Of a stretch of 64,000 nucleotides of DNA, positions 1-64,000 are shown piece after piece (positions within the stretch are counted from its first letter, which is position 1; each line of letters starts with the position of its first letter). Under the pieces are notes generated by a model. The model saw nothing but the letters and a program-made list of their open reading frames with translations, was not told where the DNA came from and searched no databases. Source of the DNA: a virus. Both the position numbers and the translations under genes were made by a program. The stretch is from the IMG/VR virus record IMGVR_UViG_3300042566_001028, positions 1-64,000 of that record, one strand, 5' to 3'.

Positions 1-2
1 AA

Positions 3-33
3 TTTGGAGAATTAAGATATTTTTCTTATATTT
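3..33 (+). promoter_or_regulatory. Phage promoter (TTTGG-N19-TATATTT)
   Basis: The -35-like TTTGG is at 3-7 and the -10-like TATATTT at 27-33, separated by 19 nt. The same layout recurs about 15 times in the window. The ATG of the next gene is only 5 nt past the -10 element, so the transcript is probably leaderless. Confidence 0.75.
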
Positions 34-38
34 GATTT

Positions 39-353
39 ATGTCAATAAGAAAGAGATATAAACCAATCCAAATAACGGCTGATGACCCTTCGGATATTTT
101 TGAAACAAATAGACGAGAACTTGCAAAAGCAATCGTAGAAGGTATTCAACATGGTTTAAGAACTAAAAAGAAGAGAGTTGATTTTGCAAAAGTCTTAATT
201 AAAGGAATCATTGTCATTACACTATCAATTGATAGTAGAGAATTTTCAGAACTTTTAGAAGAACAATTACAGGTTCTTATTGATTTTGAGGAGTATGAAT
301 CTTGTGCGTTAGTTGTTAAATTACAAAATAAATTAAATAAACAAAAAGTATAG
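39..353 (+). CDS. Hypothetical protein, 104 aa
   Basis: I do not recognise this protein. It is a soluble, charged protein of 104 residues with no signal peptide. The N-terminus is basic (RKRYK), the middle has a KKKR patch, and the C-terminal half is rich in Glu and Leu and probably helical. It is the first gene after a strong promoter at 3-33; the ATG at 39 lies 5 nt from the -10 element, which suggests leaderless translation. Four more small genes follow within a few bases of each other, as in a phage early operon. Confidence 0.75.
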   Translation: MSIRKRYKPIQITADDPSDIFETNRRELAKAIVEGIQHGLRTKKKRVDFAKVLIKGIIVITLSIDSREFSELLEEQLQVLIDFEEYESCALVVKLQNKLNKQKV

Positions 354-355
354 GT

Positions 356-598
356 ATGGAAAAATTAGAACTTTACGAAAAATGTATAATGTGTAATATG
401 GAGACTACTATATTAAAAACCACTCATGTCGATTTTAGATATGGATATGTGGAAGGAGCAGGACAATTGTGTAGAGAATGTTATTTAAAAGAAGATAGAA
501 ATTTAATTACAATTAATAGTAGATTAATAATAGATACCCCAAATGATATGGAACTTGGAAAAAAAGTTAGACAAATATATTGGGATAGTAAAAAATAA
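356..598 (+). CDS. Small zinc-ribbon-like protein, 80 aa
   Basis: Two CxxC knuckles are visible, at about residues 10-13 (CIMC) and 39-42 (CREC), spaced as in a small zinc ribbon. The C-terminal half has no recognised domain. It starts 2 nt after the previous stop, so it is likely translated in the same operon. Small zinc-ribbon proteins are frequent among phage early genes, where some bind nucleic acid or host polymerase; the partner here cannot be told from sequence. Confidence 0.7.
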   Translation: MEKLELYEKCIMCNMETTILKTTHVDFRYGYVEGAGQLCRECYLKEDRNLITINSRLIIDTPNDMELGKKVRQIYWDSKK

Positions 599-601
599 GT
601 T

Positions 602-895
602 ATGGCAGAAAAGAAAAAAGATTCGGAGTTATTTTTAGGTGGAGGACACTTAAATATTCAATCGACACAATACGTTGAAACCTACAATTCATTAAAATTG
701 ATAACAATTACAGACGGAGCAATTGAATTAAATGTAGAAATAAAAGCCGATTTTAGTAAGATACCTGAAAAGTATCACGAAGTATTTTTAAATATGTTTT
801 CATCAAAATATGTAGGAACAACGTCATTTGGAGATAATCCATTTAGTTTATGTAAACCTGCACCTAAAAGAAAATGGTATCAAATCTGGAAATAA
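602..895 (+). CDS. Hypothetical protein, 97 aa
   Basis: I do not recognise this protein. It has no signal peptide or membrane segment. The middle (residues about 20-65) alternates hydrophobic and polar residues as in beta strands, and the C-terminus is basic and aromatic (KRKWYQIWK). The start is preceded by AAGTT directly abutting the ATG, a motif seen before many genes here. It lies in the small-gene operon at 39-1375. Confidence 0.7.
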   Translation: MAEKKKDSELFLGGGHLNIQSTQYVETYNSLKLITITDGAIELNVEIKADFSKIPEKYHEVFLNMFSSKYVGTTSFGDNPFSLCKPAPKRKWYQIWK

Positions 896-898
896 TAT

Positions 899-1132
899 AT
901 GAATAAAGCATCTGAAATATTTCTAAGTTGGAGACGTGCAGCAAACCCAACACCCGAACAAACTATGTTGGCCGGTAAAAGATATACCATATGTCAAACC
1001 TGTCCATCAAAACAACCTTCCATAGTATTTACAGAAATATGTGGTGAATGTGGTTGTCCATTAGGTAAAAAAATATTTACACCTATTATGGGTAGTTGTG
1101 ATTTAGGAAAATGGAATAAAGTAGAAAATTAA
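899..1132 (+). CDS. Small cysteine-rich zinc-binding protein, 77 aa
   Basis: Residues about 32-67 contain a CxxC knuckle (CQTC), a CGECGC cluster and one further Cys, a layout typical of a small rubredoxin or zinc-ribbon-like fold. Related short proteins with the pattern CxxCP...CGECGCPL are common in phages, including T4-like ones, but I know of no assigned role. It sits 3 nt after the upstream stop and belongs to the early small-gene operon. Confidence 0.7.
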   Translation: MNKASEIFLSWRRAANPTPEQTMLAGKRYTICQTCPSKQPSIVFTEICGECGCPLGKKIFTPIMGSCDLGKWNKVEN

Positions 1133-1144
1133 AAAATAAGTTAT

Positions 1145-1375
1145 ATGTCGGATATAAAAGAAATGGTAAATGGCCCTCAACACTATGGGGGAGTAGACAA
1201 TCCATATGAAGTAATTAAAGTATGTGAAGCATGGGGATTAGACAAAGATGCATACCTATTCAATGTAGTCAAATATGTTGCAAGAGCAGGTAAAAAAGAC
1301 CCTCAAAAGGAACTGGAAGACCTCAAAAAAGCTGTATTTTACCTCGAAAGAAAGGTAAAAAACCTACAAAAATAA
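1145..1375 (+). CDS. DUF3310 protein (phage nucleotide kinase-like), 76 aa
   Basis: The sequence follows the DUF3310 pattern closely: N-terminal PxHYGG, then PYEVIKVCEAWGLD, then FNVVKYVARAGKKD and a C-terminal helix ending LERKV. This family is widespread in phages, and phage T7 gp1.7, which acts on nucleotides, is usually grouped with it; activity here is inferred only. It is the last gene of the first operon, followed directly by the promoter at 1377-1407. Confidence 0.85.
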   Translation: MSDIKEMVNGPQHYGGVDNPYEVIKVCEAWGLDKDAYLFNVVKYVARAGKKDPQKELEDLKKAVFYLERKVKNLQK

Positions 1376-1376
1376 A

Positions 1377-1407
1377 TTTGGTAATGTGGAAAAATAGTCG
1401 TATATTT
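1377..1407 (+). promoter_or_regulatory. Phage promoter upstream of ssDNA-binding protein
   Basis: TTTGG at 1377-1381 and TATATTT at 1401-1407 are 19 nt apart, with TCG just before the -10 as in most copies. It drives the replication block beginning with the gp32-like gene at 1507, leaving a leader of about 95 nt. Confidence 0.8.
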
Positions 1408-1420
1408 ATAGTAATAAAAG

Positions 1421-1474
1421 ATGAAAAAGTTATATTTAGATATAGGAATATCGCGATATAAACCTCAACTTTAA
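1421..1474 (+). CDS. Possible 17-aa leader peptide (uORF)
   Basis: A short open frame of 17 codons begins 13 nt after the -10 element and ends 32 nt before the SSB start. A perfect 12-bp palindrome (ATATCGCGATAT, 1448-1459) lies inside it. T4 gp32 represses its own translation by binding its leader, so a regulatory leader here is plausible, but the frame is so short that it could be chance. Confidence 0.25.
   Translation: MKKLYLDIGISRYKPQL
1448..1459. promoter_or_regulatory. Perfect 12-bp palindrome in SSB leader
   Basis: ATATCGCGATAT is self-complementary and lies between the promoter and the SSB start codon. It could be an operator or an RNA hairpin; only its symmetry and position support this. 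Confidence 0.3.
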
Positions 1475-1506
1475 AAACAAATTTTAAACCTTAAAAACAA
1501 AAAACA

Positions 1507-2349
1507 ATGGACATTTCATTGGCTCTAAAGAGATTTAGCTCTTTACAAAACAACACTAAAAAGTCGGATTCAATCTTTAAACCGGCAAACGGAAAATCTC
1601 AAGTGAGAATCGTTCCTTACAAGTTCAACAAAGACATTCCTTTCATTGAACTTTACTTTCACTACAACATTAACAATAAGACTTATTTGAGTCCAATGTC
1701 ATTTGGTAGACCTGACCCTATCGTTGAGTTTGCAGAAAAACTTAAGAGAACAGGTGATACTGATGATTGGAAAGCAGGTAAGAAAATGGAACCAAAGTTA
1801 AGAACTTTCGTACCAGTTATCGTAAGAGGTAAAGAATCAGAGGGAGTAAAATTCTGGGGATTCGGTAAGACAGTTTATCAAGATATCTTAGGATATATTG
1901 CTGACCCTGATTACGGAGATATTACAGACCCAAACACAGGTAGAGATATCGTATTGGAAGTAATGTCAGCAGAAGAGTCTAATGCATCTTATCCAACAAC
2001 AACAATCAGAGTTAAACCTGCAACATCTAAATTAGCAGATTCTCCGGAAACTATTCAACAATTATTAGATGGTCAAAAAGAAATTACTGAATTATATCAG
2101 GAGTTATCTTACGCAGAATTAAAGTCAGTTTTAGAAAATTGGTTAAATCCATCGGCAGCAGTTAATGATGAAATCGTTGAGGAATTAGAAGCACCAAAAC
2201 CAAAAGCAGTAGTTGCAACTCCAACACAACCAATGGTTGACTTAGGTGGAACATCTGATATTAGTGGTGACTTACCTTGGGAAAAGGAAGAAGCTCCTAA
2301 ACAAAAAGATGATGTAGCATCAGCATTTGATGATTTATTTAACAATTAA
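1507..2349 (+). CDS. Single-stranded DNA-binding protein, T4 gp32-like
   Basis: The 280-aa protein matches the gp32 group: a short N-terminal region for cooperative binding, a core from about residue 30 to 210 with OB-fold-like strands and aromatic patches (KFWGFGKTVYQDILGYI), and a very acidic C-terminal tail ending AFDDLFNN that in T4 contacts replication partners. No zinc-binding Cys set is visible, so it may be a zinc-free variant as in marine T4-like phages. It coats single-stranded DNA at replication and recombination forks. It is followed at 14 nt by UvsX, its expected partner. Confidence 0.88.
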   Translation: MDISLALKRFSSLQNNTKKSDSIFKPANGKSQVRIVPYKFNKDIPFIELYFHYNINNKTYLSPMSFGRPDPIVEFAEKLKRTGDTDDWKAGKKMEPKLRTFVPVIVRGKESEGVKFWGFGKTVYQDILGYIADPDYGDITDPNTGRDIVLEVMSAEESNASYPTTTIRVKPATSKLADSPETIQQLLDGQKEITELYQELSYAELKSVLENWLNPSAAVNDEIVEELEAPKPKAVVATPTQPMVDLGGTSDISGDLPWEKEEAPKQKDDVASAFDDLFNN

Positions 2350-2362
2350 TAATTAGGTTACA

Positions 2363-3469
2363 ATGGCCAAAAGAGAAGAGGATTTAGCAAGTATTCTTGC
2401 TGATTCATTAAACAAACAAAATAAGGATGGTAAGATTGCCTACTTTCTAAATGATGAAGGTGGTGATGCTCCTACCAATGTTAAAGATTGGATTTCAACT
2501 GGTAATGCTATGTTGGATGTTGCAATCTCTAATAGACCTTATGGTGGCTTCCCTGTTGGACGTATATGTGAGATTACGGGTTTAGAGCAGAGTGGAAAAT
2601 CTCTGCTCTCTGCCCATATTCTTGCAGAAACACAACGTAAAGGTGGAGTAGCCGTATTGATTGATACCGAAACTGCGGTAAGTAGAGAATATTTAGAAGC
2701 AATCGGAGTAGATATTTCAAAACTATTATATGTTTCAGTTGACACCGTCGAAGGTATTTTTGAAGCATGTGAAACAATTATTGAAAAGGTTAGAACAGGA
2801 GACAAAGATAGATTAGTTACAATTGTAGTCGATTCAGTAGCAGCAGCATCTTCAAAGAAAGAGATGGAAGCCGATTACGATAAAGATGGTTACGCAACTG
2901 ATAAGGCAATTATCATTTCAAAAGCAATGAGAAAGATTACCAATATGATTGGTCGTCAATCAATTGCATTAGTATTCACAAATCAATTAAGACAGAAAAT
3001 GAACGCAATGTTCGGTGACCCTTGGACAACATCCGGTGGTAAAGCACTTGCATTTCATGCTTCGGTTAGATTGAGATTAAAGAATATGGGCCAACTTAAA
3101 GCCGGTGATAGAATCGTAGGTATCAAAGTTCGTTGTCAGGTTATTAAAAACAGAATGGGCCCACCATTGAGACACGCAGATTTCGATATATTCTTTGATA
3201 GAGGTATTGACAATTATGGTGGATGGTTATCAGTAATGAAAGACGCCAAAATTGTAAAGCAAGCAGGAGCTTGGTATGAATACATCGACATTGATAGTGG
3301 TGAAGTTATGAAGTTTCAATCAAAGGATTTTCCAAAGATGTTAGAAAATCAAGAACTAAAAGACCAAATCTATGTAAGGATTTGTGAGGCAACAATATTA
3401 TTATATAAGAACAATTCCAATTCGGATGAAGTTGAAGTAACAACGGACGAAGCAAATGAGTCAGATTAA
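2363..3469 (+). CDS. uvsX: UvsX/RecA-like recombinase
   Basis: A 368-aa RecA-fold ATPase. The Walker A motif GLEQSGKS is at residues 73-80, Walker B (LVTIVVDS) at about 151-158, and FTNQLRQKM followed by TTSGGKAL corresponds to the L1/L2 DNA-binding region. The C-terminus is acidic. T4 UvsX catalyses strand exchange on gp32-coated DNA and primes recombination-dependent replication. The gene overlaps the next one by 14 nt. No UvsY is recognisable in the window. Confidence 0.93.
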   Translation: MAKREEDLASILADSLNKQNKDGKIAYFLNDEGGDAPTNVKDWISTGNAMLDVAISNRPYGGFPVGRICEITGLEQSGKSLLSAHILAETQRKGGVAVLIDTETAVSREYLEAIGVDISKLLYVSVDTVEGIFEACETIIEKVRTGDKDRLVTIVVDSVAAASSKKEMEADYDKDGYATDKAIIISKAMRKITNMIGRQSIALVFTNQLRQKMNAMFGDPWTTSGGKALAFHASVRLRLKNMGQLKAGDRIVGIKVRCQVIKNRMGPPLRHADFDIFFDRGIDNYGGWLSVMKDAKIVKQAGAWYEYIDIDSGEVMKFQSKDFPKMLENQELKDQIYVRICEATILLYKNNSNSDEVEVTTDEANESD

Positions 3470-4514
3470 CAAAAAGTATTTAGATATACTAAAAGAAATA
3501 GATGAAGAACATAAAGGATTTGGAGATTTGCAACGCAACTCTAAAACTTTAGTAATTGATGGTCTTAATACCTTCATTCGTTCTTGGTCAACTGCACCTA
3601 ATCTTAACGATAATGGTGACCATATTGGAGGCATAGTCGGTACTTTAAAAAGTATCGGCTTTGCAATCCGCACAATTAACCCCACAAGAGTTGTCGTTGT
3701 TTTTGACGGCAAAGGTGGTTCACAAAGTAGAAAAGACATATATTCTGGTTACAAATCAGAGAGAGGCAAGAACAAAATCAAAATGAGATTGAATCGTGCC
3801 GCATCTATTGAAATGAATCCAGAAGAAGAAAGTGCATCAATGAAAAGACAAATGTCTGCATTGGGTGAATTGCTTTCATCATTACCTGTTTCTATTATGA
3901 TTTACGATGGAATTGAAGCAGATGATGTTATGGCGTATATTGCAACAACCCTACGACAAGAAAACGAAAAGGTTGTGATAATGAGTACGGATAAGGATTT
4001 CCTTCAATTGGTAAATAAAGATGTGAGTGTATATTCACCATCTAAAAAGAAAGTTTACAATATTCCAGAAGTAGTAGAAGAATTTGGTATTCATCCACAC
4101 AATTTCATTAATTTCAGAATGATTGACGGAGACAAATCCGACAATGTAGAAGGTATTAGTGGATTGGGTGTTAAATCGATTATGAAAGCATTTCCAATGT
4201 TAACGGAACACCAATTAGTTGATACTACCGATATGGTTAATTATGTAAACACATTAACAAAAAAATCAAAAGCACACGAATTATTCTTAGATAATTTGGA
4301 AATTTGCGAAAGAAATCGTAAATTGATGCAGTTAGCAGAACCAACATTTAGTGGTAATCTCCGTATGAAAATTATGGATAGATACAACGAACCTACTACC
4401 AAATTTGACAAACAAACTTTCTTAAAGTATGGTTTGAAGAATAGAATATTAGAAGGTTTCCCAAATGTGTTGGACTGGTTACAATCAACATTTTCACATA
4501 TAGCAAAATTTTAA
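3456..4514 (+). CDS. 5'-3' exonuclease / RNase H (FEN-type), T4 RNase H-like
   Basis: A 352-aa PIN-like flap nuclease. Metal-binding motifs are in order: DGLN at about residue 35, FDGKGG at about 85, EADD at about 154-157, STDKDF at about 178 and DGDKSDN at about 225, followed by a helix-hairpin-helix (GISGLGVKS). The N-terminal extension of about 30 residues is charged. The T4 counterpart removes RNA primers and flaps from lagging strands. The start overlaps the UvsX end, indicating coupled translation. Confidence 0.92.
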   Translation: MSQINKKYLDILKEIDEEHKGFGDLQRNSKTLVIDGLNTFIRSWSTAPNLNDNGDHIGGIVGTLKSIGFAIRTINPTRVVVVFDGKGGSQSRKDIYSGYKSERGKNKIKMRLNRAASIEMNPEEESASMKRQMSALGELLSSLPVSIMIYDGIEADDVMAYIATTLRQENEKVVIMSTDKDFLQLVNKDVSVYSPSKKKVYNIPEVVEEFGIHPHNFINFRMIDGDKSDNVEGISGLGVKSIMKAFPMLTEHQLVDTTDMVNYVNTLTKKSKAHELFLDNLEICERNRKLMQLAEPTFSGNLRMKIMDRYNEPTTKFDKQTFLKYGLKNRILEGFPNVLDWLQSTFSHIAKF

Positions 4515-4526
4515 AAACAAAAAGTT

Positions 4527-4841
4527 ATGGCAAAGTCAGTAGACAAATTAGCAAAACCATTAGGAGACAGAGTTCTTTTAACGGAATTAGAAGCAGAGGC
4601 ATCAAAAACTGCCGGTGGTATCATTATCCCAGATAGTGCAAAATCGGAAGATGTAAAAAGAGCAAAAGTAGAAGCCGTAGGTGACGGAATCTATACACAA
4701 AGTGGAGTAGCAATTCCAATGAGTGTAAAAGTAGGTGATGAAGTAATCCTTCCACCATATCATCAAGGAGTAGAAATTAAAGTAGGTGGTAACAAATACA
4801 TCTTACTTAGAGAATCAGAATTATTAATGGTTATTAGATAA
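4527..4841 (+). CDS. groES: Co-chaperonin GroES
   Basis: The 104-aa protein has all GroES landmarks: PLGDRVLL near the N-terminus, a mobile loop region KTAGGIIIPDSA at about residues 26-37 that binds GroEL, and the C-terminal KYILLRESELLMVI strand. Length is normal for the family (95-100 aa plus a few N-terminal residues). A full GroEL is encoded 35 kb downstream (39520), so the phage carries a complete chaperonin pair. T4 gp31 replaces host GroES for capsid folding; here the sequence is much closer to bacterial GroES than gp31 is. Confidence 0.96.
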   Translation: MAKSVDKLAKPLGDRVLLTELEAEASKTAGGIIIPDSAKSEDVKRAKVEAVGDGIYTQSGVAIPMSVKVGDEVILPPYHQGVEIKVGGNKYILLRESELLMVIR

Positions 4842-4863
4842 CATAAAAACATGGAGGTCAACA

Positions 4864-5019
4864 ATGAAGTGTCTTAAAAGTAATAAAACAGGAAAAATTA
4901 TTAGAGTATCTGATAAAGATGCCAATAATGCAACGAGTGAGTGGAAGTTCATTCCAAAAAGTGAATGGAAAGCTGCAACAAGAAAAGTAAAAGTAGAAAC
5001 CGATAAAATAGAAGCATAA
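4864..5019 (+). CDS. Small hypothetical protein, 51 aa
   Basis: A short, basic protein (starts MKCLKSNKTGKIIRVSD) of 51 codons. A GGAGG Shine-Dalgarno is at 4852-4856, 7 nt before the ATG, one of few in the window. The stop overlaps the helicase ATG as TAATG, so it is likely coupled to it. A single Trp-rich turn (SEWKFIPKSEWK) is the only notable feature. I know similar short phage proteins but no function. Confidence 0.75.
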   Translation: MKCLKSNKTGKIIRVSDKDANNATSEWKFIPKSEWKAATRKVKVETDKIEA

Positions 5020-6377
5020 TGCAAGAAGTAGATACACTAGTCAAATATGGCCAGGGTTATCAATCTAAAGTTGTAGCTGCACTTATCACGGATGTAAAAT
5101 TTTTAGAACAAGTTGGTGAAATTACTAAACCTGCATTTTTTGAATCTCAAGCAAACCAATGGATTATAGGTGAAGTCCAACATTACTTTGATGAGTATAG
5201 AACAGTTCCGACAATGGAAGTGTTTAAGATTAAAGTCGGTGCAATAGAGGATAAGGGATTGAAGTTAACTGTAGTAGAACAATTAAAGAATGTTTACTTA
5301 CAGGTTGGTTGTGAGGATATGCCTTATGTAAAAAAGGAGTATCTAACATTTTGTAAAAACCAAAAAGTTAAAGAAGCCCTATTCAAATCAGTAGACTTAC
5401 TCAAAAACGGACAATACGAACAAATCATAGATACAATGATGAAGGCATCCAAAGTGGGTGTTGAATCTGATTTGGGTTTAGATTTTATTGAAGATTTTGA
5501 AAGTATATTAGAGAATGTCAAACGAGATTCGTGTCCTACGGGTTGGTCAGTAATTGATGAACTTATGGATGGTGGTTTAGGTCCCGGCGAATTAGGTGTA
5601 GTAATGGCTCCATCGGGTATCGGTAAAAGTTGGTTCTTATCTAAAATAGCATGTTCTGCTTTGGAAAAGGGTATTGATGTAATACATTATACTTTGGAAT
5701 TATCAGAAAGTTATGTAGGACAAAGATACATCACAATTTTAACGGGTATTCCAACAACCGACCAGAAAGATAGAAAGGATGAGATTATCAGAAAGGTAAA
5801 ACAAGTTCCAGGTAGAGTTCGTATTAAGTATTATCCACCACAATTTGCATCTGCTAAAACAATTGCAGCTCACATTGAAAAGATAAAACAAACCGGATTC
5901 AAACCAAAACTTATCATTATTGACTACGCAGATTTATTAAAGAGTGGAAATGGTAACAGGGATGGTCTTTATGCTGAATTAGGTGGGATATATGAGGAGT
6001 TAAGAGGTTTGAGTGGTGAAACACTTATCCCGATTTGGACAGCAACACAGACCAATAGAGCAGCAATAGACCACGAAGTTATTGGGGCAGATTCGGTAGG
6101 TGATTCATATAAGAAAGTTCAAACTGCAGATTTCATTATGTCGGTTAGTAGAAAAACAAAGGATAAGTTATCAAACACAGGTCGTATTCATATTGTCAAA
6201 AATAGATTTGGTCCTGATGGTTTAACATTTCCTGCAAAAATTGACACCTTTACAGGTACAATGGATGTATTTGCAGCAACATCGGTGGATGGTATGGCAT
6301 CAACTAGAGATAGTAAAAGTGGTGAAGGATTAGAGAAAAAACTCCTACATAAAAAGTATGTGGAGAATATGGGATAA
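5019..6377 (+). CDS. Replicative DNA helicase, DnaB / T4 gp41-like
   Basis: A 452-aa RecA-like hexameric helicase. The N-terminal domain (about 1-150) is helical; the motor starts at GWSVIDELMDGGLGPGELG. Walker A APSGIGKS lies at about residues 197-204, Walker B LIIIDYADLL at about 298-307, and a TQTNR sensor motif follows. It would unwind the fork ahead of the polymerase and recruit a primase. No primase gene is visible in the window, so it is encoded elsewhere or supplied differently. Confidence 0.93.
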   Translation: MQEVDTLVKYGQGYQSKVVAALITDVKFLEQVGEITKPAFFESQANQWIIGEVQHYFDEYRTVPTMEVFKIKVGAIEDKGLKLTVVEQLKNVYLQVGCEDMPYVKKEYLTFCKNQKVKEALFKSVDLLKNGQYEQIIDTMMKASKVGVESDLGLDFIEDFESILENVKRDSCPTGWSVIDELMDGGLGPGELGVVMAPSGIGKSWFLSKIACSALEKGIDVIHYTLELSESYVGQRYITILTGIPTTDQKDRKDEIIRKVKQVPGRVRIKYYPPQFASAKTIAAHIEKIKQTGFKPKLIIIDYADLLKSGNGNRDGLYAELGGIYEELRGLSGETLIPIWTATQTNRAAIDHEVIGADSVGDSYKKVQTADFIMSVSRKTKDKLSNTGRIHIVKNRFGPDGLTFPAKIDTFTGTMDVFAATSVDGMASTRDSKSGEGLEKKLLHKKYVENMG

Positions 6378-6539
6378 GTATAAAAAAATTAAAAAAAGTG
6401 TGAATAAATATTTTTGAAAAAACCTAAAATTAACTAAAGAAAATGGGGTATAACAGTAGTCTAGTCCATATATATCTTTACATTTCCCACTTTTTAGGGG
6501 AAAATATTTACTAACTAAAATTAAAAATTTACAAACAAA
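6378..6539. promoter_or_regulatory. 162-nt leader of ribonucleotide reductase with hairpin
   Basis: No standard promoter is evident. A hairpin with a 6-bp stem (TTTCCC at 6483-6488, GGGAAA at 6498-6503) lies 37 nt before the start codon, followed by an A-rich leader. It is too short and lacks the conserved boxes for a cobalamin riboswitch, although the downstream enzyme is B12-dependent. Confidence 0.3.
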
Positions 6540-8396
6540 ATGGACATTTCAAACAAAATCCTTTCAGAAATTACGGTTTATATGAAGTATGCAAAATACA
6601 GACCCGAATTACAAAGGAGAGAGACGTGGGAGGAATTGGTTACAAGAAATATGGAAATGCATATTAAAAAGTATCCACAATTAGAACAAGAGATTAGAGA
6701 TAACTACAAATTCGTATATGATAAGAAGTGTTTACCATCTATGCGTTCAATGCAGTTCGCAGGTAAACCGATTGAAATGTCACCAAATAGAATTTACAAT
6801 TGTGCATTTGCACCAATAGATGATTGGAGAGTATTTTCTGAAATTATGTTCTTACTATTAGGTGGAACAGGTGTTGGTTATTCAGTTCAAAAACATCACG
6901 TTGAAGCATTGCCTGAAATTAGAAAACCAAATGCAGACAAAACTCGTAGATTCCTTATTGGAGATTCTATTGAAGGATGGGCAGATTCAATTTCAGTATT
7001 GGTTAAAGCATATTTCTTTGGCGGAAGTAAACCACAATTTGACTTTAGAGATATTAGAGCAAAAGGAGCAAGATTAATTACATCAGGTGGTAAAGCACCA
7101 GGACCTCAACCTCTAAAAGAATGTCTTATTAAATTAGAAGGTATTTTAGATGCAAAAAAAGATGGCGATAAATTATCTCCATTGGAAGTACATGATATGG
7201 TTTGTCATATTGCAGATGCAGTATTGGCAGGTGGTATTAGAAGAGCTGCATTAATTTCTTTGTTCTCTGCAAATGACGAACAAATGATTAGTTGTAAGAG
7301 TGGAGCTTGGTGGGAAACAAATCCACAAAGAGGTAGAGCAAATAACTCAGCAGTATTGATGAGACATAAGATTGACAAACCTTACTTTATGGATTTGTGG
7401 AAAAGAATTGAAGCAAGTGGAGCAGGTGAACCTGGTATCTACTTATCAAACGACAAAGATTGGGGAACTAATCCATGTTGTGAGATTGCATTGAGACCTT
7501 TCCAATTCTGTAATTTATGTGAAGTAAATGTAAGTGATGTAGTTGACCAAGACGATTTGAACGCAAGAGTTAAAGCAGCATCATTCATTGGAACATTACA
7601 AGCGGGTTATACTGATTTCCATTACTTAAGACCAATCTGGCAAAGAACAACTGAAAAGGACGCACTTATTGGTGTATCTATGACAGGTATCGGAAGTGGT
7701 GCAGTTTTGAAAATGAATATGAAAGAAGCAGCAAAAGTTGTGAAAGTTGAAAATACAAGAGTGGCGGATATGTTAAGTATCAATCCATCTGCAAGAACTA
7801 CAACAGTTAAACCGGCAGGAACAACATCATTGACATTAGGAACCAGTTCGGGCATTCACGCTTGGCATAATGATTACTATATTCGTAGAGTAAGAGTAGG
7901 TAAGAACGAAGCAATTTATTCTCACTTATTATTAAATCATCCAGAATTAGTAGAAGATGAATATTTTAGACCACATGATACCGCAGTAATTGGTATTCCA
8001 CAAAAGGCACCATCGGATGCAATTTTTAGAACTGAATCTCCAATTCAATTATTAGAGAGAGTTAAAAAAGTACATGGTGAATGGATTAAACCAGGTCATA
8101 GAACAGGAAACAACACACACAATGTATCTGCAACTGTTTCAATTAGAGAACATGAGTGGGATGCAGTTGGAGAGTGGATGTGGGAAAATAAAGAATTTTA
8201 TAATGGACTTTCGGTATTACCTTACGATGGTGGAACTTATATTCAAGCACCATTCGAAGATTGCACGAAAGAAAAATATGAAGAATTATTAAAAACACTT
8301 ACCGAAGTCGACTTAAGTAAAGTTATTGAAATCGAAGATAATACGGATTTATCGGGTGAGGTAGCTTGTGCAGGAGGTGCGTGTGAAGTTAAATAA
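6540..8396 (+). CDS. Adenosylcobalamin-dependent (class II) ribonucleotide reductase
   Basis: The 618-aa protein matches monomeric class II ribonucleotide reductases, which reduce ribonucleotides to deoxyribonucleotides without oxygen and without a second subunit. Visible landmarks are IYNCAF (N-terminal redox Cys), GGTGVGYSV, NPCCEIAL at about residue 310 (thiyl radical Cys region), then FCNLCEVNVSD, and a C-terminal CAGGAC pair that would be re-reduced by thioredoxin. It is somewhat shorter than the Lactobacillus enzyme. It needs host or environmental cobalamin. A thioredoxin gene follows 155 nt downstream and is the likely electron donor. Confidence 0.92.
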   Translation: MDISNKILSEITVYMKYAKYRPELQRRETWEELVTRNMEMHIKKYPQLEQEIRDNYKFVYDKKCLPSMRSMQFAGKPIEMSPNRIYNCAFAPIDDWRVFSEIMFLLLGGTGVGYSVQKHHVEALPEIRKPNADKTRRFLIGDSIEGWADSISVLVKAYFFGGSKPQFDFRDIRAKGARLITSGGKAPGPQPLKECLIKLEGILDAKKDGDKLSPLEVHDMVCHIADAVLAGGIRRAALISLFSANDEQMISCKSGAWWETNPQRGRANNSAVLMRHKIDKPYFMDLWKRIEASGAGEPGIYLSNDKDWGTNPCCEIALRPFQFCNLCEVNVSDVVDQDDLNARVKAASFIGTLQAGYTDFHYLRPIWQRTTEKDALIGVSMTGIGSGAVLKMNMKEAAKVVKVENTRVADMLSINPSARTTTVKPAGTTSLTLGTSSGIHAWHNDYYIRRVRVGKNEAIYSHLLLNHPELVEDEYFRPHDTAVIGIPQKAPSDAIFRTESPIQLLERVKKVHGEWIKPGHRTGNNTHNVSATVSIREHEWDAVGEWMWENKEFYNGLSVLPYDGGTYIQAPFEDCTKEKYEELLKTLTEVDLSKVIEIEDNTDLSGEVACAGGACEVK

Positions 8397-8565
8397 AGAT
8401 GATAAGGAATTATATTATTTGGAAAATGGTAAAGTGGTGTTCACTCCTGAGTATCACCTTAAGCGAGGTGATTGCTGTGGGAGTGGGTGCCGTCATTGTC
8501 CATATATTCCAGTTGGTATAAAAGGAAATAAAAATATAAAACAAAAACAAAATGGTAACAGTTAA
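8383..8565 (+). CDS. DUF5522 protein, cysteine-rich, 60 aa
   Basis: The core reads VFTPEYHLKRGDCCGSGCRHCPY, the diagnostic pattern of DUF5522, a small Bacteroidota protein with CC...C..C probably binding a metal. I place the start at GTG 8383, inside the end of the reductase gene, because GGAGG at 8373-8377 is well placed before it. The end overlaps thioredoxin by 14 nt. Position between reductase and thioredoxin suggests a redox or metal role, but no function is known. Confidence 0.75.
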   Translation: MKLNKDDKELYYLENGKVVFTPEYHLKRGDCCGSGCRHCPYIPVGIKGNKNIKQKQNGNS

Positions 8566-8815
8566 AAAATTCTCGGCAGTATGGTGTGGCCCTTGTAGAG
8601 CTTTGGCACCGGTAATGAACGAAATCAAAGGAAACTTTTCAAATGTAAAGTTTGAAGAATATGATATTGATGAATATAGTGAAATCACAGAAAAATACGG
8701 AGTTCGTTCGGTTCCAACGGTAATCATCGAAAGAGATGGTGTTGAGTTACAAAGATTTGCAGGACTTTCATCTAAAATGGCATATGTCAATGCAATCAAT
8801 GAGGCAGTAAAGTAA
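8552..8815 (+). CDS. trxA: Thioredoxin
   Basis: An 87-aa minimal thioredoxin with the active site WCGPC (Cys12 and Cys15), the cis-Pro motif VRSVPTVII at about residues 50-58, and the expected beta-alpha order. It is shorter than the usual 105 aa at the N-terminus, as in T4 and other phage thioredoxins or glutaredoxins. It follows the class II ribonucleotide reductase and would regenerate its C-terminal disulfide. Confidence 0.93.
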   Translation: MVTVKKFSAVWCGPCRALAPVMNEIKGNFSNVKFEEYDIDEYSEITEKYGVRSVPTVIIERDGVELQRFAGLSSKMAYVNAINEAVK

Positions 8816-8816
8816 A

Positions 8817-8847
8817 TTTGGTATTGTGGAAAAAATTAGTTATATTA
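8817..8847 (+). promoter_or_regulatory. Phage promoter with ATG 5 nt downstream
   Basis: TTTGG at 8817-8821 and TATATTA at 8841-8847 with a 19-nt spacer. The ATG at 8853 is exactly 5 nt beyond the -10, implying a leaderless transcript for the modification cassette 8853-11322. Confidence 0.8.
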
Positions 8848-8852
8848 GAGTC

Positions 8853-9053
8853 ATGTTAAGAGGTGAAGCACATCCAATGCATAAACTTACGGAAGAACAA
8901 GTTTTGCAAATTAGGGAACTATACAAAATAGGTCATAGAAATATTAATGTAATAGCTAGGAACTATAAAGTGTCACCTGCAAACATTAAAAAAATAGTTA
9001 CAAACGAAACGTGGAAACACATGGTTAAATGGCCTTATGAAAGTACGAGATAA
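8853..9053 (+). CDS. Small helix-turn-helix protein, 66 aa
   Basis: The pattern HKLTEEQVLQIRELY...INVIARNYKVSPANIKKIVTNETWKH is the HTH module often found alone or attached to phage HNH endonucleases and regulators. An upstream in-frame start at 8826 would lie inside the promoter, so I take ATG 8853, which also gives the family's usual N-terminus (RGEAHP). It overlaps the next gene by 17 nt and heads the operon with DUF4338 and Mom-like genes, so it may regulate it; that is inference. Confidence 0.75.
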   Translation: MLRGEAHPMHKLTEEQVLQIRELYKIGHRNINVIARNYKVSPANIKKIVTNETWKHMVKWPYESTR

Positions 9054-9768
9054 TATATCATTTTTTGATTATAGTAAAACTTACGATTATCCAATATTTT
9101 TGCAAGAATGTAGCAATACGGAACATACGACTATTTTTAGAAATATAATTAATACACATCATTCTTATGTCAAATATAAAGATGTTCCACAGAGAAGAAT
9201 TAATTATTTAATTTATAGAACATCAGATGGTGTAGCAATAGGTGCAATAGGAATATCTTCATGTGTATTAGCAATTGGTGTAAGAGATAGATGGATTGGT
9301 TGGGATAAAGAAATTAGATTGAGAAATTCAAACAAAGTAGCTAACAATTATAGATTTTGTTTAATTCCTGACAATGGTATTAAAAATGTCGGAACAATGG
9401 CACTTAAATTATTAAGAGAAGAAGGTGCAAAACGATGGGAAGAAAAATATGGTGATGAGTTAATAATGTTAGAAACATTTGTTCAACCACTAATCGATGG
9501 TTCGGATAACAAACGAAATGGTGCGGTTTATTTAGCTGATAATTGGGTTATGGTCGGTGAAACATTGGGAAACTCAATTAAAAAAGCACCTGTATTATTG
9601 TGGCAAAAAGAAACTTCTGCAAGAGGAGAATTGGCTAGAACAAATCCAGAAGCTGCAATTGCAAAATATGCAGTAGGTAGAGAACACTATGTTGTTACGG
9701 AATCACCAATAAAAAAAGTATTTATAAAACCATTAGTAAAAGATTGGAAAGATAAGTTATTAAAATAA
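9037..9768 (+). CDS. DUF4338 (DruA-like) protein
   Basis: The 243-aa protein follows the DUF4338 pattern: NYLIYRTSDGVAIGAIGISS, then GVRDRWIGWD, NNYRFCLIP, a LLREEGAKRWEEKYGDE segment, LETFVQP, and AVYLADNWVMVGETLG. DUF4338 defines DruA of the Druantia anti-phage system; its biochemical activity is not established to my knowledge. Here the gene is in a phage, next to two Mom-like proteins and 2 kb upstream of a second DUF4338-like gene, which argues for a role in DNA modification or in countering host defence rather than being a Druantia remnant (no DruB-E genes seen). The stop overlaps the next start (TAATG). Confidence 0.78.
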   Translation: MKVRDNISFFDYSKTYDYPIFLQECSNTEHTTIFRNIINTHHSYVKYKDVPQRRINYLIYRTSDGVAIGAIGISSCVLAIGVRDRWIGWDKEIRLRNSNKVANNYRFCLIPDNGIKNVGTMALKLLREEGAKRWEEKYGDELIMLETFVQPLIDGSDNKRNGAVYLADNWVMVGETLGNSIKKAPVLLWQKETSARGELARTNPEAAIAKYAVGREHYVVTESPIKKVFIKPLVKDWKDKLLK

Positions 9769-10535
9769 TGAAAGAGTCTAATAAGTTATATTGTGATACT
9801 TCCAAGTTTAGTGTAAGGTTAATAGAAAAGTCAGTTGCAAAGAATATAATAGTAAAATATCATTATTCAAAACAATGGACAAAAGTTAGTTACGCATTAG
9901 GTTTGTTCTACGAAAATGACACCGAACATAAATTCTTTGGTGGAGTAAATCAGGAACTAATTGGAGTGATTTGTTATGGTGACCCAATTGGTAGACATTG
10001 TGGAGCTTCTATAAGTGAAACATTAGATAGAACGGAAGTGATGGAGTTGGTAAGGCTTTTTGTATTTGACGGATATGGTTGTAACATTGAAAGTTGGTTT
10101 GTCGGAAAGTCTTTTGAATGGTTAAAAGAAAACGCAAAACAAATACGAGCATTGATATCATACTCCGACCCTGTGCAAGGACATAAAGGACAAATATATC
10201 AGGCAACAAATTGGTTATATCAAGGAACAAGTATTAGACCTAATGACACATGGTCTTTTCGTTTTGAAGAAGGTGGTAAATGGATACATGGTAGAACTAT
10301 GGCACCTTATTGGGGAACAACCTCACCTTTCAAATTGCAAGAACTTATTGATAAACCATTTTGGGTAAAAAGAGAACCAAAGAAACATAGGTATATCTAC
10401 ATTTTGGGCAAGGATAAAAAAGATAAAAAGGAATTGTTGAAAAGAATAAAACATCCTCTATATCAATATCCAAAAACATTAGAGGAATATACTGAAGAAA
10501 TATTAAAATTAGAACCAATTGAAAGAGTTAAATAA
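9768..10535 (+). CDS. Mom-like DNA modification protein (GNAT-type), copy 1
   Basis: A 255-aa protein resembling the phage Mu Mom family, GNAT-fold enzymes that modify adenine in DNA to evade restriction. Features are KYHYSKQW near residue 30, a LGLFY strand, LIGVICYGDPIG, ELVRLFVFDGYG, then FEWLKEN...IRALISYSDP and GQIYQATNWLYQG. The C-terminus is Lys-rich (KKDKKELLKR), fitting DNA or nucleic-acid contact. It shares its first codons with the next gene, so the two are tandem paralogs. The Mom assignment is by motif only and the substrate base is unknown. Confidence 0.7.
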   Translation: MKESNKLYCDTSKFSVRLIEKSVAKNIIVKYHYSKQWTKVSYALGLFYENDTEHKFFGGVNQELIGVICYGDPIGRHCGASISETLDRTEVMELVRLFVFDGYGCNIESWFVGKSFEWLKENAKQIRALISYSDPVQGHKGQIYQATNWLYQGTSIRPNDTWSFRFEEGGKWIHGRTMAPYWGTTSPFKLQELIDKPFWVKREPKKHRYIYILGKDKKDKKELLKRIKHPLYQYPKTLEEYTEEILKLEPIERVK

Positions 10536-11322
10536 GTTATATTGTGATACAAGTAGAGTATCAATTAGAGAAATCAGTTCGGCAGTTGCGAAAGAGATTA
10601 TAGTTAAGAAACACTATACGCACGCATGGACGGCTTGTAGATACGCATTGGGAATATTTTATAGAACGGATGAGTCAAACGCAGTTGGTGATAATCATAA
10701 ACTTATAGGATGTTTAGTTTATGGTTTTCCAGTAGGAGCTAGAGCATCAACATCAGTTTGTGAAGGTTTAACCAAAGATAACATTTTAGAATTGACAAGA
10801 TTGTATTGTGATGATGGATATGGTTCAAATATTGAGTCATATGCATTAGGACAATCGTTTAAGTGGTTTAGAGAGAATGATAAAGCAATCAAAGTTTTAA
10901 TATCATACGCAGATAACGGACAAGAACATTTAGGAGGTATTTATCAGGCAACCAATTGGATTTATCAAGGAATGAATACCGATATTGCACTAATGCCAAA
11001 TTACGGAATATCACTTTCAAATGACCCTTACAAATGGATACATAGTAGAACTGTGTTTTCAATGTGGGGTAGTGGTAATTTAGAAGCATTAAGAGCAGCA
11101 ATTGGAAAGGATGGTTATAAAGAGTTTTGGAGAAGGGAAGAACCACCAAAACATAGATACATACAAATTATAGGAGAGGATAAAAAAGAAAAGAAAGACC
11201 TAAAGAAAAGATTAAAGCACGAAATTAGACCCTATCCTAAAAATACACAGGAATTTAACAAAGCAATTCAACATCACACAACGATAGAGCCTGAAACCGA
11301 TATTAAGACAAAGTTTTGGTAA
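10519..11322 (+). CDS. Mom-like DNA modification protein (GNAT-type), copy 2
   Basis: A 267-aa paralog of the preceding protein: KKHYTHAW, YALGIFY, LIGCLVYGFPVG, ELTRLYCDDGYG, KVLISYADNGQEHLGGIYQATNWIYQG and a Lys-rich C-terminus. The start is TTG at 10519, overlapping the upstream gene by 17 nt; this is supported because the following codons (NKLYCDTS) match the copy 1 N-terminus at both protein and DNA level. Keeping two diverged copies suggests different targets or a heterodimer; that is inference. Confidence 0.7.
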   Translation: MKELNKLYCDTSRVSIREISSAVAKEIIVKKHYTHAWTACRYALGIFYRTDESNAVGDNHKLIGCLVYGFPVGARASTSVCEGLTKDNILELTRLYCDDGYGSNIESYALGQSFKWFRENDKAIKVLISYADNGQEHLGGIYQATNWIYQGMNTDIALMPNYGISLSNDPYKWIHSRTVFSMWGSGNLEALRAAIGKDGYKEFWRREEPPKHRYIQIIGEDKKEKKDLKKRLKHEIRPYPKNTQEFNKAIQHHTTIEPETDIKTKFW

Positions 11323-11345
11323 TATCAAATAATTTAAGTATATTA
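11315..11345 (+). promoter_or_regulatory. Phage promoter with ATG 5 nt downstream
   Basis: TTTGG at 11315-11319 lies in the last codons of the upstream gene; TATATTA is at 11339-11345 after a 19-nt spacer. ATG 11351 is 5 nt beyond the -10, so a leaderless mRNA is likely. Confidence 0.78.
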
Positions 11346-11350
11346 GACAT

Positions 11351-12553
11351 ATGAAATTTTGGGACACAGGAACGGAAATAAAAAAGACAGACGCATTTGA
11401 TTTTGAGAGAAGTAAAAGAGAGTTAATTGAAAACTTAGATTACTTATTCGCAATGACGGTGCAAGAACAAACCCTTTATAAGAAGTGGTTAGAATGGAAT
11501 GAAGATTTGCATGCAAGTATGAAATTACTGCCGGCACTTCACCAACAATATGATAAGATTTGGGAACCGAAAGACTTATTAGACAAAGAGGAAACAATCA
11601 AAGAAATCCAAGAGATGCAACCCTATGTTGAATTAGTTGGGGAAGGTGATGAAGCAACTCGTTGGACATATGTTAGAAAGTTAATCAGTTCAATGGAGTT
11701 TACACCGAATCCAGGTCGTAATGTTAAAGCATATGTAAAGGATAGAGTTAGTGGAAAAATATTAGGTGTTATCAGTTTAGGTAGTGATATTACCTCATTG
11801 GGTGTTAGAGATGAATTCATTGGTTGGACAAAGGAGGATAAGTTCAATGGTGGTAAATTAAACTGTACGGCAATTGGAACATCAATCATCGCAACTCAAC
11901 CATTGGGATATAACTTTTTAGGTGGTAAATTGGTATCAGCATTGACAACCTCACCTACATTTAGACAAGAGTGGAAAGATAAATACAAAAATACATTAGT
12001 AGCAGTTGGAACGACATCATTATATGGTATTCATTCACAATACAATGGTATTCCACATTTCAAAACATTGGGTGAAAGTAAAGGTAAAATCAGTATCAAA
12101 CCCGATGATAAGTTTTATGATGTATGGCACCATTGGTTACAAGAAAATAGAGCCGATTGGTATAGAGACCAAATTGAATTAGCATCGGCAGATAAGTCCG
12201 GCCCAGTTAGTGGAGTTAAACAAAAGATATTAGGACAAATATTCAAAGAATTGGGAATTAAATCGGATGCATATCATCATGGATTCAAGAGAGGTGTATA
12301 TTTTGCACCAATGTATGAGAATGGTAATGATTATCTATGTTCTAAAATTGATGAGGATAAATTGATAATGAAACCAAAGTTTGCACAAGGTGATGAATAT
12401 ACAATCAAATGGTGGAAAGAAAAAGCAATCAAGCGATATTCTAAATTACACGAAGAAGGCAGATTGAAACCAGAAAAGTTATTCTATGCAGACGCAATCG
12501 GTTTAACTTGGGAGGAAATGAAAGACAAATTTTTAGCAGACGTAGGTAGATAA
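11351..12553 (+). CDS. DUF4338-like protein, 400 aa
   Basis: A second, larger DUF4338-like protein. The signature LGVISLGSDITSLGVRDEFIGWTKED at about residues 130-160 parallels the GVRDRWIGWD motif of the 243-aa protein at 9037. An N-terminal extension of about 125 residues (helical, acidic) and a C-terminal extension of about 150 residues (HHWLQENRADWYRDQ and a basic WWKEKAIKRYSK) are extra. It has its own promoter and ends 8 nt before the polymerase gene. Function is unknown; the shared motif and neighbourhood suggest it works with the Mom-like cassette. Confidence 0.65.
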   Translation: MKFWDTGTEIKKTDAFDFERSKRELIENLDYLFAMTVQEQTLYKKWLEWNEDLHASMKLLPALHQQYDKIWEPKDLLDKEETIKEIQEMQPYVELVGEGDEATRWTYVRKLISSMEFTPNPGRNVKAYVKDRVSGKILGVISLGSDITSLGVRDEFIGWTKEDKFNGGKLNCTAIGTSIIATQPLGYNFLGGKLVSALTTSPTFRQEWKDKYKNTLVAVGTTSLYGIHSQYNGIPHFKTLGESKGKISIKPDDKFYDVWHHWLQENRADWYRDQIELASADKSGPVSGVKQKILGQIFKELGIKSDAYHHGFKRGVYFAPMYENGNDYLCSKIDEDKLIMKPKFAQGDEYTIKWWKEKAIKRYSKLHEEGRLKPEKLFYADAIGLTWEEMKDKFLADVGR

Positions 12554-12561
12554 AATAGCAT

Positions 12562-15117
12562 ATGTATCAAAACATTTATTACGAGAGACAAAAGAATTTA
12601 ATGCATCTTTGGGATGACAAGAATGGGTATCAAACAATGCCATACCGAAAGTATGCATATAAGAAAGACCCGCATGGACAACATCTTTCAATGAATGGTG
12701 AGAAACTAACCCGTATTTCAAAGTGGGAAAAAGATGAAGCGGATGACCTATTTGAAAGTGATGTTCCAGAAACAACAAGAGTATTAGTAGATATTTACGA
12801 TAGTGATATTCCCTCAACAGGACATAGAGTATTGACTTTTGACATTGAGGTTGAAATGATTACCGGACTACCAAACACACGAGAAGCACAAAACGAATTA
12901 ACAGCAATTGCTGCACATGATGGAGCAACAAAACTCTATGATGTATTCGTATTAGATAAAGACAAAACAGTAAAAAATAATGCCAAAAACTTTAGCAAAG
13001 ATGGGAGAGAAGTTACTCTTCACATTTTCGATAACGAGAAAAATCTCTTACTTGCTTTCCTTAATTATTACGAGGAAATTGACCCAACTATTCTTACGGG
13101 ATGGAATATAGATTTCTTTGATATTCCCTACCTTTACAATCGTATTAAAAATGTATGTGGTGAAAGTCATGCAAAAAGACTTTCTAGAATAGGACAATGT
13201 TTCTATTCACCTTATAGAGAAAAGTGGACATTCGGTGGTGTATCTATTTTGGATTACATCAGTTTATATAAACAATATAATTTTGGTTTAGAAAGTTCAT
13301 ATACACTCAATCATATTGCAACAAAAGAATTGGGTAGAGGTAAGGTGGAGTATGAAGGAAGTTTGGATGATTTGTTCGTAAATGATTTGGAAAAATTCAT
13401 TGAGTATAATATTGTCGATGTGGACTTAGTGGTATCAATGGATGAGAAATTAAAGTTTATTGATTTATGTAGGGCTATATGTCACGCTGGATATGTTCCT
13501 TACGAAGATTATATGTTTTCGTCAAAATGGTTAGAGGGTGCTTGTTTAGCATATCTTAAAACAAAAGGTATGGTTGCAACAAACAAACCGGCGGATAGGA
13601 GAGAAAGAATGCAGGCTTTGAGAGATAATGACCAAGAGAAATTTATTGGAGCATATGTAAAAGAACCAATTGTTGGAAAGTATGATTGGATTTATGATTT
13701 GGATTTGACATCACTATATCCATCAATCATTATGACCTTAAATATCTCACCTGAAACAAAGATTGGTAAGATTTCAAATTGGGATGCAGAACAATATATC
13801 AAAGGTGAGGAAATCACATATAAGTTAAAGGGTAAGGATGGTGATGAGTATGAATATAACCGTCAGGAATTAGCAGATGTTATCAAAGATAGTAATTTGG
13901 GTGTAGCAGCTAATGGTGTCCTTTATATGCAAGATAAACCAGGTTTGATTGCGGATATCCTTAATACATGGTTTAACAAAAGAGTTGAATATCGTAAATT
14001 AGAAAAGAAATATGGTGAGGAAAAAAATACTGAATTATATGAGTTCTATGGTAAGAGACAACACGTTCAGAAAATCCTTTTGAACTCAATGTATGGTGTA
14101 TTAGGTCTACCAGCATTCCGTTTCTATGATGTGGATAATGCAGAAGCAGTGACCCTAACAGGACAAGTCGTAATTAAAAAGACGGCTGAAATGGCAAATA
14201 GAAAATATTGGAAAGAATTGGGAACAACCGATGACTATAATGTTTATATTGATACTGACTCAATTTATATGATGGCAGAACCTTTGGTAAAACATAGATA
14301 TCCAGAATATAAGACATTTGATGAAAAGAGGATGGCAGTTGAGGTAGACAATATTGCAACCGAAACACAAACATTCTTAAACTCATTCTACGATTTATTG
14401 GCAGAGAGATTTTTCTTTATTCCAAAAGACAAACATAGATTTGAAATTAAAAAGGAATACATCAGTAAAGCAGGATTTTGGGTAGCAAAGAAACGATATG
14501 CACAATGGATGATTTTGAAAAACGGAATACCATGTGATAAATTGGATGTGAAAGGATTGGATGTAGTTAGAAGTTCATTCCCCAAAGCATTTCAAAAGTT
14601 TATGTCTACAATGTTGAAAGATATTTTAATGGGTAAAGATAATGAATATATAGATGATACTTTATTAACATTTAAGAAAAGTTTACCAACACTACCTGTA
14701 AATACAATTGCAAAAGGTGGAGCATTGAAAGAATTGAGTAAATATGATAATGGCAGTTGGAAAACGGGTGACGCAGTTGCAAACTTTGAGAAAGGGACAC
14801 CTGCACACGTTAAAGCCGGAATAACATACAATAGATTATTAAAGTTCTTTAATTGTCCATATAAGCATGAACCGATTAGAGATGGTGATAAAGTAAAATG
14901 GGTATATCTTAAAGACAATCCATTAGGATTAGAAACAGTTGCATTCAAAGATTATAATGACCCAAAAGAAATTATGGATTTTGTCGAAACCTATGTGGAT
15001 AGAAACAAAATATTTGAAGCAGAATTAGAAAACAAATTGGATGACTTTTATAACGCATTAAAGTGGGATAAAGTCACAGCAGATACAAAAACAGCAAAGA
15101 AATTCTTTGCATTCTAA
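12562..15117 (+). CDS. DNA polymerase, family B (T4 gp43-like)
   Basis: An 851-aa replicative polymerase. The 3'-5' exonuclease motif I DIEVE is at residues 94-98, with a further Exo motif NIDFFDIPYLYNR. Polymerase motif A is DLDLTSLYPSII at about 380, motif B KILLNSMYGVLGLPAF at about 510, and motif C YIDTDSIYM at about 560. The C-terminus ends with TAKKFFAF, consistent with a clamp-binding tail as in gp43. The sliding clamp follows 37 nt later. Confidence 0.96.
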   Translation: MYQNIYYERQKNLMHLWDDKNGYQTMPYRKYAYKKDPHGQHLSMNGEKLTRISKWEKDEADDLFESDVPETTRVLVDIYDSDIPSTGHRVLTFDIEVEMITGLPNTREAQNELTAIAAHDGATKLYDVFVLDKDKTVKNNAKNFSKDGREVTLHIFDNEKNLLLAFLNYYEEIDPTILTGWNIDFFDIPYLYNRIKNVCGESHAKRLSRIGQCFYSPYREKWTFGGVSILDYISLYKQYNFGLESSYTLNHIATKELGRGKVEYEGSLDDLFVNDLEKFIEYNIVDVDLVVSMDEKLKFIDLCRAICHAGYVPYEDYMFSSKWLEGACLAYLKTKGMVATNKPADRRERMQALRDNDQEKFIGAYVKEPIVGKYDWIYDLDLTSLYPSIIMTLNISPETKIGKISNWDAEQYIKGEEITYKLKGKDGDEYEYNRQELADVIKDSNLGVAANGVLYMQDKPGLIADILNTWFNKRVEYRKLEKKYGEEKNTELYEFYGKRQHVQKILLNSMYGVLGLPAFRFYDVDNAEAVTLTGQVVIKKTAEMANRKYWKELGTTDDYNVYIDTDSIYMMAEPLVKHRYPEYKTFDEKRMAVEVDNIATETQTFLNSFYDLLAERFFFIPKDKHRFEIKKEYISKAGFWVAKKRYAQWMILKNGIPCDKLDVKGLDVVRSSFPKAFQKFMSTMLKDILMGKDNEYIDDTLLTFKKSLPTLPVNTIAKGGALKELSKYDNGSWKTGDAVANFEKGTPAHVKAGITYNRLLKFFNCPYKHEPIRDGDKVKWVYLKDNPLGLETVAFKDYNDPKEIMDFVETYVDRNKIFEAELENKLDDFYNALKWDKVTADTKTAKKFFAF

Positions 15118-15135
15118 AAAATTTATCGTATATTA
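15106..15135 (+). promoter_or_regulatory. Phage promoter upstream of sliding clamp
   Basis: TATATTA at 15129-15135 preceded by TCG matches the series; the upstream element is a weaker TTTGC at 15106-15110 inside the polymerase 3' end, with 18 nt between. Confidence 0.55.
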
Positions 15136-15154
15136 GTAAAACAAACAATAAAAC

Positions 15155-15868
15155 ATGAACAAAAACAATTTATTAAAATTCATTCAAAAGTATTCACTAG
15201 GTGGACTTATTGAATCAGTAGCGTGGAACGCTGAAGGAACAAAGTTATCAGTTAGATTTATTTCAGATGACAAAACATTATTAGGTGAGGTTGAGTATAA
15301 TGCTTACACTTCTACTCCAATGAATGTGGGTATTTACACAACATCATTATTAAAAAATATGATTGGTGTATTGGACAACGATTTAACATTAAAAGTTGAC
15401 AAAGCAGGTGATAAATCAGTATCATTAAAATTATCATCCGATGAAACGGAAACATCTTATCAATTAGCAGACTTAGGAGTTATTCCACCTGTACCAGATT
15501 TGAAAACATTACCTGATTTTGGTATTTCAATTGATATGGCATCTAATATGATTGACAAGTTTATCAAAGCAAAAGGTGCATTGAGTGATGTAGATACTTT
15601 CACAATCTTTACTGAAGGTGGTGATTTGAAGATGGCAATTGGTTATTCTTCTATCTCTACAAACCGAGTTACATTTACTGCACAAAAAGATTACGCAGAA
15701 ACTGTAAAACCAATTTCTTTCTCTGCAAAGTATTTGAAAGAAATCTTAACAGCAAACAAAGAAGCAACATCAGCAAAATTAAAAGTTTCAACAGATGGTT
15801 TATCAAATGTTGAATTTCAAATTGATGATTTTGTATGTAAATATTATTTAGTAGAAATTTCAAATTAA
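15155..15868 (+). CDS. Sliding clamp, T4 gp45-like
   Basis: The 237-aa protein has the size and strand-rich, acidic sequence of phage gp45 clamps, which form a trimeric ring on DNA. It begins NNLLKFIQKYSLGG and ends with YYLVEIS, like gp45 homologs. It lies between polymerase and clamp loader genes, the standard T4-type context. It has its own promoter, as expected for a protein also needed as a mobile activator of late transcription in T4; that extra role is inference here. Confidence 0.88.
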   Translation: MNKNNLLKFIQKYSLGGLIESVAWNAEGTKLSVRFISDDKTLLGEVEYNAYTSTPMNVGIYTTSLLKNMIGVLDNDLTLKVDKAGDKSVSLKLSSDETETSYQLADLGVIPPVPDLKTLPDFGISIDMASNMIDKFIKAKGALSDVDTFTIFTEGGDLKMAIGYSSISTNRVTFTAQKDYAETVKPISFSAKYLKEILTANKEATSAKLKVSTDGLSNVEFQIDDFVCKYYLVEISN

Positions 15869-15873
15869 TAAAA

Positions 15874-16191
15874 ATGAGTAAAGAACAATTAGAATTATTC
15901 CCAACGGAAGTTGGTTATGAATTATCCCCACAAGAAGAAGTAAATATTCCAGAAGCACAACCAATTCAAGACGCAGAATGGTGTTTTCAATTTTTCAATA
16001 ATGAACCAATTGTATTTGCATGGTCAAACGAAGGTGAAGAACCTGCTCCATTGGTTTTACAATTACAACCAAAAGATGGTGAGGGATTAAACTTCCAACA
16101 AAATGGAATGTCTTTTAGAATTTTCCCAAGACCAATTAGTGAAGAAACAAAAAAAGAAAGAGAGAATGTTAGTAAAAGTAAAGAAGCTTAG
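15874..16191 (+). CDS. Hypothetical acidic protein, 105 aa
   Basis: I do not recognise it. The first 30 residues are acidic and Pro-containing, the middle (WCFQFFNNEPIVFAWSNEGE) is aromatic and beta-like, and the C-terminus is Lys/Glu-rich. It starts 5 nt after the clamp gene and its 3' end overlaps the dUTPase start by 26 nt, so it belongs to the replication operon. Confidence 0.7.
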   Translation: MSKEQLELFPTEVGYELSPQEEVNIPEAQPIQDAEWCFQFFNNEPIVFAWSNEGEEPAPLVLQLQPKDGEGLNFQQNGMSFRIFPRPISEETKKERENVSKSKEA

Positions 16192-16600
16192 TTCAGACGC
16201 AGTAATTCCAACTTACGCAAAAGATGGAGATGCCGGTATGGATATGGTAACAACCCGTATCATAAACGAAACTTTGGATTCTATTACATACGGAACGGAT
16301 ATTGCAATGGAAATTCCAAAGGGATTTGTAGGATTAGTATTCCCCCGTTCATCTATTAGAAAAACTGGTTTACAATTAAGTAATTCGGTGGGTGTAATAG
16401 ATAGTGGTTATAGAGGTGAAATTCAAGCTACCTTTAAGAAAATTCAAGGAATAACTAATGATGAATTGGACAATTACAAGGTTGGTGATAGAATTTGTCA
16501 AATTATGATTATACCACATCCACCGGTAGTATTTTATGAAGCAGAAGAATTAAATAACACCGAAAGAGGCGCAGGCGGATTCGGTTCAACTGGAAAATAA
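16166..16600 (+). CDS. dut: dUTP diphosphatase (dUTPase)
   Basis: A 144-aa trimeric-type dUTPase hydrolysing dUTP to dUMP and PPi. All five motifs can be seen: DAGMDM near residue 20, PRSSIRKTGL, GVIDSGYRGE, GDRICQIMI and the C-terminal RGAGGFGSTG. I chose ATG 16166 over an upstream in-frame start at 16103 because it gives the normal family N-terminus (MLVKVKKLSSDAVIPTYA). It overlaps the upstream gene by 26 nt and precedes the clamp loader by 1 nt. Confidence 0.95.
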   Translation: MLVKVKKLSSDAVIPTYAKDGDAGMDMVTTRIINETLDSITYGTDIAMEIPKGFVGLVFPRSSIRKTGLQLSNSVGVIDSGYRGEIQATFKKIQGITNDELDNYKVGDRICQIMIIPHPPVVFYEAEELNNTERGAGGFGSTGK

Positions 16601-16601
16601 T

Positions 16602-17549
16602 ATGAGTTTTTTCGCAAACGAAAACAATAAAAAAGAACATAGCTTGTGGGTGGAGAAATACCGTCCACAAACTCTTGCTGACTATGTTGGTAATGAAACC
16701 ATCAAAGAAACAATTCAGCAGTATTTAGATGCAAACGATATTCCACATTTATTGTTATACGGAAAAGCAGGTACGGGTAAAACCACACTTGCAAAGTTAA
16801 TCGTAAACACAATCAAATGTGACTTTATGATTATCAACGCATCAGATGAAAACAATGTGGATACCGTAAGAACAAAAGTAAAGAACTTCGCATCATCGGT
16901 TGGATTTGCAGGTTTCAAAGTAATCATCTTAGATGAGTTTGATTATATGACACCGGGAGCACAAGCGATTTTGAGAAACTTAATGGAAACGTTCAGTAAG
17001 CATTGTAGGTTTATCTTAACCTGTAATTACATTGAGAAAATCATTGACCCTATTCAAAGTAGATGTCAGTCTTTCGCAATCACTCCACCGACTAAAAAGG
17101 ATGTAGCAGTTCAGGTAGCAAAGATATTAGATGCTGAAAAGATTAAGTATGAACCAAAGAATATGGCTGATGTGATTAATTCATATTACCCAGATATTAG
17201 AAGGATACTTAATACTTGTCAATTACAATCTGCAAAAGGTGAATTGAAAGTAGACCACAAAATTATGGTTGAGTCAAACTTTGCAAGTAAACTTATTGAG
17301 TTATTGAAATCAAACGATGAAAAACGAAATGTGTTTATGGCAACAAGACAAGCCGTAGCTGATAACAAACTAAACGACTATTCAGAAATGTATACAATGT
17401 TATACGACAAAGTAGATGAATACGCAACCGGAAATGTTGCAAATGTGATTTTAACTATTGCAGATGGTCTTTCAAAAGATGCATTAGTAGTAGATAAGGA
17501 AATCGTATTTATGTCAACAATTATACAAATATTAAACATTATAAAATAA
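16602..17549 (+). CDS. Clamp loader ATPase subunit, T4 gp44-like
   Basis: A 315-aa AAA+ protein of the RFC small-subunit type. It has WVEKYRPQTLADYVG, Walker A GKAGTGKTT at about residues 54-62, Walker B LDEFD at about 111-115, an SRCQ arginine-finger motif (RFC-box SRC) and a helical C-terminal collar domain. In T4, four gp44 and one gp62 load the clamp. The small subunit is encoded just downstream (17793). Confidence 0.94.
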   Translation: MSFFANENNKKEHSLWVEKYRPQTLADYVGNETIKETIQQYLDANDIPHLLLYGKAGTGKTTLAKLIVNTIKCDFMIINASDENNVDTVRTKVKNFASSVGFAGFKVIILDEFDYMTPGAQAILRNLMETFSKHCRFILTCNYIEKIIDPIQSRCQSFAITPPTKKDVAVQVAKILDAEKIKYEPKNMADVINSYYPDIRRILNTCQLQSAKGELKVDHKIMVESNFASKLIELLKSNDEKRNVFMATRQAVADNKLNDYSEMYTMLYDKVDEYATGNVANVILTIADGLSKDALVVDKEIVFMSTIIQILNIIK

Positions 17550-17553
17550 AAAA

Positions 17554-17793
17554 ATGGAACAAGGACAACAATTACCAGTTAATTTTAAGTTAACTGATGC
17601 AAGAGACATGAATTGCGAATGTGGCAATAATATGTTTATGCAAGGGTATAGATTTAAAAAAGTAAGTAGATTACTTACAGGTGGTGCAAAAGATACGGTT
17701 TTACCTGTTGAAGTGTATATTTGCACACAATGTAGTAAACCATTACAAGATTTATTGCCACAAGAATTGCAAGATACAAAAATTACAGAATAA
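17554..17793 (+). CDS. Zinc-ribbon-like protein, 79 aa
   Basis: Two pairs of Cys, CxC near residue 20 (NCECGNN) and CxxC near residue 64 (CTQCSK), could form a zinc ribbon. No recognised family. It sits between the two clamp-loader genes and its stop overlaps the gp62-like start (TAATGG), so it may be part of or accessory to the replisome; that is inferred from position only. Confidence 0.72.
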   Translation: MEQGQQLPVNFKLTDARDMNCECGNNMFMQGYRFKKVSRLLTGGAKDTVLPVEVYICTQCSKPLQDLLPQELQDTKITE

Positions 17794-18242
17794 TGGCAGC
17801 AAAATTGTTTGACCATATCAATGCAATAACTACCATACAAGACCCAAAGTATTTTGACAAACTATCCGATGAGGATGTTAAGACTTGGAGTAATTTTATG
17901 ATAAATAGATTTCTATCAATGAAGCCTGAATGGGTTGAGTTGGTAGCATCTCTATTGCCTTTAACACAAACTCTACAACCAAAAGAAATGTATAAGTTGT
18001 ATATTAGTGTTATTCCAAAAGGTAAATACTTTTTAAAATACATAAAAGGAAAATCAGAAGATAAATACGAACAATTCATAGTTGACTTACTAAAGAAAGA
18101 ATATGATTGTTCAGAAAACCAAGCAATTGAGTATTTAGAAGTTCTTTATTCAACAAGAGAAGGTAGAGAATATATGAAATATGTTTGTGAAAAATATGGT
18201 ATAGATAAAAAACAAATAACTAAATTGAAACTTAAGATATAA
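17793..18242 (+). CDS. Clamp loader small subunit, T4 gp62-like
   Basis: A 149-aa helical protein with FDHINAITTIQDPKYFDKLSDEDVKTWSNFMINRFLSM, the pattern seen in gp62 homologs of T4-like phages. No ATPase motifs, as expected. Context with the gp44-like subunit 240 nt upstream and the clamp supports the call. Sequence conservation in this family is low, so confidence is moderate. Confidence 0.8.
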   Translation: MAAKLFDHINAITTIQDPKYFDKLSDEDVKTWSNFMINRFLSMKPEWVELVASLLPLTQTLQPKEMYKLYISVIPKGKYFLKYIKGKSEDKYEQFIVDLLKKEYDCSENQAIEYLEVLYSTREGREYMKYVCEKYGIDKKQITKLKLKI

Positions 18243-18273
18243 TTTGGTAAATCCAATTATTTGTCTTATATTA
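18243..18273 (+). promoter_or_regulatory. Phage promoter (TTTGG-N19-TATATTA)
   Basis: TTTGG at 18243-18247 and TATATTA at 18267-18273, spacer 19 nt. It defines ATG 18282 (8 nt past the -10) as the start of the nuclease gene and makes the upstream TTG at 18261 unlikely. Confidence 0.78.
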
Positions 18274-18281
18274 CAGTTATT

Positions 18282-19166
18282 ATGGCAAGAGTATCATTTT
18301 CACAATATAGTATGTGGCATAGTTGTCCACAACAATACAAATTAGCATACATAGATAAGTTAGGTGAATCATCATCAAATATTCATTCAATCTTTGGAAC
18401 TGCAATGCATGAGACACTCCAAAACTATTTGGAGAAGTGTTTAAGAATATCAAAGTCACAAGCTGACAAAATGATTGACTTAAAGGAATATCTAAAAGAA
18501 AGAATGAGAGATTCGTATCTTAAAGAAACTGAGGGGGAAATAGGCAATACAACAATATGCACCAAAGAAGAAATGGTGGAGTTTTTAGAAGATGGAAATG
18601 TCTTATTAGATTGGTTTCAAAAACCCAAAAACTTTAACAAATTCTTTTCGTTAAAACACGATGAGTTGGTAGCAATTGAACAACCCATAAACACAAAGAT
18701 TTCGGAGAATGTAAACTTTATGGGTTTTATAGATTTGATTATCAGAGATACCTTTACAGGCAGATATAGAATCATTGACTTTAAAACTTCTACAAGAGGT
18801 TGGAGTAAATATCAAAAATCAGACCCAGTTAAAAGTGCACAAATTCTTTTATACAAAAAGTTCTATGCCGAATTGATTGGTATTTCCGAAGATGTGATTG
18901 ATGTTGAATTTATCATATTGAAAAGAAAAGTAGAAGTAAGAGAGGATATCCCAACACATAGAATTAGTAAACATATACCTGCAAATGGTAAGGTATCGGT
19001 GAATAAGGCCTGGAAGGGTTTTACCGAGTTTGTAGAGAGTGTATTTGACAAAGATGGTAATTATAGAACCGATATAGAATTCCCAAAGAACGCAACCAAA
19101 CTATGTGAATGGTGTGAGTTTTTTGATAGAGGAATATGTGATAGAGGATTAAAAAATTTAAATTAA
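18282..19166 (+). CDS. PD-(D/E)XK nuclease, RecB/Cas4-like
   Basis: A 294-aa nuclease of the RecB-like group. The order is SFSQYSMWHSCPQQYKL (helical N-terminus with Cys), GTAMHETLQ, then GFIDLIIRD and IIDFKTST (the D...DxK catalytic core), QILLYKKFYAEL and a C-terminal CEWCEFFDRGICD set of Cys. With the N-terminal Cys this could bind an Fe-S cluster as in Cas4/AddB-type enzymes. The phage's Fe-S module at 34.5-35.6 kb may be relevant. Likely role is end processing in recombination. Confidence 0.85.
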   Translation: MARVSFSQYSMWHSCPQQYKLAYIDKLGESSSNIHSIFGTAMHETLQNYLEKCLRISKSQADKMIDLKEYLKERMRDSYLKETEGEIGNTTICTKEEMVEFLEDGNVLLDWFQKPKNFNKFFSLKHDELVAIEQPINTKISENVNFMGFIDLIIRDTFTGRYRIIDFKTSTRGWSKYQKSDPVKSAQILLYKKFYAELIGISEDVIDVEFIILKRKVEVREDIPTHRISKHIPANGKVSVNKAWKGFTEFVESVFDKDGNYRTDIEFPKNATKLCEWCEFFDRGICDRGLKNLN

Positions 19167-19191
19167 ACAATATATATTTTAAAAATAAGTT

Positions 19192-20574
19192 ATGGCAAAA
19201 AAGAAGATTCTGTTATTATCAGATGACTTAAGAATGGCAAGTGGTATTGCTAATGTTTCTAAGCAATTAGTATTAGGAACAGTCGATAAATATGATTGGG
19301 TTCAATTAGGAGCAGCAATCAAACATCCAGAAGCGGGTAGAGTATTGGATTTAAATGAAGATGTTAGAAAACAAACTGGCGTAAAAGATGCAAGTGTTAA
19401 AATATACCCATTTGATGGTTATGGAAATCCGGATATAATTAGACAATTATTAATGACAGAACGTCCTGATGCAATCTTACACTTTACTGACCCAAGATAT
19501 TGGATTTGGTTATATGAAATTGAGCATGAAATTAGACAATCGGTTCCATTATTCTTTTATCACATTTGGGATGATTTACCAGACCCAAAATATAATAGAA
19601 ATTATTACGAAAGTTGTGATTGGATTGGGTGTATTTCAAAGCAAACATATGGTATTACTCGTAGAGTTTGGGGATGGGATAAGGAAAAACATTGGGAAAA
19701 GCCAGCAGATTGGCAAGTAAGTTATGTCCCACATGGTATCAATTCGGATTTATACAAACCAATTGAAGTTCCTAAAGAATTCAAAAAAGAAATTTTTGGC
19801 GATAAAGAATATGATTTTGTATTGTATTGGAATAATAGAAACATTCGTAGAAAACAACCGATTGATGTTATTTTAGCATTTGATAAATTTGTAGAAGCAT
19901 TGGCACCTGAACATAGAGATAAAGTATGTTTATTGATGCATACACAACCTGTGGAAGAACATGGAACGGATTTACCAAGAACAATTGCAGAATGTTGCTC
20001 ACCTGAAACAAATGTAGTATTTGCACCAAATAGATATACCGAAGAACAATTGAACTATCTTTATAATATTGGTGATGTAACAATCAATGTTGCATCCAAC
20101 GAAGGATTTGGATTGGCAACTGCAGAATCAGTAATGGCTGGAACTCCTATTATTGTAACTGTCACCGGTGGATTACAAGACCAATGTGGATTTAGAGATA
20201 AAGGTACCGGTAAATTGGCAACCGCTGAAGATTATGTTGAAATTGGTTCTTTACACGATAGACATAAAAAGGCGGGTGTAGTTTGGGGAGATTGGGTTAA
20301 ACCAATCTGGCCAGTTCGTTCAACAACAGGTTCGGTTCCTACTCCATACATTTTTGACGATAGAGTTGATTTTGAAGATATCAGTCCTTTAATTATGGAT
20401 TGGTATAAAATGCCAAAAGAAGATAGAGAAGCTGCCGGATTGAAAGGTAGAAAACACTTTTTAGGTGAAGGTAAATTAAGTAGAGAAGCAATGTGTGATT
20501 CATTAGTTGAAGGCATGGATGGGGCATTTGCAAATTGGAAACCAAAACAAAAATTTAAATTAATAGAGTTATAG
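19192..20574 (+). CDS. Glycosyltransferase, family 4-like (GT-B), 460 aa
   Basis: A GT-B fold enzyme. The C-terminal half holds NEGFGLATAESVMAGTPIIVTVTGG, the classic nucleotide-sugar binding region with ExFG..xxE. The N-terminal half has DDLRMASGIANVSKQLV, a donor/acceptor loop like those of GT4 enzymes. It starts the 12-kb glycan cluster and is followed at 1 nt by a second GT-B enzyme. Target could be virion protein, DNA or host surface glycan; the sequence does not say. Confidence 0.88.
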   Translation: MAKKKILLLSDDLRMASGIANVSKQLVLGTVDKYDWVQLGAAIKHPEAGRVLDLNEDVRKQTGVKDASVKIYPFDGYGNPDIIRQLLMTERPDAILHFTDPRYWIWLYEIEHEIRQSVPLFFYHIWDDLPDPKYNRNYYESCDWIGCISKQTYGITRRVWGWDKEKHWEKPADWQVSYVPHGINSDLYKPIEVPKEFKKEIFGDKEYDFVLYWNNRNIRRKQPIDVILAFDKFVEALAPEHRDKVCLLMHTQPVEEHGTDLPRTIAECCSPETNVVFAPNRYTEEQLNYLYNIGDVTINVASNEGFGLATAESVMAGTPIIVTVTGGLQDQCGFRDKGTGKLATAEDYVEIGSLHDRHKKAGVVWGDWVKPIWPVRSTTGSVPTPYIFDDRVDFEDISPLIMDWYKMPKEDREAAGLKGRKHFLGEGKLSREAMCDSLVEGMDGAFANWKPKQKFKLIEL

Positions 20575-20575
20575 T

Positions 20576-21844
20576 ATGAAACCAACATTAGTATTTCAGG
20601 CACCAGTAGCAACAAGAAGTGGGTATGGTGACCACGCGAGAGATTTGTTGCATTCATTATACAAATTAAATAAGTTTGATATTAAAGTAATCAGTACTCG
20701 TTGGGGAAATACTCCAATGGATTCTCTTAATTATGATAAACCATTTCACAAATGGGTAGTAGATAACATTATTCCAAAAATTGAACAAAAGCCTGATATC
20801 TATATTCAGGTAACGGTACCAAATGAGTTTCAACCAATAGGACATTATAACATTGGTATTACTGCCGCAATTGAAACAACGCATTCACCATTGGATTGGG
20901 TACATGGATGTAATAGAATGGATTTAATTATAGTTCCATCTGAACATTCAAAAAAGAGTTTAATTGATAGTGTATATAATGAAGCAGATAAACAAACTGG
21001 TCAATTAATAAAACAACATAGAATTGAAAAACCGGTAGAAATTTTATTTGAAGGATTTGACGAAGAAGATTTTGGAACAGAACATGTTGCACATATTACT
21101 GAATTGGATTCAATCAAAGAAGATTTCGCATTCTTATTCGTAGGACATTGGTTAAGAGGTGATTTAGGTGAAGATAGAAAGAATGTGGGAATGATGATTA
21201 AAACATTCGCAATGGCATTCAAAAATGAAAAGGTTAAACCGGCATTAGTTCTAAAAACCAGTTCAGCGGGATTTAGTGTGATGGATAGAGAAAATACTAT
21301 TAAAAAAATTAAAGAGGTATTGGGTAAAGATTATAAGTCAGTTCCAATTTATCTTTTACATGGTGATTTAACCTCAACAGAAATGAATGGTTTATATGAA
21401 CATCCAAAAGTAAAAGCAATGTTAAACTTTACAAAGGGTGAAGGATTTGGTAGACCATTGCTAGAATTTAGTTTAACAGGTAAACCGATATTAGTAAGTG
21501 GTTGGAGTGGGCATTTGGATTTCTTAAAGCAAGGAGCGGTATTATTGGAAGGTGAATTAAAACCTGTACATGAATCAGCGGCCGACCAATTTTTATTAAA
21601 AGAAGCACAATGGTTTAATGTTAATATTTCAAAAGCATTGACTACAATGAAAGATGTTTATAAAAATTATGACAAATACAAAGTAGATTCATTCCAATTA
21701 GGTAAACAAAATAAACAAAATTTCAGCTTAGAAAAAATGACTAAATTGTTTGATGTTATTTTAAATCAATATGGTATTTATACTAAAACACAACCAAAGT
21801 TTCAACAATTACAATTACCAAAATTGAAAATGTTAAATAAATAA
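20576..21844 (+). CDS. Glycosyltransferase, family 4-like (GT-B), 422 aa
   Basis: A second GT-B enzyme. The N-terminus has PVATRSGYGDHARDLLHSL, and the C-terminal half has FTKGEGFGRPLLEFSLTGKPILVSGWSGHLDFL, the donor-binding signature. It shows the same general plan as the upstream enzyme but is not a close copy. The two genes are separated by 1 nt, so the products may act in succession on one acceptor. Confidence 0.87.
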   Translation: MKPTLVFQAPVATRSGYGDHARDLLHSLYKLNKFDIKVISTRWGNTPMDSLNYDKPFHKWVVDNIIPKIEQKPDIYIQVTVPNEFQPIGHYNIGITAAIETTHSPLDWVHGCNRMDLIIVPSEHSKKSLIDSVYNEADKQTGQLIKQHRIEKPVEILFEGFDEEDFGTEHVAHITELDSIKEDFAFLFVGHWLRGDLGEDRKNVGMMIKTFAMAFKNEKVKPALVLKTSSAGFSVMDRENTIKKIKEVLGKDYKSVPIYLLHGDLTSTEMNGLYEHPKVKAMLNFTKGEGFGRPLLEFSLTGKPILVSGWSGHLDFLKQGAVLLEGELKPVHESAADQFLLKEAQWFNVNISKALTTMKDVYKNYDKYKVDSFQLGKQNKQNFSLEKMTKLFDVILNQYGIYTKTQPKFQQLQLPKLKMLNK

Positions 21845-21845
21845 T

Positions 21846-22409
21846 ATGAATATATTAATTGTAACATCAAATAGATGTGGTAGTATGGCATTGGCGAATT
21901 GGATACAAAAAGAATTATCAATAACCGATACAATTTCTTATTCAATAATAAATAACTCAGAGGTTGATAAAGATGTATTTTCTAAAATAAACAATTCAAT
22001 TGTAATATTATTATACTCTGATTATAAAAAATTAATAATAGATAAAAAATATATACCTGAAGAAAATTTTGATTTTACAATTTGTTTAAAAAGAGAATCT
22101 TCAAAAGACCAAGCTGAAAGTTATTTGTGGAATATTCAAAATAAAAAAAATAAACCATATATAATCAATGATAATTGGATTGAAGAAAATAAAAAAGAAC
22201 TTAAAAAGTTAGAATCTAAATTTAAAAAAGAATATGATGAGATGTCAATTGTTTTTGGATATCATGCATCATACGAATCTGTATTTGCAGACTCCATACC
22301 ACAAGATTTATGGAATATTTCATCATATATTGGTATAAGACCGGCTTTTTATTGGAAAATAGCACCAACATTTAAACTTAGAAGATTTGATAAAATAAAT
22401 TTAATATAA
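21846..22409 (+). CDS. Sulfotransferase-like P-loop protein, 187 aa
   Basis: The N-terminus NILIVTSNRCGSMALANWI resembles the 5'-phosphosulfate binding loop of PAPS-dependent sulfotransferases (SxRxGSxxL). A FDFTICLKRESSKDQAESYLW segment could be the 3'-phosphate site (R..S). It is shorter than typical enzymes and very AT-rich. An APS kinase that would make PAPS is encoded at 33001, which supports but does not prove this reading. Confidence 0.5.
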   Translation: MNILIVTSNRCGSMALANWIQKELSITDTISYSIINNSEVDKDVFSKINNSIVILLYSDYKKLIIDKKYIPEENFDFTICLKRESSKDQAESYLWNIQNKKNKPYIINDNWIEENKKELKKLESKFKKEYDEMSIVFGYHASYESVFADSIPQDLWNISSYIGIRPAFYWKIAPTFKLRRFDKINLI

Positions 22410-22412
22410 TAT

Positions 22413-23051
22413 ATGATATGGATATTTGGCGATTCTTTTAGTGCTCCATTTCAAATGCATTTGGATAGAAAAAATCAATGGGCAATTGACTATTGTGATT
22501 ATAAGAAAAAAATACCAAAAACATTTGATAATGTTTTATTTGATTTATTGGACATTCCAATCAATAATTTGGCATTACCAGGTTCCGATAATTATACAAT
22601 ATTTCACACATATATAAAAAATTTGGAAAACATTAAAAACGATGATATTTTGATATTTGGGTGGTCTAGTGTGTTACGATATCGTTTGGGAAATATTGAC
22701 GGAGGTTTTTCAACAATATTAACTGAAAATGGATACGAATTGGTTCACCATTTGTTTGATAATTTAACACAAAAGACAATCGATGAAACGTTGGTTATAA
22801 GGACTTCGGATGCATATTATAGAGAATTGGAAGATTTTATAAAAATAATAGAACATTCATCATTAACTAAAAATATTTATCATTGGTCTCCATTTATAGA
22901 AAATAGATTAAATGTAAAAAATATTAATCAAATATCACCAGTTGGTATAAAAATTGAAACAAATTCAATAATTGATGATGAACATTTTGGTGAAGTTGGG
23001 CATTTAAGTTTGGCAATGTATTTTTATAAAAAAATTAAATCACAAAAATGA
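22413..23051 (+). CDS. SGNH/GDSL-type hydrolase, 212 aa
   Basis: Block I is FGDSFS with Ser8 as candidate nucleophile; LALPGSDN gives the Gly block; FGWSS the next; and DDEHFGEVGH near the C-terminus provides the Asp-x-x-His pair. SGNH enzymes deacetylate or esterify glycans. In this cluster it may trim or add acyl groups on the sugar chain. The gene overlaps the next start by 4 nt. Confidence 0.75.
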   Translation: MIWIFGDSFSAPFQMHLDRKNQWAIDYCDYKKKIPKTFDNVLFDLLDIPINNLALPGSDNYTIFHTYIKNLENIKNDDILIFGWSSVLRYRLGNIDGGFSTILTENGYELVHHLFDNLTQKTIDETLVIRTSDAYYRELEDFIKIIEHSSLTKNIYHWSPFIENRLNVKNINQISPVGIKIETNSIIDDEHFGEVGHLSLAMYFYKKIKSQK

Positions 23052-23524
23052 TAAGAAATTACTTTTTAACATATAAAAAATACATAGATGATAGACAAAA
23101 AATAGCTGCATCTCAAATGAAAAGTGGAACTTTTTATATTATAAAGGAATATACATATGTTGATGGAAATAATAAAACATATAGTGCAGCTGAAACACCT
23201 ATTATATATACATTATATGTTTCCAAATCGAAAGATGTAGTCCATGCTGTAAAAGTAACAACTGTAAATCCTCAAATAATAAAAAGATTTTTTTCTAAAA
23301 TGGTAAATGAGGAGACGGAACTTATTCAAATGAAAGGTAAGAGTTCTACTTTTTTTGATAAATATGTAAAAAAAATACCAGTTGTAAGTAGAGACTCATA
23401 TAGAACATATAAATTGAGTGGATTGGATACTGTATTTGAATTGAATATGGATGTCAATGAAATGACACCAAAATCTAAAACAGTAACCGGAATAGATGAA
23501 AAATCACAAAAACAAAGTAAATAG
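23048..23524 (+). CDS. Hypothetical protein, 158 aa
   Basis: I do not recognise it. It is a basic, beta-rich protein (YIIKEYTYVDGNNKTYS, then YTLYVSKSKDVVHAVKV) with no signal peptide and a Ser/Lys-rich tail. It lies inside the glycan cluster and overlaps the SGNH gene by 4 nt. Similar architecture occurs in small proteins of T4-like phages but I know no function. Confidence 0.7.
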   Translation: MIRNYFLTYKKYIDDRQKIAASQMKSGTFYIIKEYTYVDGNNKTYSAAETPIIYTLYVSKSKDVVHAVKVTTVNPQIIKRFFSKMVNEETELIQMKGKSSTFFDKYVKKIPVVSRDSYRTYKLSGLDTVFELNMDVNEMTPKSKTVTGIDEKSQKQSK

Positions 23525-23526
23525 TT

Positions 23527-23898
23527 ATGACATCAAAAGAATTCGTTATTTGGTTAAAAGGTTTTACGGAAGGAGTGCATGAATTTGCAATTACTCCAAA
23601 ACAATGGGATTACTTAAAAGAAAAGTTGGCAGAAGTGGATGACAATACAATTCCTATGGGTGGAGTAATTGTAGACCATAATACATTTAAAACTGTTTAT
23701 CCAAATTGGACAGGAATTAACCCATATGAAACAAGAGGTCCTGAAACACCTACGGGTACTACAATAACAACAACACCGGGTGTTGGTTCAATTACAATTG
23801 CTAATCCACCATTTGGATTTGGAGTGACATCAACTGCATATGGATATCCGAGTGGGAGTGCATGGAGTTATACAACATCAAACGAAAAAATATTTTAA
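23527..23898 (+). CDS. Phage hypothetical protein, 123 aa
   Basis: The first 35 residues (FVIWLKGFTEGVHEFAITPKQWDYLKEKL) follow a short motif often seen in phage hypothetical proteins. The rest is rich in Thr, Gly and Pro and looks unstructured or fibrous. The stop overlaps the next ATG (TAATG). Function unknown. Confidence 0.7.
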   Translation: MTSKEFVIWLKGFTEGVHEFAITPKQWDYLKEKLAEVDDNTIPMGGVIVDHNTFKTVYPNWTGINPYETRGPETPTGTTITTTPGVGSITIANPPFGFGVTSTAYGYPSGSAWSYTTSNEKIF

Positions 23899-24521
23899 TG
23901 AAATTAAGTTACGCAATAACGGCTTGTAATGAAGTCGAAGAAACCATTAGATTGGTAAATCAGTTATTAAACTATAAAGAAGAAAATTCAGAAATAGTAG
24001 TCCTATTAGACATACCAAAAGCACCTACCGAATTAGTAGAGTATTTGGAACTACAAGCAAACGCAGACCACATCACATTGATTGAATCTGAATTTAATAA
24101 TGATTTTGCACAATGGAAAAATCTATTAAACTCACAATGTAAAGGTGAGTGGATATTTCAATTAGATGCGGATGAGTATTTAACACCAGATTTAATTGTT
24201 AATATGGAATCTCTATTAGATGCAAATACTGATAAGGATATGATTGTTGTTCCACGCATCAATACAGTTGAAGGGTTAACTGAAGCACATATTCAAAAAT
24301 GGAGATGGAATGTAAATGAAAAAGGATGGGTAAATTTTCCAGATGTTCAAACTCGTATCTACAAAAACTCTGATAAAATTGGATGGAGTGGCAAAGTGCA
24401 TGAAAGAATCGTAGGATTTGAATCTTACACAAATTTTCCAGCAGATGAAATATATTGTATTATACACCCTAAGACAATAGACAGACAAGAAAGACAAAAT
24501 AATTATTACGATACTTTATAA
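23898..24521 (+). CDS. Glycosyltransferase, family 2 (GT-A), 207 aa
   Basis: A GT-A enzyme: YAITACNEVEETIRLV at the N-terminus, then FQLDADEYLTPDL with the DxD metal-binding motif at about residue 85-90, and WSGKVHER near the C-terminus typical of small family 2 enzymes (waaE-like). I use ATG 23898, which overlaps the previous stop; an upstream in-frame start at 23862 would lie fully inside the previous gene. Confidence 0.85.
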   Translation: MKLSYAITACNEVEETIRLVNQLLNYKEENSEIVVLLDIPKAPTELVEYLELQANADHITLIESEFNNDFAQWKNLLNSQCKGEWIFQLDADEYLTPDLIVNMESLLDANTDKDMIVVPRINTVEGLTEAHIQKWRWNVNEKGWVNFPDVQTRIYKNSDKIGWSGKVHERIVGFESYTNFPADEIYCIIHPKTIDRQERQNNYYDTL

Positions 24522-25165
24522 TGGTTCACATATACTATCACATATATGCAATAGATGGTGTTGAATCTATAATAGATGAACAATTAAATTTAATAAAAAA
24601 ACATTTTAATTTTCCATATATTTTAAATATTGGTATAGTAATACCCAATGAAAATAAGTCTATATCTAATATATTAAATAAAATTGATAAATCAAAAATT
24701 AGAGACATCCGTTCAATGGGTAATGAATTTGTTACATTGGATTTAATTGAAAATGATAAAATAAATTTTAAAGATTCCGATTATATTTTATATATTCACA
24801 CTAAAGGTGCTTCCAAACAAACCGATATTCAATATCAAAATATAATTACTTGGAGACAATTAATGAATTATTTTAATATAGAAAAATTTGAAAATATATT
24901 TAAATTATTTCAACAAACCGAATATAATACATACGGAGTTTTATATAGTATTTTGGGTAATTGGAAATTATATTCTGGTAATTTTTGGTGGGCAAAGGCT
25001 AAATACTTAAAAAGTATTAATATTGAAAAAATAAAAAAAAATAGATTTAATGCCGAAACCAATTATATTCAAAACGGTGAAAATTGGAAACCATATTCAC
25101 CATTGAATAGACAGGGTGAAAATCACTATTTAATAAATTTCAAAAGAGAAGAGTATGCAAAATAA
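24521..25165 (+). CDS. Putative glycosyltransferase, 214 aa
   Basis: The pattern HIYYHIYAIDG...EQLNLIKKHF, then DSDYILYIHTKGAS and GNFWWAKAKYL resembles a group of bacterial glycosyltransferase-like proteins in which YxHTKG and FWW...Y are conserved. No clear DxD. It overlaps the next gene by 11 nt. The substrate is unknown. Confidence 0.6.
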   Translation: MVHIYYHIYAIDGVESIIDEQLNLIKKHFNFPYILNIGIVIPNENKSISNILNKIDKSKIRDIRSMGNEFVTLDLIENDKINFKDSDYILYIHTKGASKQTDIQYQNIITWRQLMNYFNIEKFENIFKLFQQTEYNTYGVLYSILGNWKLYSGNFWWAKAKYLKSINIEKIKKNRFNAETNYIQNGENWKPYSPLNRQGENHYLINFKREEYAK

Positions 25166-25898
25166 ATTACCAGTTAGTGTAGGAATATTAGCTTGGAATA
25201 GTGGACAAGTGTTGGTAGATACTTTAACAACATATTACGAAAATGGGTTGTTGGATATGGTAAATGATGTTACTATTCTTTTTCAGGAAGTAACAAAAGA
25301 GGATATAGAAATTGCAAATCATTTTGGAATTGATTGTATTGGGTTACAACAAAACATTGGTATAGGTAAGGCATTCAAACGATTAACAGAAAATGCACAA
25401 ACCGATTATGTTTTAATTTTAGAACATGATTGGAACCTCATTGAAAATAGAGAAACTACTTACAAAACACTAAGTCAAAGTATTTCTGCAATAGAAATGG
25501 GATTAGATGTAGTTCGTTTAAGACATAGAAAAGACCCAGGTCATCCACATTTTTCATTTCAGTATAAAGGTAGAGAATTGACTTATTACGATGATTGGCA
25601 TGAAGTTACATCACCACATCTTTTAGATTCGATTCATTGGTGTGAACCGGATATGGAGTTTCCAGAACAAATTGAAAAAATAGGAGATATGTTTTATACA
25701 ACATCTCGTTATGGTAATTGGACAAACAATCCATGTCTTTATAAAAAAGAATTTTACTTAAATGTAATTGAACCATTTATGGGTGAGGGTATTGATTTGG
25801 AAAGAAAGATTGCATATTGGTGGCCAAGACAAAATTTCAAAGTAGGACACAACGAAGGATTATTCAAACATAACGATTACTTAAAATACGGAAAATAA
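25155..25898 (+). CDS. Glycosyltransferase, family 2-like, 247 aa
   Basis: GT-A type N-terminus (SVGILAWNSGQVLVDTLTTY), GIGKAFKRLTENAQTDYVLILEHDW (an EHD replacing DxD), and a C-terminal region with WCEPDMEFPEQIEK. The unusual EHDW motif suggests a divergent metal site. The stop overlaps the next ATG (TAATG). Confidence 0.75.
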   Translation: MQNKLPVSVGILAWNSGQVLVDTLTTYYENGLLDMVNDVTILFQEVTKEDIEIANHFGIDCIGLQQNIGIGKAFKRLTENAQTDYVLILEHDWNLIENRETTYKTLSQSISAIEMGLDVVRLRHRKDPGHPHFSFQYKGRELTYYDDWHEVTSPHLLDSIHWCEPDMEFPEQIEKIGDMFYTTSRYGNWTNNPCLYKKEFYLNVIEPFMGEGIDLERKIAYWWPRQNFKVGHNEGLFKHNDYLKYGK

Positions 25899-27262
25899 TG
25901 ACAAAATTAATTATCTTTGACTTGGATGGTGTTCTTGTCGAAGCAAAACAAATCCACTACGATACATTAAATGAAGCACTGAAAGAAATTGATGAGAAGT
26001 ATATAATTACTGAAGCTGAACATCTTTCAATTTATGATGGATTAAAGACAACACAAAAGTTGGAATTACTTACAAAGAATAAAGGATTACACCCAGAATT
26101 TTATGATGATATTTGGTATAGAAAACAACACTTAACCATTGAAGTAATTTCACAACTAGAACCAGATTTACAAAAAATTGAATTATTTAAGGAATTGAGA
26201 AATAATGGATATAAGTTGGCATGTGCTTCAAACTCAATTAGAAGGTCTGTATTAGTAATGTTGGCAAAGATAGGTATAATTGAGTATATGGACTTAATCA
26301 TCTCTAATGAGGATGTAAAGAACTCTAAACCACATCCTGAAATGTATTGGAAGGCAATGAGTATGATGGGATGTTTGCCCGAAGAAACCCTAATTGTAGA
26401 AGATTCTCCACATGGTTTATTGGCAGCAAGTAGAAGTAGAGCAAATGTTTTAAGAGTAGATAGTCCAAAAGATTTGGTAATATCAAAAATTATTAGTAAA
26501 TTAGATGAAACAAAAAATAATATGAGTATTCCAAAATGGCAAGGTGGTAAGATGAATGTTTTAATACCAATGGCAGGAGCCGGAAGTAGATTCCAACAAG
26601 CAGGTTACACATTTCCTAAACCACTAATTGATGTGGAAGGAAAACCAATGATTCAGGTTGTAGTTGATAATCTTAATATAGAGGCAACTTACATTTATGT
26701 AGTTCAAAAAGAACATAGAGCAAAATATAATTTAGATACTTTATTAAACTTAATTACACCTGGTTGTAAAATTGTAGAAGTAGATGGTATTACCGAAGGT
26801 GCAGCATGCACAACTTTATTGGCAAAGGAATATATCGACAACGACCAACCATTGGTTATGGCAAACTCTGACCAATTCGTAGAATGGGATAGTAATGAGT
26901 TTATGTATAAAATGATTGAACAAAAAGTTGATGGTGGTATTTTAACATTTACAGCAACGCATCCTAAATGGTCATTCGCTAAAGTGGATGAGTATGGATA
27001 TGTAACGGAAGTAGCAGAAAAGAATCCAATTTCAGATATAGCAACTGTTGGTGTTTACTATTGGGCTAAAGGTTCTGATTATGTAAAATACGCAGAACAA
27101 ATGATTAGTAAGAATATCAGAACTAATAATGAATTTTATACTTGCCCTACTTTCAATGAAGCAATTGCAGATGGTAAGAAAATAAAAACATTCAACATTG
27201 ATAAGATGTGGGGGTTGGGCACACCAGAAGATTTAAATTATTATTTAGAAAATAAGAAATGA
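25898..27262 (+). CDS. Fusion: HAD phosphatase + nucleotidyltransferase, 454 aa
   Basis: Residues 1-205 form a HAD hydrolase of the beta-phosphoglucomutase/Gph type (FDLDGVL at 7-13, CASNSIRR, SKPHPEMYWKAM, VEDSPHGLLAA). From residue 219 (MNVLIPMAGAGSRF) to the end is a sugar-phosphate nucleotidyltransferase domain with KPLIDVEGKPMI and NSDQFVEWD. Together they could dephosphorylate a sugar bisphosphate and then activate a sugar phosphate to NDP-sugar, feeding the neighbouring glycosyltransferases. An internal ATG at the domain boundary could also yield the second domain alone. Confidence 0.85.
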   Translation: MTKLIIFDLDGVLVEAKQIHYDTLNEALKEIDEKYIITEAEHLSIYDGLKTTQKLELLTKNKGLHPEFYDDIWYRKQHLTIEVISQLEPDLQKIELFKELRNNGYKLACASNSIRRSVLVMLAKIGIIEYMDLIISNEDVKNSKPHPEMYWKAMSMMGCLPEETLIVEDSPHGLLAASRSRANVLRVDSPKDLVISKIISKLDETKNNMSIPKWQGGKMNVLIPMAGAGSRFQQAGYTFPKPLIDVEGKPMIQVVVDNLNIEATYIYVVQKEHRAKYNLDTLLNLITPGCKIVEVDGITEGAACTTLLAKEYIDNDQPLVMANSDQFVEWDSNEFMYKMIEQKVDGGILTFTATHPKWSFAKVDEYGYVTEVAEKNPISDIATVGVYYWAKGSDYVKYAEQMISKNIRTNNEFYTCPTFNEAIADGKKIKTFNIDKMWGLGTPEDLNYYLENKK

Positions 27263-27684
27263 TATTAATATCACATAGAGGAAACATAGATGGTAGAATG
27301 CCTGAATATGAAAACAATCCAAATTATATAGAAGCTGCATTGAACTTAGGTTATGATGTTGAAGTTGATGTATGGTTTGTTGATGGTAAGTTTATGTTAG
27401 GACATGATGAACCATTATACGAAACTGATTATAAGTTTTTGATGAATGAAAAACTATGGTGTCATGCCAAACATCTGGATGCATTATTTGAAATGAAAAA
27501 ATATGCTATTCACTATTTTTGGCACGAAACCGATACTGTAACGCTTACATCTAAAAACTATGTTTGGGCATATCCTGGTAAACAACCAATAAAAGGTAGT
27601 ATTGCTGTTATGCCCGAATTAGAAAACGATAATGTATTATTGTGTAGAGGAATTTGTTCAGATTATATAAAACGATATAAATGA
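27259..27684 (+). CDS. Glycerophosphodiester phosphodiesterase-like protein, 141 aa
   Basis: The start ISHRGNIDGRMPEYENNP, then VEVDVWFVDGKFMLGHDEP reproduces the HRG and ExD...HD metal/catalytic motifs of GDPD enzymes. It is half their usual length (about 240 aa), so it lacks much of the barrel and may be a minimal domain seen in sugar-biosynthesis loci. It overlaps both neighbours by 4 nt. Confidence 0.72.
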   Translation: MILISHRGNIDGRMPEYENNPNYIEAALNLGYDVEVDVWFVDGKFMLGHDEPLYETDYKFLMNEKLWCHAKHLDALFEMKKYAIHYFWHETDTVTLTSKNYVWAYPGKQPIKGSIAVMPELENDNVLLCRGICSDYIKRYK

Positions 27685-28310
27685 AAATAGGAATTAATAT
27701 TGCTGGATTATCACACAACGATTTAGGTAATGGTATTCATACCTATAAAGATGCATATGAAAATTTATTCAAAAATTTAATAACTCCACTTAAAAAAAAT
27801 AATGATATTAGGATTTATCTTCATACATATTATACTACTGAAACGAATAATATTTTAGAAATATATAAACCAGAAAAATATACAATTTTAGAATCGACAA
27901 ATAATAATTCAGCTGAACTTGCAGCAAATACTTACATAGATTCTTTACAAAAATTAAAAGATGAAGATATTGATTTTATTATAACAACTAGATTTGATTT
28001 AGATATTCGTTGTAATATTGGTATTGATTTTAAAAAGTTTAATTTTTTATTTAAAGAATTAAATCATTGGAATGAAACACATTTAACAACAGATACATTT
28101 TATGCTTTTCCAAAAGATATGTTAGATGATGTGATTATTTCTTTAAAAGAAACTTGGTTTGGTAAAAATACACACTTTTGTCCTGGATTGTTTCATTGTC
28201 TTTATAAGTTCTTATTAAAAAGAATAGATAAATCAAATATACATTTTATAGATAACGAAGAATCAACAATACAAATTTCAAATAAATTTAGACTAGGAAA
28301 ATTTAAATAA
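27681..28310 (+). CDS. Hypothetical protein in glycan cluster, 209 aa
   Basis: I do not recognise a named family. A segment reading DIDFIITTRFDLDIR is similar to a nucleotide-sugar site with an RFD/DxD feature, and it sits among glycosyltransferases, so a GT-A-like role is possible. The codon use is strongly AT-rich (many Asn, Lys, Ile), as in its neighbours. Confidence 0.55.
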   Translation: MKIGINIAGLSHNDLGNGIHTYKDAYENLFKNLITPLKKNNDIRIYLHTYYTTETNNILEIYKPEKYTILESTNNNSAELAANTYIDSLQKLKDEDIDFIITTRFDLDIRCNIGIDFKKFNFLFKELNHWNETHLTTDTFYAFPKDMLDDVIISLKETWFGKNTHFCPGLFHCLYKFLLKRIDKSNIHFIDNEESTIQISNKFRLGKFK

Positions 28311-28315
28311 AAAAT

Positions 28316-28978
28316 ATGATAGATAACACACAAGACAGATTAATTATTGAACAAGAAAATTCAATGGTAAAAAGATATGATTTAGTAAATTATATTATAA
28401 ATAAATATGAGTTTAAAGACTACTTAGAAATAGGTGTAGCATTTGGCCATTGTATTAGAAAAATAGAAGCACCAAATAAAGATGGAGTTGACCCCGTAGT
28501 TGAAGAAAATGTTAGTTGTCCAGAAATAAATTACAAAATGGGTTCTAATGAATTTTTTGCATTACCAGAAATAACTAATAAAAAATATGATGTTATTTTT
28601 ATAGATGGATTACATCATTCCGAACAAGTTGATATTGATATTAAAAATGCGTTAGAACATTTAAACCATGGTGGTTTTGTATTTATACACGATTGCAATC
28701 CACCTTCATATGAATCACAATTAGTACCCAGAGTTGCAGCTGCTTGGAATGGTGATGTTTGGAAATCTATTGTAAAATTAAGACATTTGGATATTGATTT
28801 GGATATATCAGTAGTTAATACCGATTATGGTGTTGGTATTATTACACATGGAAAAAATTCCCCAATCGATAAATTTACATTAGAAGAATCATTGCAATGG
28901 GATGTATTTTCAAGTGATAGAAAATATTTTTTAAACCTATTGGAAATTGATGAATTTTTTGATAAATATTCTTACTAA
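28316..28978 (+). CDS. SAM-dependent methyltransferase (class I), 220 aa
   Basis: Motif I is DYLEIGVAFGHC, followed by GVDPVV, then KYDVIFIDGLHHSEQVDIDIKNAL and GGFVFIHDCNP, the layout of the Methyltransf_24 group often found in glycan or small-molecule loci. It probably methylates a sugar or acts on an exported glycan. It is 5 nt from the upstream stop. Confidence 0.82.
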   Translation: MIDNTQDRLIIEQENSMVKRYDLVNYIINKYEFKDYLEIGVAFGHCIRKIEAPNKDGVDPVVEENVSCPEINYKMGSNEFFALPEITNKKYDVIFIDGLHHSEQVDIDIKNALEHLNHGGFVFIHDCNPPSYESQLVPRVAAAWNGDVWKSIVKLRHLDIDLDISVVNTDYGVGIITHGKNSPIDKFTLEESLQWDVFSSDRKYFLNLLEIDEFFDKYSY

Positions 28979-28986
28979 AATCTGTT

Positions 28987-29778
28987 ATGAATAAATTATT
29001 AAATGCATATCTTTGGGGTTATAAAAATTGGGAAGCAGCTGATAATTCCTTTCGAAAATTCAGAGAGTTCTATCCTGATGGGGATATTTATGTTAGTGTC
29101 GATGATAATGGTGATTTTGAAAATTATACAAAAATAGCTGAAAAATATAATGCAGAATGTTATAAAAATCCATTTCAAATAGGATATCCTGGTAATTTTC
29201 AAAATCATAAAAGTAATAGAGAATGTTGGCCAAAAGATAACGCATTACTTTGGTGTGATAACATATATTGGGCGTGTAAAAAATCTGATTCTAAATTTAT
29301 GATTCTTTTAGAAGAAGATAGTTTTATTATTAAACCAATTAGTATCACAAAAGAAAATGAATTTGGAATAGCAGTTTTAGAATATAATGCAAATATAATA
29401 ACTGAAAATATATTGTATATAATTCAACAAGTAGGTGGTAATACCGATGTTCCATTAAATATATTTGGTAACAAAGGATATGGTGCTAGTGGTGGATGTA
29501 TTATAGATTGTCAAAAATGGATTATTAGTTGGGAAAAATTCAGACACATATTAGAATTAAATTATGATTCAATTGCATCGTATGATAAATTAATTGGTTG
29601 GCCAGATTCATTAGGTCAATTTGTTATTATGGCCGGTGGATTTGATGTTGTTCAGAATAAACAAATGGTACAAGCTTGGTATCACGAACGACCAGATTTA
29701 TATCCAAATTATACTAATTGGAAAGACTATGAAATAGTTGATTATTTAAAAGATATAGAAGAAATTAAAAAGTTATAA
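28987..29778 (+). CDS. Putative glycosyltransferase, 263 aa
   Basis: The N-terminus (YLWGYKNWEAADNSFRKFREFYPDGDIYVSVDD) and the segment FMILLEEDSFII suggest a GT-A-like enzyme with an EED motif where DxD would be. GASGGCIIDCQKW could be an acceptor loop. Not assigned to a family with certainty. The stop overlaps the next ATG. Confidence 0.6.
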   Translation: MNKLLNAYLWGYKNWEAADNSFRKFREFYPDGDIYVSVDDNGDFENYTKIAEKYNAECYKNPFQIGYPGNFQNHKSNRECWPKDNALLWCDNIYWACKKSDSKFMILLEEDSFIIKPISITKENEFGIAVLEYNANIITENILYIIQQVGGNTDVPLNIFGNKGYGASGGCIIDCQKWIISWEKFRHILELNYDSIASYDKLIGWPDSLGQFVIMAGGFDVVQNKQMVQAWYHERPDLYPNYTNWKDYEIVDYLKDIEEIKKL

Positions 29779-30533
29779 TGAAAGATTTGGTTATATCGGC
29801 AATAGCAAACTATGTGCCAGAAAAAATTAAAATATATGTAGAATCACTAAACGATTGTGGATTTAGTGGTGATAAAATAATGATATGTTATAACATACCA
29901 GATGAAACGATAGAATATCTTTCAACAAAAGGTTGGGAATGTTATGGTGCAGAGTTGCAAGGACACCCTCATATGAAACGATTGGTTGATATGTGGTGGT
30001 TTTTACAAAATGATGAAAGAGAGTGGAATCATATAATTACAACGGATGTTAGAGATATAGTATGGCAAACAAATCCATCCGATTGGTTGCAACAAAATCT
30101 TAAAACCGAAATACTATGTGCTTCCGAATGTGTTACATATGAAAATGAAGCATGGGGTTATAAAAATATACATGAAGGATATGGCCCGATGTTTTGGGAT
30201 TGGATTAAACCTAATACGATTGGTAATGTTGGAGTGATTGCAGGAAAATATAAATCAGTTAAAGACCTATTAATGTTAAATTGGCTAGTATCACAATCGG
30301 GAGATACAAGACATTTTACAGACCAAAGTTCATTTAATCTCATTATACACAATGAACTCATCAGAAACAAAATATCAATTAATTCGGATTTTGCATTACA
30401 AATTGGAACTAATACAAATGATTTGAAAATAGAAAATGATGTAATAATGAATGGAGAAACTCCATATGTTTTGGTTCATCAATACGATAGAGACCCGACT
30501 ATTAAAGAAAAAATAAAACAATTATATAAATGA
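29778..30533 (+). CDS. Putative glycosyltransferase, 251 aa
   Basis: Recognisable points are HIITTDVRDIVWQTNP (a DxRD motif as in several DxD-containing transferases), NVGVIAGKY and FTDQSSFN. This plan resembles bacterial and viral proteins annotated as glycosyltransferases acting on surface sugars. It overlaps both neighbours by 1-4 nt. Confidence 0.65.
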   Translation: MKDLVISAIANYVPEKIKIYVESLNDCGFSGDKIMICYNIPDETIEYLSTKGWECYGAELQGHPHMKRLVDMWWFLQNDEREWNHIITTDVRDIVWQTNPSDWLQQNLKTEILCASECVTYENEAWGYKNIHEGYGPMFWDWIKPNTIGNVGVIAGKYKSVKDLLMLNWLVSQSGDTRHFTDQSSFNLIIHNELIRNKISINSDFALQIGTNTNDLKIENDVIMNGETPYVLVHQYDRDPTIKEKIKQLYK

Positions 30534-31420
30534 AAATAGTTTTTACAACATTCATATTACCAAATGAAATTGATGATTTGGAAAGAATATTGATTTCATT
30601 AAAGAGAGCATCTAAATTTATAGATGGTAATGATTATCAATTTTGTATATCTTTAGGAATATCCGATTATTTAACTGATTGGAATAGTTCTAAATTAGAT
30701 AAACAATTTATTATTGATAAATTTGAATCTTTAAAATTATTAACTGATTGGGCAAATAATTCTATATTCCAAATGAGAGAAGATATATTAGGATGTGTAT
30801 CATCTAGAAGAACTGCACATTTGGAAATAAGCGATGCCACTCATTTTGTTTGGTTAGATAGTGATATTATATTTGATGAGCAGATATTATTTTATTTACA
30901 AAATGCAATAGTTGGTATAGAAGAAGAAGGTATAAAAAATTATATATTAACACCTGAAATTGTAAAAATATGGGATAATACTTGGGATTGTTTAGTTAAT
31001 GAAAATTATTTAGATAAACCAATTAATTATCATAAAACAAACGACCCGTATATGGAATGTGGGGTATATGGTGATATTTCTATAAAATTAGTAAATAATA
31101 ATGTTATGGGCCAACCCGCATCTAAATTTGCAGGTGGTTGGTTTACTTGTATATCTAAAAATCTATTGGATTTAACAGGAATTCCAGAATCATTTGGCCA
31201 TTATGGTATAGAAGATACTTTCATAATGTGGGCAATTGATAAACTTAGAAATGTTGGTAATGAAATTTACCAATTTAAATTGAACAACTATGTAGTATGT
31301 GAAGATTATTCATATAGAAATAGAAATTACTACAATAATTCAATTAAATCTATAAGTAGAAAAGATGAATTTAGAAAAATTGCAGAAAGTAATTTTAATA
31401 ATGAATTGAATAAACTTTAA
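30530..31420 (+). CDS. Putative glycosyltransferase with DxD motif, 296 aa
   Basis: HFVWLDSDIIFDEQIL at about residue 105 contains a canonical DSD; AGGWFTCISKNLLDL and GHYGIEDTFIMWAI (with GxED) fit GT-A enzymes of the chondroitin-polymerase-like type. It is the last gene of the glycan cluster. The next region begins after a 45-nt gap with a lone -10-like motif. Confidence 0.75.
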   Translation: MKIVFTTFILPNEIDDLERILISLKRASKFIDGNDYQFCISLGISDYLTDWNSSKLDKQFIIDKFESLKLLTDWANNSIFQMREDILGCVSSRRTAHLEISDATHFVWLDSDIIFDEQILFYLQNAIVGIEEEGIKNYILTPEIVKIWDNTWDCLVNENYLDKPINYHKTNDPYMECGVYGDISIKLVNNNVMGQPASKFAGGWFTCISKNLLDLTGIPESFGHYGIEDTFIMWAIDKLRNVGNEIYQFKLNNYVVCEDYSYRNRNYYNNSIKSISRKDEFRKIAESNFNNELNKL

Positions 31421-31431
31421 TATTAAAAATA

Positions 31432-31441
31432 TATATTTATA
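31432..31441 (+). promoter_or_regulatory. Candidate late-type promoter TATATTTATA
   Basis: TATATTTATA lies 24 nt before the next start codon with no TTTGG upstream. The same isolated motif precedes 43042, 45225 and, with one change, 41676 and 58013. A lone extended -10 resembles T4 late promoter architecture. Confidence 0.4.
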
Positions 31442-31465
31442 TCAGTATATACAACCAATTTAAAT

Positions 31466-31855
31466 ATGAAATTCGAAGTAACTCATCCAAAAGTTTGGAA
31501 AGCAGTATGTGAAAAGGCTATTCCAATGAAGCATAAAATCCAAATCTATGAAAAACTAGGTGGAGCATATCGTTTAGGTGAAGATGGTGGCGAACAAGTA
31601 TTCAATAAAATGACAGATTTATTGAAACATCAAATTAATGAAGGACCTGAATCTCCAGACCACGAAGTATCAATGGCGGCCGGCCAATTGGATGATATTA
31701 TTCGTAACGCAACCGAACTTAAAGGTAAAGTTGGTGAAAAAGAAATGAACTTACCAGGATGGATACAAGACCATATCTCTCAAGCACAAAATTTTATAAA
31801 TCAAGCAAATACAAGCTTCCATAAATTAGAAGGAGGTGATGATGCAAATGGATAA
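31466..31855 (+). CDS. Hypothetical phage protein, 129 aa
   Basis: No named family. The C-terminal half (LPGWIQDHISQAQNFINQANTSF) is like a short amphipathic segment, W-x-Q-x-x-I, common in small proteins of T4-like phages, some linked to virion assembly. Because a candidate late promoter precedes it, a structural role is plausible but unproven. It overlaps the next gene. Confidence 0.68.
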   Translation: MKFEVTHPKVWKAVCEKAIPMKHKIQIYEKLGGAYRLGEDGGEQVFNKMTDLLKHQINEGPESPDHEVSMAAGQLDDIIRNATELKGKVGEKEMNLPGWIQDHISQAQNFINQANTSFHKLEGGDDANG

Positions 31856-32162
31856 TTTATATACAGTTATCATATCAATCGTAACCGTATTAGGTTCAGC
31901 AGGAGCTTTTCGTTATTATGAAAAGAGGCAAATGCATAAAGAAAGAGATGAAGATTTTATCAGACATGATTGCAAAGACCGTATCTCTAAATTAGAAGGA
32001 TTGTTAGAAGCTGCGTCAAGAGAAAAAGATGACCTACGTTCAATGGTATTGGCACTTACAAAAGAAGTTGCTGCATTGAGTGTTAAAGTTGAATTTCTTA
32101 CAAAAGAAAATGATAAATTGGAGAAGGCATTACCAAAAGCAAAGAAACAATTAAATGGGTAA
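31842..32162 (+). CDS. Membrane-anchored coiled-coil protein, 106 aa
   Basis: One N-terminal transmembrane segment (YTVIISIVTVLGSAGAF) is followed by a charged linker and a long heptad-type coiled coil (LEGLLEAASREKDDLRS... to the end). AGGAGG at 31831-31836 favours ATG 31842, but in-frame starts at 31836, 31839 and 31848 are possible. Size and topology fit an inner-membrane lysis accessory (holin or spanin-like), which remains a guess. Confidence 0.68.
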   Translation: MQMDNLYTVIISIVTVLGSAGAFRYYEKRQMHKERDEDFIRHDCKDRISKLEGLLEAASREKDDLRSMVLALTKEVAALSVKVEFLTKENDKLEKALPKAKKQLNG

Positions 32163-32997
32163 AAGCGGATTCATAGAAGGGATGTGGAATGGTTTAAAAG
32201 TAGAATTTGGAAAAGTATATTCCAATCTAAATGCATTTGCGTTTAATCCTATAAATGAAGCTGAAACCAAAAAATTAAGAATATTTGATTTTGACGATAC
32301 AATAGTTAAAACAAAATCTCACATATACATTACACATGGTGACGGAAAAAAATCAAAATTAACTCCTGGTGAATATGCAATATATGAACCAAAAGACGGA
32401 GACAACTATGATTTTTCAGATTTTGAACAAGTTAAGCAACCGCAAGAAATTAAAGGTGTTACTAAATTATTAAAAACAGTAGCAAGAGCAGAGGGTGAAA
32501 GAAAGGTTGTAATATTAACCGCAAGAGCTGCATACAAACCTGTTAAGGATTATTTACAAGATATTGGATTGGAAGGAATATATGTGGTTGCATTGGCATC
32601 TAATAACCCACAAGACAAAGCAGATTGGATTGAAGATAAAATTAAAGCAGGATATAACGATGTATTTTTTATAGACGATTCTCATAAAAACATTACCGCA
32701 GTAAACAAACTTAAAGAAAAATATCCTAATATCAAAATGAAGGTTAGTCATGTGAAACACGATATACCTGCACCACCAAAACAATCTGATATGAAATCCC
32801 AAAAAGATAAGGAAGCAACAAAGCCAGTTGAACCTAAAAAAAACGACATGAGTTTAAAATCATTGTTACCAAAAGATTTGGATAAAAAAATTAAAAACCC
32901 AGAAACGGGTAAAATGATTAAAATTAAATCAGCATTACAATACGACAAATCATCAAAAGCACATAAAGCAGCTGAGTTCGCATTAAAAAAGAAATAA
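32155..32997 (+). CDS. HAD-family phosphatase with basic C-terminal tail, 280 aa
   Basis: The HAD core begins LRIFDFDDTIVKTKS at about residue 40; VVILTARAAYKPV and DVFFIDDSHKN supply motifs II-IV. It resembles polynucleotide phosphatase/HAD domains of phages. The last 80 residues are Lys/Pro-rich and contain MSLKSLLPKDLDKKI, similar to the N-terminal LKSLL segments of the proteins at 42094 and 43882. That shared segment may be a virion-targeting or assembly tag. Confidence 0.75.
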   Translation: MGKSGFIEGMWNGLKVEFGKVYSNLNAFAFNPINEAETKKLRIFDFDDTIVKTKSHIYITHGDGKKSKLTPGEYAIYEPKDGDNYDFSDFEQVKQPQEIKGVTKLLKTVARAEGERKVVILTARAAYKPVKDYLQDIGLEGIYVVALASNNPQDKADWIEDKIKAGYNDVFFIDDSHKNITAVNKLKEKYPNIKMKVSHVKHDIPAPPKQSDMKSQKDKEATKPVEPKKNDMSLKSLLPKDLDKKIKNPETGKMIKIKSALQYDKSSKAHKAAEFALKKK

Positions 32998-33000
32998 GTT

Positions 33001-33447
33001 ATGATATACCTTTTAACGGGTCAGCCTGGAAGTGGTAAAACTACTTTGGGCAAGAAGTTACAAATATGGTTACAAACTGATAAGAAAAATTGGAGAAAAT
33101 CCGTATTTCATATTGACGGAGACCAATTAAGAGAATTATTCCCAAATACAGACTATTCCAAAGAAGGAAGATATAAGAACATTAACAAAGCATTTGATAT
33201 AGCAAAGTTTTTAGATGCATCGGGGAACGATGTCGTAATATCATTAGTTAGTCCTTATAAAGAATTAAGAGATGAATTTAAGTCTCAATGCAAGATACAA
33301 GAGATATATTGTCATACAAAAAAAATTAGAGGTAGAGAAGATAAGTTTGCATTAGATTACGAACCACCTACCGAATTTTATATAGATTTAGATACATCGG
33401 ACACCATCGATAATACATTTAATAAGTTGATAAAAATATTAATTTGA
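33001..33447 (+). CDS. Adenylylsulfate (APS) kinase-like protein
   Basis: A 148-aa P-loop kinase with GQPGSGKTT at residues 7-15, HIDGDQLRELFPNTDYS (APS kinase DGD signature), R..N..A and a C-terminal YEPPTEFYIDLDT. APS kinases make PAPS, the sulfate donor. The sulfotransferase-like protein at 21846 would be a consumer. A related polynucleotide/nucleoside kinase role cannot be excluded. Confidence 0.75.
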   Translation: MIYLLTGQPGSGKTTLGKKLQIWLQTDKKNWRKSVFHIDGDQLRELFPNTDYSKEGRYKNINKAFDIAKFLDASGNDVVISLVSPYKELRDEFKSQCKIQEIYCHTKKIRGREDKFALDYEPPTEFYIDLDTSDTIDNTFNKLIKILI

Positions 33448-33480
33448 TATACTTATAATTACAATTAAATAGTTATTAGT

Positions 33481-34092
33481 ATGGAAAATGAAGAAATTCA
33501 ACAAGAGGAAGGATTTTTCCCAAACATAGAAAGTAGTAAAACAACAAAAAGAGGATTGGGTGCCAGACCATTATTAGAATCCCAAATTAAAGCAGCACAA
33601 GAAAAATGCAAGTCTGCGTTCGAAGCAGCAAGATTATTGGGTGTATCATATAACACTTATAAGAAATATGCAAAACTTTATGGTATTTTTGAAGACTTGA
33701 AAAATCCGTATGGTATTGGAATTGAAAAGGCCAAAAAAATAAAAAACAAAAAATATCACATTGACGATATAATTGATGGTAAACACATGCACTACCCATT
33801 ACATAAGTTTAAGAATAAATTATTTTTAAGTGGATATATTCCAAAAATTTGTAGTAGTTGTGGGTTTAGCGAAGAAAGAATTACGGATGGTAAAATGCCA
33901 TTACTTATAGATTTTTTAGATGGTAATTTGAATAACCGTAAATTAGATAACATCAGAGCCCTTTGTTACAACTGTTTCTTTTTATTAGTAGGAGAAAGAA
34001 ATGTGAAAAATTGGTATGCAGAAAATGGTGGACAAATCACAGAAGCTGAAGAAAACTTATTAAACAATCAAAACATAGAAACAAATGAGTAA
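33481..34092 (+). CDS. HTH plus degenerate HNH-type protein, 203 aa
   Basis: An N-terminal HTH (AFEAARLLGVSYNTYKKYAKLYG, residues 42-64) is followed by an HNH-like fold: CSSCGF, then LLIDFLDGNLNNRKLDNIRALCYNC. The usual catalytic DH is DF here and no His follows the last CxxC, so the nuclease is probably inactive and the protein may act as a DNA-binding regulator or structural zinc protein. It overlaps the next gene by 8 nt. Confidence 0.78.
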   Translation: MENEEIQQEEGFFPNIESSKTTKRGLGARPLLESQIKAAQEKCKSAFEAARLLGVSYNTYKKYAKLYGIFEDLKNPYGIGIEKAKKIKNKKYHIDDIIDGKHMHYPLHKFKNKLFLSGYIPKICSSCGFSEERITDGKMPLLIDFLDGNLNNRKLDNIRALCYNCFFLLVGERNVKNWYAENGGQITEAEENLLNNQNIETNE

Positions 34093-34492
34093 GGAACGAA
34101 AATATCTCCCTACATTGGCAGAATTAATTGATAGATTGAGTATTTCACAATTAAAAGAAGTATTCATTACGGAACACAAAGAAGAATATGCACAAGAAAT
34201 TGCAGACATAGTAAATGATATTCAAATTTGTATTGAAACAGGAACTGAACCTGTTACCGCTGAAACCATTAGAGCAATTGTTGTTTTATCCCAAATGAAT
34301 TTACATATTTGGCATAATGAAAGTGCAGTTCGTAAAGGAACGGCTGGCCCTGCTAATTTAGCATTGACACATGGTTTGAATGGTATTAGAAATACTGCAA
34401 AGAATAAAATACAAGAAGTAGTGGGTGGTAGAAAGGATTATAAGATTGATTGTTTAGCGTCTGAATTTAAAGATTGGGAAATTAGTTGGTAA
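34085..34492 (+). CDS. Hypothetical phage protein, 135 aa
   Basis: A helical, soluble protein (PTLAELIDRLSISQLKEVF, then THGLNGIRNTAKNKIQE). Similar proteins occur in T4-like phages of aquatic bacteria, always as hypothetical. No catalytic motif seen. It is the last gene before the Fe-S operon promoter, whose -35 overlaps its last codons. Confidence 0.68.
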   Translation: MSKERKYLPTLAELIDRLSISQLKEVFITEHKEEYAQEIADIVNDIQICIETGTEPVTAETIRAIVVLSQMNLHIWHNESAVRKGTAGPANLALTHGLNGIRNTAKNKIQEVVGGRKDYKIDCLASEFKDWEISW

Positions 34493-34515
34493 TTTCAAAT
34501 ATTTGTTGTATATTT
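34485..34515 (+). promoter_or_regulatory. Phage promoter of the Fe-S operon
   Basis: GTTGG at 34485-34489 (one change from TTTGG) and TATATTT at 34509-34515 with a 19-nt spacer. It drives iscU, ferredoxin and iscA. Confidence 0.7.
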
Positions 34516-34538
34516 ATGTATGACCAAAATCATATATT

Positions 34539-34949
34539 ATGGCTTATAGCGAAAAAGTAATTGACCATTATCAAAATCCCAAAAATGTAGGAACTTTGGA
34601 CAAATCAAAATCCAATGTAGGAACAGGTTTAGTGGGTGCACCGGAATGTGGTGATGTAATGAGACTACAAATAGAAGTAAACGACAATATCATAACCGAT
34701 GCAAAGTTTAAAACATTTGGTTGTGGGAGTGCTATCGCAGCATCTTCATTGGCAACGGAGTGGTTGAAAGGTATGACATTAGAAGAAGCAGTTAAAATGG
34801 ATAATATGGAGTTAGTAGAGGAATTAAATTTACCTCCAGTTAAAATTCACTGTTCAGTATTAGCAGAAGATGCTATCAAATCTGCGATAAATGATTATAG
34901 ACAAAAACAAGGATTAGAACAATTGGTGTTTGAAGAATCACATATATAA
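34539..34949 (+). CDS. iscU: Fe-S cluster scaffold IscU/NifU-N-like
   Basis: A 136-aa IscU-type scaffold. The N-terminus is YSEKVIDHYQNPKNVG; the three cluster-binding Cys are present at 37 (APECGD, with Asp39), 62 (FGCGSA) and 105 (IHCSVLAE). All key residues being intact implies a working scaffold. It would accept sulfide from the host IscS/SufS, as no cysteine desulfurase is encoded nearby. Ferredoxin and IscA follow in the same operon, a compact Fe-S assembly set that is rare in phages. Confidence 0.94.
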   Translation: MAYSEKVIDHYQNPKNVGTLDKSKSNVGTGLVGAPECGDVMRLQIEVNDNIITDAKFKTFGCGSAIAASSLATEWLKGMTLEEAVKMDNMELVEELNLPPVKIHCSVLAEDAIKSAINDYRQKQGLEQLVFEESHI

Positions 34950-34959
34950 AAAATAAAGT

Positions 34960-35268
34960 ATGAGTTATATTATTGGAAAGAGTTGTGTTGATTGTATGGA
35001 TACTGCATGTGCAAGTGTGTGTCCGGTAGATTGTATTCATGGCCCGATTGATATAGATGGTTCGGGTGGTGAAATTGAAAGAGATGGTAGAGAGGCATTT
35101 CCAGGTGGGCAAATGTATATCAATCCCGATACTTGTATAAATTGTGGAGCATGTGTTCCAGAATGTCCTGTTTCTGCAATTTATGAAGATGAGGATTTAG
35201 CAATTAAAGCCGGTGATGAAGTATCGGTGCATAAGAATTACGAATTTTTCGGACTAAAATACGCATAA
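34960..35268 (+). CDS. fdxA: Ferredoxin, 7Fe/8Fe FdxA type
   Basis: A 102-aa ferredoxin. First site CVDCMDTACASVCP (Cys 9, 12, 17, 21, 25), the C-x2-C-x4-C-x3-CPVDC pattern of Azotobacter-type 7Fe ferredoxins; second site CINCGACVPECP (Cys 60, 63, 66, 70). It is an electron carrier, and in this operon probably donates electrons for cluster assembly or to phage enzymes such as the Cas4-like nuclease; the isc system normally uses a 2Fe-2S ferredoxin, so this is a different pairing. The stop overlaps the iscA start. Confidence 0.93.
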   Translation: MSYIIGKSCVDCMDTACASVCPVDCIHGPIDIDGSGGEIERDGREAFPGGQMYINPDTCINCGACVPECPVSAIYEDEDLAIKAGDEVSVHKNYEFFGLKYA

Positions 35269-35591
35269 TGGTAACAGTATCAGAAGGTGCAGCAAAAAAA
35301 TTAAACTCACTCATCGAAGAAAGTGGGTTCAAAACTCCATTTGTTAGAGTGGCGGTTAAAGGTGGTGGGTGTAGTGGATTGTCATACGACCTTTCATTTG
35401 ATACCGACCAACAAACAGGAGATACTCTTGCAGAAAATAATGGAGTAAAAATCTTAATAGACAACAAATCGTTACTATATCTTTTCGGAACTGAATTGGA
35501 TTTTTCAGACGGACTTAATGGTAAGGGATTCCAATTTATAAATCCCAATGCATCCCGAACCTGTGGATGTGGTGAAAGTTTTGCACTATAA
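35268..35591 (+). CDS. iscA: A-type Fe-S carrier IscA/ErpA
   Basis: A 107-aa A-type carrier with VTVSEGAAKKL, the first Cys at residue 35 (VKGGGCSGLSY) and the C-terminal pair CGCGESF at Cys 99 and 101. All three ligands are present. A-type carriers pass clusters from the scaffold to client proteins. HesB/IscA genes alone are known in some marine phages; the complete IscU-ferredoxin-IscA trio is what is unusual here. Confidence 0.95.
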   Translation: MVTVSEGAAKKLNSLIEESGFKTPFVRVAVKGGGCSGLSYDLSFDTDQQTGDTLAENNGVKILIDNKSLLYLFGTELDFSDGLNGKGFQFINPNASRTCGCGESFAL

Positions 35592-35612
35592 TGTGGATAA
35601 AATTAATAAGTT

Positions 35613-35813
35613 ATGTCTCTAAAACCTTCTAAAGAAAACTTAAGTAAAACGGAAAAACCTACAAAATTTGAATACATATTTGAAGATGAAGATTCAAAAT
35701 CTATCTGGAAGTATGACTTAAAGAAATTCCCGAATGGGCCCGTTTCGGTTGAATATCATTGGAAGGCACACTACCTTAAAGAATTGGCAATTCGTCAAAA
35801 AAGAGGAAGATAA
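35613..35813 (+). CDS. Hypothetical protein, 66 aa
   Basis: A small, charged, soluble protein with an aromatic middle (FEYIFEDEDSKSIWKYDLKKFP) and a basic C-terminus. No family recognised. The start follows AATAAGTT directly, the recurrent pre-start motif of the window. It is 21 nt after iscA and may be co-transcribed with it. Confidence 0.68.
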   Translation: MSLKPSKENLSKTEKPTKFEYIFEDEDSKSIWKYDLKKFPNGPVSVEYHWKAHYLKELAIRQKRGR

Positions 35814-35844
35814 TTTGGTAATATCAAAAATCTTTCTTATATTT
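35814..35844 (+). promoter_or_regulatory. Phage promoter of histone-like gene
   Basis: TTTGG at 35814-35818 and TATATTT at 35838-35844, spacer 19 nt. It starts at the last base region of the preceding gene and drives the gene at 35869. Confidence 0.8.
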
Positions 35845-35868
35845 AGTTAACAAACAAAAAACAGAATT

Positions 35869-36051
35869 ATGGCTAGTAAGAAGCAAGAAATTTTTGAAAC
35901 AATGAAATCGTTGTTCGTAAAATTTGAAGAAGAGCACAACAAGACAACAAAAGTATCTCAAAAGAATGCAAGAACGCATATCGGTGACTTAAAAAAATTA
36001 GTTACAGATTATCGTCAGGCCTCAGTAGAAGAAACTAAAACATCAAATTAA
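35869..36051 (+). CDS. Histone H1-like (Hc1-type) protein, 60 aa
   Basis: The pattern QEIFETMKSLFVKFEEEHNK...NARTHIGDLKKLVTDYRQ is like the small Hc1/histone H1-like proteins of Bacteroidota and Chlamydiae. It lacks the long Lys/Ala-rich tail, so only the helical part is kept. It might bind or compact DNA or tune gene expression. It has its own strong promoter and is closed by a terminator at 36059-36093, so it is a single-gene unit, likely highly expressed. Confidence 0.78.
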   Translation: MASKKQEIFETMKSLFVKFEEEHNKTTKVSQKNARTHIGDLKKLVTDYRQASVEETKTSN

Positions 36052-36058
36052 ACCCAAC

Positions 36059-36093
36059 AGGGTGGAACATATCGTCTCCACCCTTTATTTTTT
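36059..36093 (+). terminator. Rho-independent terminator
   Basis: An 8-bp perfect GC-rich stem (AGGGTGGA at 36059-36066, TCCACCCT at 36077-36084) is followed by a T-rich run. It lies between the histone-like gene and the TonB receptor and rules out an in-frame start at 36062 for the receptor. Confidence 0.85.
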
Positions 36094-36112
36094 AACAAAA
36101 AACAAAACAAAC

Positions 36113-39100
36113 ATGAAAAAAACGATTCTATCGTTGTTCCTTTCAGTATCAGTTTTAATGGGATTCGGTCAAGTTACCACATCCTCTATTTCTGGTGTAG
36201 TTAAGAACGAAAAACAAGAAGTGTTGGTAGGTGCTACAATACATGTAGTTCACACTCCAACAGGTACAAGTTACAAAACCGTAACAAATAAGAATGGTGT
36301 TTATGCATTACCTGCTGTAAGAGTGGGTGGCCCATATACATTACATGCTTCATTTGTCGGATTTAGAAAAGGTGAAGAAACGGATGTAAACACTCAATTG
36401 GGTGTAACTACAAACGTGAACTTTACATTAGTGGATGAGAAGACTGCTCTTAAAGAAGTAGTTGTGACTGGAACAAAATCTGGATTATTCTCAAAAGAAA
36501 AGACAGGTGCAGCACAACAATTTACTCGTAGAGAATTACAAACTATTCCAATTACAGGAGCAAGAACAATCAATGGTATTACTAAATACAATCCATTCGG
36601 TGATGGTTCTTCATTTGGAGCACAAGATTCTCGTTTAAACAACTTCACAATTGATGGTTCTCAATTTAATAACAACTTCGGGTTAGGTTCATCTGCACAA
36701 GCGGGTGGTAGAACTGGTGCAAGTGCTATTTCATTGGATGCGATTGACCAATTACAGGTGAATGTTGCCCCATTTGATATCCGTCAGTCTGGGTTTACTG
36801 GTGCTGGTATCAATGCAGTAACAAGAAGTGGTACAAATGAAGTGGAAGGTAGTGTTTATCAAACACAAAGAGATAATAGTTCTCGTTATGTTGGTGATAA
36901 TGCTAAAGGAACAAAAGTAACTGCATCTAAATTTGATGAGAAGGTACAAGGTTTCCGTTTAGGGGCACCAATTATTAAGAACAAATTATTTATCTTTGGT
37001 AACTACGAATCAATTGAAAGAACTGAGCCAGGTACAACTTGGATTTCAACAGGTTCTCCATTGGCAGGTTCACAAGTAAGTAGACCAACTTTCCAACAAT
37101 TGACTGACCTTTCTAAATTTATGAAAGATAAGTTCAATTATGAAACAGGTCCATTTGAAGGTTATTCTAACACAAACACATCTAACAAATTTTTAGTTCG
37201 TGTTGATTGGAATATTAACGATAAGAACAAATTAACTGCTCGTTATGTGTTCCATAATTCTGAAGCACAAATCGGAATTTCAAATTCAAATTCGGCGGGT
37301 GCGGGAAGTAGAACACAAAACATCAACGCAATGTCTTTCCAAAATAGTGGATATACTATTCAGGATAATACTCGTTCAGCAGTATTGGAATTAAACTCTA
37401 AGATTTCAAATACATTATACAATAACTTAATTGTATCGTATGACAAACAAATTGAGAACAGAGGTTATATGAGCCAAATGTTCCCAACGATTGATATCTT
37501 ACAATCTACCCCAACTCTTACATCAGTAGGATTTGACCCATTCACTCCGGGTAACAAATTAGATTACAATACTTTTAATGTAACTAACAACTTAACAAAA
37601 TATGCAGGTAAGCATACTTTGGTTGGTGGTTTTAACTTCCAAAAGTATCAATCAAATAACTTATTTTTCCCCGCATCTAATGGTGTTTACATCTTTAATA
37701 GTTTAAATGATTTCTACACTGCAGCTAATCAATCATTAGCAAATGGTGGAAGACCATCTACATTTGCACCTGCAAGATTTCAATTCCGTTACTCGGCATT
37801 ACCAGGAGCAATTGAACCAATGCAAACTTTAAAATCAGATAGATTAGATTTATACTTACAAGATGAATATAACGCAACTAGAGATTTGAAATTAACATTT
37901 GGTGCAAGAGTAAACATCATTGGTTTTGAAAATACGGCATTAGAAAACAAAGCAGTAACTGCAATGACTTTTGCAAATGGTGAAAAATTAAATACAGGTC
38001 TAATGCCTAAAACACAAGTTCTTTTTGAACCAAGATTAGGTTTCAACTACGACTTGAAAGGACAAAAGAAAACACAATTTAGAGGTGGTACTGGTGTATT
38101 CACAGGTAGACCTCCTTATGTATTCTTATCTAACCAAATCGGTAACAATGGTGTGTTGACAGGATTTATTGATGTGACAGGAGCAGCGGCAGCCCAATAT
38201 GGTTTCACTGCCGACCCTAACAAATATTTCATCCCATCAACTCCACAATTGCCTTCAACATTTGACTTAGCATTAACTGACCCTAACTACAAATTCCCAC
38301 AAGTTTGGAAAACAAATTTGGCAGTAGACCAAAAGTTACCATTCTTCGGATTAGTAGCAAGTGCTGAATATCTTTATAATAAAACACTTAACGCAGTTCA
38401 TTACTACGAAGCTAATTTAAGAGCACCTGTTGGAACTTTGGGTGGCGTAGATAACAGACCTCGTTTCGGTGGTACGGATGCAACTGTGAGAGTAAATAAC
38501 AATGTAAGTAGAGCAATAGTTCTTACAAATAGAGATGGTGCATATCACGAATCATTGACATTGAAATTAGAGAAACCATATCAAAAAGGTTTCTGGGGTT
38601 CATTCGCTTGGACAACTGCTAACTCAAAAGACTTTATGAGTGCGGGTTCAATCGCTAGTGGTAGTTGGCAATCAGCTTTATCAGTAGCAGGTAACAACGA
38701 TTTAGGATTATCGTTTGCCGACCAATTTGTTAAAAACAGATTCGTAGGTTTATTAGGATATAGAATTGAATATGGTTCTAAATATGGTGGAGCTACTACA
38801 TTTACATTAGGTTATGTAGGACAACAAGGTAATCCATATTCTTATGTTGTAACAAGTAGTTCAACTGCAGATTTCAATGGAGATAGAGTATATAATAACG
38901 ATTTAATTTTCGTTCCAATGAAAGGTTCGGATATGAAATTTACTAGTTTTACTTCAGGTGGTAAAACATTTACTGAAGCAGAACAACAAGCTGCATTTGA
39001 TAAGTTTATCGGACAAGATAAATACTTATCAACTCGTAGAGGTCAATATGCTGAAAGAAATGGTGGTTTATTACCTTACTTACATAGATTTGATTTATCG

Positions 39101-39403
39101 GTAGCACAAGATGTATTTGTTAAAATTGGTGGAAAGAGAAATGCTTTCCAAATCAGAGCAGATATCTTAAACTTCGGTAATATGATTGACAATAAGTTTG
39201 GTGTTTCACAAAGAGCTACGGCACCTCAAATTTTGAACTTTGTAAGCAGAGATGCAGTTACAAATGTTCCAACATTTAGATTGGCAACACAAAGATTAAC
39301 AGATGGTTCTACTATTTTAGCTAGAGATAGTTATCAGTACAACTCATCAGTATTTGATGTATGGTCTGCACAATTAGGTATCCGTTACATCTTCGGTAAA
39401 TAA
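36113..39403 (+). CDS. TonB-dependent receptor, Oar-like, 1096 aa
   Basis: The start is ATG 36113, giving a clear signal peptide (KKTILSLFLSVSVLMGFG, cleaved near Gln). A carboxypeptidase-regulatory-like beta domain (SISGVVKNEKQEVLVGATI, about 20-105) is followed by a plug (LKEVVVTGTK, DGSQFNNNFG) and a large 22-strand-type barrel ending in a strand GIRYIFGK. It matches Oar-type receptors of Bacteroidota. A receptor of this size in a phage is very unusual; it may be acquired from a host, act in superinfection exclusion or feed the infected cell. No stop or frameshift is seen, so it is probably functional. Confidence 0.93.
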   Translation: MKKTILSLFLSVSVLMGFGQVTTSSISGVVKNEKQEVLVGATIHVVHTPTGTSYKTVTNKNGVYALPAVRVGGPYTLHASFVGFRKGEETDVNTQLGVTTNVNFTLVDEKTALKEVVVTGTKSGLFSKEKTGAAQQFTRRELQTIPITGARTINGITKYNPFGDGSSFGAQDSRLNNFTIDGSQFNNNFGLGSSAQAGGRTGASAISLDAIDQLQVNVAPFDIRQSGFTGAGINAVTRSGTNEVEGSVYQTQRDNSSRYVGDNAKGTKVTASKFDEKVQGFRLGAPIIKNKLFIFGNYESIERTEPGTTWISTGSPLAGSQVSRPTFQQLTDLSKFMKDKFNYETGPFEGYSNTNTSNKFLVRVDWNINDKNKLTARYVFHNSEAQIGISNSNSAGAGSRTQNINAMSFQNSGYTIQDNTRSAVLELNSKISNTLYNNLIVSYDKQIENRGYMSQMFPTIDILQSTPTLTSVGFDPFTPGNKLDYNTFNVTNNLTKYAGKHTLVGGFNFQKYQSNNLFFPASNGVYIFNSLNDFYTAANQSLANGGRPSTFAPARFQFRYSALPGAIEPMQTLKSDRLDLYLQDEYNATRDLKLTFGARVNIIGFENTALENKAVTAMTFANGEKLNTGLMPKTQVLFEPRLGFNYDLKGQKKTQFRGGTGVFTGRPPYVFLSNQIGNNGVLTGFIDVTGAAAAQYGFTADPNKYFIPSTPQLPSTFDLALTDPNYKFPQVWKTNLAVDQKLPFFGLVASAEYLYNKTLNAVHYYEANLRAPVGTLGGVDNRPRFGGTDATVRVNNNVSRAIVLTNRDGAYHESLTLKLEKPYQKGFWGSFAWTTANSKDFMSAGSIASGSWQSALSVAGNNDLGLSFADQFVKNRFVGLLGYRIEYGSKYGGATTFTLGYVGQQGNPYSYVVTSSSTADFNGDRVYNNDLIFVPMKGSDMKFTSFTSGGKTFTEAEQQAAFDKFIGQDKYLSTRRGQYAERNGGLLPYLHRFDLSVAQDVFVKIGGKRNAFQIRADILNFGNMIDNKFGVSQRATAPQILNFVSRDAVTNVPTFRLATQRLTDGSTILARDSYQYNSSVFDVWSAQLGIRYIFGK

Positions 39404-39430
39404 GATTACGCAGTCAAAATATACTCACAA

Positions 39431-39460
39431 TCCCTCACCTTAAAAAGTGGGGGATTTTTT
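39431..39460 (+). terminator. Rho-independent terminator after TonB receptor
   Basis: TCCCTCAC (39431-39438) pairs with GTGGGGGA (39447-39454) over 8 bp including one G-U, followed by six T. It ends the receptor transcript just before the GroEL promoter. Confidence 0.88.
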
Positions 39461-39461
39461 A

Positions 39462-39492
39462 TTTGGTGGATTAAAATATTTTTCGTATATTA
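39462..39492 (+). promoter_or_regulatory. Phage promoter of GroEL
   Basis: TTTGG at 39462-39466 and TATATTA at 39486-39492, spacer 19 nt, starting 1 nt after the upstream terminator T-run. No CIRCE heat-shock repeat is seen, so GroEL is under phage control. Confidence 0.85.
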
Positions 39493-39516
39493 GAGTATAA
39501 ACAAAAAACAAAATAG

Positions 39517-41139
<1,623 letters not shown>

Positions 41140-41164
41140 TAAATAAAACAATAAAACAAAACAA

Positions 41165-41371
41165 ATGGCAAAGTATTATTCAGTACAAGTAGCAATCGAA
41201 GTAGAAGATGCTAAAGGTAAGATTAAAAAACAAAAAGAAAACTATTTAGTAGACGCAATGTCGGTGACAGAAGCAGAAGCTAAGTTGGTAAACAAATTCA
41301 TTGAAGAAGCAGTTAAGCTTGAATATGAAGTAGTAAAAGTATCGGAAACAAACATTATTGAAGTATTCTAA
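41165..41371 (+). CDS. DUF4494 protein, 68 aa
   Basis: The sequence (KYYSVQVAIEVEDAKGKIKKQKENYLVDAMSVTEAEAK) follows DUF4494, a small phage/Bacteroidota protein of unknown role, missing some of the usual C-terminus. It is 25 nt after GroEL and probably co-transcribed with it. Confidence 0.82.
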   Translation: MAKYYSVQVAIEVEDAKGKIKKQKENYLVDAMSVTEAEAKLVNKFIEEAVKLEYEVVKVSETNIIEVF

Positions 41372-41372
41372 T

Positions 41373-41621
41373 ATGGAAAAAGAACTCAAAGAACAAAAGG
41401 AATTAGTCCTTAAAAGAGTTCCACCCGGAGATAGATGGATATTTGCTGACTTAAAAAATAGTGCAGTATATCCATCTCTCACCGATGCTTTGGAAGCTTG
41501 GTATCAAACAAATGGTGATACTAACTTTTATATCGAAGCTAGAAAGGGAACTGTAGAAATTATTAGACAAGAAGAAGTAGAAATACCCGTTAAAAGATTT
41601 TCTCTATATGGAGAGGATTAA
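41373..41621 (+). CDS. Hypothetical protein, 82 aa
   Basis: A short protein (RWIFADLKNSAVYPSLTDALEAWYQTNGDTNFYIEARKG) of no known family. I use ATG 41373, which begins 1 nt after the upstream stop; an in-frame start at 41358 overlaps the upstream gene. Similar small proteins accompany DUF4494 in Bacteroidota phages, but I cannot name a function. Confidence 0.7.
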   Translation: MEKELKEQKELVLKRVPPGDRWIFADLKNSAVYPSLTDALEAWYQTNGDTNFYIEARKGTVEIIRQEEVEIPVKRFSLYGED

Positions 41622-41638
41622 TTTAACTAAAAATTTTT

Positions 41639-41648
41639 AATATTTATA
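41639..41648 (+). promoter_or_regulatory. Candidate late-type promoter AATATTTATA
   Basis: This variant of the lone TATATTTATA motif lies 27 nt before the start at 41676, without a TTTGG box upstream. Confidence 0.3.
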
Positions 41649-41675
41649 TTTAATTCTAAACAAAAACAAAAAACA

Positions 41676-41933
41676 ATGAGTACATTCGTATTATTCGTAG
41701 TTGCAGTGGCAGTAGCAGGTGCAGTTACTTATATCCTTATGAAAAAGGGTACAATCGCAGACGCAAACAACAACAACATTCCAGATACAATCGAAGAAAA
41801 GATTGAAGAAGCTAAAGTTGTAGTTAAGAAAGCAAAAGCTAAAGTTGAAAAAGCTAAAGAAGTTGTAGCAGAAGTTAAAAAAGTAGCTGATAAAGTTACA
41901 AAACCTGCAACTAAAAAATCAACAAAAAAATAA
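41676..41933 (+). CDS. Small membrane protein with Lys-rich helical tail, 85 aa
   Basis: A single N-terminal transmembrane helix (FVLFVVAVAVAGAVTYIL) is followed by a Lys/Glu/Ala/Val-rich repeat region that would form a long charged helix, ending KPATKKSTKK. A cytoplasmic Lys-rich tail could contact DNA or membrane. Type and size resemble small phage membrane proteins. No family assigned. Confidence 0.72.
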   Translation: MSTFVLFVVAVAVAGAVTYILMKKGTIADANNNNIPDTIEEKIEEAKVVVKKAKAKVEKAKEVVAEVKKVADKVTKPATKKSTKK

Positions 41934-41960
41934 GTAAAGTAAATCGGAAAATAACTAAAA

Positions 41961-42092
41961 ATGGCAAAAGCAAAAGCTATCAGTTCTAATAAAACCACAT
42001 TTGGTACAAGAAAGACTGGCCCTGGTTCTGGACAAAAAAGTTTCAATAAACACACTCCAAAACCAAAAAGGTATAGAGGACAAGGTAGATAA
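41961..42092 (+). CDS. Small basic phage protein, 43 aa
   Basis: A 43-residue protein of strongly basic composition (KAKAISSNKTTFGTRKTG, then KPKRYRGQGR at the C-terminus). Proteins with this Lys-Pro-Lys...YRGQGR end occur in other phages and look like nucleic-acid binders. It is 1 nt from the next start. Confidence 0.72.
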   Translation: MAKAKAISSNKTTFGTRKTGPGSGQKSFNKHTPKPKRYRGQGR

Positions 42093-42093
42093 A

Positions 42094-43017
42094 ATGATTA
42101 GACTAAAATCTTTATTAAAAGAAGATGACATCGTAAAAAACAAAAAGACAGGAAATGTCTATATTGTTAAACAGATGGACCCGGCTAAACACGACAAACC
42201 TACCCCTGCGGAAACTGATAAAACAAAACAGGCAAACCCGACCACAATTAAAGGAAAAACATCTGGTAAAGATATTCAAACAACTAATATCGGTGGTGGT
42301 AAAGTATATGGTACTATTCATAGAAATACCAAAATGGTTGATGATATAGTTGACCATATAAAATCCACAATACCAAAAGATAGATGGAAAGACATCGTAT
42401 TTGTAGGTGAAGGTGGTGCAACTAATAAAGAAACAGGTGAATTAGAATTCCACGATGAAATGGATTATGCAGTTCCAAAGTTTAAAGAAATGGGTGCAAG
42501 TGTTGATACATTTGATGGTGATGAATTGGATGTTCATAAACCAGATTCTAAACTATACAAAAAACAAATTGAAAAAACAGGACTAAACCAATCACAGGTT
42601 AATGCCGGTAATTGGGCTAGTATGATTGGACAGGGTGAGGGTACCGATACAATGAAACCATCTAAATTTTTAGATGATGCGGGTAAGCAATTTTTACAAG
42701 ATGCAGCAAAAGAAGCAGGATTTCCTACAATAGAAAATTTCGACAATCCAACTGAACAAGATATAGATACATTATATAGATTATCATTTCCACTAGATAA
42801 TGGTGATACTGAAACGAAAGTCAATGATATTCAAGTTGCATTTAATGAAATAAGAGATGAGAATATAATAAATAAATCAAACGAATTGGAAAAACAGGGA
42901 AAAATTCCAATCGTAATTGCAGGAGAAGGTCATATTGAATTAGTTAAAAACGCAATGACCCAAAAACCAAAAATATCAGAATTTTCTTTAAGAGGTATTC
43001 TTAAATCAATTAAATAA
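42094..43017 (+). CDS. Putative TraB/EreA-superfamily-like protein, 307 aa
   Basis: The start is ATG 42094, giving MIRLKSLLKEDD; an upstream TTG frame overlaps the small basic gene. A VFVGEGGATN segment at about residue 105 and IPIVIAGEGHIELVKNAM near the C-terminus resemble the paired GE...GxxH motifs of the TraB/TIKI/EreA superfamily, which are metal-dependent hydrolases. The fit is loose. The N-terminal LKSLL motif also occurs in the protein at 43882. Confidence 0.6.
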   Translation: MIRLKSLLKEDDIVKNKKTGNVYIVKQMDPAKHDKPTPAETDKTKQANPTTIKGKTSGKDIQTTNIGGGKVYGTIHRNTKMVDDIVDHIKSTIPKDRWKDIVFVGEGGATNKETGELEFHDEMDYAVPKFKEMGASVDTFDGDELDVHKPDSKLYKKQIEKTGLNQSQVNAGNWASMIGQGEGTDTMKPSKFLDDAGKQFLQDAAKEAGFPTIENFDNPTEQDIDTLYRLSFPLDNGDTETKVNDIQVAFNEIRDENIINKSNELEKQGKIPIVIAGEGHIELVKNAMTQKPKISEFSLRGILKSIK

Positions 43018-43027
43018 TATATTTATA
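43018..43027 (+). promoter_or_regulatory. Candidate late-type promoter TATATTTATA
   Basis: Exact TATATTTATA 14 nt before the endolysin start, no TTTGG upstream. A late promoter here would suit a lysis gene. Confidence 0.45.
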
Positions 43028-43041
43028 ATAAACTATAAATT

Positions 43042-43881
43042 ATGTTGTTAAGAAAAGGTGATAATAATGAGAATGTAAAGTTAATGCAACAAAAGTTGGG
43101 TATTGAACCAGCTGTTACTAACTTTGGCCCAAAAACAGAAGCTGCAGTAAAAGCTTGGCAGTCTGCACATGGTTTGACTCCAGATGGTATCGTAGGTGAT
43201 AAGACTTGGGCAATGATTATGGCAGAAGGACAATCGGTTCCTACTCCAGTTGAAACTCCAATACCACAATCAACAGGTGGATTAAAATTAGACAAATTAA
43301 AAGGACATATTCCAGACGCAGTAATCGCAATGATTCCTGACACTGCTGCAAAATTTGGCATCAACACTCCATTAAGATTAGCACACTTCTTAGCACAATG
43401 TGGACATGAAAGTGGTGGATTTAGATTAACACAAGAAAATCTAAACTATTCAGCTAAAGGATTGAATGGTATATTTAAAAAGTATTTCCCAACTGAAGCA
43501 GCTGCAGCACCCTACAATAGAAACCCACAAAAAATTGCAAACAAAGTTTACTCTAATAGAATGGGTAACGGAACTGAAGCAAGCGGTGATGGTTATAAAT
43601 TCAGAGGTAGAGGGTATATTCAATTAACAGGCAAAGATAACTACACTGCATTTGGTAAATCAATCGGAGTAGATATGACGGTTAATCCAGATTTAGTAGC
43701 ATCTCAATACGCATTACTTTCAGCAGCATGGTTCTTTACTAAAAACGGATTACACAAAATGGCTGATGGTGGTGCAACCGACGCAGTAGTAACATCTATT
43801 ACTAAAAGAGTAAATGGTGGAACAATTGGATTGGCCGACAGAATTAAACATTTCAAAGAATATTACCATCTATTGGCGTAA
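43042..43881 (+). CDS. Endolysin: peptidoglycan-binding domain plus GH19-type lysozyme
   Basis: Residues 1-60 form a PG_binding_1 domain (GDNNENVKLMQQKLG...AVKAWQSAHGLTPDGIVGDKTW). A Pro/Thr linker follows, then a chitinase-19/lysozyme domain from about residue 85 with AHFLAQCGHESGGF (catalytic Glu123), LNYSAKGL, GRGYIQLTGKDNY and a second catalytic-site region. It degrades peptidoglycan at lysis. No signal peptide, so export would need a holin; candidates are the small membrane proteins at 52418 and 53097. Confidence 0.92.
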   Translation: MLLRKGDNNENVKLMQQKLGIEPAVTNFGPKTEAAVKAWQSAHGLTPDGIVGDKTWAMIMAEGQSVPTPVETPIPQSTGGLKLDKLKGHIPDAVIAMIPDTAAKFGINTPLRLAHFLAQCGHESGGFRLTQENLNYSAKGLNGIFKKYFPTEAAAAPYNRNPQKIANKVYSNRMGNGTEASGDGYKFRGRGYIQLTGKDNYTAFGKSIGVDMTVNPDLVASQYALLSAAWFFTKNGLHKMADGGATDAVVTSITKRVNGGTIGLADRIKHFKEYYHLLA

Positions 43882-44928
43882 ATGATGTTGTTAAAATCTT
43901 TACTAAACGAACTTTCAAATTGGACGGCCACTAAAAAAGATAGTGGTAAGATTGTTTCTTTTATAAGTAAACAAAATAGAGATGCCGCAATAAAAAAAGG
44001 TACACACGTTGACTCAAAAACAAACAAACCGACTCAGAAAAATAAAAAGGTCAACCCCAAAAAACCTGTTAGTAAACCCAAAAGAGTCAATGTTTTTGGA
44101 ACTAATAAAAAAGAAGAACCAATCAAATCTCCTAATGTACCTATAAAAAGTAGAACGTTAGATACAATAGATAATCTATATGATAATATGGTTAGTAGGT
44201 GGAATGTTGAAAAACAAAAATCCGTTGCTAAAATAGAAAAAACTGCAATAAAAAAACAAGGAGAATGGATAAAAAACTTAGTAAAAGGTGGTGTGGATGC
44301 CAATAAGTATGATACTATAATGTATAATTGGCAAAATTGGTCAGATAAGAAATCATTAAAATCAATAGATAAACTTCTTAAAAATTATCCACCACCACCA
44401 ATTGAAACAAAAGAACCGATATATAGAGGTATTATCCTTTCAAAAAAGGAATATACAAAATTATTAGAAGATTTTAATAATAAAAAAAATATTAAATTAC
44501 CAATTAGTTCATTTACAACATCCTTTGAAACAGCAACAGATTTTGCTAATCCAATAGAACATCCACTAATGATAAAAACAGGTGATAAACCATATTCTGT
44601 TGTTTTTAGAGTTAAAAGTGAATGTGATAAATTAAACGCATTTTCTATGAATAGTAATATCGTATCTAAACGATTAAAACCCTATTCAGAATCTTTTTCA
44701 AATGAACATGAAGTATTGATGCCATCCAATCAAAAATACAAAGTGGATAAAATAAACTATGTTAAATTTTCAGATAAAAAATCATTTGCTAAAAGTATGG
44801 CATTTATTGATTTGGTTCAAACGTGTGCAAAAAATGAAGCAATTGGAGATGATGTGGATTTTACAAATGATGAATTTTATACAAATATATTCCAAACACA
44901 TATGAGACTAGATAAAGAGGGAGATTAA
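43882..44928 (+). CDS. Mono-ADP-ribosyltransferase (R-S-E type), 348 aa
   Basis: The C-terminal half carries the R-S-E set of arginine-type ADP-ribosyltransferases: Arg182 in EPIYRGI, the STS-like SSFTTS at 209-214, and the ExE motif EHE at 275-277. T4 Alt, ModA and ModB are of this type and modify host RNA polymerase and ribosomal proteins. The N-terminus MMLLKSLLNEL (start at 43882 or 43885) is followed by a Lys/Pro-rich linker and resembles the N-terminus of the 42094 protein; this could be a virion-packaging tag allowing injection, as Alt is injected. That is inference. Confidence 0.85.
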   Translation: MMLLKSLLNELSNWTATKKDSGKIVSFISKQNRDAAIKKGTHVDSKTNKPTQKNKKVNPKKPVSKPKRVNVFGTNKKEEPIKSPNVPIKSRTLDTIDNLYDNMVSRWNVEKQKSVAKIEKTAIKKQGEWIKNLVKGGVDANKYDTIMYNWQNWSDKKSLKSIDKLLKNYPPPPIETKEPIYRGIILSKKEYTKLLEDFNNKKNIKLPISSFTTSFETATDFANPIEHPLMIKTGDKPYSVVFRVKSECDKLNAFSMNSNIVSKRLKPYSESFSNEHEVLMPSNQKYKVDKINYVKFSDKKSFAKSMAFIDLVQTCAKNEAIGDDVDFTNDEFYTNIFQTHMRLDKEGD

Positions 44929-44941
44929 TTCTCTATTTTTT
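44920..44941 (+). terminator. Possible weak terminator
   Basis: A 5-bp stem (GGAGA at 44920-44924, TCTCT at 44930-44934, one G-U) is followed by a run of T. It is weak but correctly placed between the ADP-ribosyltransferase stop and the next promoter. Confidence 0.4.
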
Positions 44942-44942
44942 A

Positions 44943-44973
44943 TTTGGTATACTAAATAATTTTTCGTATATTA
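44943..44973 (+). promoter_or_regulatory. Phage promoter with ATG 5 nt downstream
   Basis: TTTGG at 44943-44947 and TATATTA at 44967-44973, spacer 19 nt. ATG 44979 lies 5 nt past the -10, the fourth case of this exact geometry. Confidence 0.82.
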
Positions 44974-44978
44974 CTTAT

Positions 44979-45167
44979 ATGGAAAAATTAAAAATTACAT
45001 TAAATGTCATTATTGTTACCTGTGTAATAGGTTTAGCAATATCTTATTTGACACAATTGATACCGATGTTACCAAAATTAACTTTTTTGGAAGCAGTTGG
45101 TGTATATTGTCTTTGGACACCTGTTCATCATTTTTTGAATAGTTTTGGAAAAGATAATATAGAATAA
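44979..45167 (+). CDS. Small membrane protein, 62 aa
   Basis: Two hydrophobic segments (VIIVTCVIGLAISYL and LTFLEAVGVYCLWTPVHHFL) suggest a hairpin in the inner membrane. No family recognised. Its promoter geometry implies a leaderless mRNA. It could be a superinfection or holin-type protein, but nothing in the sequence decides this. Confidence 0.72.
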   Translation: MEKLKITLNVIIVTCVIGLAISYLTQLIPMLPKLTFLEAVGVYCLWTPVHHFLNSFGKDNIE

Positions 45168-45189
45168 ATACTGATTATAATCACTTCGT

Positions 45190-45199
45190 TATATTTATA
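45190..45199 (+). promoter_or_regulatory. Candidate late-type promoter TATATTTATA
   Basis: Exact TATATTTATA 25 nt before ATG 45225, without a TTTGG box. It heads the exported-protein island. Confidence 0.42.
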
Positions 45200-45224
45200 T
45201 TCGTAAAAGTAAAATGAGTATAAA

Positions 45225-45878
45225 ATGAAAGCAAAGTTATTGCAATTAAAGCAAAATTGGAGAGATACCCTTGCGATGGTATTTCTAAGTTTAGTAGGTA
45301 TATGGATTGTTTTCGCATTGTTATTCCAACTTACAATGGTTGGTATACATTTTGCAGGTAAAACCGAATTGGAAACAAATATATCAAATTGGTTTAGTTG
45401 GAAATTTGATGGAACATTCAAAAACGACCCTAACAATATTTGGTATAACGCCGAAGACCATATTTGGGTTGAGAGTGTTACAAATCAAGTTAAAATAGGA
45501 AAATTAGCCGGAAATAGAAAATTGGAATTCGGTGTAAAGAATATATTAGAAGAATATTTGCAAGATAAAGGTTATGACATCACCCCATCTGCAACTTACA
45601 AATTGAAAGTGGATATTATATTTTTAGATGTATTAACGACTAAAAAGAATGTATCAGTATTTCATAGTAACGAACAAGAAGTTGTTATCCGTTTAAGAGG
45701 AACACTTTACAAAGATGGTAAAAAAGAAAAAGAGGTTATGGTTGAAGAAAGTTCATCAGAAATCTCTATGTCAACTCTCATAGTAGATGAAGGTGGAAAG
45801 TTCAATCAGACTTCGTTAAGTAATGCACTTAAAAAAGGTTCCGGTCAACTTATCACCAAACTATTAGGAGAAAAATAA
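45225..45878 (+). CDS. Membrane-anchored protein, 217 aa, first gene of envelope island
   Basis: One transmembrane segment near the N-terminus (LAMVFLSLVGIWIVFALLFQL) and a periplasmic-type domain. The C-terminal half (KLKVDIIFLDVLTTKKNVSVFHSNEQEVVIRLRGTLYKDGK) alternates beta strands like those in YajG/CsgG-related lipoproteins, but I cannot assign a family. Its stop overlaps the next start (TAATG), so it is translationally coupled to the exported protein at 45878. Confidence 0.68.
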   Translation: MKAKLLQLKQNWRDTLAMVFLSLVGIWIVFALLFQLTMVGIHFAGKTELETNISNWFSWKFDGTFKNDPNNIWYNAEDHIWVESVTNQVKIGKLAGNRKLEFGVKNILEEYLQDKGYDITPSATYKLKVDIIFLDVLTTKKNVSVFHSNEQEVVIRLRGTLYKDGKKEKEVMVEESSSEISMSTLIVDEGGKFNQTSLSNALKKGSGQLITKLLGEK

Positions 45879-47524
45879 TGAAAAAAATCATTTTATTTAT
45901 TGGGGTATTCTTATCAATATCCCTATCGGCATTTAGTCAATTAAATATTAGTCAGTCACTAACTCCAACAACTGGATTAAAAGTTGGTGATACTATAACA
46001 GTTAAATATACTTTAACAAAAGGGGACACTATTGTTAATCCTCGTTATCTTTGGTTTAGATACCAATTTAACAATAAGGCATTGACTTACCTTTCAACTG
46101 AATTTAATCAGGGTGCATCAACACAAACATTTTATACAGGTTGGAATAACTATAAGTTTACTCCAAATGCAGGTGCAAGTGATAACGCTTTGAATTTACA
46201 ATATAGTTTAAGTCCTTGGAATTATGCAGTAAATGCAGATTGGAATGTTGGTCAATTGACAATTCAAAGAGCAGACCGTTCTATCACAGGATTGTTGGCA
46301 ACACAAAAATATATTCTAAAAGACCAAAATACTTATAACAACATTTTCAAAATAGACTTAGCAACTGGTACTGATACAACTGGTGCAAATGTTGGAACTA
46401 TTACCGGTGGTGGATTTTCATCTATAACAAATGTAACAGGTAATACATCACAATTCAAAGTTAGAGTTTTATTCCCACAAGGATATACGATTTCTGACCA
46501 CAATGTTCAATTGATGAGATTGAAAACGGATGGTAGTGGTGATATAGACTGGTCACAACAACCTATTACACAGGCTGCATTGGATGCAAGTGGTGAGGTA
46601 ATATTCACATCAGGTATTAAAGTTGGTGATAGTGTTGGTGTATTTGTATCACCTGCTTCTCAAAAGACTTGGATGAATAATGTAATCACAGTTTCAGATG
46701 CATATAAAGCATTCTTAGGACATTCTCAAACTGATATTAGTGGAACTGCAAACTTCTTTACAAGACCTGTTTTAGAAAGAAAAATAGGTAATGTAACAAA
46801 AAATGATATGACATTCAACGAAGCTGACTCATATAACTTATTTGCATATGTAATCGGACAAGATGTATCTACAAATGCATTTATCCCAACATCAACTTCA
46901 ACTTCTTGGAGATGGCATAGTGGTTTGTTAAATCAAAGTTGGTTAGATAGTATTACTAAGAATAGAGTATACGTTACCGCTCCATCACAAACCGTTGATG
47001 CGGTATTTGCATGGGGTGGTGATTTAAACTGGTCACACTCATCTCATCCTGACACAATTGCAACTAGAATTACACAAGGTAATTTTACAAATTCAATAAA
47101 CGATAGAAACTTCCAATCATTCTCAGTAAAGTCAATGTCATATACTCAACCTACATTTGAAAAGGCAACATTGGGTATCAACTCTACTTTAGAAAATGGT
47201 AAAGTTATATTAACTGCAACATTAACAAAAGAAGGATTGGCAGGTTTACAAGTTATTATGAATTATGATGAAAGTAAATTAACTTTGGATAATGTTTCAT
47301 TTGATGCAGGTTCTACAATTACAAACTTTTCAACTCGTGATGGTAGTAGATTAACATTTGGTTCAATTGACCAATTAAAGACAGCAAGAATCAAAGTGGG
47401 AACACCATATAAATTAGTATTCACACCAAAAGAAACTTTAACAAATACTGCAGGATTATTCTATTTTATATTAGCAGATGCAGTAGATGGTTTGGGTAAG
47501 AAAATTGATTTAACAATAGAATAA
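45878..47524 (+). CDS. Secreted protein with cohesin-like and dockerin-like regions, 548 aa
   Basis: A signal peptide (KKIILFIGVFLSISLSAFS) is followed by several beta-sandwich regions. Around residues 305-325 a segment NDMTFNEADSYNLFAYVIG resembles a dockerin-type EF-hand repeat. The last 120 residues (LAGLQVIMNYDESKLTLDNVSFDAG...) resemble a cohesin/Ig-like adhesion module. It has the same overall ending as the protein at 47526, so the two are relatives. It is likely exported and displayed, but a virion role is also possible. Confidence 0.7.
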   Translation: MKKIILFIGVFLSISLSAFSQLNISQSLTPTTGLKVGDTITVKYTLTKGDTIVNPRYLWFRYQFNNKALTYLSTEFNQGASTQTFYTGWNNYKFTPNAGASDNALNLQYSLSPWNYAVNADWNVGQLTIQRADRSITGLLATQKYILKDQNTYNNIFKIDLATGTDTTGANVGTITGGGFSSITNVTGNTSQFKVRVLFPQGYTISDHNVQLMRLKTDGSGDIDWSQQPITQAALDASGEVIFTSGIKVGDSVGVFVSPASQKTWMNNVITVSDAYKAFLGHSQTDISGTANFFTRPVLERKIGNVTKNDMTFNEADSYNLFAYVIGQDVSTNAFIPTSTSTSWRWHSGLLNQSWLDSITKNRVYVTAPSQTVDAVFAWGGDLNWSHSSHPDTIATRITQGNFTNSINDRNFQSFSVKSMSYTQPTFEKATLGINSTLENGKVILTATLTKEGLAGLQVIMNYDESKLTLDNVSFDAGSTITNFSTRDGSRLTFGSIDQLKTARIKVGTPYKLVFTPKETLTNTAGLFYFILADAVDGLGKKIDLTIE

Positions 47525-47525
47525 T

Positions 47526-50114
47526 ATGAAACAAATATTAGTTACATTATTTCTTTTAATATCATTTTTAGGGTTTGGTCAGTCGGTTTCGGCACCAGAC
47601 CCTAAATCATTTACTGTCAATACGACTGGACAAGATGCTAGTGGATTTGAGTTAAATGGATTTAGTTCAACTGCAACTTTATTAGCATCGGTTAGTTTAG
47701 TAAATCCACCAACGGGCACAACATTCTATTTGAATACTTACACAGGTTTGACTGCAGCAAGTGGGTTTAATTTAATTGGTAATAAAACCAAATTAGTGTT
47801 TACGGGAACAATGGCCAGTATCAATACGGCATTATCATCTTTAAAAATAAACACAGGTTCTATTTCAGGTGATATTGTCATATCAGTCGCAGCAACTATA
47901 AATCCAACTGGTTTCTTTTACAATGGAACAAACGGACACTTTTATAGACCAATATCAACAGGAACAAGCTATACGGGTGCAAGAGCAGCGGCATTAAATA
48001 CTACATTTAAAGGCCAGACTGGATATTTAGTAACAATAACTTCAGCAGATGAAGATTCATTTGTATTCAATAATGTTCCACAAACAAATATTTGGTTTGC
48101 ATTAACCGATGAAGAAACCGAAGGTCAATGGAAAATTGATGCTGGTCCTGAAAAGGGAACTTTAATCAAAACATCAAACGGACAAACTGCGGGTAATATA
48201 CAAGGACAGTACAATAACTGGGCACCTGGTGAACCAAACAATAGTGGTAACGAAGATTATGCGGTAACAAAATGGAACGGTTCTCAATGGAATGATTTAC
48301 CGAATGGATTTAGTTGCCCTTATGTAATTGAATACGGAACTTGGACTAACCCTGATGATGCAACATTTACGGAGTTTTATACTAATTCGGTTTCTCATTC
48401 AAACGGGCAAACACTAAAGGCTTTATTCAATTTTACATTTGGTTCGGTGATTGATAAAAGTAAGTTTTCGGCACAAATATTCAAAAGAAATGATGCAACT
48501 TCTACATGGGAAACAACATCTGGATATAAATCATTAAGTGGTTTGGGTAAGGTATATCTTTCAAATCAAATAGATACAGCAAAACTTTATTCAACAGCAA
48601 TTCAATTAGGAGCTGGGACATCCGATATGACACAATTCACTAATGCAGATATCGGTAAGGTTTATAAATTGACAACAACGGGTACAACTGGTGGTGGATG
48701 GGGAACGGATATCTATACAAGTGATTCTTACATACCCGCAATGGCAGTACATGCTGGTGTTTTAACAATCGGCCAAACAAAAGAAATTTATATTAAAATA
48801 GTTGAAGGAAAAAGTAGTTATTTAGGTTCAACCCGTAATGGAATCACAACGTCAGAATGGGGTGGATGGGGATTGAGTTATCAATTTGTATCTCAACCAT
48901 CTTCATACAAGGCAATATCATCACCTGGCCAAGTTGAATGGTGTGTAATATATGATTACGATGCATCAAATCAAAGATATAGAGTTGGAATTGATAAAAG
49001 AGAATTTGATGGAACCAATGTATCACCAAATAATGTATCATCACTAAAATTATTTGATTTGTGGGATGGAAATGTAACATTTGATAGTGAAGACATATAT
49101 TGGGCAAATTATTGGGTTTATACATCTACACAATTTAATTATGCAGGTTCATCTTATTCATCGAATTTAAGAGCAGGAAATGGATTTTATGGAGTAAGTA
49201 GTGAGTTTGCCTTTTCACAATTAGGTGCATACAAACAACACAAAATGGAACTAAATGAATACGATAATGCACAATTAAAAACATTATATAATAACATTGT
49301 AACAGTATCGGATGTTTATTTGGCATTTAAGGAATTATCTAATAAGGGTTTATTTGGTAATCAAAGTGGTAATGAATTTGGATATGGTATTCAATATGTA
49401 AATGCAGATGTGGATGATAATGGTGTATTCAATGAAGTGGATACATATAAATTATTACAAAATTTAACGGGTGTAAATGATTTAGTTAGCAGTTATACTT
49501 TGGATAATACTATAAAAGTAATACCTGACTCAATCTATAATTTAATTGGTAAATCAACGTGGAGTTCGTTTACATCATATAAAGGTAAATCTTATTCATT
49601 TAGTTTATTGGATAATGTGTTGAATTACAATTACAATTTATCTGTGAGTTGGAAAGGTGACGTAAATCTATCTCATTCAGCAACACCGCCTTCAAATAAC
49701 ATTACTACAATGTCGGTTAGAACATCAATGAGTACACCGATATCAAATGAAATAAATACATCAATCATAACGGAATTGGTAGGTGATAGTGTTGTTGCAT
49801 ATATTACAATAGACCCATTACAACAAGAATTAGTAGGAACACAATTCAAATTAAATTACGATAATAGTTTATTAAAGTTTAGTAGTGTATCTTACAAAAC
49901 AAAAGGTTCACCAACCAATTACGGAACTGACAAAGGTGATTATATCAATTTAGGTTCTTTAATTACGGATGGTGGAATTTTAGATAATACAACTGAATAC
50001 AAAATTAGTTTCAAACCACAAACAAAATTAGATAATATATTGGGATTGATTTCAGTTGGATTTATGGATGCAGTAAATAAAAGTGGTAGAACATTAAAAG
50101 TAATAATGAAATAA
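47526..50114 (+). CDS. Secreted adhesin with C-type lectin domain, 862 aa
   Basis: Signal peptide KQILVTLFLLISFLGFG, cleaved near Gln. A C-type lectin-like domain spans about residues 140-280: TGARAAALNTTFKGQTGYLVTIT, NIWFALTDEETEGQW, NWAPGEPNNSGNEDYAV (calcium/sugar site EPN-type) and ending CPYVIEY. Further C-terminal are beta domains, a dockerin-like calcium loop DVDDNGVFNEVD, and a cohesin-like end shared with the upstream protein. EPN in lectins usually means mannose-type binding. It may mediate adhesion or receptor binding. Confidence 0.78.
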   Translation: MKQILVTLFLLISFLGFGQSVSAPDPKSFTVNTTGQDASGFELNGFSSTATLLASVSLVNPPTGTTFYLNTYTGLTAASGFNLIGNKTKLVFTGTMASINTALSSLKINTGSISGDIVISVAATINPTGFFYNGTNGHFYRPISTGTSYTGARAAALNTTFKGQTGYLVTITSADEDSFVFNNVPQTNIWFALTDEETEGQWKIDAGPEKGTLIKTSNGQTAGNIQGQYNNWAPGEPNNSGNEDYAVTKWNGSQWNDLPNGFSCPYVIEYGTWTNPDDATFTEFYTNSVSHSNGQTLKALFNFTFGSVIDKSKFSAQIFKRNDATSTWETTSGYKSLSGLGKVYLSNQIDTAKLYSTAIQLGAGTSDMTQFTNADIGKVYKLTTTGTTGGGWGTDIYTSDSYIPAMAVHAGVLTIGQTKEIYIKIVEGKSSYLGSTRNGITTSEWGGWGLSYQFVSQPSSYKAISSPGQVEWCVIYDYDASNQRYRVGIDKREFDGTNVSPNNVSSLKLFDLWDGNVTFDSEDIYWANYWVYTSTQFNYAGSSYSSNLRAGNGFYGVSSEFAFSQLGAYKQHKMELNEYDNAQLKTLYNNIVTVSDVYLAFKELSNKGLFGNQSGNEFGYGIQYVNADVDDNGVFNEVDTYKLLQNLTGVNDLVSSYTLDNTIKVIPDSIYNLIGKSTWSSFTSYKGKSYSFSLLDNVLNYNYNLSVSWKGDVNLSHSATPPSNNITTMSVRTSMSTPISNEINTSIITELVGDSVVAYITIDPLQQELVGTQFKLNYDNSLLKFSSVSYKTKGSPTNYGTDKGDYINLGSLITDGGILDNTTEYKISFKPQTKLDNILGLISVGFMDAVNKSGRTLKVIMK

Positions 50115-50129
50115 AAAACTAAAAAAATT

Positions 50130-50411
50130 ATGGAATTTAATTTTGGATATGATGAAATGAAGAATTTCATATTAAAGACTGGTAAATATAAAATTGTAAA
50201 TGTTAAGTGTTTTAAACAAGTTCCTAGTAGCTGGTATAATGGTTTCCGATATACGGAAGAAGAAGTATATGTAGAAGTGGCTTACCTAATAGATGATATT
50301 GAAACTGAAAAATGGTTATTTAATGGTGAGTGGAAAGGAAACTATATGCTGCAGGGGAGGATTGAATCGGCTTTTCATACAGAGATGAAAAATAAACTAT
50401 TAAATTTATAA
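50130..50411 (+). CDS. Hypothetical protein, 93 aa
   Basis: A small soluble protein with aromatic-rich beta-like strands (NFGYDEMKNFILKTGKYKIVNVK, SSWYNGFRYTEEEVYVEVAYLID) and no signal peptide. It sits between exported proteins. No family recognised. Confidence 0.65.
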   Translation: MEFNFGYDEMKNFILKTGKYKIVNVKCFKQVPSSWYNGFRYTEEEVYVEVAYLIDDIETEKWLFNGEWKGNYMLQGRIESAFHTEMKNKLLNL

Positions 50412-50416
50412 TATAA

Positions 50417-51310
50417 GTGAAAAAATTATTATTAATCATATCGTTAGTTTTAATTGGATTTGTATCAAACGCACAAATACAAAAACCTGATACATTACAA
50501 TTATCGGCAAAAGAACTATTTGGAGAAAGTGATGACTGGAACGATGTGGGTATATTACAATCCTATGTTAATTTTTCAAAAGATGTTCTCTCATCATCAA
50601 ACCTTTCAGTTGGTGTAATTGGGAGACAAGTATCAACTACTCTTAATTTAGGATACCATAAATCATCTTTAAATGGACAATGGGGACACACATTTGCAGC
50701 ATCAATAAATCCTATATGGAACTATTATGGTGTGGGATATGGACTTAGTAGAAATACAGAAAAAAGAACAACAACAATACAAACATTTTATTCTACGGAC
50801 TTTGATTTCCAAAAAGATATTAACCTATCTTTTATAGATGTGTTTAGAACAAAAAAGTATGGAACATTCGGTTATAGTTTAACGGCATCAAAATCATTTT
50901 GGGGAACTTATCAGGGTGAGTGGGAAGGGAAATACACGGTAGATGAAAATGGTGATTTTAAAGATTTAATATATCCACAAATGCCCGCATCATCCGAACT
51001 TACTTATAGAGGTATGGTGATGTACACTTACACATTGAAAACAAAGAGGGTAGATATTTCACCGCAAGTATTTGCAATGAGTGATGTATATAAAGTATTT
51101 AAAGATGGAACTGAATCGGATTTAGCATATGTAGATGATTTTAATTTGGACTTATATTATGGTGTATCTATGGATTGGAAAATAACTAAAAGATTTGTAT
51201 TAAATACCAATATCAGATATAACACAACTTGGGATAAATTAAGTGAATCGGTTGGATATAAAAAGAGTAACCCAATCCTATTTATGATAGGAACAAACTT
51301 TCAATTTTAA
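50417..51310 (+). CDS. Outer membrane beta-barrel-like protein, 297 aa
   Basis: GTG start; signal peptide KKLLLIISLVLIGFVSNA. The rest alternates aromatic and polar residues as in a barrel (SYVNFSKDVLSSSNLSVGVIGRQ, FGYSLTASKSF). The C-terminal third (VDISPQVFAMSDV, then SMDWKITKRFVLNTNIRYN) is clearly related to the C-terminal part of the protein at 56488, so the island contains paralogous barrels. Confidence 0.72.
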   Translation: MKKLLLIISLVLIGFVSNAQIQKPDTLQLSAKELFGESDDWNDVGILQSYVNFSKDVLSSSNLSVGVIGRQVSTTLNLGYHKSSLNGQWGHTFAASINPIWNYYGVGYGLSRNTEKRTTTIQTFYSTDFDFQKDINLSFIDVFRTKKYGTFGYSLTASKSFWGTYQGEWEGKYTVDENGDFKDLIYPQMPASSELTYRGMVMYTYTLKTKRVDISPQVFAMSDVYKVFKDGTESDLAYVDDFNLDLYYGVSMDWKITKRFVLNTNIRYNTTWDKLSESVGYKKSNPILFMIGTNFQF

Positions 51311-51681
51311 TGAGTAAAAAAGATTTAATATCATTCGTAGTAATTTATTTATTAATCACATTTGCAATATTATTTAGTGGTTGTAGAAAAACACAAGTTA
51401 TACCTACACCACAACCTGTTGTAAATATATTTAGTGTTAGAGAAAGTAGTGTATCAAACGGGCAAGAAATACAATTTGAATTACCTAAAAGTGGTGTGTA
51501 TACATTGACTTTAGGTGATAGTGTGAATAACCAAGTTTTGACAAGAGAAAGATTTATCGGACAAATTGGACAAAATAAAAAGAAAATATACACTAAATCA
51601 CTTTCAGTTAAATATTTATATCTGTTATTGGAGGATGAAAACAAAAGTAAAGTAGGAAAAACAATAATAATAGTAAAGTAA
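51310..51681 (+). CDS. Lipoprotein, 123 aa
   Basis: A transmembrane-like signal ends in the lipobox LFSGC (about residues 21-25), so the mature protein would be lipid-anchored. The mature part (QEIQFELPKSGVYTLTLGDSVNN) looks like a small beta-sandwich. The gene starts at the stop of the barrel gene (TAATG) and is followed 1 nt later by another lipoprotein. Confidence 0.72.
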   Translation: MSKKDLISFVVIYLLITFAILFSGCRKTQVIPTPQPVVNIFSVRESSVSNGQEIQFELPKSGVYTLTLGDSVNNQVLTRERFIGQIGQNKKKIYTKSLSVKYLYLLLEDENKSKVGKTIIIVK

Positions 51682-51682
51682 A

Positions 51683-52066
51683 ATGAGAAAAATTGACAAA
51701 CTTTTAGGATTAGGATTTTTGGTAACATTGTTAGCATTGAGTTGTAGAAAGATTGACTTACCTGCACCAGTTGCACAAGAATTACCATCGGAATTAAAAA
51801 TATCAAATTCAGTAGGTATTAAATTACAAACTGCATTCGTAACATCGGAAGTTGCAATGAATGTAAAAAGTGATATAGCACAAACTGTCACTATTAGAAT
51901 ATTTGATATTGCAAACAAAGTTGTATCAAAATCTACAAGTGATGTAAATGTGGGTGACAATGTATTAAAAGTATATACAAATGCACTACCATCATCTGCT
52001 TATAGAATTGGAATATATGATATGGGTGGTAAACAATTAGGAATAACAGATTTTAACAAATTATAA
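51683..52066 (+). CDS. Lipoprotein with T9SS-sorting-like fold, 127 aa
   Basis: Signal ends in LLALSC, a lipobox. The C-terminal half (VTIRIFDIANKVVSKSTSDVNVGDNVLKVYTNAL, AYRIGIYDMGGKQLG) resembles the type A C-terminal sorting domain of the Bacteroidota type IX secretion system. As a lipoprotein it is probably not a T9SS cargo itself but shares the Ig-like fold. Resemblance is by eye and moderate. Confidence 0.68.
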   Translation: MRKIDKLLGLGFLVTLLALSCRKIDLPAPVAQELPSELKISNSVGIKLQTAFVTSEVAMNVKSDIAQTVTIRIFDIANKVVSKSTSDVNVGDNVLKVYTNALPSSAYRIGIYDMGGKQLGITDFNKL

Positions 52067-52079
52067 AAAACAACAATTT

Positions 52080-52391
52080 ATGTCAGAAGAAGTAGAAAAA
52101 TCAGAATCAACCGGTGGTTCAATTAAGAATATACTTATCGGTTTAGTATCAACAATCACATTAGGTGTGGGTGGTTGGTTCACAACAAAGTTAACAGGTG
52201 GTGACAAAGAAGAAACTCCAGTTCAACAAGCAGCTCCAGTAATTAACATTACAAATTCTAATCAACAATCACAATCTGCAGGTGGAACAACTAAAGTTAT
52301 TGAAAGAGAAAGAGTAGTTGAAAAAGAAAAACCAGCTCCAAAACCAAAAAAGGAAGCAGACGAATTTAAAGAGAAGCCTGCAGCTTGGTAA
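52080..52391 (+). CDS. Single-pass membrane protein with charged tail, 103 aa
   Basis: A hydrophobic segment (ILIGLVSTITLGVGGWFTT, about residues 19-37) is followed by a Gln/Ser-rich stretch and a Lys/Glu/Pro-rich C-terminus. Topology resembles phage holins or spanin partners, but no diagnostic motif exists. It lies between lipoproteins and the membrane protein at 52418. Confidence 0.65.
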   Translation: MSEEVEKSESTGGSIKNILIGLVSTITLGVGGWFTTKLTGGDKEETPVQQAAPVINITNSNQQSQSAGGTTKVIERERVVEKEKPAPKPKKEADEFKEKPAAW

Positions 52392-52417
52392 TTTAGAAAA
52401 TTAAAAATTTATATAAA

Positions 52418-53059
52418 ATGGCAGAACAAACACCAAGTGGTTTTAAAGACCTATTGAGTAATATGATGAAACGTAGATGGTATATCACTGCGTTGGTATT
52501 GGGTGGATTTATGTTTATTATAGGAGGAATGTTCTTCGCTATATTTTCTAAATCGGAAATAGCAGGAGAATGGAAAGAACTTCTATTATTGTTATTAGGA
52601 GCTTTCATTGGTTCTTATGGTAAAATTATTGACTATTGGTTTAGTGATACCGATAAGGATAAGATGTTAGTTCAGAAAATGGATGAAGAAGATGGTGTAT
52701 CAATGAGCAATACTGCTGATTTACCACCAACACCACCGAATAACACTCCATTGATTCCAGAAGCATTTACTGCAGCAATTTCAAATGCACAATCACAAGT
52801 TGTATCCGTAAAATCAGAACCAAATAACCCACAACAAATTGAATCTCCTTTCAAAACTGAAACCAAAGTTGGTGTTGAAGTAGATGAAGATGGTGATGGT
52901 GTAATGGATGGTTTGGATTTTGATGGTGACGGTAAAATTGACGAATATTTTGCACACAGACAATGTGAACACATATGGGGTGATGTAGATGGTGATGGTG
53001 ATGAAGAGTGTTTGAAATGTGGAAAGATTAAAGATGAAGATGCTGAAATGGCAGGATAA
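52418..53059 (+). CDS. Two-TM protein with calcium-binding repeat and zinc ribbon, 213 aa
   Basis: Two transmembrane segments (ITALVLGGFMFIIGGMFFAIF and ELLLLLLGAFIGSYGKIIDYW) form a hairpin. After a Pro-rich linker comes DEDGDGVMDGLDFDGDGKIDEYF, a thrombospondin type 3-like calcium loop, and then CEHIWGDVDGDGDEECLKCGKI, where calcium loops sit inside a CxxH/CxxC zinc-ribbon-like frame. I know no family with this combination. It might be a holin with a regulatory C-terminal domain, or a virion membrane component. Confidence 0.7.
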   Translation: MAEQTPSGFKDLLSNMMKRRWYITALVLGGFMFIIGGMFFAIFSKSEIAGEWKELLLLLLGAFIGSYGKIIDYWFSDTDKDKMLVQKMDEEDGVSMSNTADLPPTPPNNTPLIPEAFTAAISNAQSQVVSVKSEPNNPQQIESPFKTETKVGVEVDEDGDGVMDGLDFDGDGKIDEYFAHRQCEHIWGDVDGDGDEECLKCGKIKDEDAEMAG

Positions 53060-53096
53060 ATCAGTTACATAGTATTAACAATTTAAATTAAAAACT

Positions 53097-53369
53097 ATGG
53101 GATTTTTTAAAGAATTATTTAGTGATAGCAACGACATTAATGAGAAATCAGTTGTAGGGTTTGCATCTTTCGGTTGTATGGTCTTAGCTTTGGTAGTTGA
53201 CCTTGTAACTGGATATATGGGTAAACCATTATTGATTAACGAATACATCTTTAACGGATTTTTGGTAATCACTTTGGGTTCATTTGGTATCGCTTCAGTT
53301 GATAAGTTTATCAATAAGAAAGCAGAACATGATGCAGCTAAATTAGAAGCTGAAACCGAAGAAGGATAA
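53097..53369 (+). CDS. Holin-like membrane protein, 90 aa
   Basis: Two transmembrane segments (VVGFASFGCMVLALVVDLVTGYM and YIFNGFLVITLGSFGIASV) with short charged termini fit a class II holin that would release the endolysin encoded at 43042. Many phage holins of Bacteroidota have this size and plan. No biochemical motif confirms it. The gene is followed by a strong terminator. Confidence 0.72.
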   Translation: MGFFKELFSDSNDINEKSVVGFASFGCMVLALVVDLVTGYMGKPLLINEYIFNGFLVITLGSFGIASVDKFINKKAEHDAAKLEAETEEG

Positions 53370-53386
53370 TGATTTGATAACATTAT

Positions 53387-53414
53387 AAACCCTCACTTTA
53401 GGTGGGGGTTTTTT
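53387..53414 (+). terminator. Rho-independent terminator
   Basis: AAACCCTCAC (53387-53396) pairs with GTGGGGGTTT (53402-53411) over 10 bp (one G-U), followed by T. It closes the 45.2-53.4 kb transcription unit. Confidence 0.92.
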
Positions 53415-53418
53415 ATTT

Positions 53419-54120
53419 ATGTGTATGGATAACTTATTAACGATAGTAATACCTTGTAAAAATGAAAAAGATAACATATATGAGTGTATTGCATTTATTG
53501 CAAAACAAGTGGGTTCCGCAGGACTTAAAGTTATTATTGCAGATAACTCCGATGAAGGTGATAGTTTAGATTTTTTATATTATGTTAAAAGAGATTTTAA
53601 ATACTCATTGGATATAGAAATTATACAAGGTGGGTTTCCTGCAAAAGCTAGATTAGAAGGAAGTAAATTAGTAACCACACCTTACATACTATTTTTGGAT
53701 GCAGATATAATGTTGCAGGATAAATTTATATTGGGTGAATGTTTGGCATATGATACAGATTTAGTAACTGTTCCATTTCAAACCGAAAAAGAATTTAATT
53801 GGATATTTAGATTATTTGATATTCAACAACAAATGAGTAATTGCTTGGGAACTCCATTTGCAATTGGTGGATTTCAATTGTGGAAAACTGAAGCATATTG
53901 GAAAACTGGTGGATACGATGAAACACATTTATTTGCAGAAGATTATTGGGTATCACAAAAGGCAGAAGTAATGAAAATACACAAAACAAAGGGTGTATGG
54001 ACATCTGCACGAAGATTTAAGAATAAAGGATTTTTTTATATGTTTATATTAAGTATCAAATGCTACATCAACCGAAACAATACAGAATTTTTCAAAAAAC
54101 ACCACAACTACTGGAAATGA
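53419..54120 (+). CDS. Glycosyltransferase, family 2 (GT-A), 233 aa
   Basis: LTIVIPCKNEKDNIYECI at the N-terminus, LFLDADIMLQD with the DAD motif at about residue 95, and GGFQLWKTEAYWKTGGYDE are typical of family 2 enzymes. The true start may be ATG 53425 (MDNLLTIVIP), since 53419 lies only 5 nt after a terminator. It overlaps the phosphoesterase gene by 4 nt. It could act on lipid- or peptidoglycan-linked sugars in the envelope island. Confidence 0.85.
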   Translation: MCMDNLLTIVIPCKNEKDNIYECIAFIAKQVGSAGLKVIIADNSDEGDSLDFLYYVKRDFKYSLDIEIIQGGFPAKARLEGSKLVTTPYILFLDADIMLQDKFILGECLAYDTDLVTVPFQTEKEFNWIFRLFDIQQQMSNCLGTPFAIGGFQLWKTEAYWKTGGYDETHLFAEDYWVSQKAEVMKIHKTKGVWTSARRFKNKGFFYMFILSIKCYINRNNTEFFKKHHNYWK

Positions 54121-54839
54121 TACATCAAGCAATAATAGTATCGGATTTACATTTAGGAACAAAAGATAGTAAGGCGGAAGAGTTTATAGAATTTATAGAA
54201 ACACACCCAACCGAACTACTAATCCTTAATGGTGATATCATAGATGGGTGGGCTTTGAATAGAGGAACAAAGTGGAAAAAACCACATACAAAAGTTATTT
54301 CAAAATTATTACAATTATCAAACAAAACCAGAATTATCTGGATAAGAGGAAACCATGATGAGTTTATACAAGAGTTCATCGGCACCCATTTGGGAGCAAT
54401 TGAAATTAGAGAAGATTATAAGTTGGATATCAATAATACTATGGAGAGTTACTATATTTTCCACGGAGATGTTATTGATGTTTTTATAACAAAATATAAA
54501 TGGTTATCAAAAATTGGTTCAGTAGGATACGATTTTGCTCTTTGGTTAAATAGAGTTTATAACACATATCGTAAATGGAGAAAATTACCATACATTTCAA
54601 TATCTCAAAAAATTAAGGGGAGTGTTAAAGTAGCAACAAATTATGTAAATGATTTTGAAACAACTGCTCTATCAATGGCTACCAAAAAAGGATGTAATGG
54701 TGTAATTTGTGGTCACATTCACCAACCTGCAGATAGAATGATTAACGGAAAAAGATATCTAAATAGTGGTGATTGGATTGAGAATATGAGTGCTATTTGT
54801 ATAGATAATATCGGAAAGATATATTTATATGAAAAGTAG
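54117..54839 (+). CDS. Metallophosphoesterase, LpxH-like
   Basis: A calcineurin-type phosphoesterase with all metal motifs: SDLHLG near residue 10, GDIIDGW near 40, GNHDE near 80 and HGD near 120, GHIHQPADR near 200. The size and the GxHxPxxR end fit UDP-2,3-diacylglucosamine diphosphatase-like enzymes of lipid A synthesis, but other substrates are possible. ATG 54117 overlaps the upstream stop as ATGA; an in-frame start at 54060 would lie inside the upstream gene. Confidence 0.8.
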   Translation: MIHQAIIVSDLHLGTKDSKAEEFIEFIETHPTELLILNGDIIDGWALNRGTKWKKPHTKVISKLLQLSNKTRIIWIRGNHDEFIQEFIGTHLGAIEIREDYKLDINNTMESYYIFHGDVIDVFITKYKWLSKIGSVGYDFALWLNRVYNTYRKWRKLPYISISQKIKGSVKVATNYVNDFETTALSMATKKGCNGVICGHIHQPADRMINGKRYLNSGDWIENMSAICIDNIGKIYLYEK

Positions 54840-54845
54840 TCATGT

Positions 54846-55565
54846 ATGAAAAAATTATTAGTATTCTTAAGTTTCTTTTTGTTAAGCAGTGTTGCCATTG
54901 CCCAAACTGTCGGAGTAACAAAAACAGAACAATTTAAAGCATCGTTTGAAACAAAGATTGATATTAGTCAATTTATGGATTATGACGGCCCACAAATTCC
55001 TATTCAAATCTTAAAGGCAGGTATATCGGATGAGATGTATGAAATGTATCCTGAATTGAAAGAAAAGAGAGTTGGATTGGGTGTTGCAAATATCTCAATG
55101 GAGTATTTGGAAAATCTTAATCGTTTTAAATTCACAGAGGACAAAACAGAAATTAAGAATAGAATGGTTAAACAATTCCAAGCATCAGCTGCAGGAATTT
55201 CCGAAAACAAATTAGATGGTAGAGGAAAGATTAGTTTGGCAGAATACTTTGTAACAATTGAATGTTATGATTATTCAGTTAGTGAAGATGAGACTATAAA
55301 CTTAAAAGATGGTATCAAAGATAATATGGTAACAAGAATAGGTTTACAAGTTAGATTTACAAATGCAGAAACAGGAGTAGTATTTGGTGCAAGTGGATTA
55401 GGAGAAGCAACTACCAATAGACAATTAACACTATTATCGGATGCATCAGTAGACCCAATTAAATTCAATCAGTCAACTATATCAATCGCAACTAAGAAGG
55501 CATTAGATATAGCTTGTGCAAGAATTTTGGATAGAATGATTAAAAAGGGAATATTTACAAAATAG
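54846..55565 (+). CDS. CsgG-like exported protein, 239 aa
   Basis: Signal peptide KKLLVFLSFFLLSSVAIA. The mature part (NRMVKQFQASAAGISENKL, then RIGLQVRFTNAETGVVFGASGLGEA, then ATKKALDIACARILDRMIKKG) follows the CsgG pattern of the curli secretion channel; the TG...G.G.A segment and the C-terminal helix are best conserved. CsgG-like genes are known in some marine T4-like phages. No lipobox Cys is seen, unlike CsgG itself. Possible channel for the exported proteins of this island; function not shown. Confidence 0.62.
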   Translation: MKKLLVFLSFFLLSSVAIAQTVGVTKTEQFKASFETKIDISQFMDYDGPQIPIQILKAGISDEMYEMYPELKEKRVGLGVANISMEYLENLNRFKFTEDKTEIKNRMVKQFQASAAGISENKLDGRGKISLAEYFVTIECYDYSVSEDETINLKDGIKDNMVTRIGLQVRFTNAETGVVFGASGLGEATTNRQLTLLSDASVDPIKFNQSTISIATKKALDIACARILDRMIKKGIFTK

Positions 55566-55571
55566 AATAAT

Positions 55572-55679
55572 ATGGGAAGTAAAGCAAAAAAACCAAGAGC
55601 AATGAGAAGTAGAAGAAGTGGTGTAAAGAAAATGGAATTGGTTAAAAATAATTTGAGAATATTACAAAACTTAAAGTAA
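55572..55679 (+). CDS. Small basic protein, 35 aa
   Basis: A 35-residue, highly basic peptide (GSKAKKPRAMRSRRSGVKK then a leucine-rich helix). The stop overlaps the next start (TAATG). Size and composition suggest nucleic-acid binding or membrane interaction. It is 6 nt after the CsgG-like gene. Confidence 0.6.
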   Translation: MGSKAKKPRAMRSRRSGVKKMELVKNNLRILQNLK

Positions 55680-56488
55680 TGAAAACGTTATTATTGATTC
55701 TATTGTTGGTTCCAACATTGGTATTGTCACAAGTTAGTAGTTGGAGAAGTGGCACAACCACACCCAAAGTAACATCTCCATCTATTCAATCACAAAGAAA
55801 TTCTATAAGTAATTGGAGAACCCAATCACCTAGAGATTTTAATAGACCACAACAAACAAGACGGGGTTCTAATATTGTTATAAATAATAACCCATGGCTT
55901 TGGAACAATTGGGGATGGGGGTGGAACAATTGGGGATGGTATCAACCATATCCTTATATTTGGTATGATGATTTTGGTTGGAGACAAAGAAGTGTAATTC
56001 GTGTATATGAAAACGGAAAGAGAGATACAATTAGAAAAGAACCCGTTTACACTTCATTCGGTATTGGAAAAACAAATAATGAACAAGCTGCATTTTGGGG
56101 TACCATTGGTAGTAATAAAGCATATTTTATCATGGATTATGTAATGACTTATGATATAGATAGAAACCAATACTATCCAAATGGTAATTTAGTTATTGCA
56201 GATTTTCCTGTTAGTGATAAATTATTTAGAAAAGAACATACATTCTATTTAGGTGGTGGTAAAAGATTTGGTAAATTGGGAGTACATGGTATGATTGGAT
56301 TTGGTAATGAAATTTTAAGATACCAGGGAAAAGATGATTTAGGTGGTATATCATTTCCAAAGTCAAATACAAATTTTACAACATTTAAAGTTGGTATAAT
56401 AAGAGAATTTAAATTCTTTACTTTAAAAATTGATACTGACCCAATACGAGGTTATTCTCAAATAGGAATAGGACTGAACAATAAGTAA
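55679..56488 (+). CDS. Exported outer-membrane-type protein, 269 aa
   Basis: Signal peptide KTLLLILLLVPTLVLS. An Arg/Ser/Gln-rich stretch and a Trp/Gly-rich run (NNWGWGWNNWGW) are followed by a C-terminal barrel-like region ending RGYSQIGIGLNNK. The Trp/Gly-rich run could be a membrane- or glycan-binding element. No family recognised. Its stop overlaps the next start. Confidence 0.7.
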   Translation: MKTLLLILLLVPTLVLSQVSSWRSGTTTPKVTSPSIQSQRNSISNWRTQSPRDFNRPQQTRRGSNIVINNNPWLWNNWGWGWNNWGWYQPYPYIWYDDFGWRQRSVIRVYENGKRDTIRKEPVYTSFGIGKTNNEQAAFWGTIGSNKAYFIMDYVMTYDIDRNQYYPNGNLVIADFPVSDKLFRKEHTFYLGGGKRFGKLGVHGMIGFGNEILRYQGKDDLGGISFPKSNTNFTTFKVGIIREFKFFTLKIDTDPIRGYSQIGIGLNNK

Positions 56489-57975
56489 TGAAAAAATGTC
56501 TAGTAAGTTTAATAGTAATTGTTATATCCCTAACAACATTTAAAGTTGAAGGACAAACCTATACCCAATCATTTATAGATAAGTGCACCGGTGAAAGAAA
56601 GGTTGCAACCACAACAATGATAAATGGTAGTGCAACTGTTTCTTTTTACAATGAGGTAAGAACATTTTCACCATTAGAAGTTCAAACAGGACAATTACAA
56701 GTTTGGATAAATCAGGTATATTTAAGGTATTCAACATTAGCATGTCCTACAAATATAGTAGTTCAACAAACGGTAACCAATGCAGTAGCACAAACGGCAT
56801 CAAATGCAGCAAGTAGTGCAGCGAGTAATGCAGCATCTGCCGCAGCAAGTAGTGCAGCATCTGCCGCAGCAAAACCACCTACTATAAATGTGCCGCCTCC
56901 ACCTCCGGCAGCATCGGCACCTCCACCACCTGCACCAACGGCATCGGCACCACCTCCTGCAAGTAGTGGTTCATCGGCACCTCCACCTGCAAGTGGTAGT
57001 TCTTCACAAAGTGGGGGTAGTTCTTCATCATCTTCGTCACAAAGTGGTGGTAGTTCTTCATCATCTGGAGAGAGTTCATCATCTAGCAGTAGTTCTTCAT
57101 CATCATCTGAAACAAAATCGGAGACCAAAACGGAAACAAAGAGTGAATCGAAATCAGAAAGTAAATCTGAAAGTAAGAGTGAAGAAAAGAAATCCGAAAG
57201 TAAGAGTGAAGAAAAGAAAGAAGAGAAAAAATCTGAAGAAAAGAAAGAGGAAAAAAAGGAAGAAAAGAAAGAAGAGAAGAAGGAGGAAAAGAAAAAAGAA
57301 GAAAAGAAAAAAAGTGGTAACTTAAATCCAATGTTAGTATCATCGGATTACTCAGTTGTAGAAAGTGCAGATAGAAAATTTGGTTCTATATTGGGATTGG
57401 GTTGGAGTAGAGCAAGTATGGCGGGTGATGAGATGTTCTCTGCAAACGCAATGATATGGTCTAATTTGAAACAATTTGCATTGGGTGGTGGTTATACTAA
57501 AATGGAATTTAATGACGGACAATTGGACGCCATACACTCTTACGGAGTAACTGGGGCATACTTAGACGGAAACTATATGGGGTTATTAGGATATACATGG
57601 ATTAAACCACATCCTAAATACGGAACATATGGTTATAATATTGGTATGGTAAATTTATTCTTAAAAAATGCAGAGAATAAATTTGATTATTCTATCATAA
57701 CATCAGCGGTTGCATTTTGGACTAAACCGTATCAGTATTCAAAAAAACTTACAATATCACCACAAGTATTTGTAATGTCATCACCTTTATCTTACAATTC
57801 ATCAACGGGTGGAACAACGGTAAATAGACATGCAGGATTTTTAATGGGTTCATCTTTTGACTATAAATTAAGTAAAAGATTTGGATTCAGTTTTAACTAC
57901 AAATTTAATGGTTCTACACAACCAGGAACACCACTATTACATATGTTTTTGGTAGGTAGTAGAATGATGTTATAA
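56488..57975 (+). CDS. Exported barrel protein with long low-complexity region, 495 aa
   Basis: Signal peptide near residues 1-23. Residues about 90-275 are low complexity: an Ala/Ser run, a Pro/Ala run, a Ser/Gly run and then a long Lys/Glu/Ser run (nucleotides about 56780-57315). The C-terminal 215 residues form a barrel-like domain (LTISPQVFVMSSP, SFDYKLSKRFGFSFNYKF) related to the protein at 50417. The Glu/Lys run may form a rigid stalk spanning the periplasm. Low-complexity DNA here makes the length prone to slippage. Confidence 0.72.
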   Translation: MKKCLVSLIVIVISLTTFKVEGQTYTQSFIDKCTGERKVATTTMINGSATVSFYNEVRTFSPLEVQTGQLQVWINQVYLRYSTLACPTNIVVQQTVTNAVAQTASNAASSAASNAASAAASSAASAAAKPPTINVPPPPPAASAPPPPAPTASAPPPASSGSSAPPPASGSSSQSGGSSSSSSSQSGGSSSSSGESSSSSSSSSSSSETKSETKTETKSESKSESKSESKSEEKKSESKSEEKKEEKKSEEKKEEKKEEKKEEKKEEKKKEEKKKSGNLNPMLVSSDYSVVESADRKFGSILGLGWSRASMAGDEMFSANAMIWSNLKQFALGGGYTKMEFNDGQLDAIHSYGVTGAYLDGNYMGLLGYTWIKPHPKYGTYGYNIGMVNLFLKNAENKFDYSIITSAVAFWTKPYQYSKKLTISPQVFVMSSPLSYNSSTGGTTVNRHAGFLMGSSFDYKLSKRFGFSFNYKFNGSTQPGTPLLHMFLVGSRMML

Positions 57976-57986
57976 TTGAAAAATGT

Positions 57987-57996
57987 TATATTTATC
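57987..57996 (+). promoter_or_regulatory. Candidate late-type promoter TATATTTATC
   Basis: A one-base variant of TATATTTATA, 16 nt before the nuclease start; no TTTGG upstream. Confidence 0.3.
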
Positions 57997-58012
57997 CTAA
58001 AGTAAAATCAGG

Positions 58013-58648
58013 ATGAAAAAAGTATTATTGTTAGTTACACTATTAGTTATTAGTGTTACATTATTTGCACAAGATGTAGTAGTATTAAAACATACAAATT
58101 ATACATCACATTTCAGTAAGTCAAAAAAATATCCAGTAATGGTAGAGTGGTGGGAAACCAAAGCAAAAGTAGGTTGTCCAACTCCATTACCTCGTAAAGA
58201 TAATTTCAAACCAGACCCATTGTTACCAGTTGAAACTAATATTGGAAACGACTATGTTGGTAGTGGGTATGATAGAGGACATTTGATGCCAGCAAAATCA
58301 AATCAATGCCAAACTCAAGCAGTTCAAGATGAGTGTTTCTACTTTTCTAATATGGTAGCACAAACACATAGATTGAATGCAGGAGATTGGAAATCATTGG
58401 AAACCTTAACAAGAGAAATTGCTGCAAGAGAAGATAGTGTTCACATTTGGGCAGGTAATGTTGGTGAGATTAAAAGAATTGGTAAAGTTGCAGTTCCAAA
58501 ACAATGTTGGAAAGTTGTATATTCAAAGACATCAAACGAATGGATGTTTTTCTTATTTGAAAACGACTTATCAAATCCAGATGGAATAAATAATAATAAA
58601 GTTTTAAGAGAAGATATAGAAAAATTAACAGGATTAAAATTTAAGTAA
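58013..58648 (+). CDS. Secreted DNA/RNA non-specific endonuclease (NUC1 type)
   Basis: Signal peptide KKVLLLVTLLVISVTLFA (cleaved near Gln20). The catalytic DRGH motif is at residues 87-90 (YDRGHLMPA) followed by NMVAQTHRLNAGDWKSLE with the metal-binding Asn. The 211 aa match the family's core. Exported nuclease in a phage could degrade DNA of incoming competitor phages in the periplasm or extracellular DNA. It has a lone candidate late promoter. Confidence 0.9.
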   Translation: MKKVLLLVTLLVISVTLFAQDVVVLKHTNYTSHFSKSKKYPVMVEWWETKAKVGCPTPLPRKDNFKPDPLLPVETNIGNDYVGSGYDRGHLMPAKSNQCQTQAVQDECFYFSNMVAQTHRLNAGDWKSLETLTREIAAREDSVHIWAGNVGEIKRIGKVAVPKQCWKVVYSKTSNEWMFFLFENDLSNPDGINNNKVLREDIEKLTGLKFK

Positions 58649-58650
58649 AG

Positions 58651-59091
58651 ATGTTCGTACCAAACCACTTACACCTATTGGTAAAAGGGTATATGAAAAC
58701 CCCACCAAAAACGGAAAAAACCTTAAACATATGGTTTACACAATTAGTACAAAACGTAGGAATGAAAGTGGTAGCAGGGCCCACATCAGTCTATGTAAAG
58801 GAACCAGGTAATGAAGGAATAACCGGAACCGTTACTCTAGCAACCTCACATGCTTCAATTCATGTGTGGGATAATGAAAATCCGGCCATGTTTCAATTTG
58901 ATTTATATAGTTGTTCAAACTTCACACCAATGCAAGTGTTAGACCACATTGACGATTGGTTTGGATTGAATGAAGCACATTGGCAATTCATTGATAGAAA
59001 TGGTAGTGAGTTTTTAATATTAGATTCAGGTCACTATAAAAAAAGTTTGAATAGTAAAATAAAAGATATATTCAAAAAGAAAAAATTCTAA
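58651..59091 (+). CDS. S-adenosylmethionine decarboxylase-like protein (SpeD type), 146 aa
   Basis: HLHLLVKGYM, GPTSVYVKEPGNEGITGTVTLATSHASIHVWDNENP and FDLYSCSNF follow the order of class 1b AdoMet decarboxylases, pyruvoyl enzymes making decarboxylated SAM for polyamines. The Ser that becomes pyruvoyl (Ser66 before His67) is kept, but the residue before the cleavage site is Thr65 rather than the usual Glu, so self-processing is uncertain. speD genes are known in cyanophages. It starts 2 nt after the nuclease gene. Confidence 0.8.
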   Translation: MFVPNHLHLLVKGYMKTPPKTEKTLNIWFTQLVQNVGMKVVAGPTSVYVKEPGNEGITGTVTLATSHASIHVWDNENPAMFQFDLYSCSNFTPMQVLDHIDDWFGLNEAHWQFIDRNGSEFLILDSGHYKKSLNSKIKDIFKKKKF

Positions 59092-59745
59092 ATGAGTTAT
59101 TTAGTAGCAAACATCCCACCAATAGAAGTTTATGTAGATAAAAGATTTCTATATGATTTTCAAAAAGATGAGATGGGTAATTATTTGGGTGATGGTGAAT
59201 GGGAAAGAGGTCATTGGGTTAGTGTAAAATCAATTCCAAATCGTGCACTATTATTTGAAACTTATATTGACAAGTTTGGTGCAGTATATGACAAATTACC
59301 TATACATGCATTCCGTTGGAGACCATTAGAAACGACAGATAAGGTGTTTCCTTTGGATTTCTTACAACTTTGGGATTGTTTATCATATAACATATCAGTC
59401 ATTGAAAAAAGGGTATTAAGGGGTGTTAAAACCTATACTACAATGAAAGACCATTCAGTAGTAGAGGGTGATTATCTTTTTACAATTGATACATCACATT
59501 CTGACCCAAATGAAATTGATTGTGGGTGGAGTGAAACACCAAATGAACATAAATGTTATAATGTGTCTAAATTGGAAAATGGCCAACTATGTGCACAACC
59601 AAATAATAGGACTAGATTTTATCAACCTAGTAGAACTAATGGTGTTTCTTTAATACCTTATTTTAGATATTCTACAAAAGTGTGGAAATGTGAGGATTTT
59701 GGAAAGTGGAGACCATCCGATACAAATTGGGATTACACAGAATAG
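59092..59745 (+). CDS. Hypothetical phage protein, 217 aa
   Basis: A soluble protein with no signal peptide; motifs such as HWVSVKSIPNRALLFETYIDKFGAVYDKLPIHAF and PLDFLQLWDCLSYN occur in hypothetical proteins of several large phages. Conserved Trp/His/Cys positions hint at a catalytic or structural site but I cannot name a function. It starts at the SpeD-like stop. Confidence 0.7.
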   Translation: MSYLVANIPPIEVYVDKRFLYDFQKDEMGNYLGDGEWERGHWVSVKSIPNRALLFETYIDKFGAVYDKLPIHAFRWRPLETTDKVFPLDFLQLWDCLSYNISVIEKRVLRGVKTYTTMKDHSVVEGDYLFTIDTSHSDPNEIDCGWSETPNEHKCYNVSKLENGQLCAQPNNRTRFYQPSRTNGVSLIPYFRYSTKVWKCEDFGKWRPSDTNWDYTE

Positions 59746-59785
59746 TAATATATAACTTGTTGATTACTAACAATTTATAAGTTTA

Positions 59786-59816
59786 TTTGGTAATTCGGGA
59801 TATTTATCGTATATTT
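59786..59816 (+). promoter_or_regulatory. Phage promoter upstream of tmRNA operon
   Basis: TTTGG at 59786-59790 and TATATTT at 59810-59816, spacer 19 nt. It drives the 63-aa gene at 59872 and probably the tmRNA that begins 2 nt after that gene. Confidence 0.82.
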
Positions 59817-59871
59817 GAGTATATCAAAGAAAAATTGATACTTATTGTTATAACAACAAAATAATTTTAAA

Positions 59872-60063
59872 ATGGAAAATCAAAAATATTGTATAATTGA
59901 TGTAACTTTAGATATCAATAATCACATTGGAGTAGTAGATTTATCTTTAGAAGAAGCACAACAATGGATAATGGACAATCAAACTCAATTAGAAACTCCA
60001 GTAACCATAGGTGAAACAACTTTCCCTGCTCAATTCATATATAAATCATATCCTTTAGTTTAA
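59872..60063 (+). CDS. Hypothetical protein, 63 aa
   Basis: A short acidic protein (DVTLDINNHIGVVDLSLEEAQQWIMDNQTQLETPVTIG) of unknown family. Its stop is 2 nt before the first base of the tmRNA, so the two are likely on one primary transcript that must be processed. That linkage is notable, but no functional link is established. Confidence 0.7.
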   Translation: MENQKYCIIDVTLDINNHIGVVDLSLEEAQQWIMDNQTQLETPVTIGETTFPAQFIYKSYPLV

Positions 60064-60065
60064 TT

Positions 60066-60429
60066 GGGGATGCTTTGGAATTGATTGCTATGTAAATGGT
60101 AATATCACATGTAGACAAAGTAAGAATGTCTTTAAATACTTACAAAACAATAACTGACGAAAAGTCAACTATGACTTACAACGACTTAATGGCGTTTGTA
60201 GGTATGGATTACGCTGTAGCAGCCTAACCAATCCCGCACACATCGTGGGACTTTAAATAGAATGTGAAATTGAGTGGAAACTAACTGAACTCAAAATCGA
60301 GTTAGAATATTGATTATAATGAAATAATAAAACTTATATATTTGTCAGTTGTGAATAACTGAATAAACATGTGAGATGCTGATATTATTGATTTCTAGTA
60401 AGACACGAGTTCGACTCTCGTCATCTCCA
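60066..60429 (+). ncRNA. ssrA: tmRNA (ssrA)
   Basis: The 5' end GGGGATG pairs with CATCTCC (60422-60428) to form the acceptor, including the G-U at the third pair that marks alanine identity. The T-arm ACGAG/CTCGT with loop TTCGACT is at the 3' end, and the 5' side has GGAATTGAT in place of the D-like loop. An open tag ends DYAVAA followed by TAA at 60225-60227; GTA just before GGT (60201) suggests resume at Gly, giving GMDYAVAA, though a GCG start is possible. A helix with CCCGCAC/GTGGG follows the tag. The length, 364 nt, is normal for tmRNA. Confidence 0.92.
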
Positions 60430-60489
60430 CAAATTTATTTAAGTATGGTAATCCTACTAACACAACTAGCGGACTTAAATAAAAAAATA

Positions 60490-60520
60490 TTTGGTAACTT
60501 AAAAAAGTTATCGTATATTA
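60490..60520 (+). promoter_or_regulatory. Phage promoter of initiator tRNA
   Basis: TTTGG at 60490-60494 and TATATTA at 60514-60520, spacer 19 nt, preceded by TCG. The tRNA starts 10 nt downstream. Confidence 0.85.
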
Positions 60521-60530
60521 CATTTAATAT

Positions 60531-60602
60531 CGCAGGATAGAGCAGAGGTAGCTCACGTGGCTCATAACCACAAGGTCGGAGGTTCGAATCCTTCTCCTGC
60601 AA
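60531..60602 (+). tRNA. tRNA-fMet (CAT), initiator
   Basis: The acceptor CGCAGGA/TCCTGCA has the C1-A72 mismatch that defines bacterial initiator tRNA. Anticodon CAT sits in the loop CTCATAA. Of the three consecutive G-C pairs normally closing the anticodon stem, one is T29-A41. The D-loop is short. It has its own promoter. Phage-encoded initiator tRNA is unusual. Confidence 0.9.
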
Positions 60603-60606
60603 CAAA

Positions 60607-60692
60607 TAAGATGATTGGTTGAAGCCATCAAATAATAAAACCGATTGAGTGACCTACCCAGTAGGGAAGAAAGCCGGACACCGATTATCTTA
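60607..60692 (+). ncRNA. Structured RNA element E1
   Basis: A 13-bp closing stem (60607-60619 with 60680-60692, with G-U pairs) encloses a hairpin CCTAC/GTAGG (60653-60665). AACCGATT at 60639-60646 can also pair with the 5' strand, so two alternative folds exist. A T-run follows. The element resembles E2 at 63150-63227 in its GATTGG stem and AAAGCC end. No known class matched. Confidence 0.5.
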
Positions 60693-60710
60693 AAAGTTTT
60701 TTGAAATAAA

Positions 60711-60741
60711 TTTGGTAATGTTAAAAATGTTTCGTATATTA
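60711..60741 (+). promoter_or_regulatory. Phage promoter, first of tandem pair
   Basis: TTTGG at 60711-60715 and TATATTA at 60735-60741, spacer 19 nt. It reads toward the large RNA, 103 nt upstream of a second identical-type promoter. Confidence 0.82.
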
Positions 60742-60813
60742 CATAAGTAAATGAGAAACAATAGGTGATGAAAGATACTCGTTATTAAATTTACAAAAAA
60801 AGTTTTAAATAAA

Positions 60814-60844
60814 TTTGGCAGAATAAAAAATTATTCGTATATTT
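60814..60844 (+). promoter_or_regulatory. Phage promoter, second of tandem pair, at large RNA start
   Basis: TTTGG at 60814-60818 and TATATTT at 60838-60844, spacer 19 nt. Transcription would begin near 60851, giving the 5' end of the large RNA. Confidence 0.85.
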
Positions 60845-60850
60845 ATTAAA

Positions 60851-61930
60851 ACCGAAAGAAAGTTCTTTAAAAGATTGAAAATATTTTACATAGTGAGTTC
60901 GTCTCACATAGTAAACAACCGCCGCCTATGGTGGTTAAATAAACTACGAAAGTAGGATAAAGTGGATGTATTAAGTGATACATCTGCGGCTACTCTCCCC
61001 GTAAGGAGAGACTAGCTTGAGTAGGCAAGTGGGATATCATTCTCGCTAAAGTAGTTGAGGGTAACACTTTAGGCGAATAGTGGGAATGGTTGGGGTAGTA
61101 TAGATACTCCGACTGAGTTGGGAACAACAATAAGAATAACCCATAGAATATCAGTAAGAAGTGTAGACTTAATCCCTCTACATCATTGCGGTATTCAGTT
61201 TCAAAGTTATCTTAACATCAAGCCATCCGAAAGGACGCAAGATAAGATAGTGTACAAGTGGTGTTGTTACCATCCTTATATAGAGTTTGCCAAAACCTAT
61301 ATTTGAAGATGACTTAAAAAACCGCAGTAGGGATATTGCATCGGGTAGTTTAGTATTCTCTCGTTCAAAAGATGAGGGAGCTAGTGGTAAACCACTACCT
61401 GAATAATTCTATAAACTAAAACTCAATTTTGAATAGCATTTTCAAAAAATACAATTTAAAAATTAAGCTTAAGTGTTTACCAGTTGCAGATGAAAGGTGT
61501 GTACATAGTTAAGAGTTGTTCTTAGCCACGATACCTCCGCAAGAGGTCTGTGATTCTACCGAAAGGTTTCTAATTCCGCAAGAACTAATCAGGCTGCGAG
61601 GCTTGAAGAAAATGATTAAGTAGAGAGTAATCGGCAACTTAAAGACTGATAGTCTAAAATCATCCACATTGAATTGGTACTACTCAAAAGGTAGTGGAAA
61701 CGGAAGGAAACAAATAATCTTTCTAAAGCTGGTTCACCAAATAGAGTATTCTCATCTATTTATAAGCGGTTTTAGTGTAATAGTAGCACTCCTAGCATTC
61801 CAGTTAGGGAGAGGTGGGGCAGAACCATTTTACCGCTCAATACGAAGATTTTCGTGGTCTACCTTTTTGGCTGTTTCTTACTCAACAGTCGTTTCGTTTA
61901 AATTAGACCTAAAAGATAGAACGATATAAT
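60851..61930 (+). ncRNA. Large multi-hairpin non-coding RNA (about 1.1 kb), GOLLD/ROOL-like candidate
   Basis: No credible protein frame covers this region, yet it is packed with perfect hairpins: 60893-60907, 60917-60936, 60944-60955 (GAAA loop), 60965-60984, 60993-61010, 61092-61110, 61207-61245 (outer stem TTATCTT/AAGATAA around a TCC-GAAA-GGA loop), 61382-61397, 61533-61547, 61558-61567 (GAAA), 61679-61695, 61842-61855 and 61869-61890. Tandem promoters precede it and it lies in a tRNA array. GOLLD and ROOL RNAs, giant structured RNAs of phages, sit in just such places. The 3' end is approximate; it may run on to the terminator at 62317. Class membership is unverified. Confidence 0.7.
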
Positions 61931-61935
61931 AAAAT

Positions 61936-62130
61936 TGGAAGTAAGTGTTTTGGGGAGGATTTTGACACTAAAAATGCAATCAGAAACGATACACGATTGC
62001 CGGATTCGTAGTCGTACACTACAAGAGTTACCGCCTCCTATAAACTCTATTTTTGTGCAAAGTAATTTAATGAGGCTAGTATTAACCGGAGCATGACTTG
62101 ACGTGGCGTATTTTGAAATTGAATTACTTT
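61936..62130 (+). ncRNA. Second structured RNA or 3' domain of the large RNA
   Basis: Stems GCAATC/GATTGC (61976-61981, 61995-62000), GGAGG/CCTCC (61954-61958, 62034-62038) and an 11-bp stem AAGTAATTTAA/TTGAATTACTT (62060-62070, 62119-62129) indicate a folded RNA. No promoter precedes it, so it is probably on the same transcript as the large RNA. Identity unknown. Confidence 0.5.
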
Positions 62131-62166
62131 TTAACATTAAACAAAAAAATTAGATATATATTAACA

Positions 62167-62256
62167 ATGAGAACTCTAACACATACACTTTGTAGTCAAC
62201 CGAATCAGATTTGGATTGGCAATTTCGTGCAGTTAGAGGATACGGATGTAGGATAA
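62167..62256 (+). CDS. Possible 29-aa microprotein
   Basis: An ATG-initiated frame of 29 codons between the structured RNA and a terminator. It has no Shine-Dalgarno and contains a small hairpin (62201-62215), so it may be part of the RNA instead. Kept only as a possibility. Confidence 0.15.
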   Translation: MRTLTHTLCSQPNQIWIGNFVQLEDTDVG

Positions 62257-62283
62257 AATGTAATAATTTTTGAATAATATTGA

Positions 62284-62317
62284 AAAACCTCTGACTAAAA
62301 AGTTAGGGGTTTTTTTG
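62284..62317 (+). terminator. Strong rho-independent terminator
   Basis: A 13-bp stem (62284-62296 with 62301-62313, three G-U pairs) with loop AAAA and a T-run. It ends the transcript containing the large RNA and separates it from the tRNA cluster. Confidence 0.92.
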
Positions 62318-62321
62318 TTTT

Positions 62322-62403
62322 GGGAGTATCGCATAGTGGCAATTGCGGCTGACTGTAAATCAGCTCTCTTTCGAGTTCGGTGGTTCGAGTCCATCTACTC
62401 TCA
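62322..62403 (+). tRNA. tRNA-Tyr (GTA)
   Basis: Acceptor GGGAGTA/TACTCTC (one G-U), anticodon loop CTGTAAA, T-loop TTCGAGT and a longer variable region as expected for bacterial tRNA-Tyr. Encoded 3' end is A-CA rather than CCA. Confidence 0.9.
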
Positions 62404-62409
62404 CAAAAT

Positions 62410-62483
62410 TCTCACTTAGCTCAGTTGGTTAGAGCGTCGCACTGTTAATGCGAAAGTCCTAAGTTCAAGTCTTAGAGTGAGAG
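62410..62483 (+). tRNA. tRNA-Asn (GTT)
   Basis: Acceptor TCTCACT/AGTGAGA, D-arm GCTC/GAGC, anticodon stem TCGCA/TGCGA with loop CTGTTAA, T-arm CTAAG/CTTAG. Discriminator G is followed by CA. Confidence 0.92.
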
Positions 62484-62492
62484 CAAACAAAA

Positions 62493-62565
62493 GCGGATGT
62501 AGCTCAATTGGTAGAGTGCGTTCCTTCCAAGTACGAAGTTGCAGGTTCGAGCCCTGTCATCCGCT
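62493..62565 (+). tRNA. tRNA-Gly (TCC)
   Basis: Acceptor GCGGATG/CATCCGC is perfect; anticodon loop CTTCCAA gives TCC; T-arm GCAGG/CCTGT. One mismatch in the anticodon stem (T-T). Discriminator T, then CA. Confidence 0.9.
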
Positions 62566-62645
62566 CAAACGGTTACCAATCCGGAACACGCCTGGAAGTT
62601 TAGTGTATTAGCACACCAGGAAATGGTGATAACAAAATTGGAAAT
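62566..62645 (+). other. 80-nt spacer with a hairpin
   Basis: Between tRNA-Gly and tRNA-Gln is a stem CCTGG/CCAGG (62591-62620) enclosing GTG/CAC. It looks partly tRNA-like (GTTTAGTG..TTAGCAC) but lacks a T-arm, so it may be a decayed tRNA or a processing signal. Confidence 0.35.
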
Positions 62646-62716
62646 TGTTCGGTGGTGTAACGGTAGCACAATTGTTTTTGGTACAATTAGTTCTGGTTCG
62701 AATCCAGCCCGAATAA
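62646..62716 (+). tRNA. tRNA-Gln (TTG)
   Basis: Acceptor TGTTCGG/CCGAATA (with one G-U), anticodon stem ATTGT/ACAAT with loop TTTTGGT giving TTG, T-loop TTCGAAT. One T-arm pair is mismatched (T49-C65). Confidence 0.88.
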
Positions 62717-62721
62717 CATAT

Positions 62722-62790
62722 GCGTGGTAGGCTATGGCAGCCAATTGGTCTCCAAAACCAAAGGAGAGGGTTCAATTCCTTCACTGCGTG
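62722..62790 (+). tRNA. tRNA-Trp (CCA)
   Basis: Anticodon stem TTGGT/ACCAA with loop CTCCAAA gives CCA. The acceptor GCGTGGT/ACTGCGT pairs only with several G-U. There is just one base between acceptor and a 3-bp D-stem (GGC/GCC), so the gene is short (69 nt). T-loop is TTCAATT. Confidence 0.8.
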
Positions 62791-62795
62791 CAATT

Positions 62796-62868
62796 AGTTC
62801 TATGGTGTAATTGGATAGCACGAAACACTACGGATGTTTTAGTTTGGGTTCGATTCCTAATAGGACTA
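62796..62868 (+). tRNA. tRNA-Arg (ACG)
   Basis: Acceptor AGTTCTA/TAGGACT, anticodon stem AAACA/TGTTT with loop CTACGGA giving ACG (A34 would be edited to inosine by host TadA), T-loop TTCGATT, discriminator A then CA. Confidence 0.9.
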
Positions 62869-62874
62869 CAATAT

Positions 62875-62944
62875 GGTCAGTTTGGTCGTGGAGGCCGGTG
62901 GGACTGCAAATCTTACGGAGTTGGTTCGATTCCAACATTGACCT
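62875..62944 (+). tRNA. tRNA-Cys (GCA)
   Basis: Acceptor GGTCAGT/ATTGACC, anticodon loop CTGCAAA giving GCA, T-arm GTTGG/CCAAC with loop TTCGATT. Several G-U pairs in the anticodon stem. Discriminator T fits cysteine identity. Confidence 0.88.
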
Positions 62945-62949
62945 CAAAT

Positions 62950-63021
62950 GGTGTTTGAAGCATTAAGGTGATGCGTCGGTTTGTGGAGCCGGATAAGACG
63001 GGTCGGTACCGTCCTTACACC
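62950..63021 (+). tRNA. tRNA-His (GTG)
   Basis: The extra G at the 5' end (G-1, 62950) pairs with C73, the hallmark of tRNA-His; anticodon loop TTGTGGA gives GTG. The acceptor has two T-T mismatches. The T-loop reads GTCGGTA instead of TTCRA, an odd substitution. CCA appears to be encoded here (CCA after C73). Confidence 0.82.
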
Positions 63022-63026
63022 CCAAC

Positions 63027-63100
63027 ACCCGTATGGCGGAATTGGCATACGCAGTGGTCTTAGAAGCCATAAGTTACAGGTTCGACTCCTGTTACGGGTA
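63027..63100 (+). tRNA. tRNA-Leu (TAG) with short variable region
   Basis: Acceptor ACCCGTA/TACGGGT, Leu-type D-arm (GCGGAATTGG...CGC), anticodon stem GTGGT/GCCAT with loop CTTAGAA giving TAG (reads CUA and other CUN). The variable region is only about 5 nt, whereas leucine tRNAs normally have a long arm. Confidence 0.82.
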
Positions 63101-63106
63101 CAAATG

Positions 63107-63137
63107 TTTGGTAAAGTAAATTATTATTCGTATATTT
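63107..63137 (+). promoter_or_regulatory. Phage promoter inside the tRNA cluster
   Basis: TTTGG at 63107-63111 and TATATTT at 63131-63137, spacer 19 nt. It drives element E2 and the tRNAs from Glu onward. Confidence 0.85.
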
Positions 63138-63149
63138 AATTTATAAGGT

Positions 63150-63227
63150 TGATTGGGAACAAAAGTAGCCCGCTAAAACGAGTTAGTGAAAATCTAATAC
63201 GCTACTACCGGTTAGTAAAGCCAATCA
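63150..63227 (+). ncRNA. Structured RNA element E2
   Basis: TGATTGG (63150-63156) pairs with CCAATCA (63221-63227); AGTAGC/GCTACT (63164-63169, 63201-63206) and TTAG/CTAA lie inside. It resembles E1 at 60607-60692 (AAAAC-GAG..TAGTGA and TAAAGCC near the 3' stem). It is the first product of the promoter at 63107. Class unknown. Confidence 0.5.
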
Positions 63228-63270
63228 TAAAAGTAATCGTCCACGCACCCATCTTTTACTTTCCTTAAAT

Positions 63271-63342
63271 GCTCAGTTCGACTAAGGGTTAGGTCACATC
63301 CCTTTCACGGATGTAATACGGGTTCGAATCCCGTACTGAGTA
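63271..63342 (+). tRNA. tRNA-Glu (TTC)
   Basis: Acceptor GCTCAGT/ACTGAGT, anticodon stem CATCC/GGATG with loop CTTTCAC giving TTC, T-arm ACGGG/CCCGT. Discriminator A then CA. Confidence 0.9.
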
Positions 63343-63347
63343 CAATA

Positions 63348-63420
63348 GCCCGAGTAGCTCAGCTGGTAGAGCAACTGATTTGTAATCAGTAGGTCGTAAG
63401 TTCGATTCTTATCTTGGGCT
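63348..63420 (+). tRNA. tRNA-Thr (TGT)
   Basis: Acceptor GCCCGAG/CTTGGGC, D-arm GCTC/GAGC, anticodon stem ACTGA/TCAGT with loop TTTGTAA giving TGT, T-loop TTCGATT. Confidence 0.93.
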
Positions 63421-63424
63421 CAAT

Positions 63425-63498
63425 GGATGGGTAGTTCAGTTGGTTAGAATGTCGGCTTGTCACGCCGAAGGTCGCGGGTTCGAGTCCCGTCCCGTCCG
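63425..63498 (+). tRNA. tRNA-Asp (GTC)
   Basis: Acceptor GGATGGG/CCCGTCC, anticodon stem TCGGC/GCCGA with loop TTGTCAC giving GTC, T-arm GCGGG/CCCGT. Discriminator G fits aspartate. Confidence 0.93.
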
Positions 63499-63503
63499 CA
63501 ATG

Positions 63504-63575
63504 GGTCTGTTAGTTAAATGGATATAACTTCTCACTTCTAATGAGATGTTCGTGGTTCGATTCCACGACGGACTA
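63504..63575 (+). tRNA. tRNA-Arg (TCT)
   Basis: Acceptor GGTCTGT/ACGGACT (G-U pairs), D-arm GTTA/TAAC, anticodon stem TCTCA/TGAGA with loop CTTCTAA giving TCT, T-arm CGTGG/CCACG. Confidence 0.9.
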
Positions 63576-63581
63576 CAATAT

Positions 63582-63688
63582 GCCGGAGTGGCGGAATGAT
63601 AGTATGTACAACTATTAGACGTTCCCTTCCTAGGTGGGTGGTGTATCCGAAATGGACATCGTGTGAGTAACCAATCTCTCCTCCGGCA
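63582..63688 (+). other. Aberrant tRNA-Leu-like RNA, 107 nt
   Basis: The ends pair perfectly (GCCGGAG/CTCCGGC) with A73, the D-region begins GCGGAAT as in tRNA-Leu, and a long variable arm (about 63641-63659) is present. But the D-loop holds an inserted hairpin ATAGT/ACTAT, the anticodon region (CCC...GGG around TTCCTAGGT) gives no clean 7-nt loop, and the T-loop is TAACCAAT without TTCRA. It is either a decaying tRNA or a tRNA-shaped RNA with another role. Confidence 0.5.
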
Positions 63689-63780
63689 CCTTATGGGCTT
63701 TGGTGATACAGCCATAAAGAGAGACAGATGTTTCTCATTCACTAAAATAGGTAGGTGACTCCACACCTGCTTATTTTCTT
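63689..63780 (+). other. Spacer with hairpins and possible terminator (63744-63777)
   Basis: Contains TTATGG/CCATAA (63692-63718 region), and a 14-bp stem at 63744-63757 with 63764-63777 that ends in a T-run (some G-U). The latter may be a terminator or a processing hairpin in the tRNA transcript. Confidence 0.5.
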
Positions 63781-63782
63781 TC

Positions 63783-63856
63783 GGGAATGTAGCTCAGTTG
63801 GTTAGAGCAAAAAACTCATAATTTTGAGGTCACAGGTTCGAGCCCTGTCTTTCCCA
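63783..63856 (+). tRNA. tRNA-Met or tRNA-Ile2 (CAT)
   Basis: Acceptor GGGAATG/CTTTCCC (one T-T mismatch), D-arm GCTC/GAGC, anticodon loop CTCATAA, T-arm ACAGG/CCTGT. G1-C72 excludes an initiator. Whether C34 becomes lysidine (Ile) cannot be told from sequence alone. Confidence 0.85.
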
Positions 63857-63864
63857 CAAAAAGA

Positions 63865-63895
63865 TTTGGAAATATAAAAAAATAGTTGTATATTT
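63865..63895 (+). promoter_or_regulatory. Phage promoter of last gene in window
   Basis: TTTGG at 63865-63869 and TATATTT at 63889-63895, spacer 19 nt. The next ATG is 17 nt downstream. Confidence 0.8.
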
Positions 63896-63912
63896 ATTAA
63901 AATTAGAAAATT

Positions 63913-64000
63913 ATGAATTGGTTTGTTATTTATTATGTTATCAGTATCCTTTATTGTTTTTATCAGTTAAATGTTAAATACAAAGAAAGAGGAGTTGAAT
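63913..64000 (+). CDS. Partial small membrane protein (runs off the window)
   Basis: The frame starts NWFVIYYVISILYCFYQLN, a transmembrane segment, and stays open to the last base of the window. No family can be assigned from 29 codons. It is preceded by a standard phage promoter. Confidence 0.55.
   Translation, partial: MNWFVIYYVISILYCFYQLNVKYKERGVE

Follow-up and report, generated by a model that had tools for sequence, protein, structure and literature searches.

A phage-encoded tmRNA with a long tag conserved among phage tmRNA genes

Once charged with alanine, tmRNA goes into stalled ribosomes with SmpB and adds a tag, in which a C-terminal AxAA is a signal for ClpXP. Phage tmRNAs have long been listed, and the tag family described here bears on whether they bring more than an added dose of tmRNA. 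The gene lies in a window of 64,000 nucleotides, the whole stretch of DNA that was analyzed (positions 1 to 64,000 of IMG/VR record IMGVR_UViG_3300042566_001028). This window comes from a virus record of 78,280 bases with T4-like replication genes. The nearest isolate relative of the family B DNA polymerase is that of Microcystis phage Mel-JY01 (49% identity), and a RecA-like recombinase and a clamp loader were recognized from their translations.

The host is likely a member of the Bacteroidota, judging from several features read in the sequence: an outer membrane protein with CarbopepD_reg_2 and OMP_b-brl_4 domains, signal peptides ending in FGQ or NAQ, the form of the promoter-like motif described below, and the SmpB of the related phage G022, which is closest to that of Prevotella. 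In the window, 36062-39403 encodes a TonB/SusC-like outer membrane protein with a carboxypeptidase regulatory-like domain, which could alter the host surface during infection. A full GroEL is found at 39520-41139 (833 bits to TIGR02348) and a GroES-like small ORF, named from its sequence, at 4527-4841. Genes for IscU, a ferredoxin-like protein and Fe-S_biosyn stand in a row at 34539-35591 as a phage iron-sulfur assembly cluster.

The tmRNA gene and its neighborhood

The initial annotation placed a phage-encoded tmRNA at 60066-60429, and these coordinates proved exact. ARAGORN calls the gene, and Rfam model RF00023 scores it at 75.8 bits (E 1.2e-27), end-to-end over the full model and well above the gathering score of 47 bits, so the covariance-model check proposed with the annotation was passed. 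By both programs the gene is full-length and in standard, non-permuted order, with 364 nt; this order rules out a permuted two-piece tmRNA, and the complete gene rules out a phage tmRNA reduced to the tRNA-like domain, as in DS6A. Weak 76-nt matches in relatives G010 and G011 are tRNA-Ala. The tRNA-like domain, H2, PK1, PK2 and tag frame are all present (Table 1), and 60066-60429 is confirmed as an intact tmRNA.

Table 1 Features of the tmRNA locus, in window coordinates.
Feature	Position	Strand	Basis or remark
Promoter-like motif TTTGG-N16-TCGTATATT, upstream of ORF and tmRNA	59786..59815	+	
63-codon ORF, function unassigned, stop 2 nt before tmRNA	59872..60063	+	Sequence
Phage tmRNA (ssrA) gene, acceptor stem to discriminator A	60066..60429	+	ARAGORN, Rfam RF00023, covariation
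Acceptor stem 5' half GGGGATG, pairs with 60422-60428 (CATCTCC); G3-U70, alanine identity pair	60066..60072	+	
Helix H2 5' side, pairs with 60367-60401	60085..60112	+	
Pseudoknot PK1 (AGACA/TGTCT and GTAAG/CTTAC)	60113..60143	+	Alignment register imperfect
Tag reading frame, resume codon GAC, DEKSTMTYNDLMAFVGMDYAVAA, stop TAA	60156..60227	+	
Helix H5, crossed by tag frame	60177..60200	+	
Pseudoknot PK2 (TCCCGC/GTGGGA and CACA/TGTG)	60232..60266	+	
T-arm ACGAG-TTCGACT-CTCGT, 5 pairs, 4 with compensatory changes	60405..60421	+	
tRNA-Met, conserved neighbor of tmRNA	60531..60603	+	ARAGORN
GOLLD RNA, between tRNA-Met and tRNA array	61341..61758	+	Rfam RF02032
Array of 13 tRNA genes	62322..63857	+	ARAGORN

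The tRNA-like ends with a G3-U pair, the T-arm and the TAA-terminated tag frame read by the initial annotation are all there, and compensatory changes in relatives back the acceptor stem, T-arm, H2, H5, PK1 and PK2. All 114 distinct full-length relatives among the matches listed have G3-U70 and the discriminator A; the purpose-written gene finder demanded a 5' GGG and the discriminator A and left the U opposite G3 free. G3-U70 is consistent with alanine charging of the phage tmRNA. Other acceptor pairs co-vary (for example GGGGATG/CATCTCC, GGGGGTG/CACCTCC, GGGCCTG/CAGGTCC). The 3' end reads CATCTCC-A followed by CAA, so the CCA must be added post-transcriptionally. Across the tag family, the three bases past the discriminator are CCA in 40 of 114 of the matches listed, and the rest are mostly CAA or CTA.

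Alignment of 12 relatives showed 93.2% of cells paired over the acceptor stem, T-arm, H2, H5, PK1 and PK2, against 85.6% in shuffled alignments. Double-sided changes were seen at 18 pairs against 10.6 in shuffles, and none of 500 shuffles scored as high. Sliding the partner by 1-3 columns lowered pairing to 31-46%. This control is biased in favor of the structure, which was drawn on the window's own sequence; the double-sided changes are independent of that. The second stem of PK1 is paired in 67% of cells, and the pseudoknot score exceeds the shuffles. RNAalifold on 58 divergent, very gappy sequences recovered only the acceptor stem, T-arm and short helices.

The gene sits in a conserved order of tmRNA, tRNA-Met, GOLLD and tRNA array, which is kept in 7 of 11 related loci. 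The GOLLD RNA scores 280.8 bits against a gathering score of 150, and GOLLD env-38 was originally found downstream of a Met-tRNA (PMC12286853). The 63-codon ORF, which has no Pfam match, is presumably co-transcribed with the tmRNA. The motif TTTGG-N16-TCGTATATT occurs with fixed spacing in 8 copies in the window, with 0.01 expected (plus strand, at 1377, 39462, 44943, 59786, 60490, 60711, 60814 and 63107). Five of these lie within 59.8-63.2 kb, and the motif clusters before the tmRNA, tRNA-Met and GOLLD. The copies, of TTTG...TATATT form, are probable phage promoters of the Bacteroidota type.

tmRNA genes are frequent attachment sites of temperate phages (PMC12656738), and the gene could in principle be a fragment left by prophage integration, or the contig a chimera with bacterial sequence. 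We give this explanation almost no weight. The gene is full-length, its flanks are T4-like phage genes, and no integrase was recognized among the window translations. The locus order also recurs in phage contigs from many metagenomes, and with the same setting in many independent contigs, the assembly join that the initial annotation had named as a way to overturn its call fails.

A long tag under selection across many phages

ARAGORN reads a tag of 23 residues, DEKSTMTYNDLMAFVGMDYAVAA. The tag is indeed the phage's own, and the DYAVAA quoted earlier as its end is the last six residues. More than 110 distinct phage tmRNA genes, a lower bound, make up the family to which it belongs. Relatives were recruited in three ways: by the neighboring protein gene, by the tail of the tag, and by its N-terminal half. 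The tail-recruited set consists of the matches listed, and the true size of the family exceeds the count given. Family tags have 23-26 residues (examples among the matches listed are DEMSTMTFEDLMAFVGADYAVAA, DVELSTMTFEDAMAFVGADYAVAA and AEELSSFTFEDAMAFVGADYAVAA) and share the core S(T/S)(M/F/W)T(F/Y)(E/D/N)D(A/L)M(A/S)FVGAD(Y/L)A(V/L)AA. The records that carry them range from short fragments up to 289 kb. In some relatives ARAGORN misplaces the tag (VKADLEHLIV..., APVSLMGL), with the conserved frame still there. Some tmRNAs of about 465 nt (L254, L252, L360 and similar) have extra sequence past the tag, and here the ARAGORN tag VKADLEHLIV... is probably wrong.

The tag family was absent from isolate phages and plasmids by tblastn, and no mention of the tag strings was found in the literature searched. 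Distant blastn of the tmRNA gene against isolate phages returned short pieces only, mainly the 3' T-arm end. A scan of viral contigs for short tags of the Bacteroidota style, with guessed downstream sequence, found none. The view that few phages encode a tmRNA was an understatement, as many are present in public records; phage tmRNA as such is already known, and the long conserved tag family appears to be undescribed in the sources searched. Some relatives, a number of them fragments, have no tmRNA (G006, G007, G008 and Mel-JY01), so the gene may be dispensable in some phages.

The comparison with host ssrA that had been called for was made with three Bacteroidota chromosomes, all Bacteroidales, filed as plasmid records. 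The tags are GENNYALAA in Parabacteroides distasonis, GETNYALAA in Bacteroides finegoldii and GNENYALAA in Phocaeicola massiliensis. These have 9 residues against 23 in the phage and are of a different type, with the reservation that these three may not represent the host's lineage. The resume context is nearly the same (AATAACTGACGAA in the phage, AATTAACTGGCGAA in Parabacteroides), and the phage tag is readable in three parts: a start and an end that resemble the host's (DE vs GE and DYAVAA vs NYALAA) and, between them, an insert about 14 residues long; automatic alignment puts the insert at a slightly different place. In the Rfam consensus a tag of ordinary length stops roughly at H5, whereas the phage frame continues through it. 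The VAA end, singled out by the initial annotation against the usual LAA, is a genuine difference but the least remarkable part of the tag, since VAA, LAA and IAA interchange among related phages; the insert is the real difference. Bacterial tags ending in VAA also exist, in Caulobacter and marine cyanobacteria.

These comparisons bear on one possible origin for the gene, in which the phage captured a host ssrA, the tag mirrors that of the real host in another Bacteroidota lineage, and the phage merely raises the tmRNA dose. The overall fold and the resume region are of Bacteroidota type, and only three host tags, all from Bacteroidales, were compared. Against this, those three tags lack the insert, and the family spans many phage contigs with coherent variation. 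The M-variant tail ATGGAYTAYGCNGTNGCNGCNTAA, the one variant scanned, turned up in none of the tmRNAs of 84,980 bacterial and archaeal genomes; its single match, in Methylotenera, has an upstream in-frame reading unlike the tag. We regard a captured host tag as improbable.

Selection on the tag was measured with each half tested in a set recruited otherwise, as the search patterns fix part of the tag. The whole 21-codon core gave a dN/dS of 0.05 among 6 alleles recruited by the neighboring gene. Codons 1-11 of this core, which lie outside the tail pattern, gave 0.245 in the tail-recruited set (among the matches listed). Recruitment by the N-terminal half gave 0.162 over codons 9-23 as a whole, with 0.105 in codons 9-16 and 0.243 in codons 17-23. 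With only 20-odd codons, pairwise dN/dS is a coarse measure in which shared ancestry enters repeatedly, but the three recruitments agree. The other two frames showed no synonymous excess (pS 0.27/pN 0.26 and pS 0.16/pN 0.28), and in the neighboring-gene set summed entropy was 0.0 at second and 6.54 at third codon positions. Purifying selection on the tag codons is confined to the tag frame, and it acts more strongly on the inner module than on the terminal AxAA.

Since H5 (columns 117-121 with 136-140) lies inside the tag frame and four of its five pairs are invariant, the tag could instead be conserved for the RNA helix rather than for the peptide. In 5 of 12 sequences, however, the fifth pair is broken, so the conservation is not explained by RNA pairing alone. 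The conserved S, T, T and GxDxAxAA fall outside the helix, and variation falls at third codon positions with a synonymous excess confined to the tag frame. Selection for H5 in place of the peptide is very improbable. Selection is strongest in the segment that is absent from the bacterial tags checked, which indicates that the phage benefits from the part of the tag specific to it, a question that can now be tested.

A model for the phage tag

We think it quite probable that the gene yields a functional phage tmRNA with a two-part tag, in which a C-terminal protease signal of host type is joined to a phage-specific module that probably binds a partner. The tmRNA would be made from a phage promoter together with the small ORF, trimmed, given its CCA and charged with alanine via G3-U70. 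Host SmpB would then load it onto ribosomes stalled on broken mRNA, where translation would restart at GAC and append the 23 residues. The host-like DYAVAA most likely passes the product to ClpXP, and we take breakdown by the host's ClpXP as the default. The inner module, STMTYNDLMAFVG, may dock the tagged protein on a partner, which could be the protease itself or an adaptor from host or phage. Such docking would speed up the degradation of phage-tagged products, or send them along a different route, relative to host-tagged ones, in line with the earlier suggestion that peptides carrying the phage tag may be directed differently.

The pattern T-F/Y-E/D-D-x-M-x-F-V-G appears to resemble a short, capped, partner-binding helix. 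In E. coli, a longer sequence ahead of ALAA improves adaptor-free degradation by ClpXP (PMC8512704), so even a non-specific spacer in the phage tag would help. All 38 distinct alleles recruited by the N-terminal half carry FVG, which argues that the inner module is more than a mere spacer. We also consider, as a possibility we stop short of favoring, that STxTFEDxMxFVG is a second, phage-specific signal with a dedicated partner that reroutes phage-tagged polypeptides. This would be a private trans-translation channel, and the same promoter-like motif upstream of the GOLLD RNA and tRNA array raises the possibility that it is coordinated with them.

The initial annotation proposed that the phage rescues ribosomes under its own control. 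This has partial support: a phage-type promoter motif lies upstream, but most of these phages would need host SmpB and host alanyl-tRNA synthetase. No SmpB was found in one set of related virus records, nor in 14 of 15 further ones, counts that are provisional because many records are fragments. Most phages of the family would presumably rely on host SmpB and host proteases. The exception is G022 (L346; tag DNTSTFTFEDAMAFVGGEVAIAA), in which SmpB stands in a row with CCA-adding-enzyme-like and TROVE-like proteins, the last two named from sequence only; in addition to the tmRNA, this row is a possible RNA quality-control island. ClpP was found in two relatives without a tmRNA and in none of the tmRNA-bearing ones, an equally provisional absence given the fragments, so no phage-encoded protease partner was identified.

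The terminal AA is conserved in 33 of the 38 alleles; the wider tail-pattern set, with an AA end built into its search pattern, is uninformative on this point. Relatives L409, L395, L398, L386, L387 and L410 have lost the terminal AA and kept FVG. The five alleles without AA (endings LAIA, EATFA and DYE) weaken the claim that ClpXP degradation is an essential outcome. They could signify that degradation is not the main role of the tag, with the module sequestering or relocating fragments, or acting as an effector peptide, and the C-terminus secondary. The lower dN/dS of the inner module points the same way. However, most alleles keep AA and DYAVAA is close to the host NYALAA, and we consider this reading unlikely, if somewhat less so than a captured host tag. 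The two-part tag, with degradation as its default, remains our preferred reading.

Comparison with known tmRNAs

Phage-encoded tmRNAs are already known from Bxz1, phage G, Streptomyces phages, Crassvirales and Cellulophaga phages (PMC4131195, PMC7162821, PMC8776804, PMC12656738). The mycobacteriophage Bxz1 group, Wildcat and Bacillus phage G (PMC4131195) also have full-length phage tmRNAs, in unrelated hosts. Streptomyces phages Jay2Jay and Elmer carry tags with an ALAA end (ANSNVAFALAA and ANSNVASAYALAA), but these have 11-13 residues and no inner module. Huge phages such as Lak (PMC7162821) encode tmRNA together with SmpB and translation genes, and here one member, G022, has SmpB as well, whereas most lack it; the Lak-B5 tag, read by eye, is the short DDEIEFRMAA.

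Among phages of Bacteroidota, Cellulophaga phage Calle_1 (PMC8776804) has a long non-host tag, AQIEANMEAVNAILNLEVAVGV by ARAGORN, with no resemblance to the tag described here. Crassvirales and Chryseobacterium phage MA9V-3 also carry tmRNAs with non-host tags (GNFYVTDYTRIAA, GNVIDINKYVAKLEVAA), but ARAGORN reads these genes (L367-L370, L372, L374) as permuted, with tags of 13-17 residues and other sequence. Non-host tags in Bacteroidota phages are readable from deposited records. The bacterial tmRNA of the Bacteroidota type, as in Parabacteroides (GENNYALAA), has in common with the phage gene the G3-U70 tRNA-like domain, H2, PK1, H5, PK2, the resume context and a C-terminal YAxAA. The tmRNA described here differs from it in being phage-encoded, in its resume codon GAC, and in a frame that runs through H5 to give a tag of 23-26 rather than 9 residues with a conserved inner module.

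What the first reader, a model, noticed from the sequence alone, without database searches (positions are those of the whole stretch)
60851..61930. Giant structured non-coding RNA of about 1.1 kb in a phage tRNA array
Seen: a region without credible protein frames, holding at least 13 perfect or near-perfect hairpins, several capped by GAAA or CGCAA loops, behind two tandem 19-nt-spacer promoters and before a strong terminator at 62284-62317. Known: GOLLD and ROOL RNAs are large ornate RNAs in phages, near tRNA genes, and are reported to assemble into multimeric cages. Inference: this is a divergent member of one of these classes or a new class, in a Bacteroidota phage.
Basis: partly seen in the sequence, partly recalled or inferred. 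Interest (0 to 1): 0.88.

Follow-up and report, generated by a model that had tools for sequence, protein, structure and literature searches.

The report
GOLLD giant RNA with tRNA-like tail
The stretch encodes a GOLLD RNA, a known but unexplained class of giant phage RNA reported to self-assemble into hollow cages; in this phage group it is followed at once by a tRNA or a shrunken tRNA look-alike that probably marks where the RNA is cut, and then by two structured RNA elements that match no known family.

Summary
The flagged region is real and strongly structured. It is a GOLLD RNA: Rfam RF02032 matches 61341-61758 over all 416 model positions (280.8 bits, cut-off 150, E 4e-79); no ROOL, OLE or HEARO match appeared. 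The model covers only GOLLD's 3' domain. The upstream ~490 nt are the matching 5' domain, conserved in 26 other phage loci; across both domains 137 of 213 pairs show compensatory changes and 97.9% of cells pair (81% in shuffles). So it is a new member of a known class, not a new class. No cultured phage in the collection carries a match to this copy.

New to me is what follows. About 6 nt after GOLLD, loci of this phage group carry a tRNA-Gly, a cloverleaf with altered T and anticodon loops (this window), or a ~45-nt acceptor/T-arm minihelix. I infer an RNase P site that makes GOLLD's 3' end. Then come an optional ~210-nt pseudoknotted RNA (X), an ~80-nt riboswitch-like element (Y, found only behind GOLLD), a 22-53-codon ORF, and a terminator whose 5' arm can instead pair with the ORF's end: a possible attenuator before the tRNA array. 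None matches Rfam. These functions are inferred; GOLLD's own function remains unknown.

The parts
60712..60740 (+). promoter-like site 1 (TTGGTA-17-TATATT)
   Evidence: recurs in relatives, not tested
60815..60843 (+). promoter-like site 2 (TTGGCA-17-TATATT), probable GOLLD promoter
60852..61340 (+). GOLLD 5' domain (start approximate)
   Evidence: conserved and covarying in 27 loci, 83 of 119 pairs with double changes
61341..61758 (+). GOLLD 3' domain
   Evidence: RF02032, 280.8 bits, positions 1-416
61404..61480 (+). A/U-rich variable linker inside the 3' domain
   Evidence: unpaired in the Rfam model and variable among relatives
61765..61837 (+). tRNA-like cloverleaf (UCC in the anticodon loop, non-canonical T-loop); proposed RNase P signal
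   Evidence: not called as a tRNA
61848..62060 (+). element X, structured RNA with a pseudoknot, optional among relatives
   Evidence: no Rfam match
62061..62130 (+). element Y, conserved core inside a covarying outer stem
   Evidence: no Rfam match
62167..62256 (+). short ORF, MRTLTHTLCSQPNQIWIGNFVQLEDTDVG; possible leader peptide
   Evidence: homologues of 22-53 codons; coding not established
62231..62239 (+). arm A (AGTTAGAGG), can pair with the terminator 5' arm at 62288-62296
62282..62315 (+). intrinsic terminator

Best explanation
60852-61764 is a GOLLD RNA with both of its domains, made from the promoter at 60815-60843 as the head of a non-coding transcription unit in the tRNA/tmRNA region of a large T4-like phage, probably of a Bacteroidota host. 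By homology to the GOLLD copy solved by cryo-EM it should fold without protein and assemble into a hollow multimer (14-mer in the solved case), with the 5' domain as cap and the A/U-rich linker inside. The tRNA-like element about 6 nt downstream is most likely a cleavage signal: RNase P cuts at its 5' side and so sets the 3' end of GOLLD. Shown here: GOLLD identity, both domains, covariation, and the tRNA-like element with its variants. Inferred: assembly of this copy (about 0.8), RNase P maturation (about 0.55), and a role of the cage in the phage's takeover of translation (about 0.3; the function of the whole class is unknown). The confidence given is for the identity.
For: RF02032 280.8 bits over positions 1-416. 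The 5' domain is conserved and covarying across 27 loci. Loci of the group carry a tRNA or tRNA-like element right behind GOLLD: tRNA-Gly-like, several with a 22-24 nt hairpin inserted in the D loop; the altered cloverleaf; or a minihelix of acceptor and T arm only. Minihelix acceptor arms covary: TATCAT/ATGATA, TATCTA/TAGATA, TTTTAC/GTAAAA, TTTCTC/GAGAAA. In other GOLLD lineages a tRNA-Met sits at the same place, and one locus (L369) carries a second, apparently independent minihelix; most remaining copies end at a T-run or terminator instead. GOLLD cages, and GOLLD rising at lysis: PMC12286853.
Against: No transcript data. Adjacency to a tRNA could be a by-product of lying in a dense tRNA array. 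The window's own tRNA-like element lacks the TTCRA T-loop that RNase P normally reads. One locus of the wider group (L274) has no such element. GOLLD was reported dispensable for phage production in a Lactobacillus brevis prophage (stated in PMC7567579).
Confidence: 0.9

Rival explanations
1. The tRNA-like element is not a processing signal but cargo or a functional extension of GOLLD: it stays joined to the RNA, for example held in or on the cage, or charged or bound like a tRNA.
For: Altered T and anticodon loops are conserved among several phages rather than lost, with changed but paired stems. Other GOLLD copies carry a tRNA in the linker (PMC12286853).
Against: It has been reduced to acceptor and T arm in many loci, which keeps what RNase P reads and drops what decoding needs.
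Confidence: 0.25
2. The adjacency is passive: GOLLD happens to lie in a tRNA array and the next tRNA is decaying without selection.
For: The array is dense, and most GOLLD copies outside this group have no tRNA there.
Against: Decayed copies keep complementary acceptor and T arms through compensatory changes, and a minihelix appears to have arisen twice.
Confidence: 0.2
3. The region is a new RNA class or a ROOL relative rather than GOLLD.
For: The 5' domain is not covered by the Rfam model.
Against: Full-length RF02032 match; no ROOL match at E up to 1.
Confidence: 0.01
4. The hairpins are chance or belong to a protein-coding region.
For: A/T-rich sequence folds readily; ORFs of 46-86 aa exist.
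Against: Covariation far above shuffles and refolded controls; frame-breaking indels among homologues.
Confidence: 0.01

Closest known systems
GOLLD RNA (RF02032; cryo-EM structure of env-38 in PMC12286853)
   Same: 3' domain matches over its whole length; separate 5' domain; A/U-rich variable linker in the 3' domain; phage genome; tRNA island
   Different: env-38 lies downstream of a Met-tRNA and some GOLLD copies carry a tRNA in the linker; here the linker holds none and a tRNA-like element follows the 3' end, with two unclassified structured RNAs behind it
ROOL RNA
   Same: giant cage-forming phage RNA near tRNAs
   Different: no Rfam match at E up to 1
mascRNA of MALAT1 and the tRNA-like domain of tmRNA (from general knowledge)
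   Same: RNase P cuts at a tRNA-like element attached to a longer RNA; the minihelix keeps acceptor stem, T arm and a GG-containing D-loop remnant
   Different: other genes and organisms; cleavage not shown here
ribosome-mediated attenuators with leader peptides (from general knowledge)
   Same: short ORF, an antiterminator arm at or just behind its stop codon, then a terminator
   Different: the genes downstream are tRNAs; ORF and pairing are predicted only

Membership tests
GOLLD | conserved 3' domain (RF02032) above the curated score | tested here: met
   280.8 against 150 bits, positions 1-416
GOLLD | less conserved 5' domain forming a separate structured region | tested here: met
   119 pairs in the 5' domain, 83 with double changes; homology to the solved 5' domain of env-38 was not compared directly
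GOLLD | variable linker within the 3' domain | tested here: met
   61404-61480 unpaired and variable
GOLLD | phage or prophage origin, near tRNA genes | tested here: met
   tmRNA and 14 tRNAs called in the window; phage replication genes
GOLLD | assembly into a multimeric cage | not testable with these tools
   needs mass photometry or cryo-EM
GOLLD | expression rises at lysis | not testable with these tools
   no transcript data
ROOL, OLE, HEARO | match to the Rfam model | tested here: not met
   no match at E up to 1
tRNA (element at 61765-61837) | called by ARAGORN or the Rfam tRNA model; TTCRA T-loop | tested here: not met
   a cloverleaf fold is present
transcription attenuator | alternative pairing of the terminator 5' arm with an upstream arm, conserved across relatives | tested here: inconclusive
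   6-9 bp A:B helices in all 24 listed loci, single-locus p 0.00-0.07 in 23 and 0.55 in one; several loci are near-duplicates, and arm A resembles arm C, so a duplication is possible

The most novel reading that the evidence does not exclude
GOLLD in this phage group heads a conserved non-coding operon: an RNase P-cut tRNA mimic forms its 3' end, two unclassified structured RNAs (X and Y, Y found only behind GOLLD) follow, and a short-ORF attenuator lets the phage switch on its tRNA array when translation stalls. That would tie the GOLLD cage to sensing or rescuing translation.
Probability: 0.3. Interest if true: 0.75.

Novelty: new member of a known kind. Interest (0 to 1): 0.5.

Why it matters
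GOLLD is among the largest and most elaborate phage RNAs and has no known function. This group gives many related, covarying full-length copies with a fixed genomic companion (Y), a natural series of tRNA reductions at the 3' end, and a possible regulatory switch next door. Together they give testable clues to how GOLLD is matured and what it works with.

Tried and rejected
A loose 18-base GOLLD motif returned mostly chance hits; a 30-base version found nothing in viral contigs and one Clostridia contig with no GOLLD match in its assembly. blastn of the region against cultured phages found nothing. The nearest relative by DNA polymerase, phage Mel-JY01 (49%), has no GOLLD match. A group I intron inside the tRNA was considered and dropped: no Rfam match, and L139 carries an uninterrupted tRNA at the same place. 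The short ORF as an ordinary protein gene: no third-position excess of changes, so coding is not established. RNAalifold on a MAFFT alignment of X fails because the alignment is poor; helices were checked one by one instead, and of those the pseudoknot is the convincing one, since the single helices are weak against shuffles. Y and the minihelix do not stand out by folding energy alone (z about -1); their support is covariation and conservation. A first attempt to hand in this report failed for a formatting fault.

Full report
Identity. A scan of the window against all 4227 Rfam families gives one match that is not a tRNA or tmRNA: GOLLD, RF02032, at 61341-61758 on the + strand, 280.8 bits against a cut-off of 150, all 416 model positions. 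With the threshold relaxed to E up to 1, no ROOL, OLE or HEARO match appears.

Relatives and covariation. A neighbouring phage protein (59092-59745) and GOLLD motifs led to many contigs with GOLLD in the same setting. Twenty-seven loci were aligned over both domains. The consensus has 213 pairs, 137 with compensatory double changes. 97.9% of cells pair, against 81.2% in shuffles and 37-47% when partners are slid; refolded column-shuffled alignments reach -15 kcal/mol on average against -188. Both domains contribute: 83 of 119 pairs in the 5' domain and 53 of 93 in the 3' domain show double changes. The structure was derived from this same alignment, so the slid control favours it; the refolding control does not have that bias.

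Behind the 3' end. The last GOLLD helix is followed after about 6 nt by a tRNA or tRNA-like element in loci of this group. Three forms occur: tRNA-Gly-like, in several loci with a 22-24 nt hairpin inserted in the D loop; a cloverleaf with T-loop GGCAGNA or similar and usually an 8-nt anticodon loop CATTCCAG (the window); and a minihelix with acceptor stem, a GG-containing D-loop remnant and a T arm. The window copy is not recognised as a tRNA but folds as a clean cloverleaf (z -2.4). In a wider motif survey of 115 GOLLD loci, a T-run or terminator follows in most, a tRNA starts within 60 nt in 18, and tRNA-Met is the usual one outside this group, with one further minihelix in L369. That survey holds near-duplicates, and its script filed some tRNA-like copies (for example L281 and L282) under T-run. 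I read the element as an RNase P signal that sets GOLLD's 3' end. This is inference.

Further elements. X (61848-62060) was compared in 13 phages. Its pseudoknot reads GGGAGG:CCTCCT, GGGGAA:TTCCCC, GGGAAA:TTTCCC or GTAGGG:CCCTAC at the same place in different phages. Y (62061-62130) has an outer stem of up to 12 pairs, with compensatory changes at 8, around a core of about 45 nearly invariant positions. A scan of the viral collection for Y's core found 30 stretches. Of the 15 not already known to hold GOLLD, 14 gave a GOLLD match over the cut-off; the other is a contig cut at its edge whose upstream sequence is plainly the end of GOLLD. GOLLD copies without Y exist (L257, L274, and the distant lineages). 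Neither element matches Rfam, and the stretch holding them in the window has no match among cultured phages.

A possible switch. A short ORF follows Y; homologues are 22-53 codons and share a start like MKxLxLHT and a later W. At its end or just behind its stop codon lies an arm that can pair with the 5' arm of the terminator, in all 24 listed loci, 6-9 bp. A ribosome finishing the ORF would cover that arm and let the terminator form; a stalled one would free it, and transcription would run on into the tRNA array. This is a hypothesis. The arm resembles the terminator's 3' arm, and the coding evidence for the ORF is weak.

Host. The genes are those of a T4-like phage: UvsX-like recombinase, single-strand binding protein, DnaB-like helicase, DNA polymerase, plus a GroEL. 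The GroEL is 60-61% identical to that of Bacteroides phages, and many Flavobacterium phages are among the matches. A Bacteroidota host is likely, not shown.

Verdict. GOLLD is certain for practical purposes; the cage is expected by homology; the 3' tRNA-like signal, X, Y and the attenuator are new leads of decreasing strength. Whether 3'-adjacent tRNAs were noted in the original GOLLD papers could not be checked, because those papers did not turn up in the library.

Noticed in passing
60066-60430: Phage-encoded tmRNA with a long, conserved tag (DEKSTMTYNDLMAFVGMDYAVAA, 23 aa); a tmRNA also lies upstream of GOLLD in several relatives.
   Followed up: partly
60744-60795: Short conserved hairpin (core ATAGGTGATGAAAGATACTCG) between two promoter-like sites; its closing stem changes on both sides among relatives.
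   Followed up: partly
L142, L138, L130, L149 (element after GOLLD): tRNA-Gly-like genes with a 22-24 nt hairpin inserted in the D loop.
   Followed up: partly
62951-63021: Probable tRNA-His missed by ARAGORN (Rfam 29.2 bits, just over the cut-off) with an unusual T-loop.
   Followed up: no
63590-63690: tRNA-like sequence (GCCGGAG...CTCCGGC) not called as a tRNA; looks like a variant class II or interrupted tRNA.
   Followed up: no
60608-60690 and 63140-63230: Structured-looking spacers between tRNA genes; a similar spacer (AACCGATTG.GTGACC) recurs upstream of GOLLD in relatives.
   Followed up: no
window about 61040-61090 against L142 and L139: One arm of the GOLLD 5' domain differs as a block between close relatives, which looks like module exchange.
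   Followed up: no
LR745206.1:420839-421288 (L269): A 635-kb uncultured phage record carries a GOLLD-like stretch (70% identical to L250).
   Followed up: no
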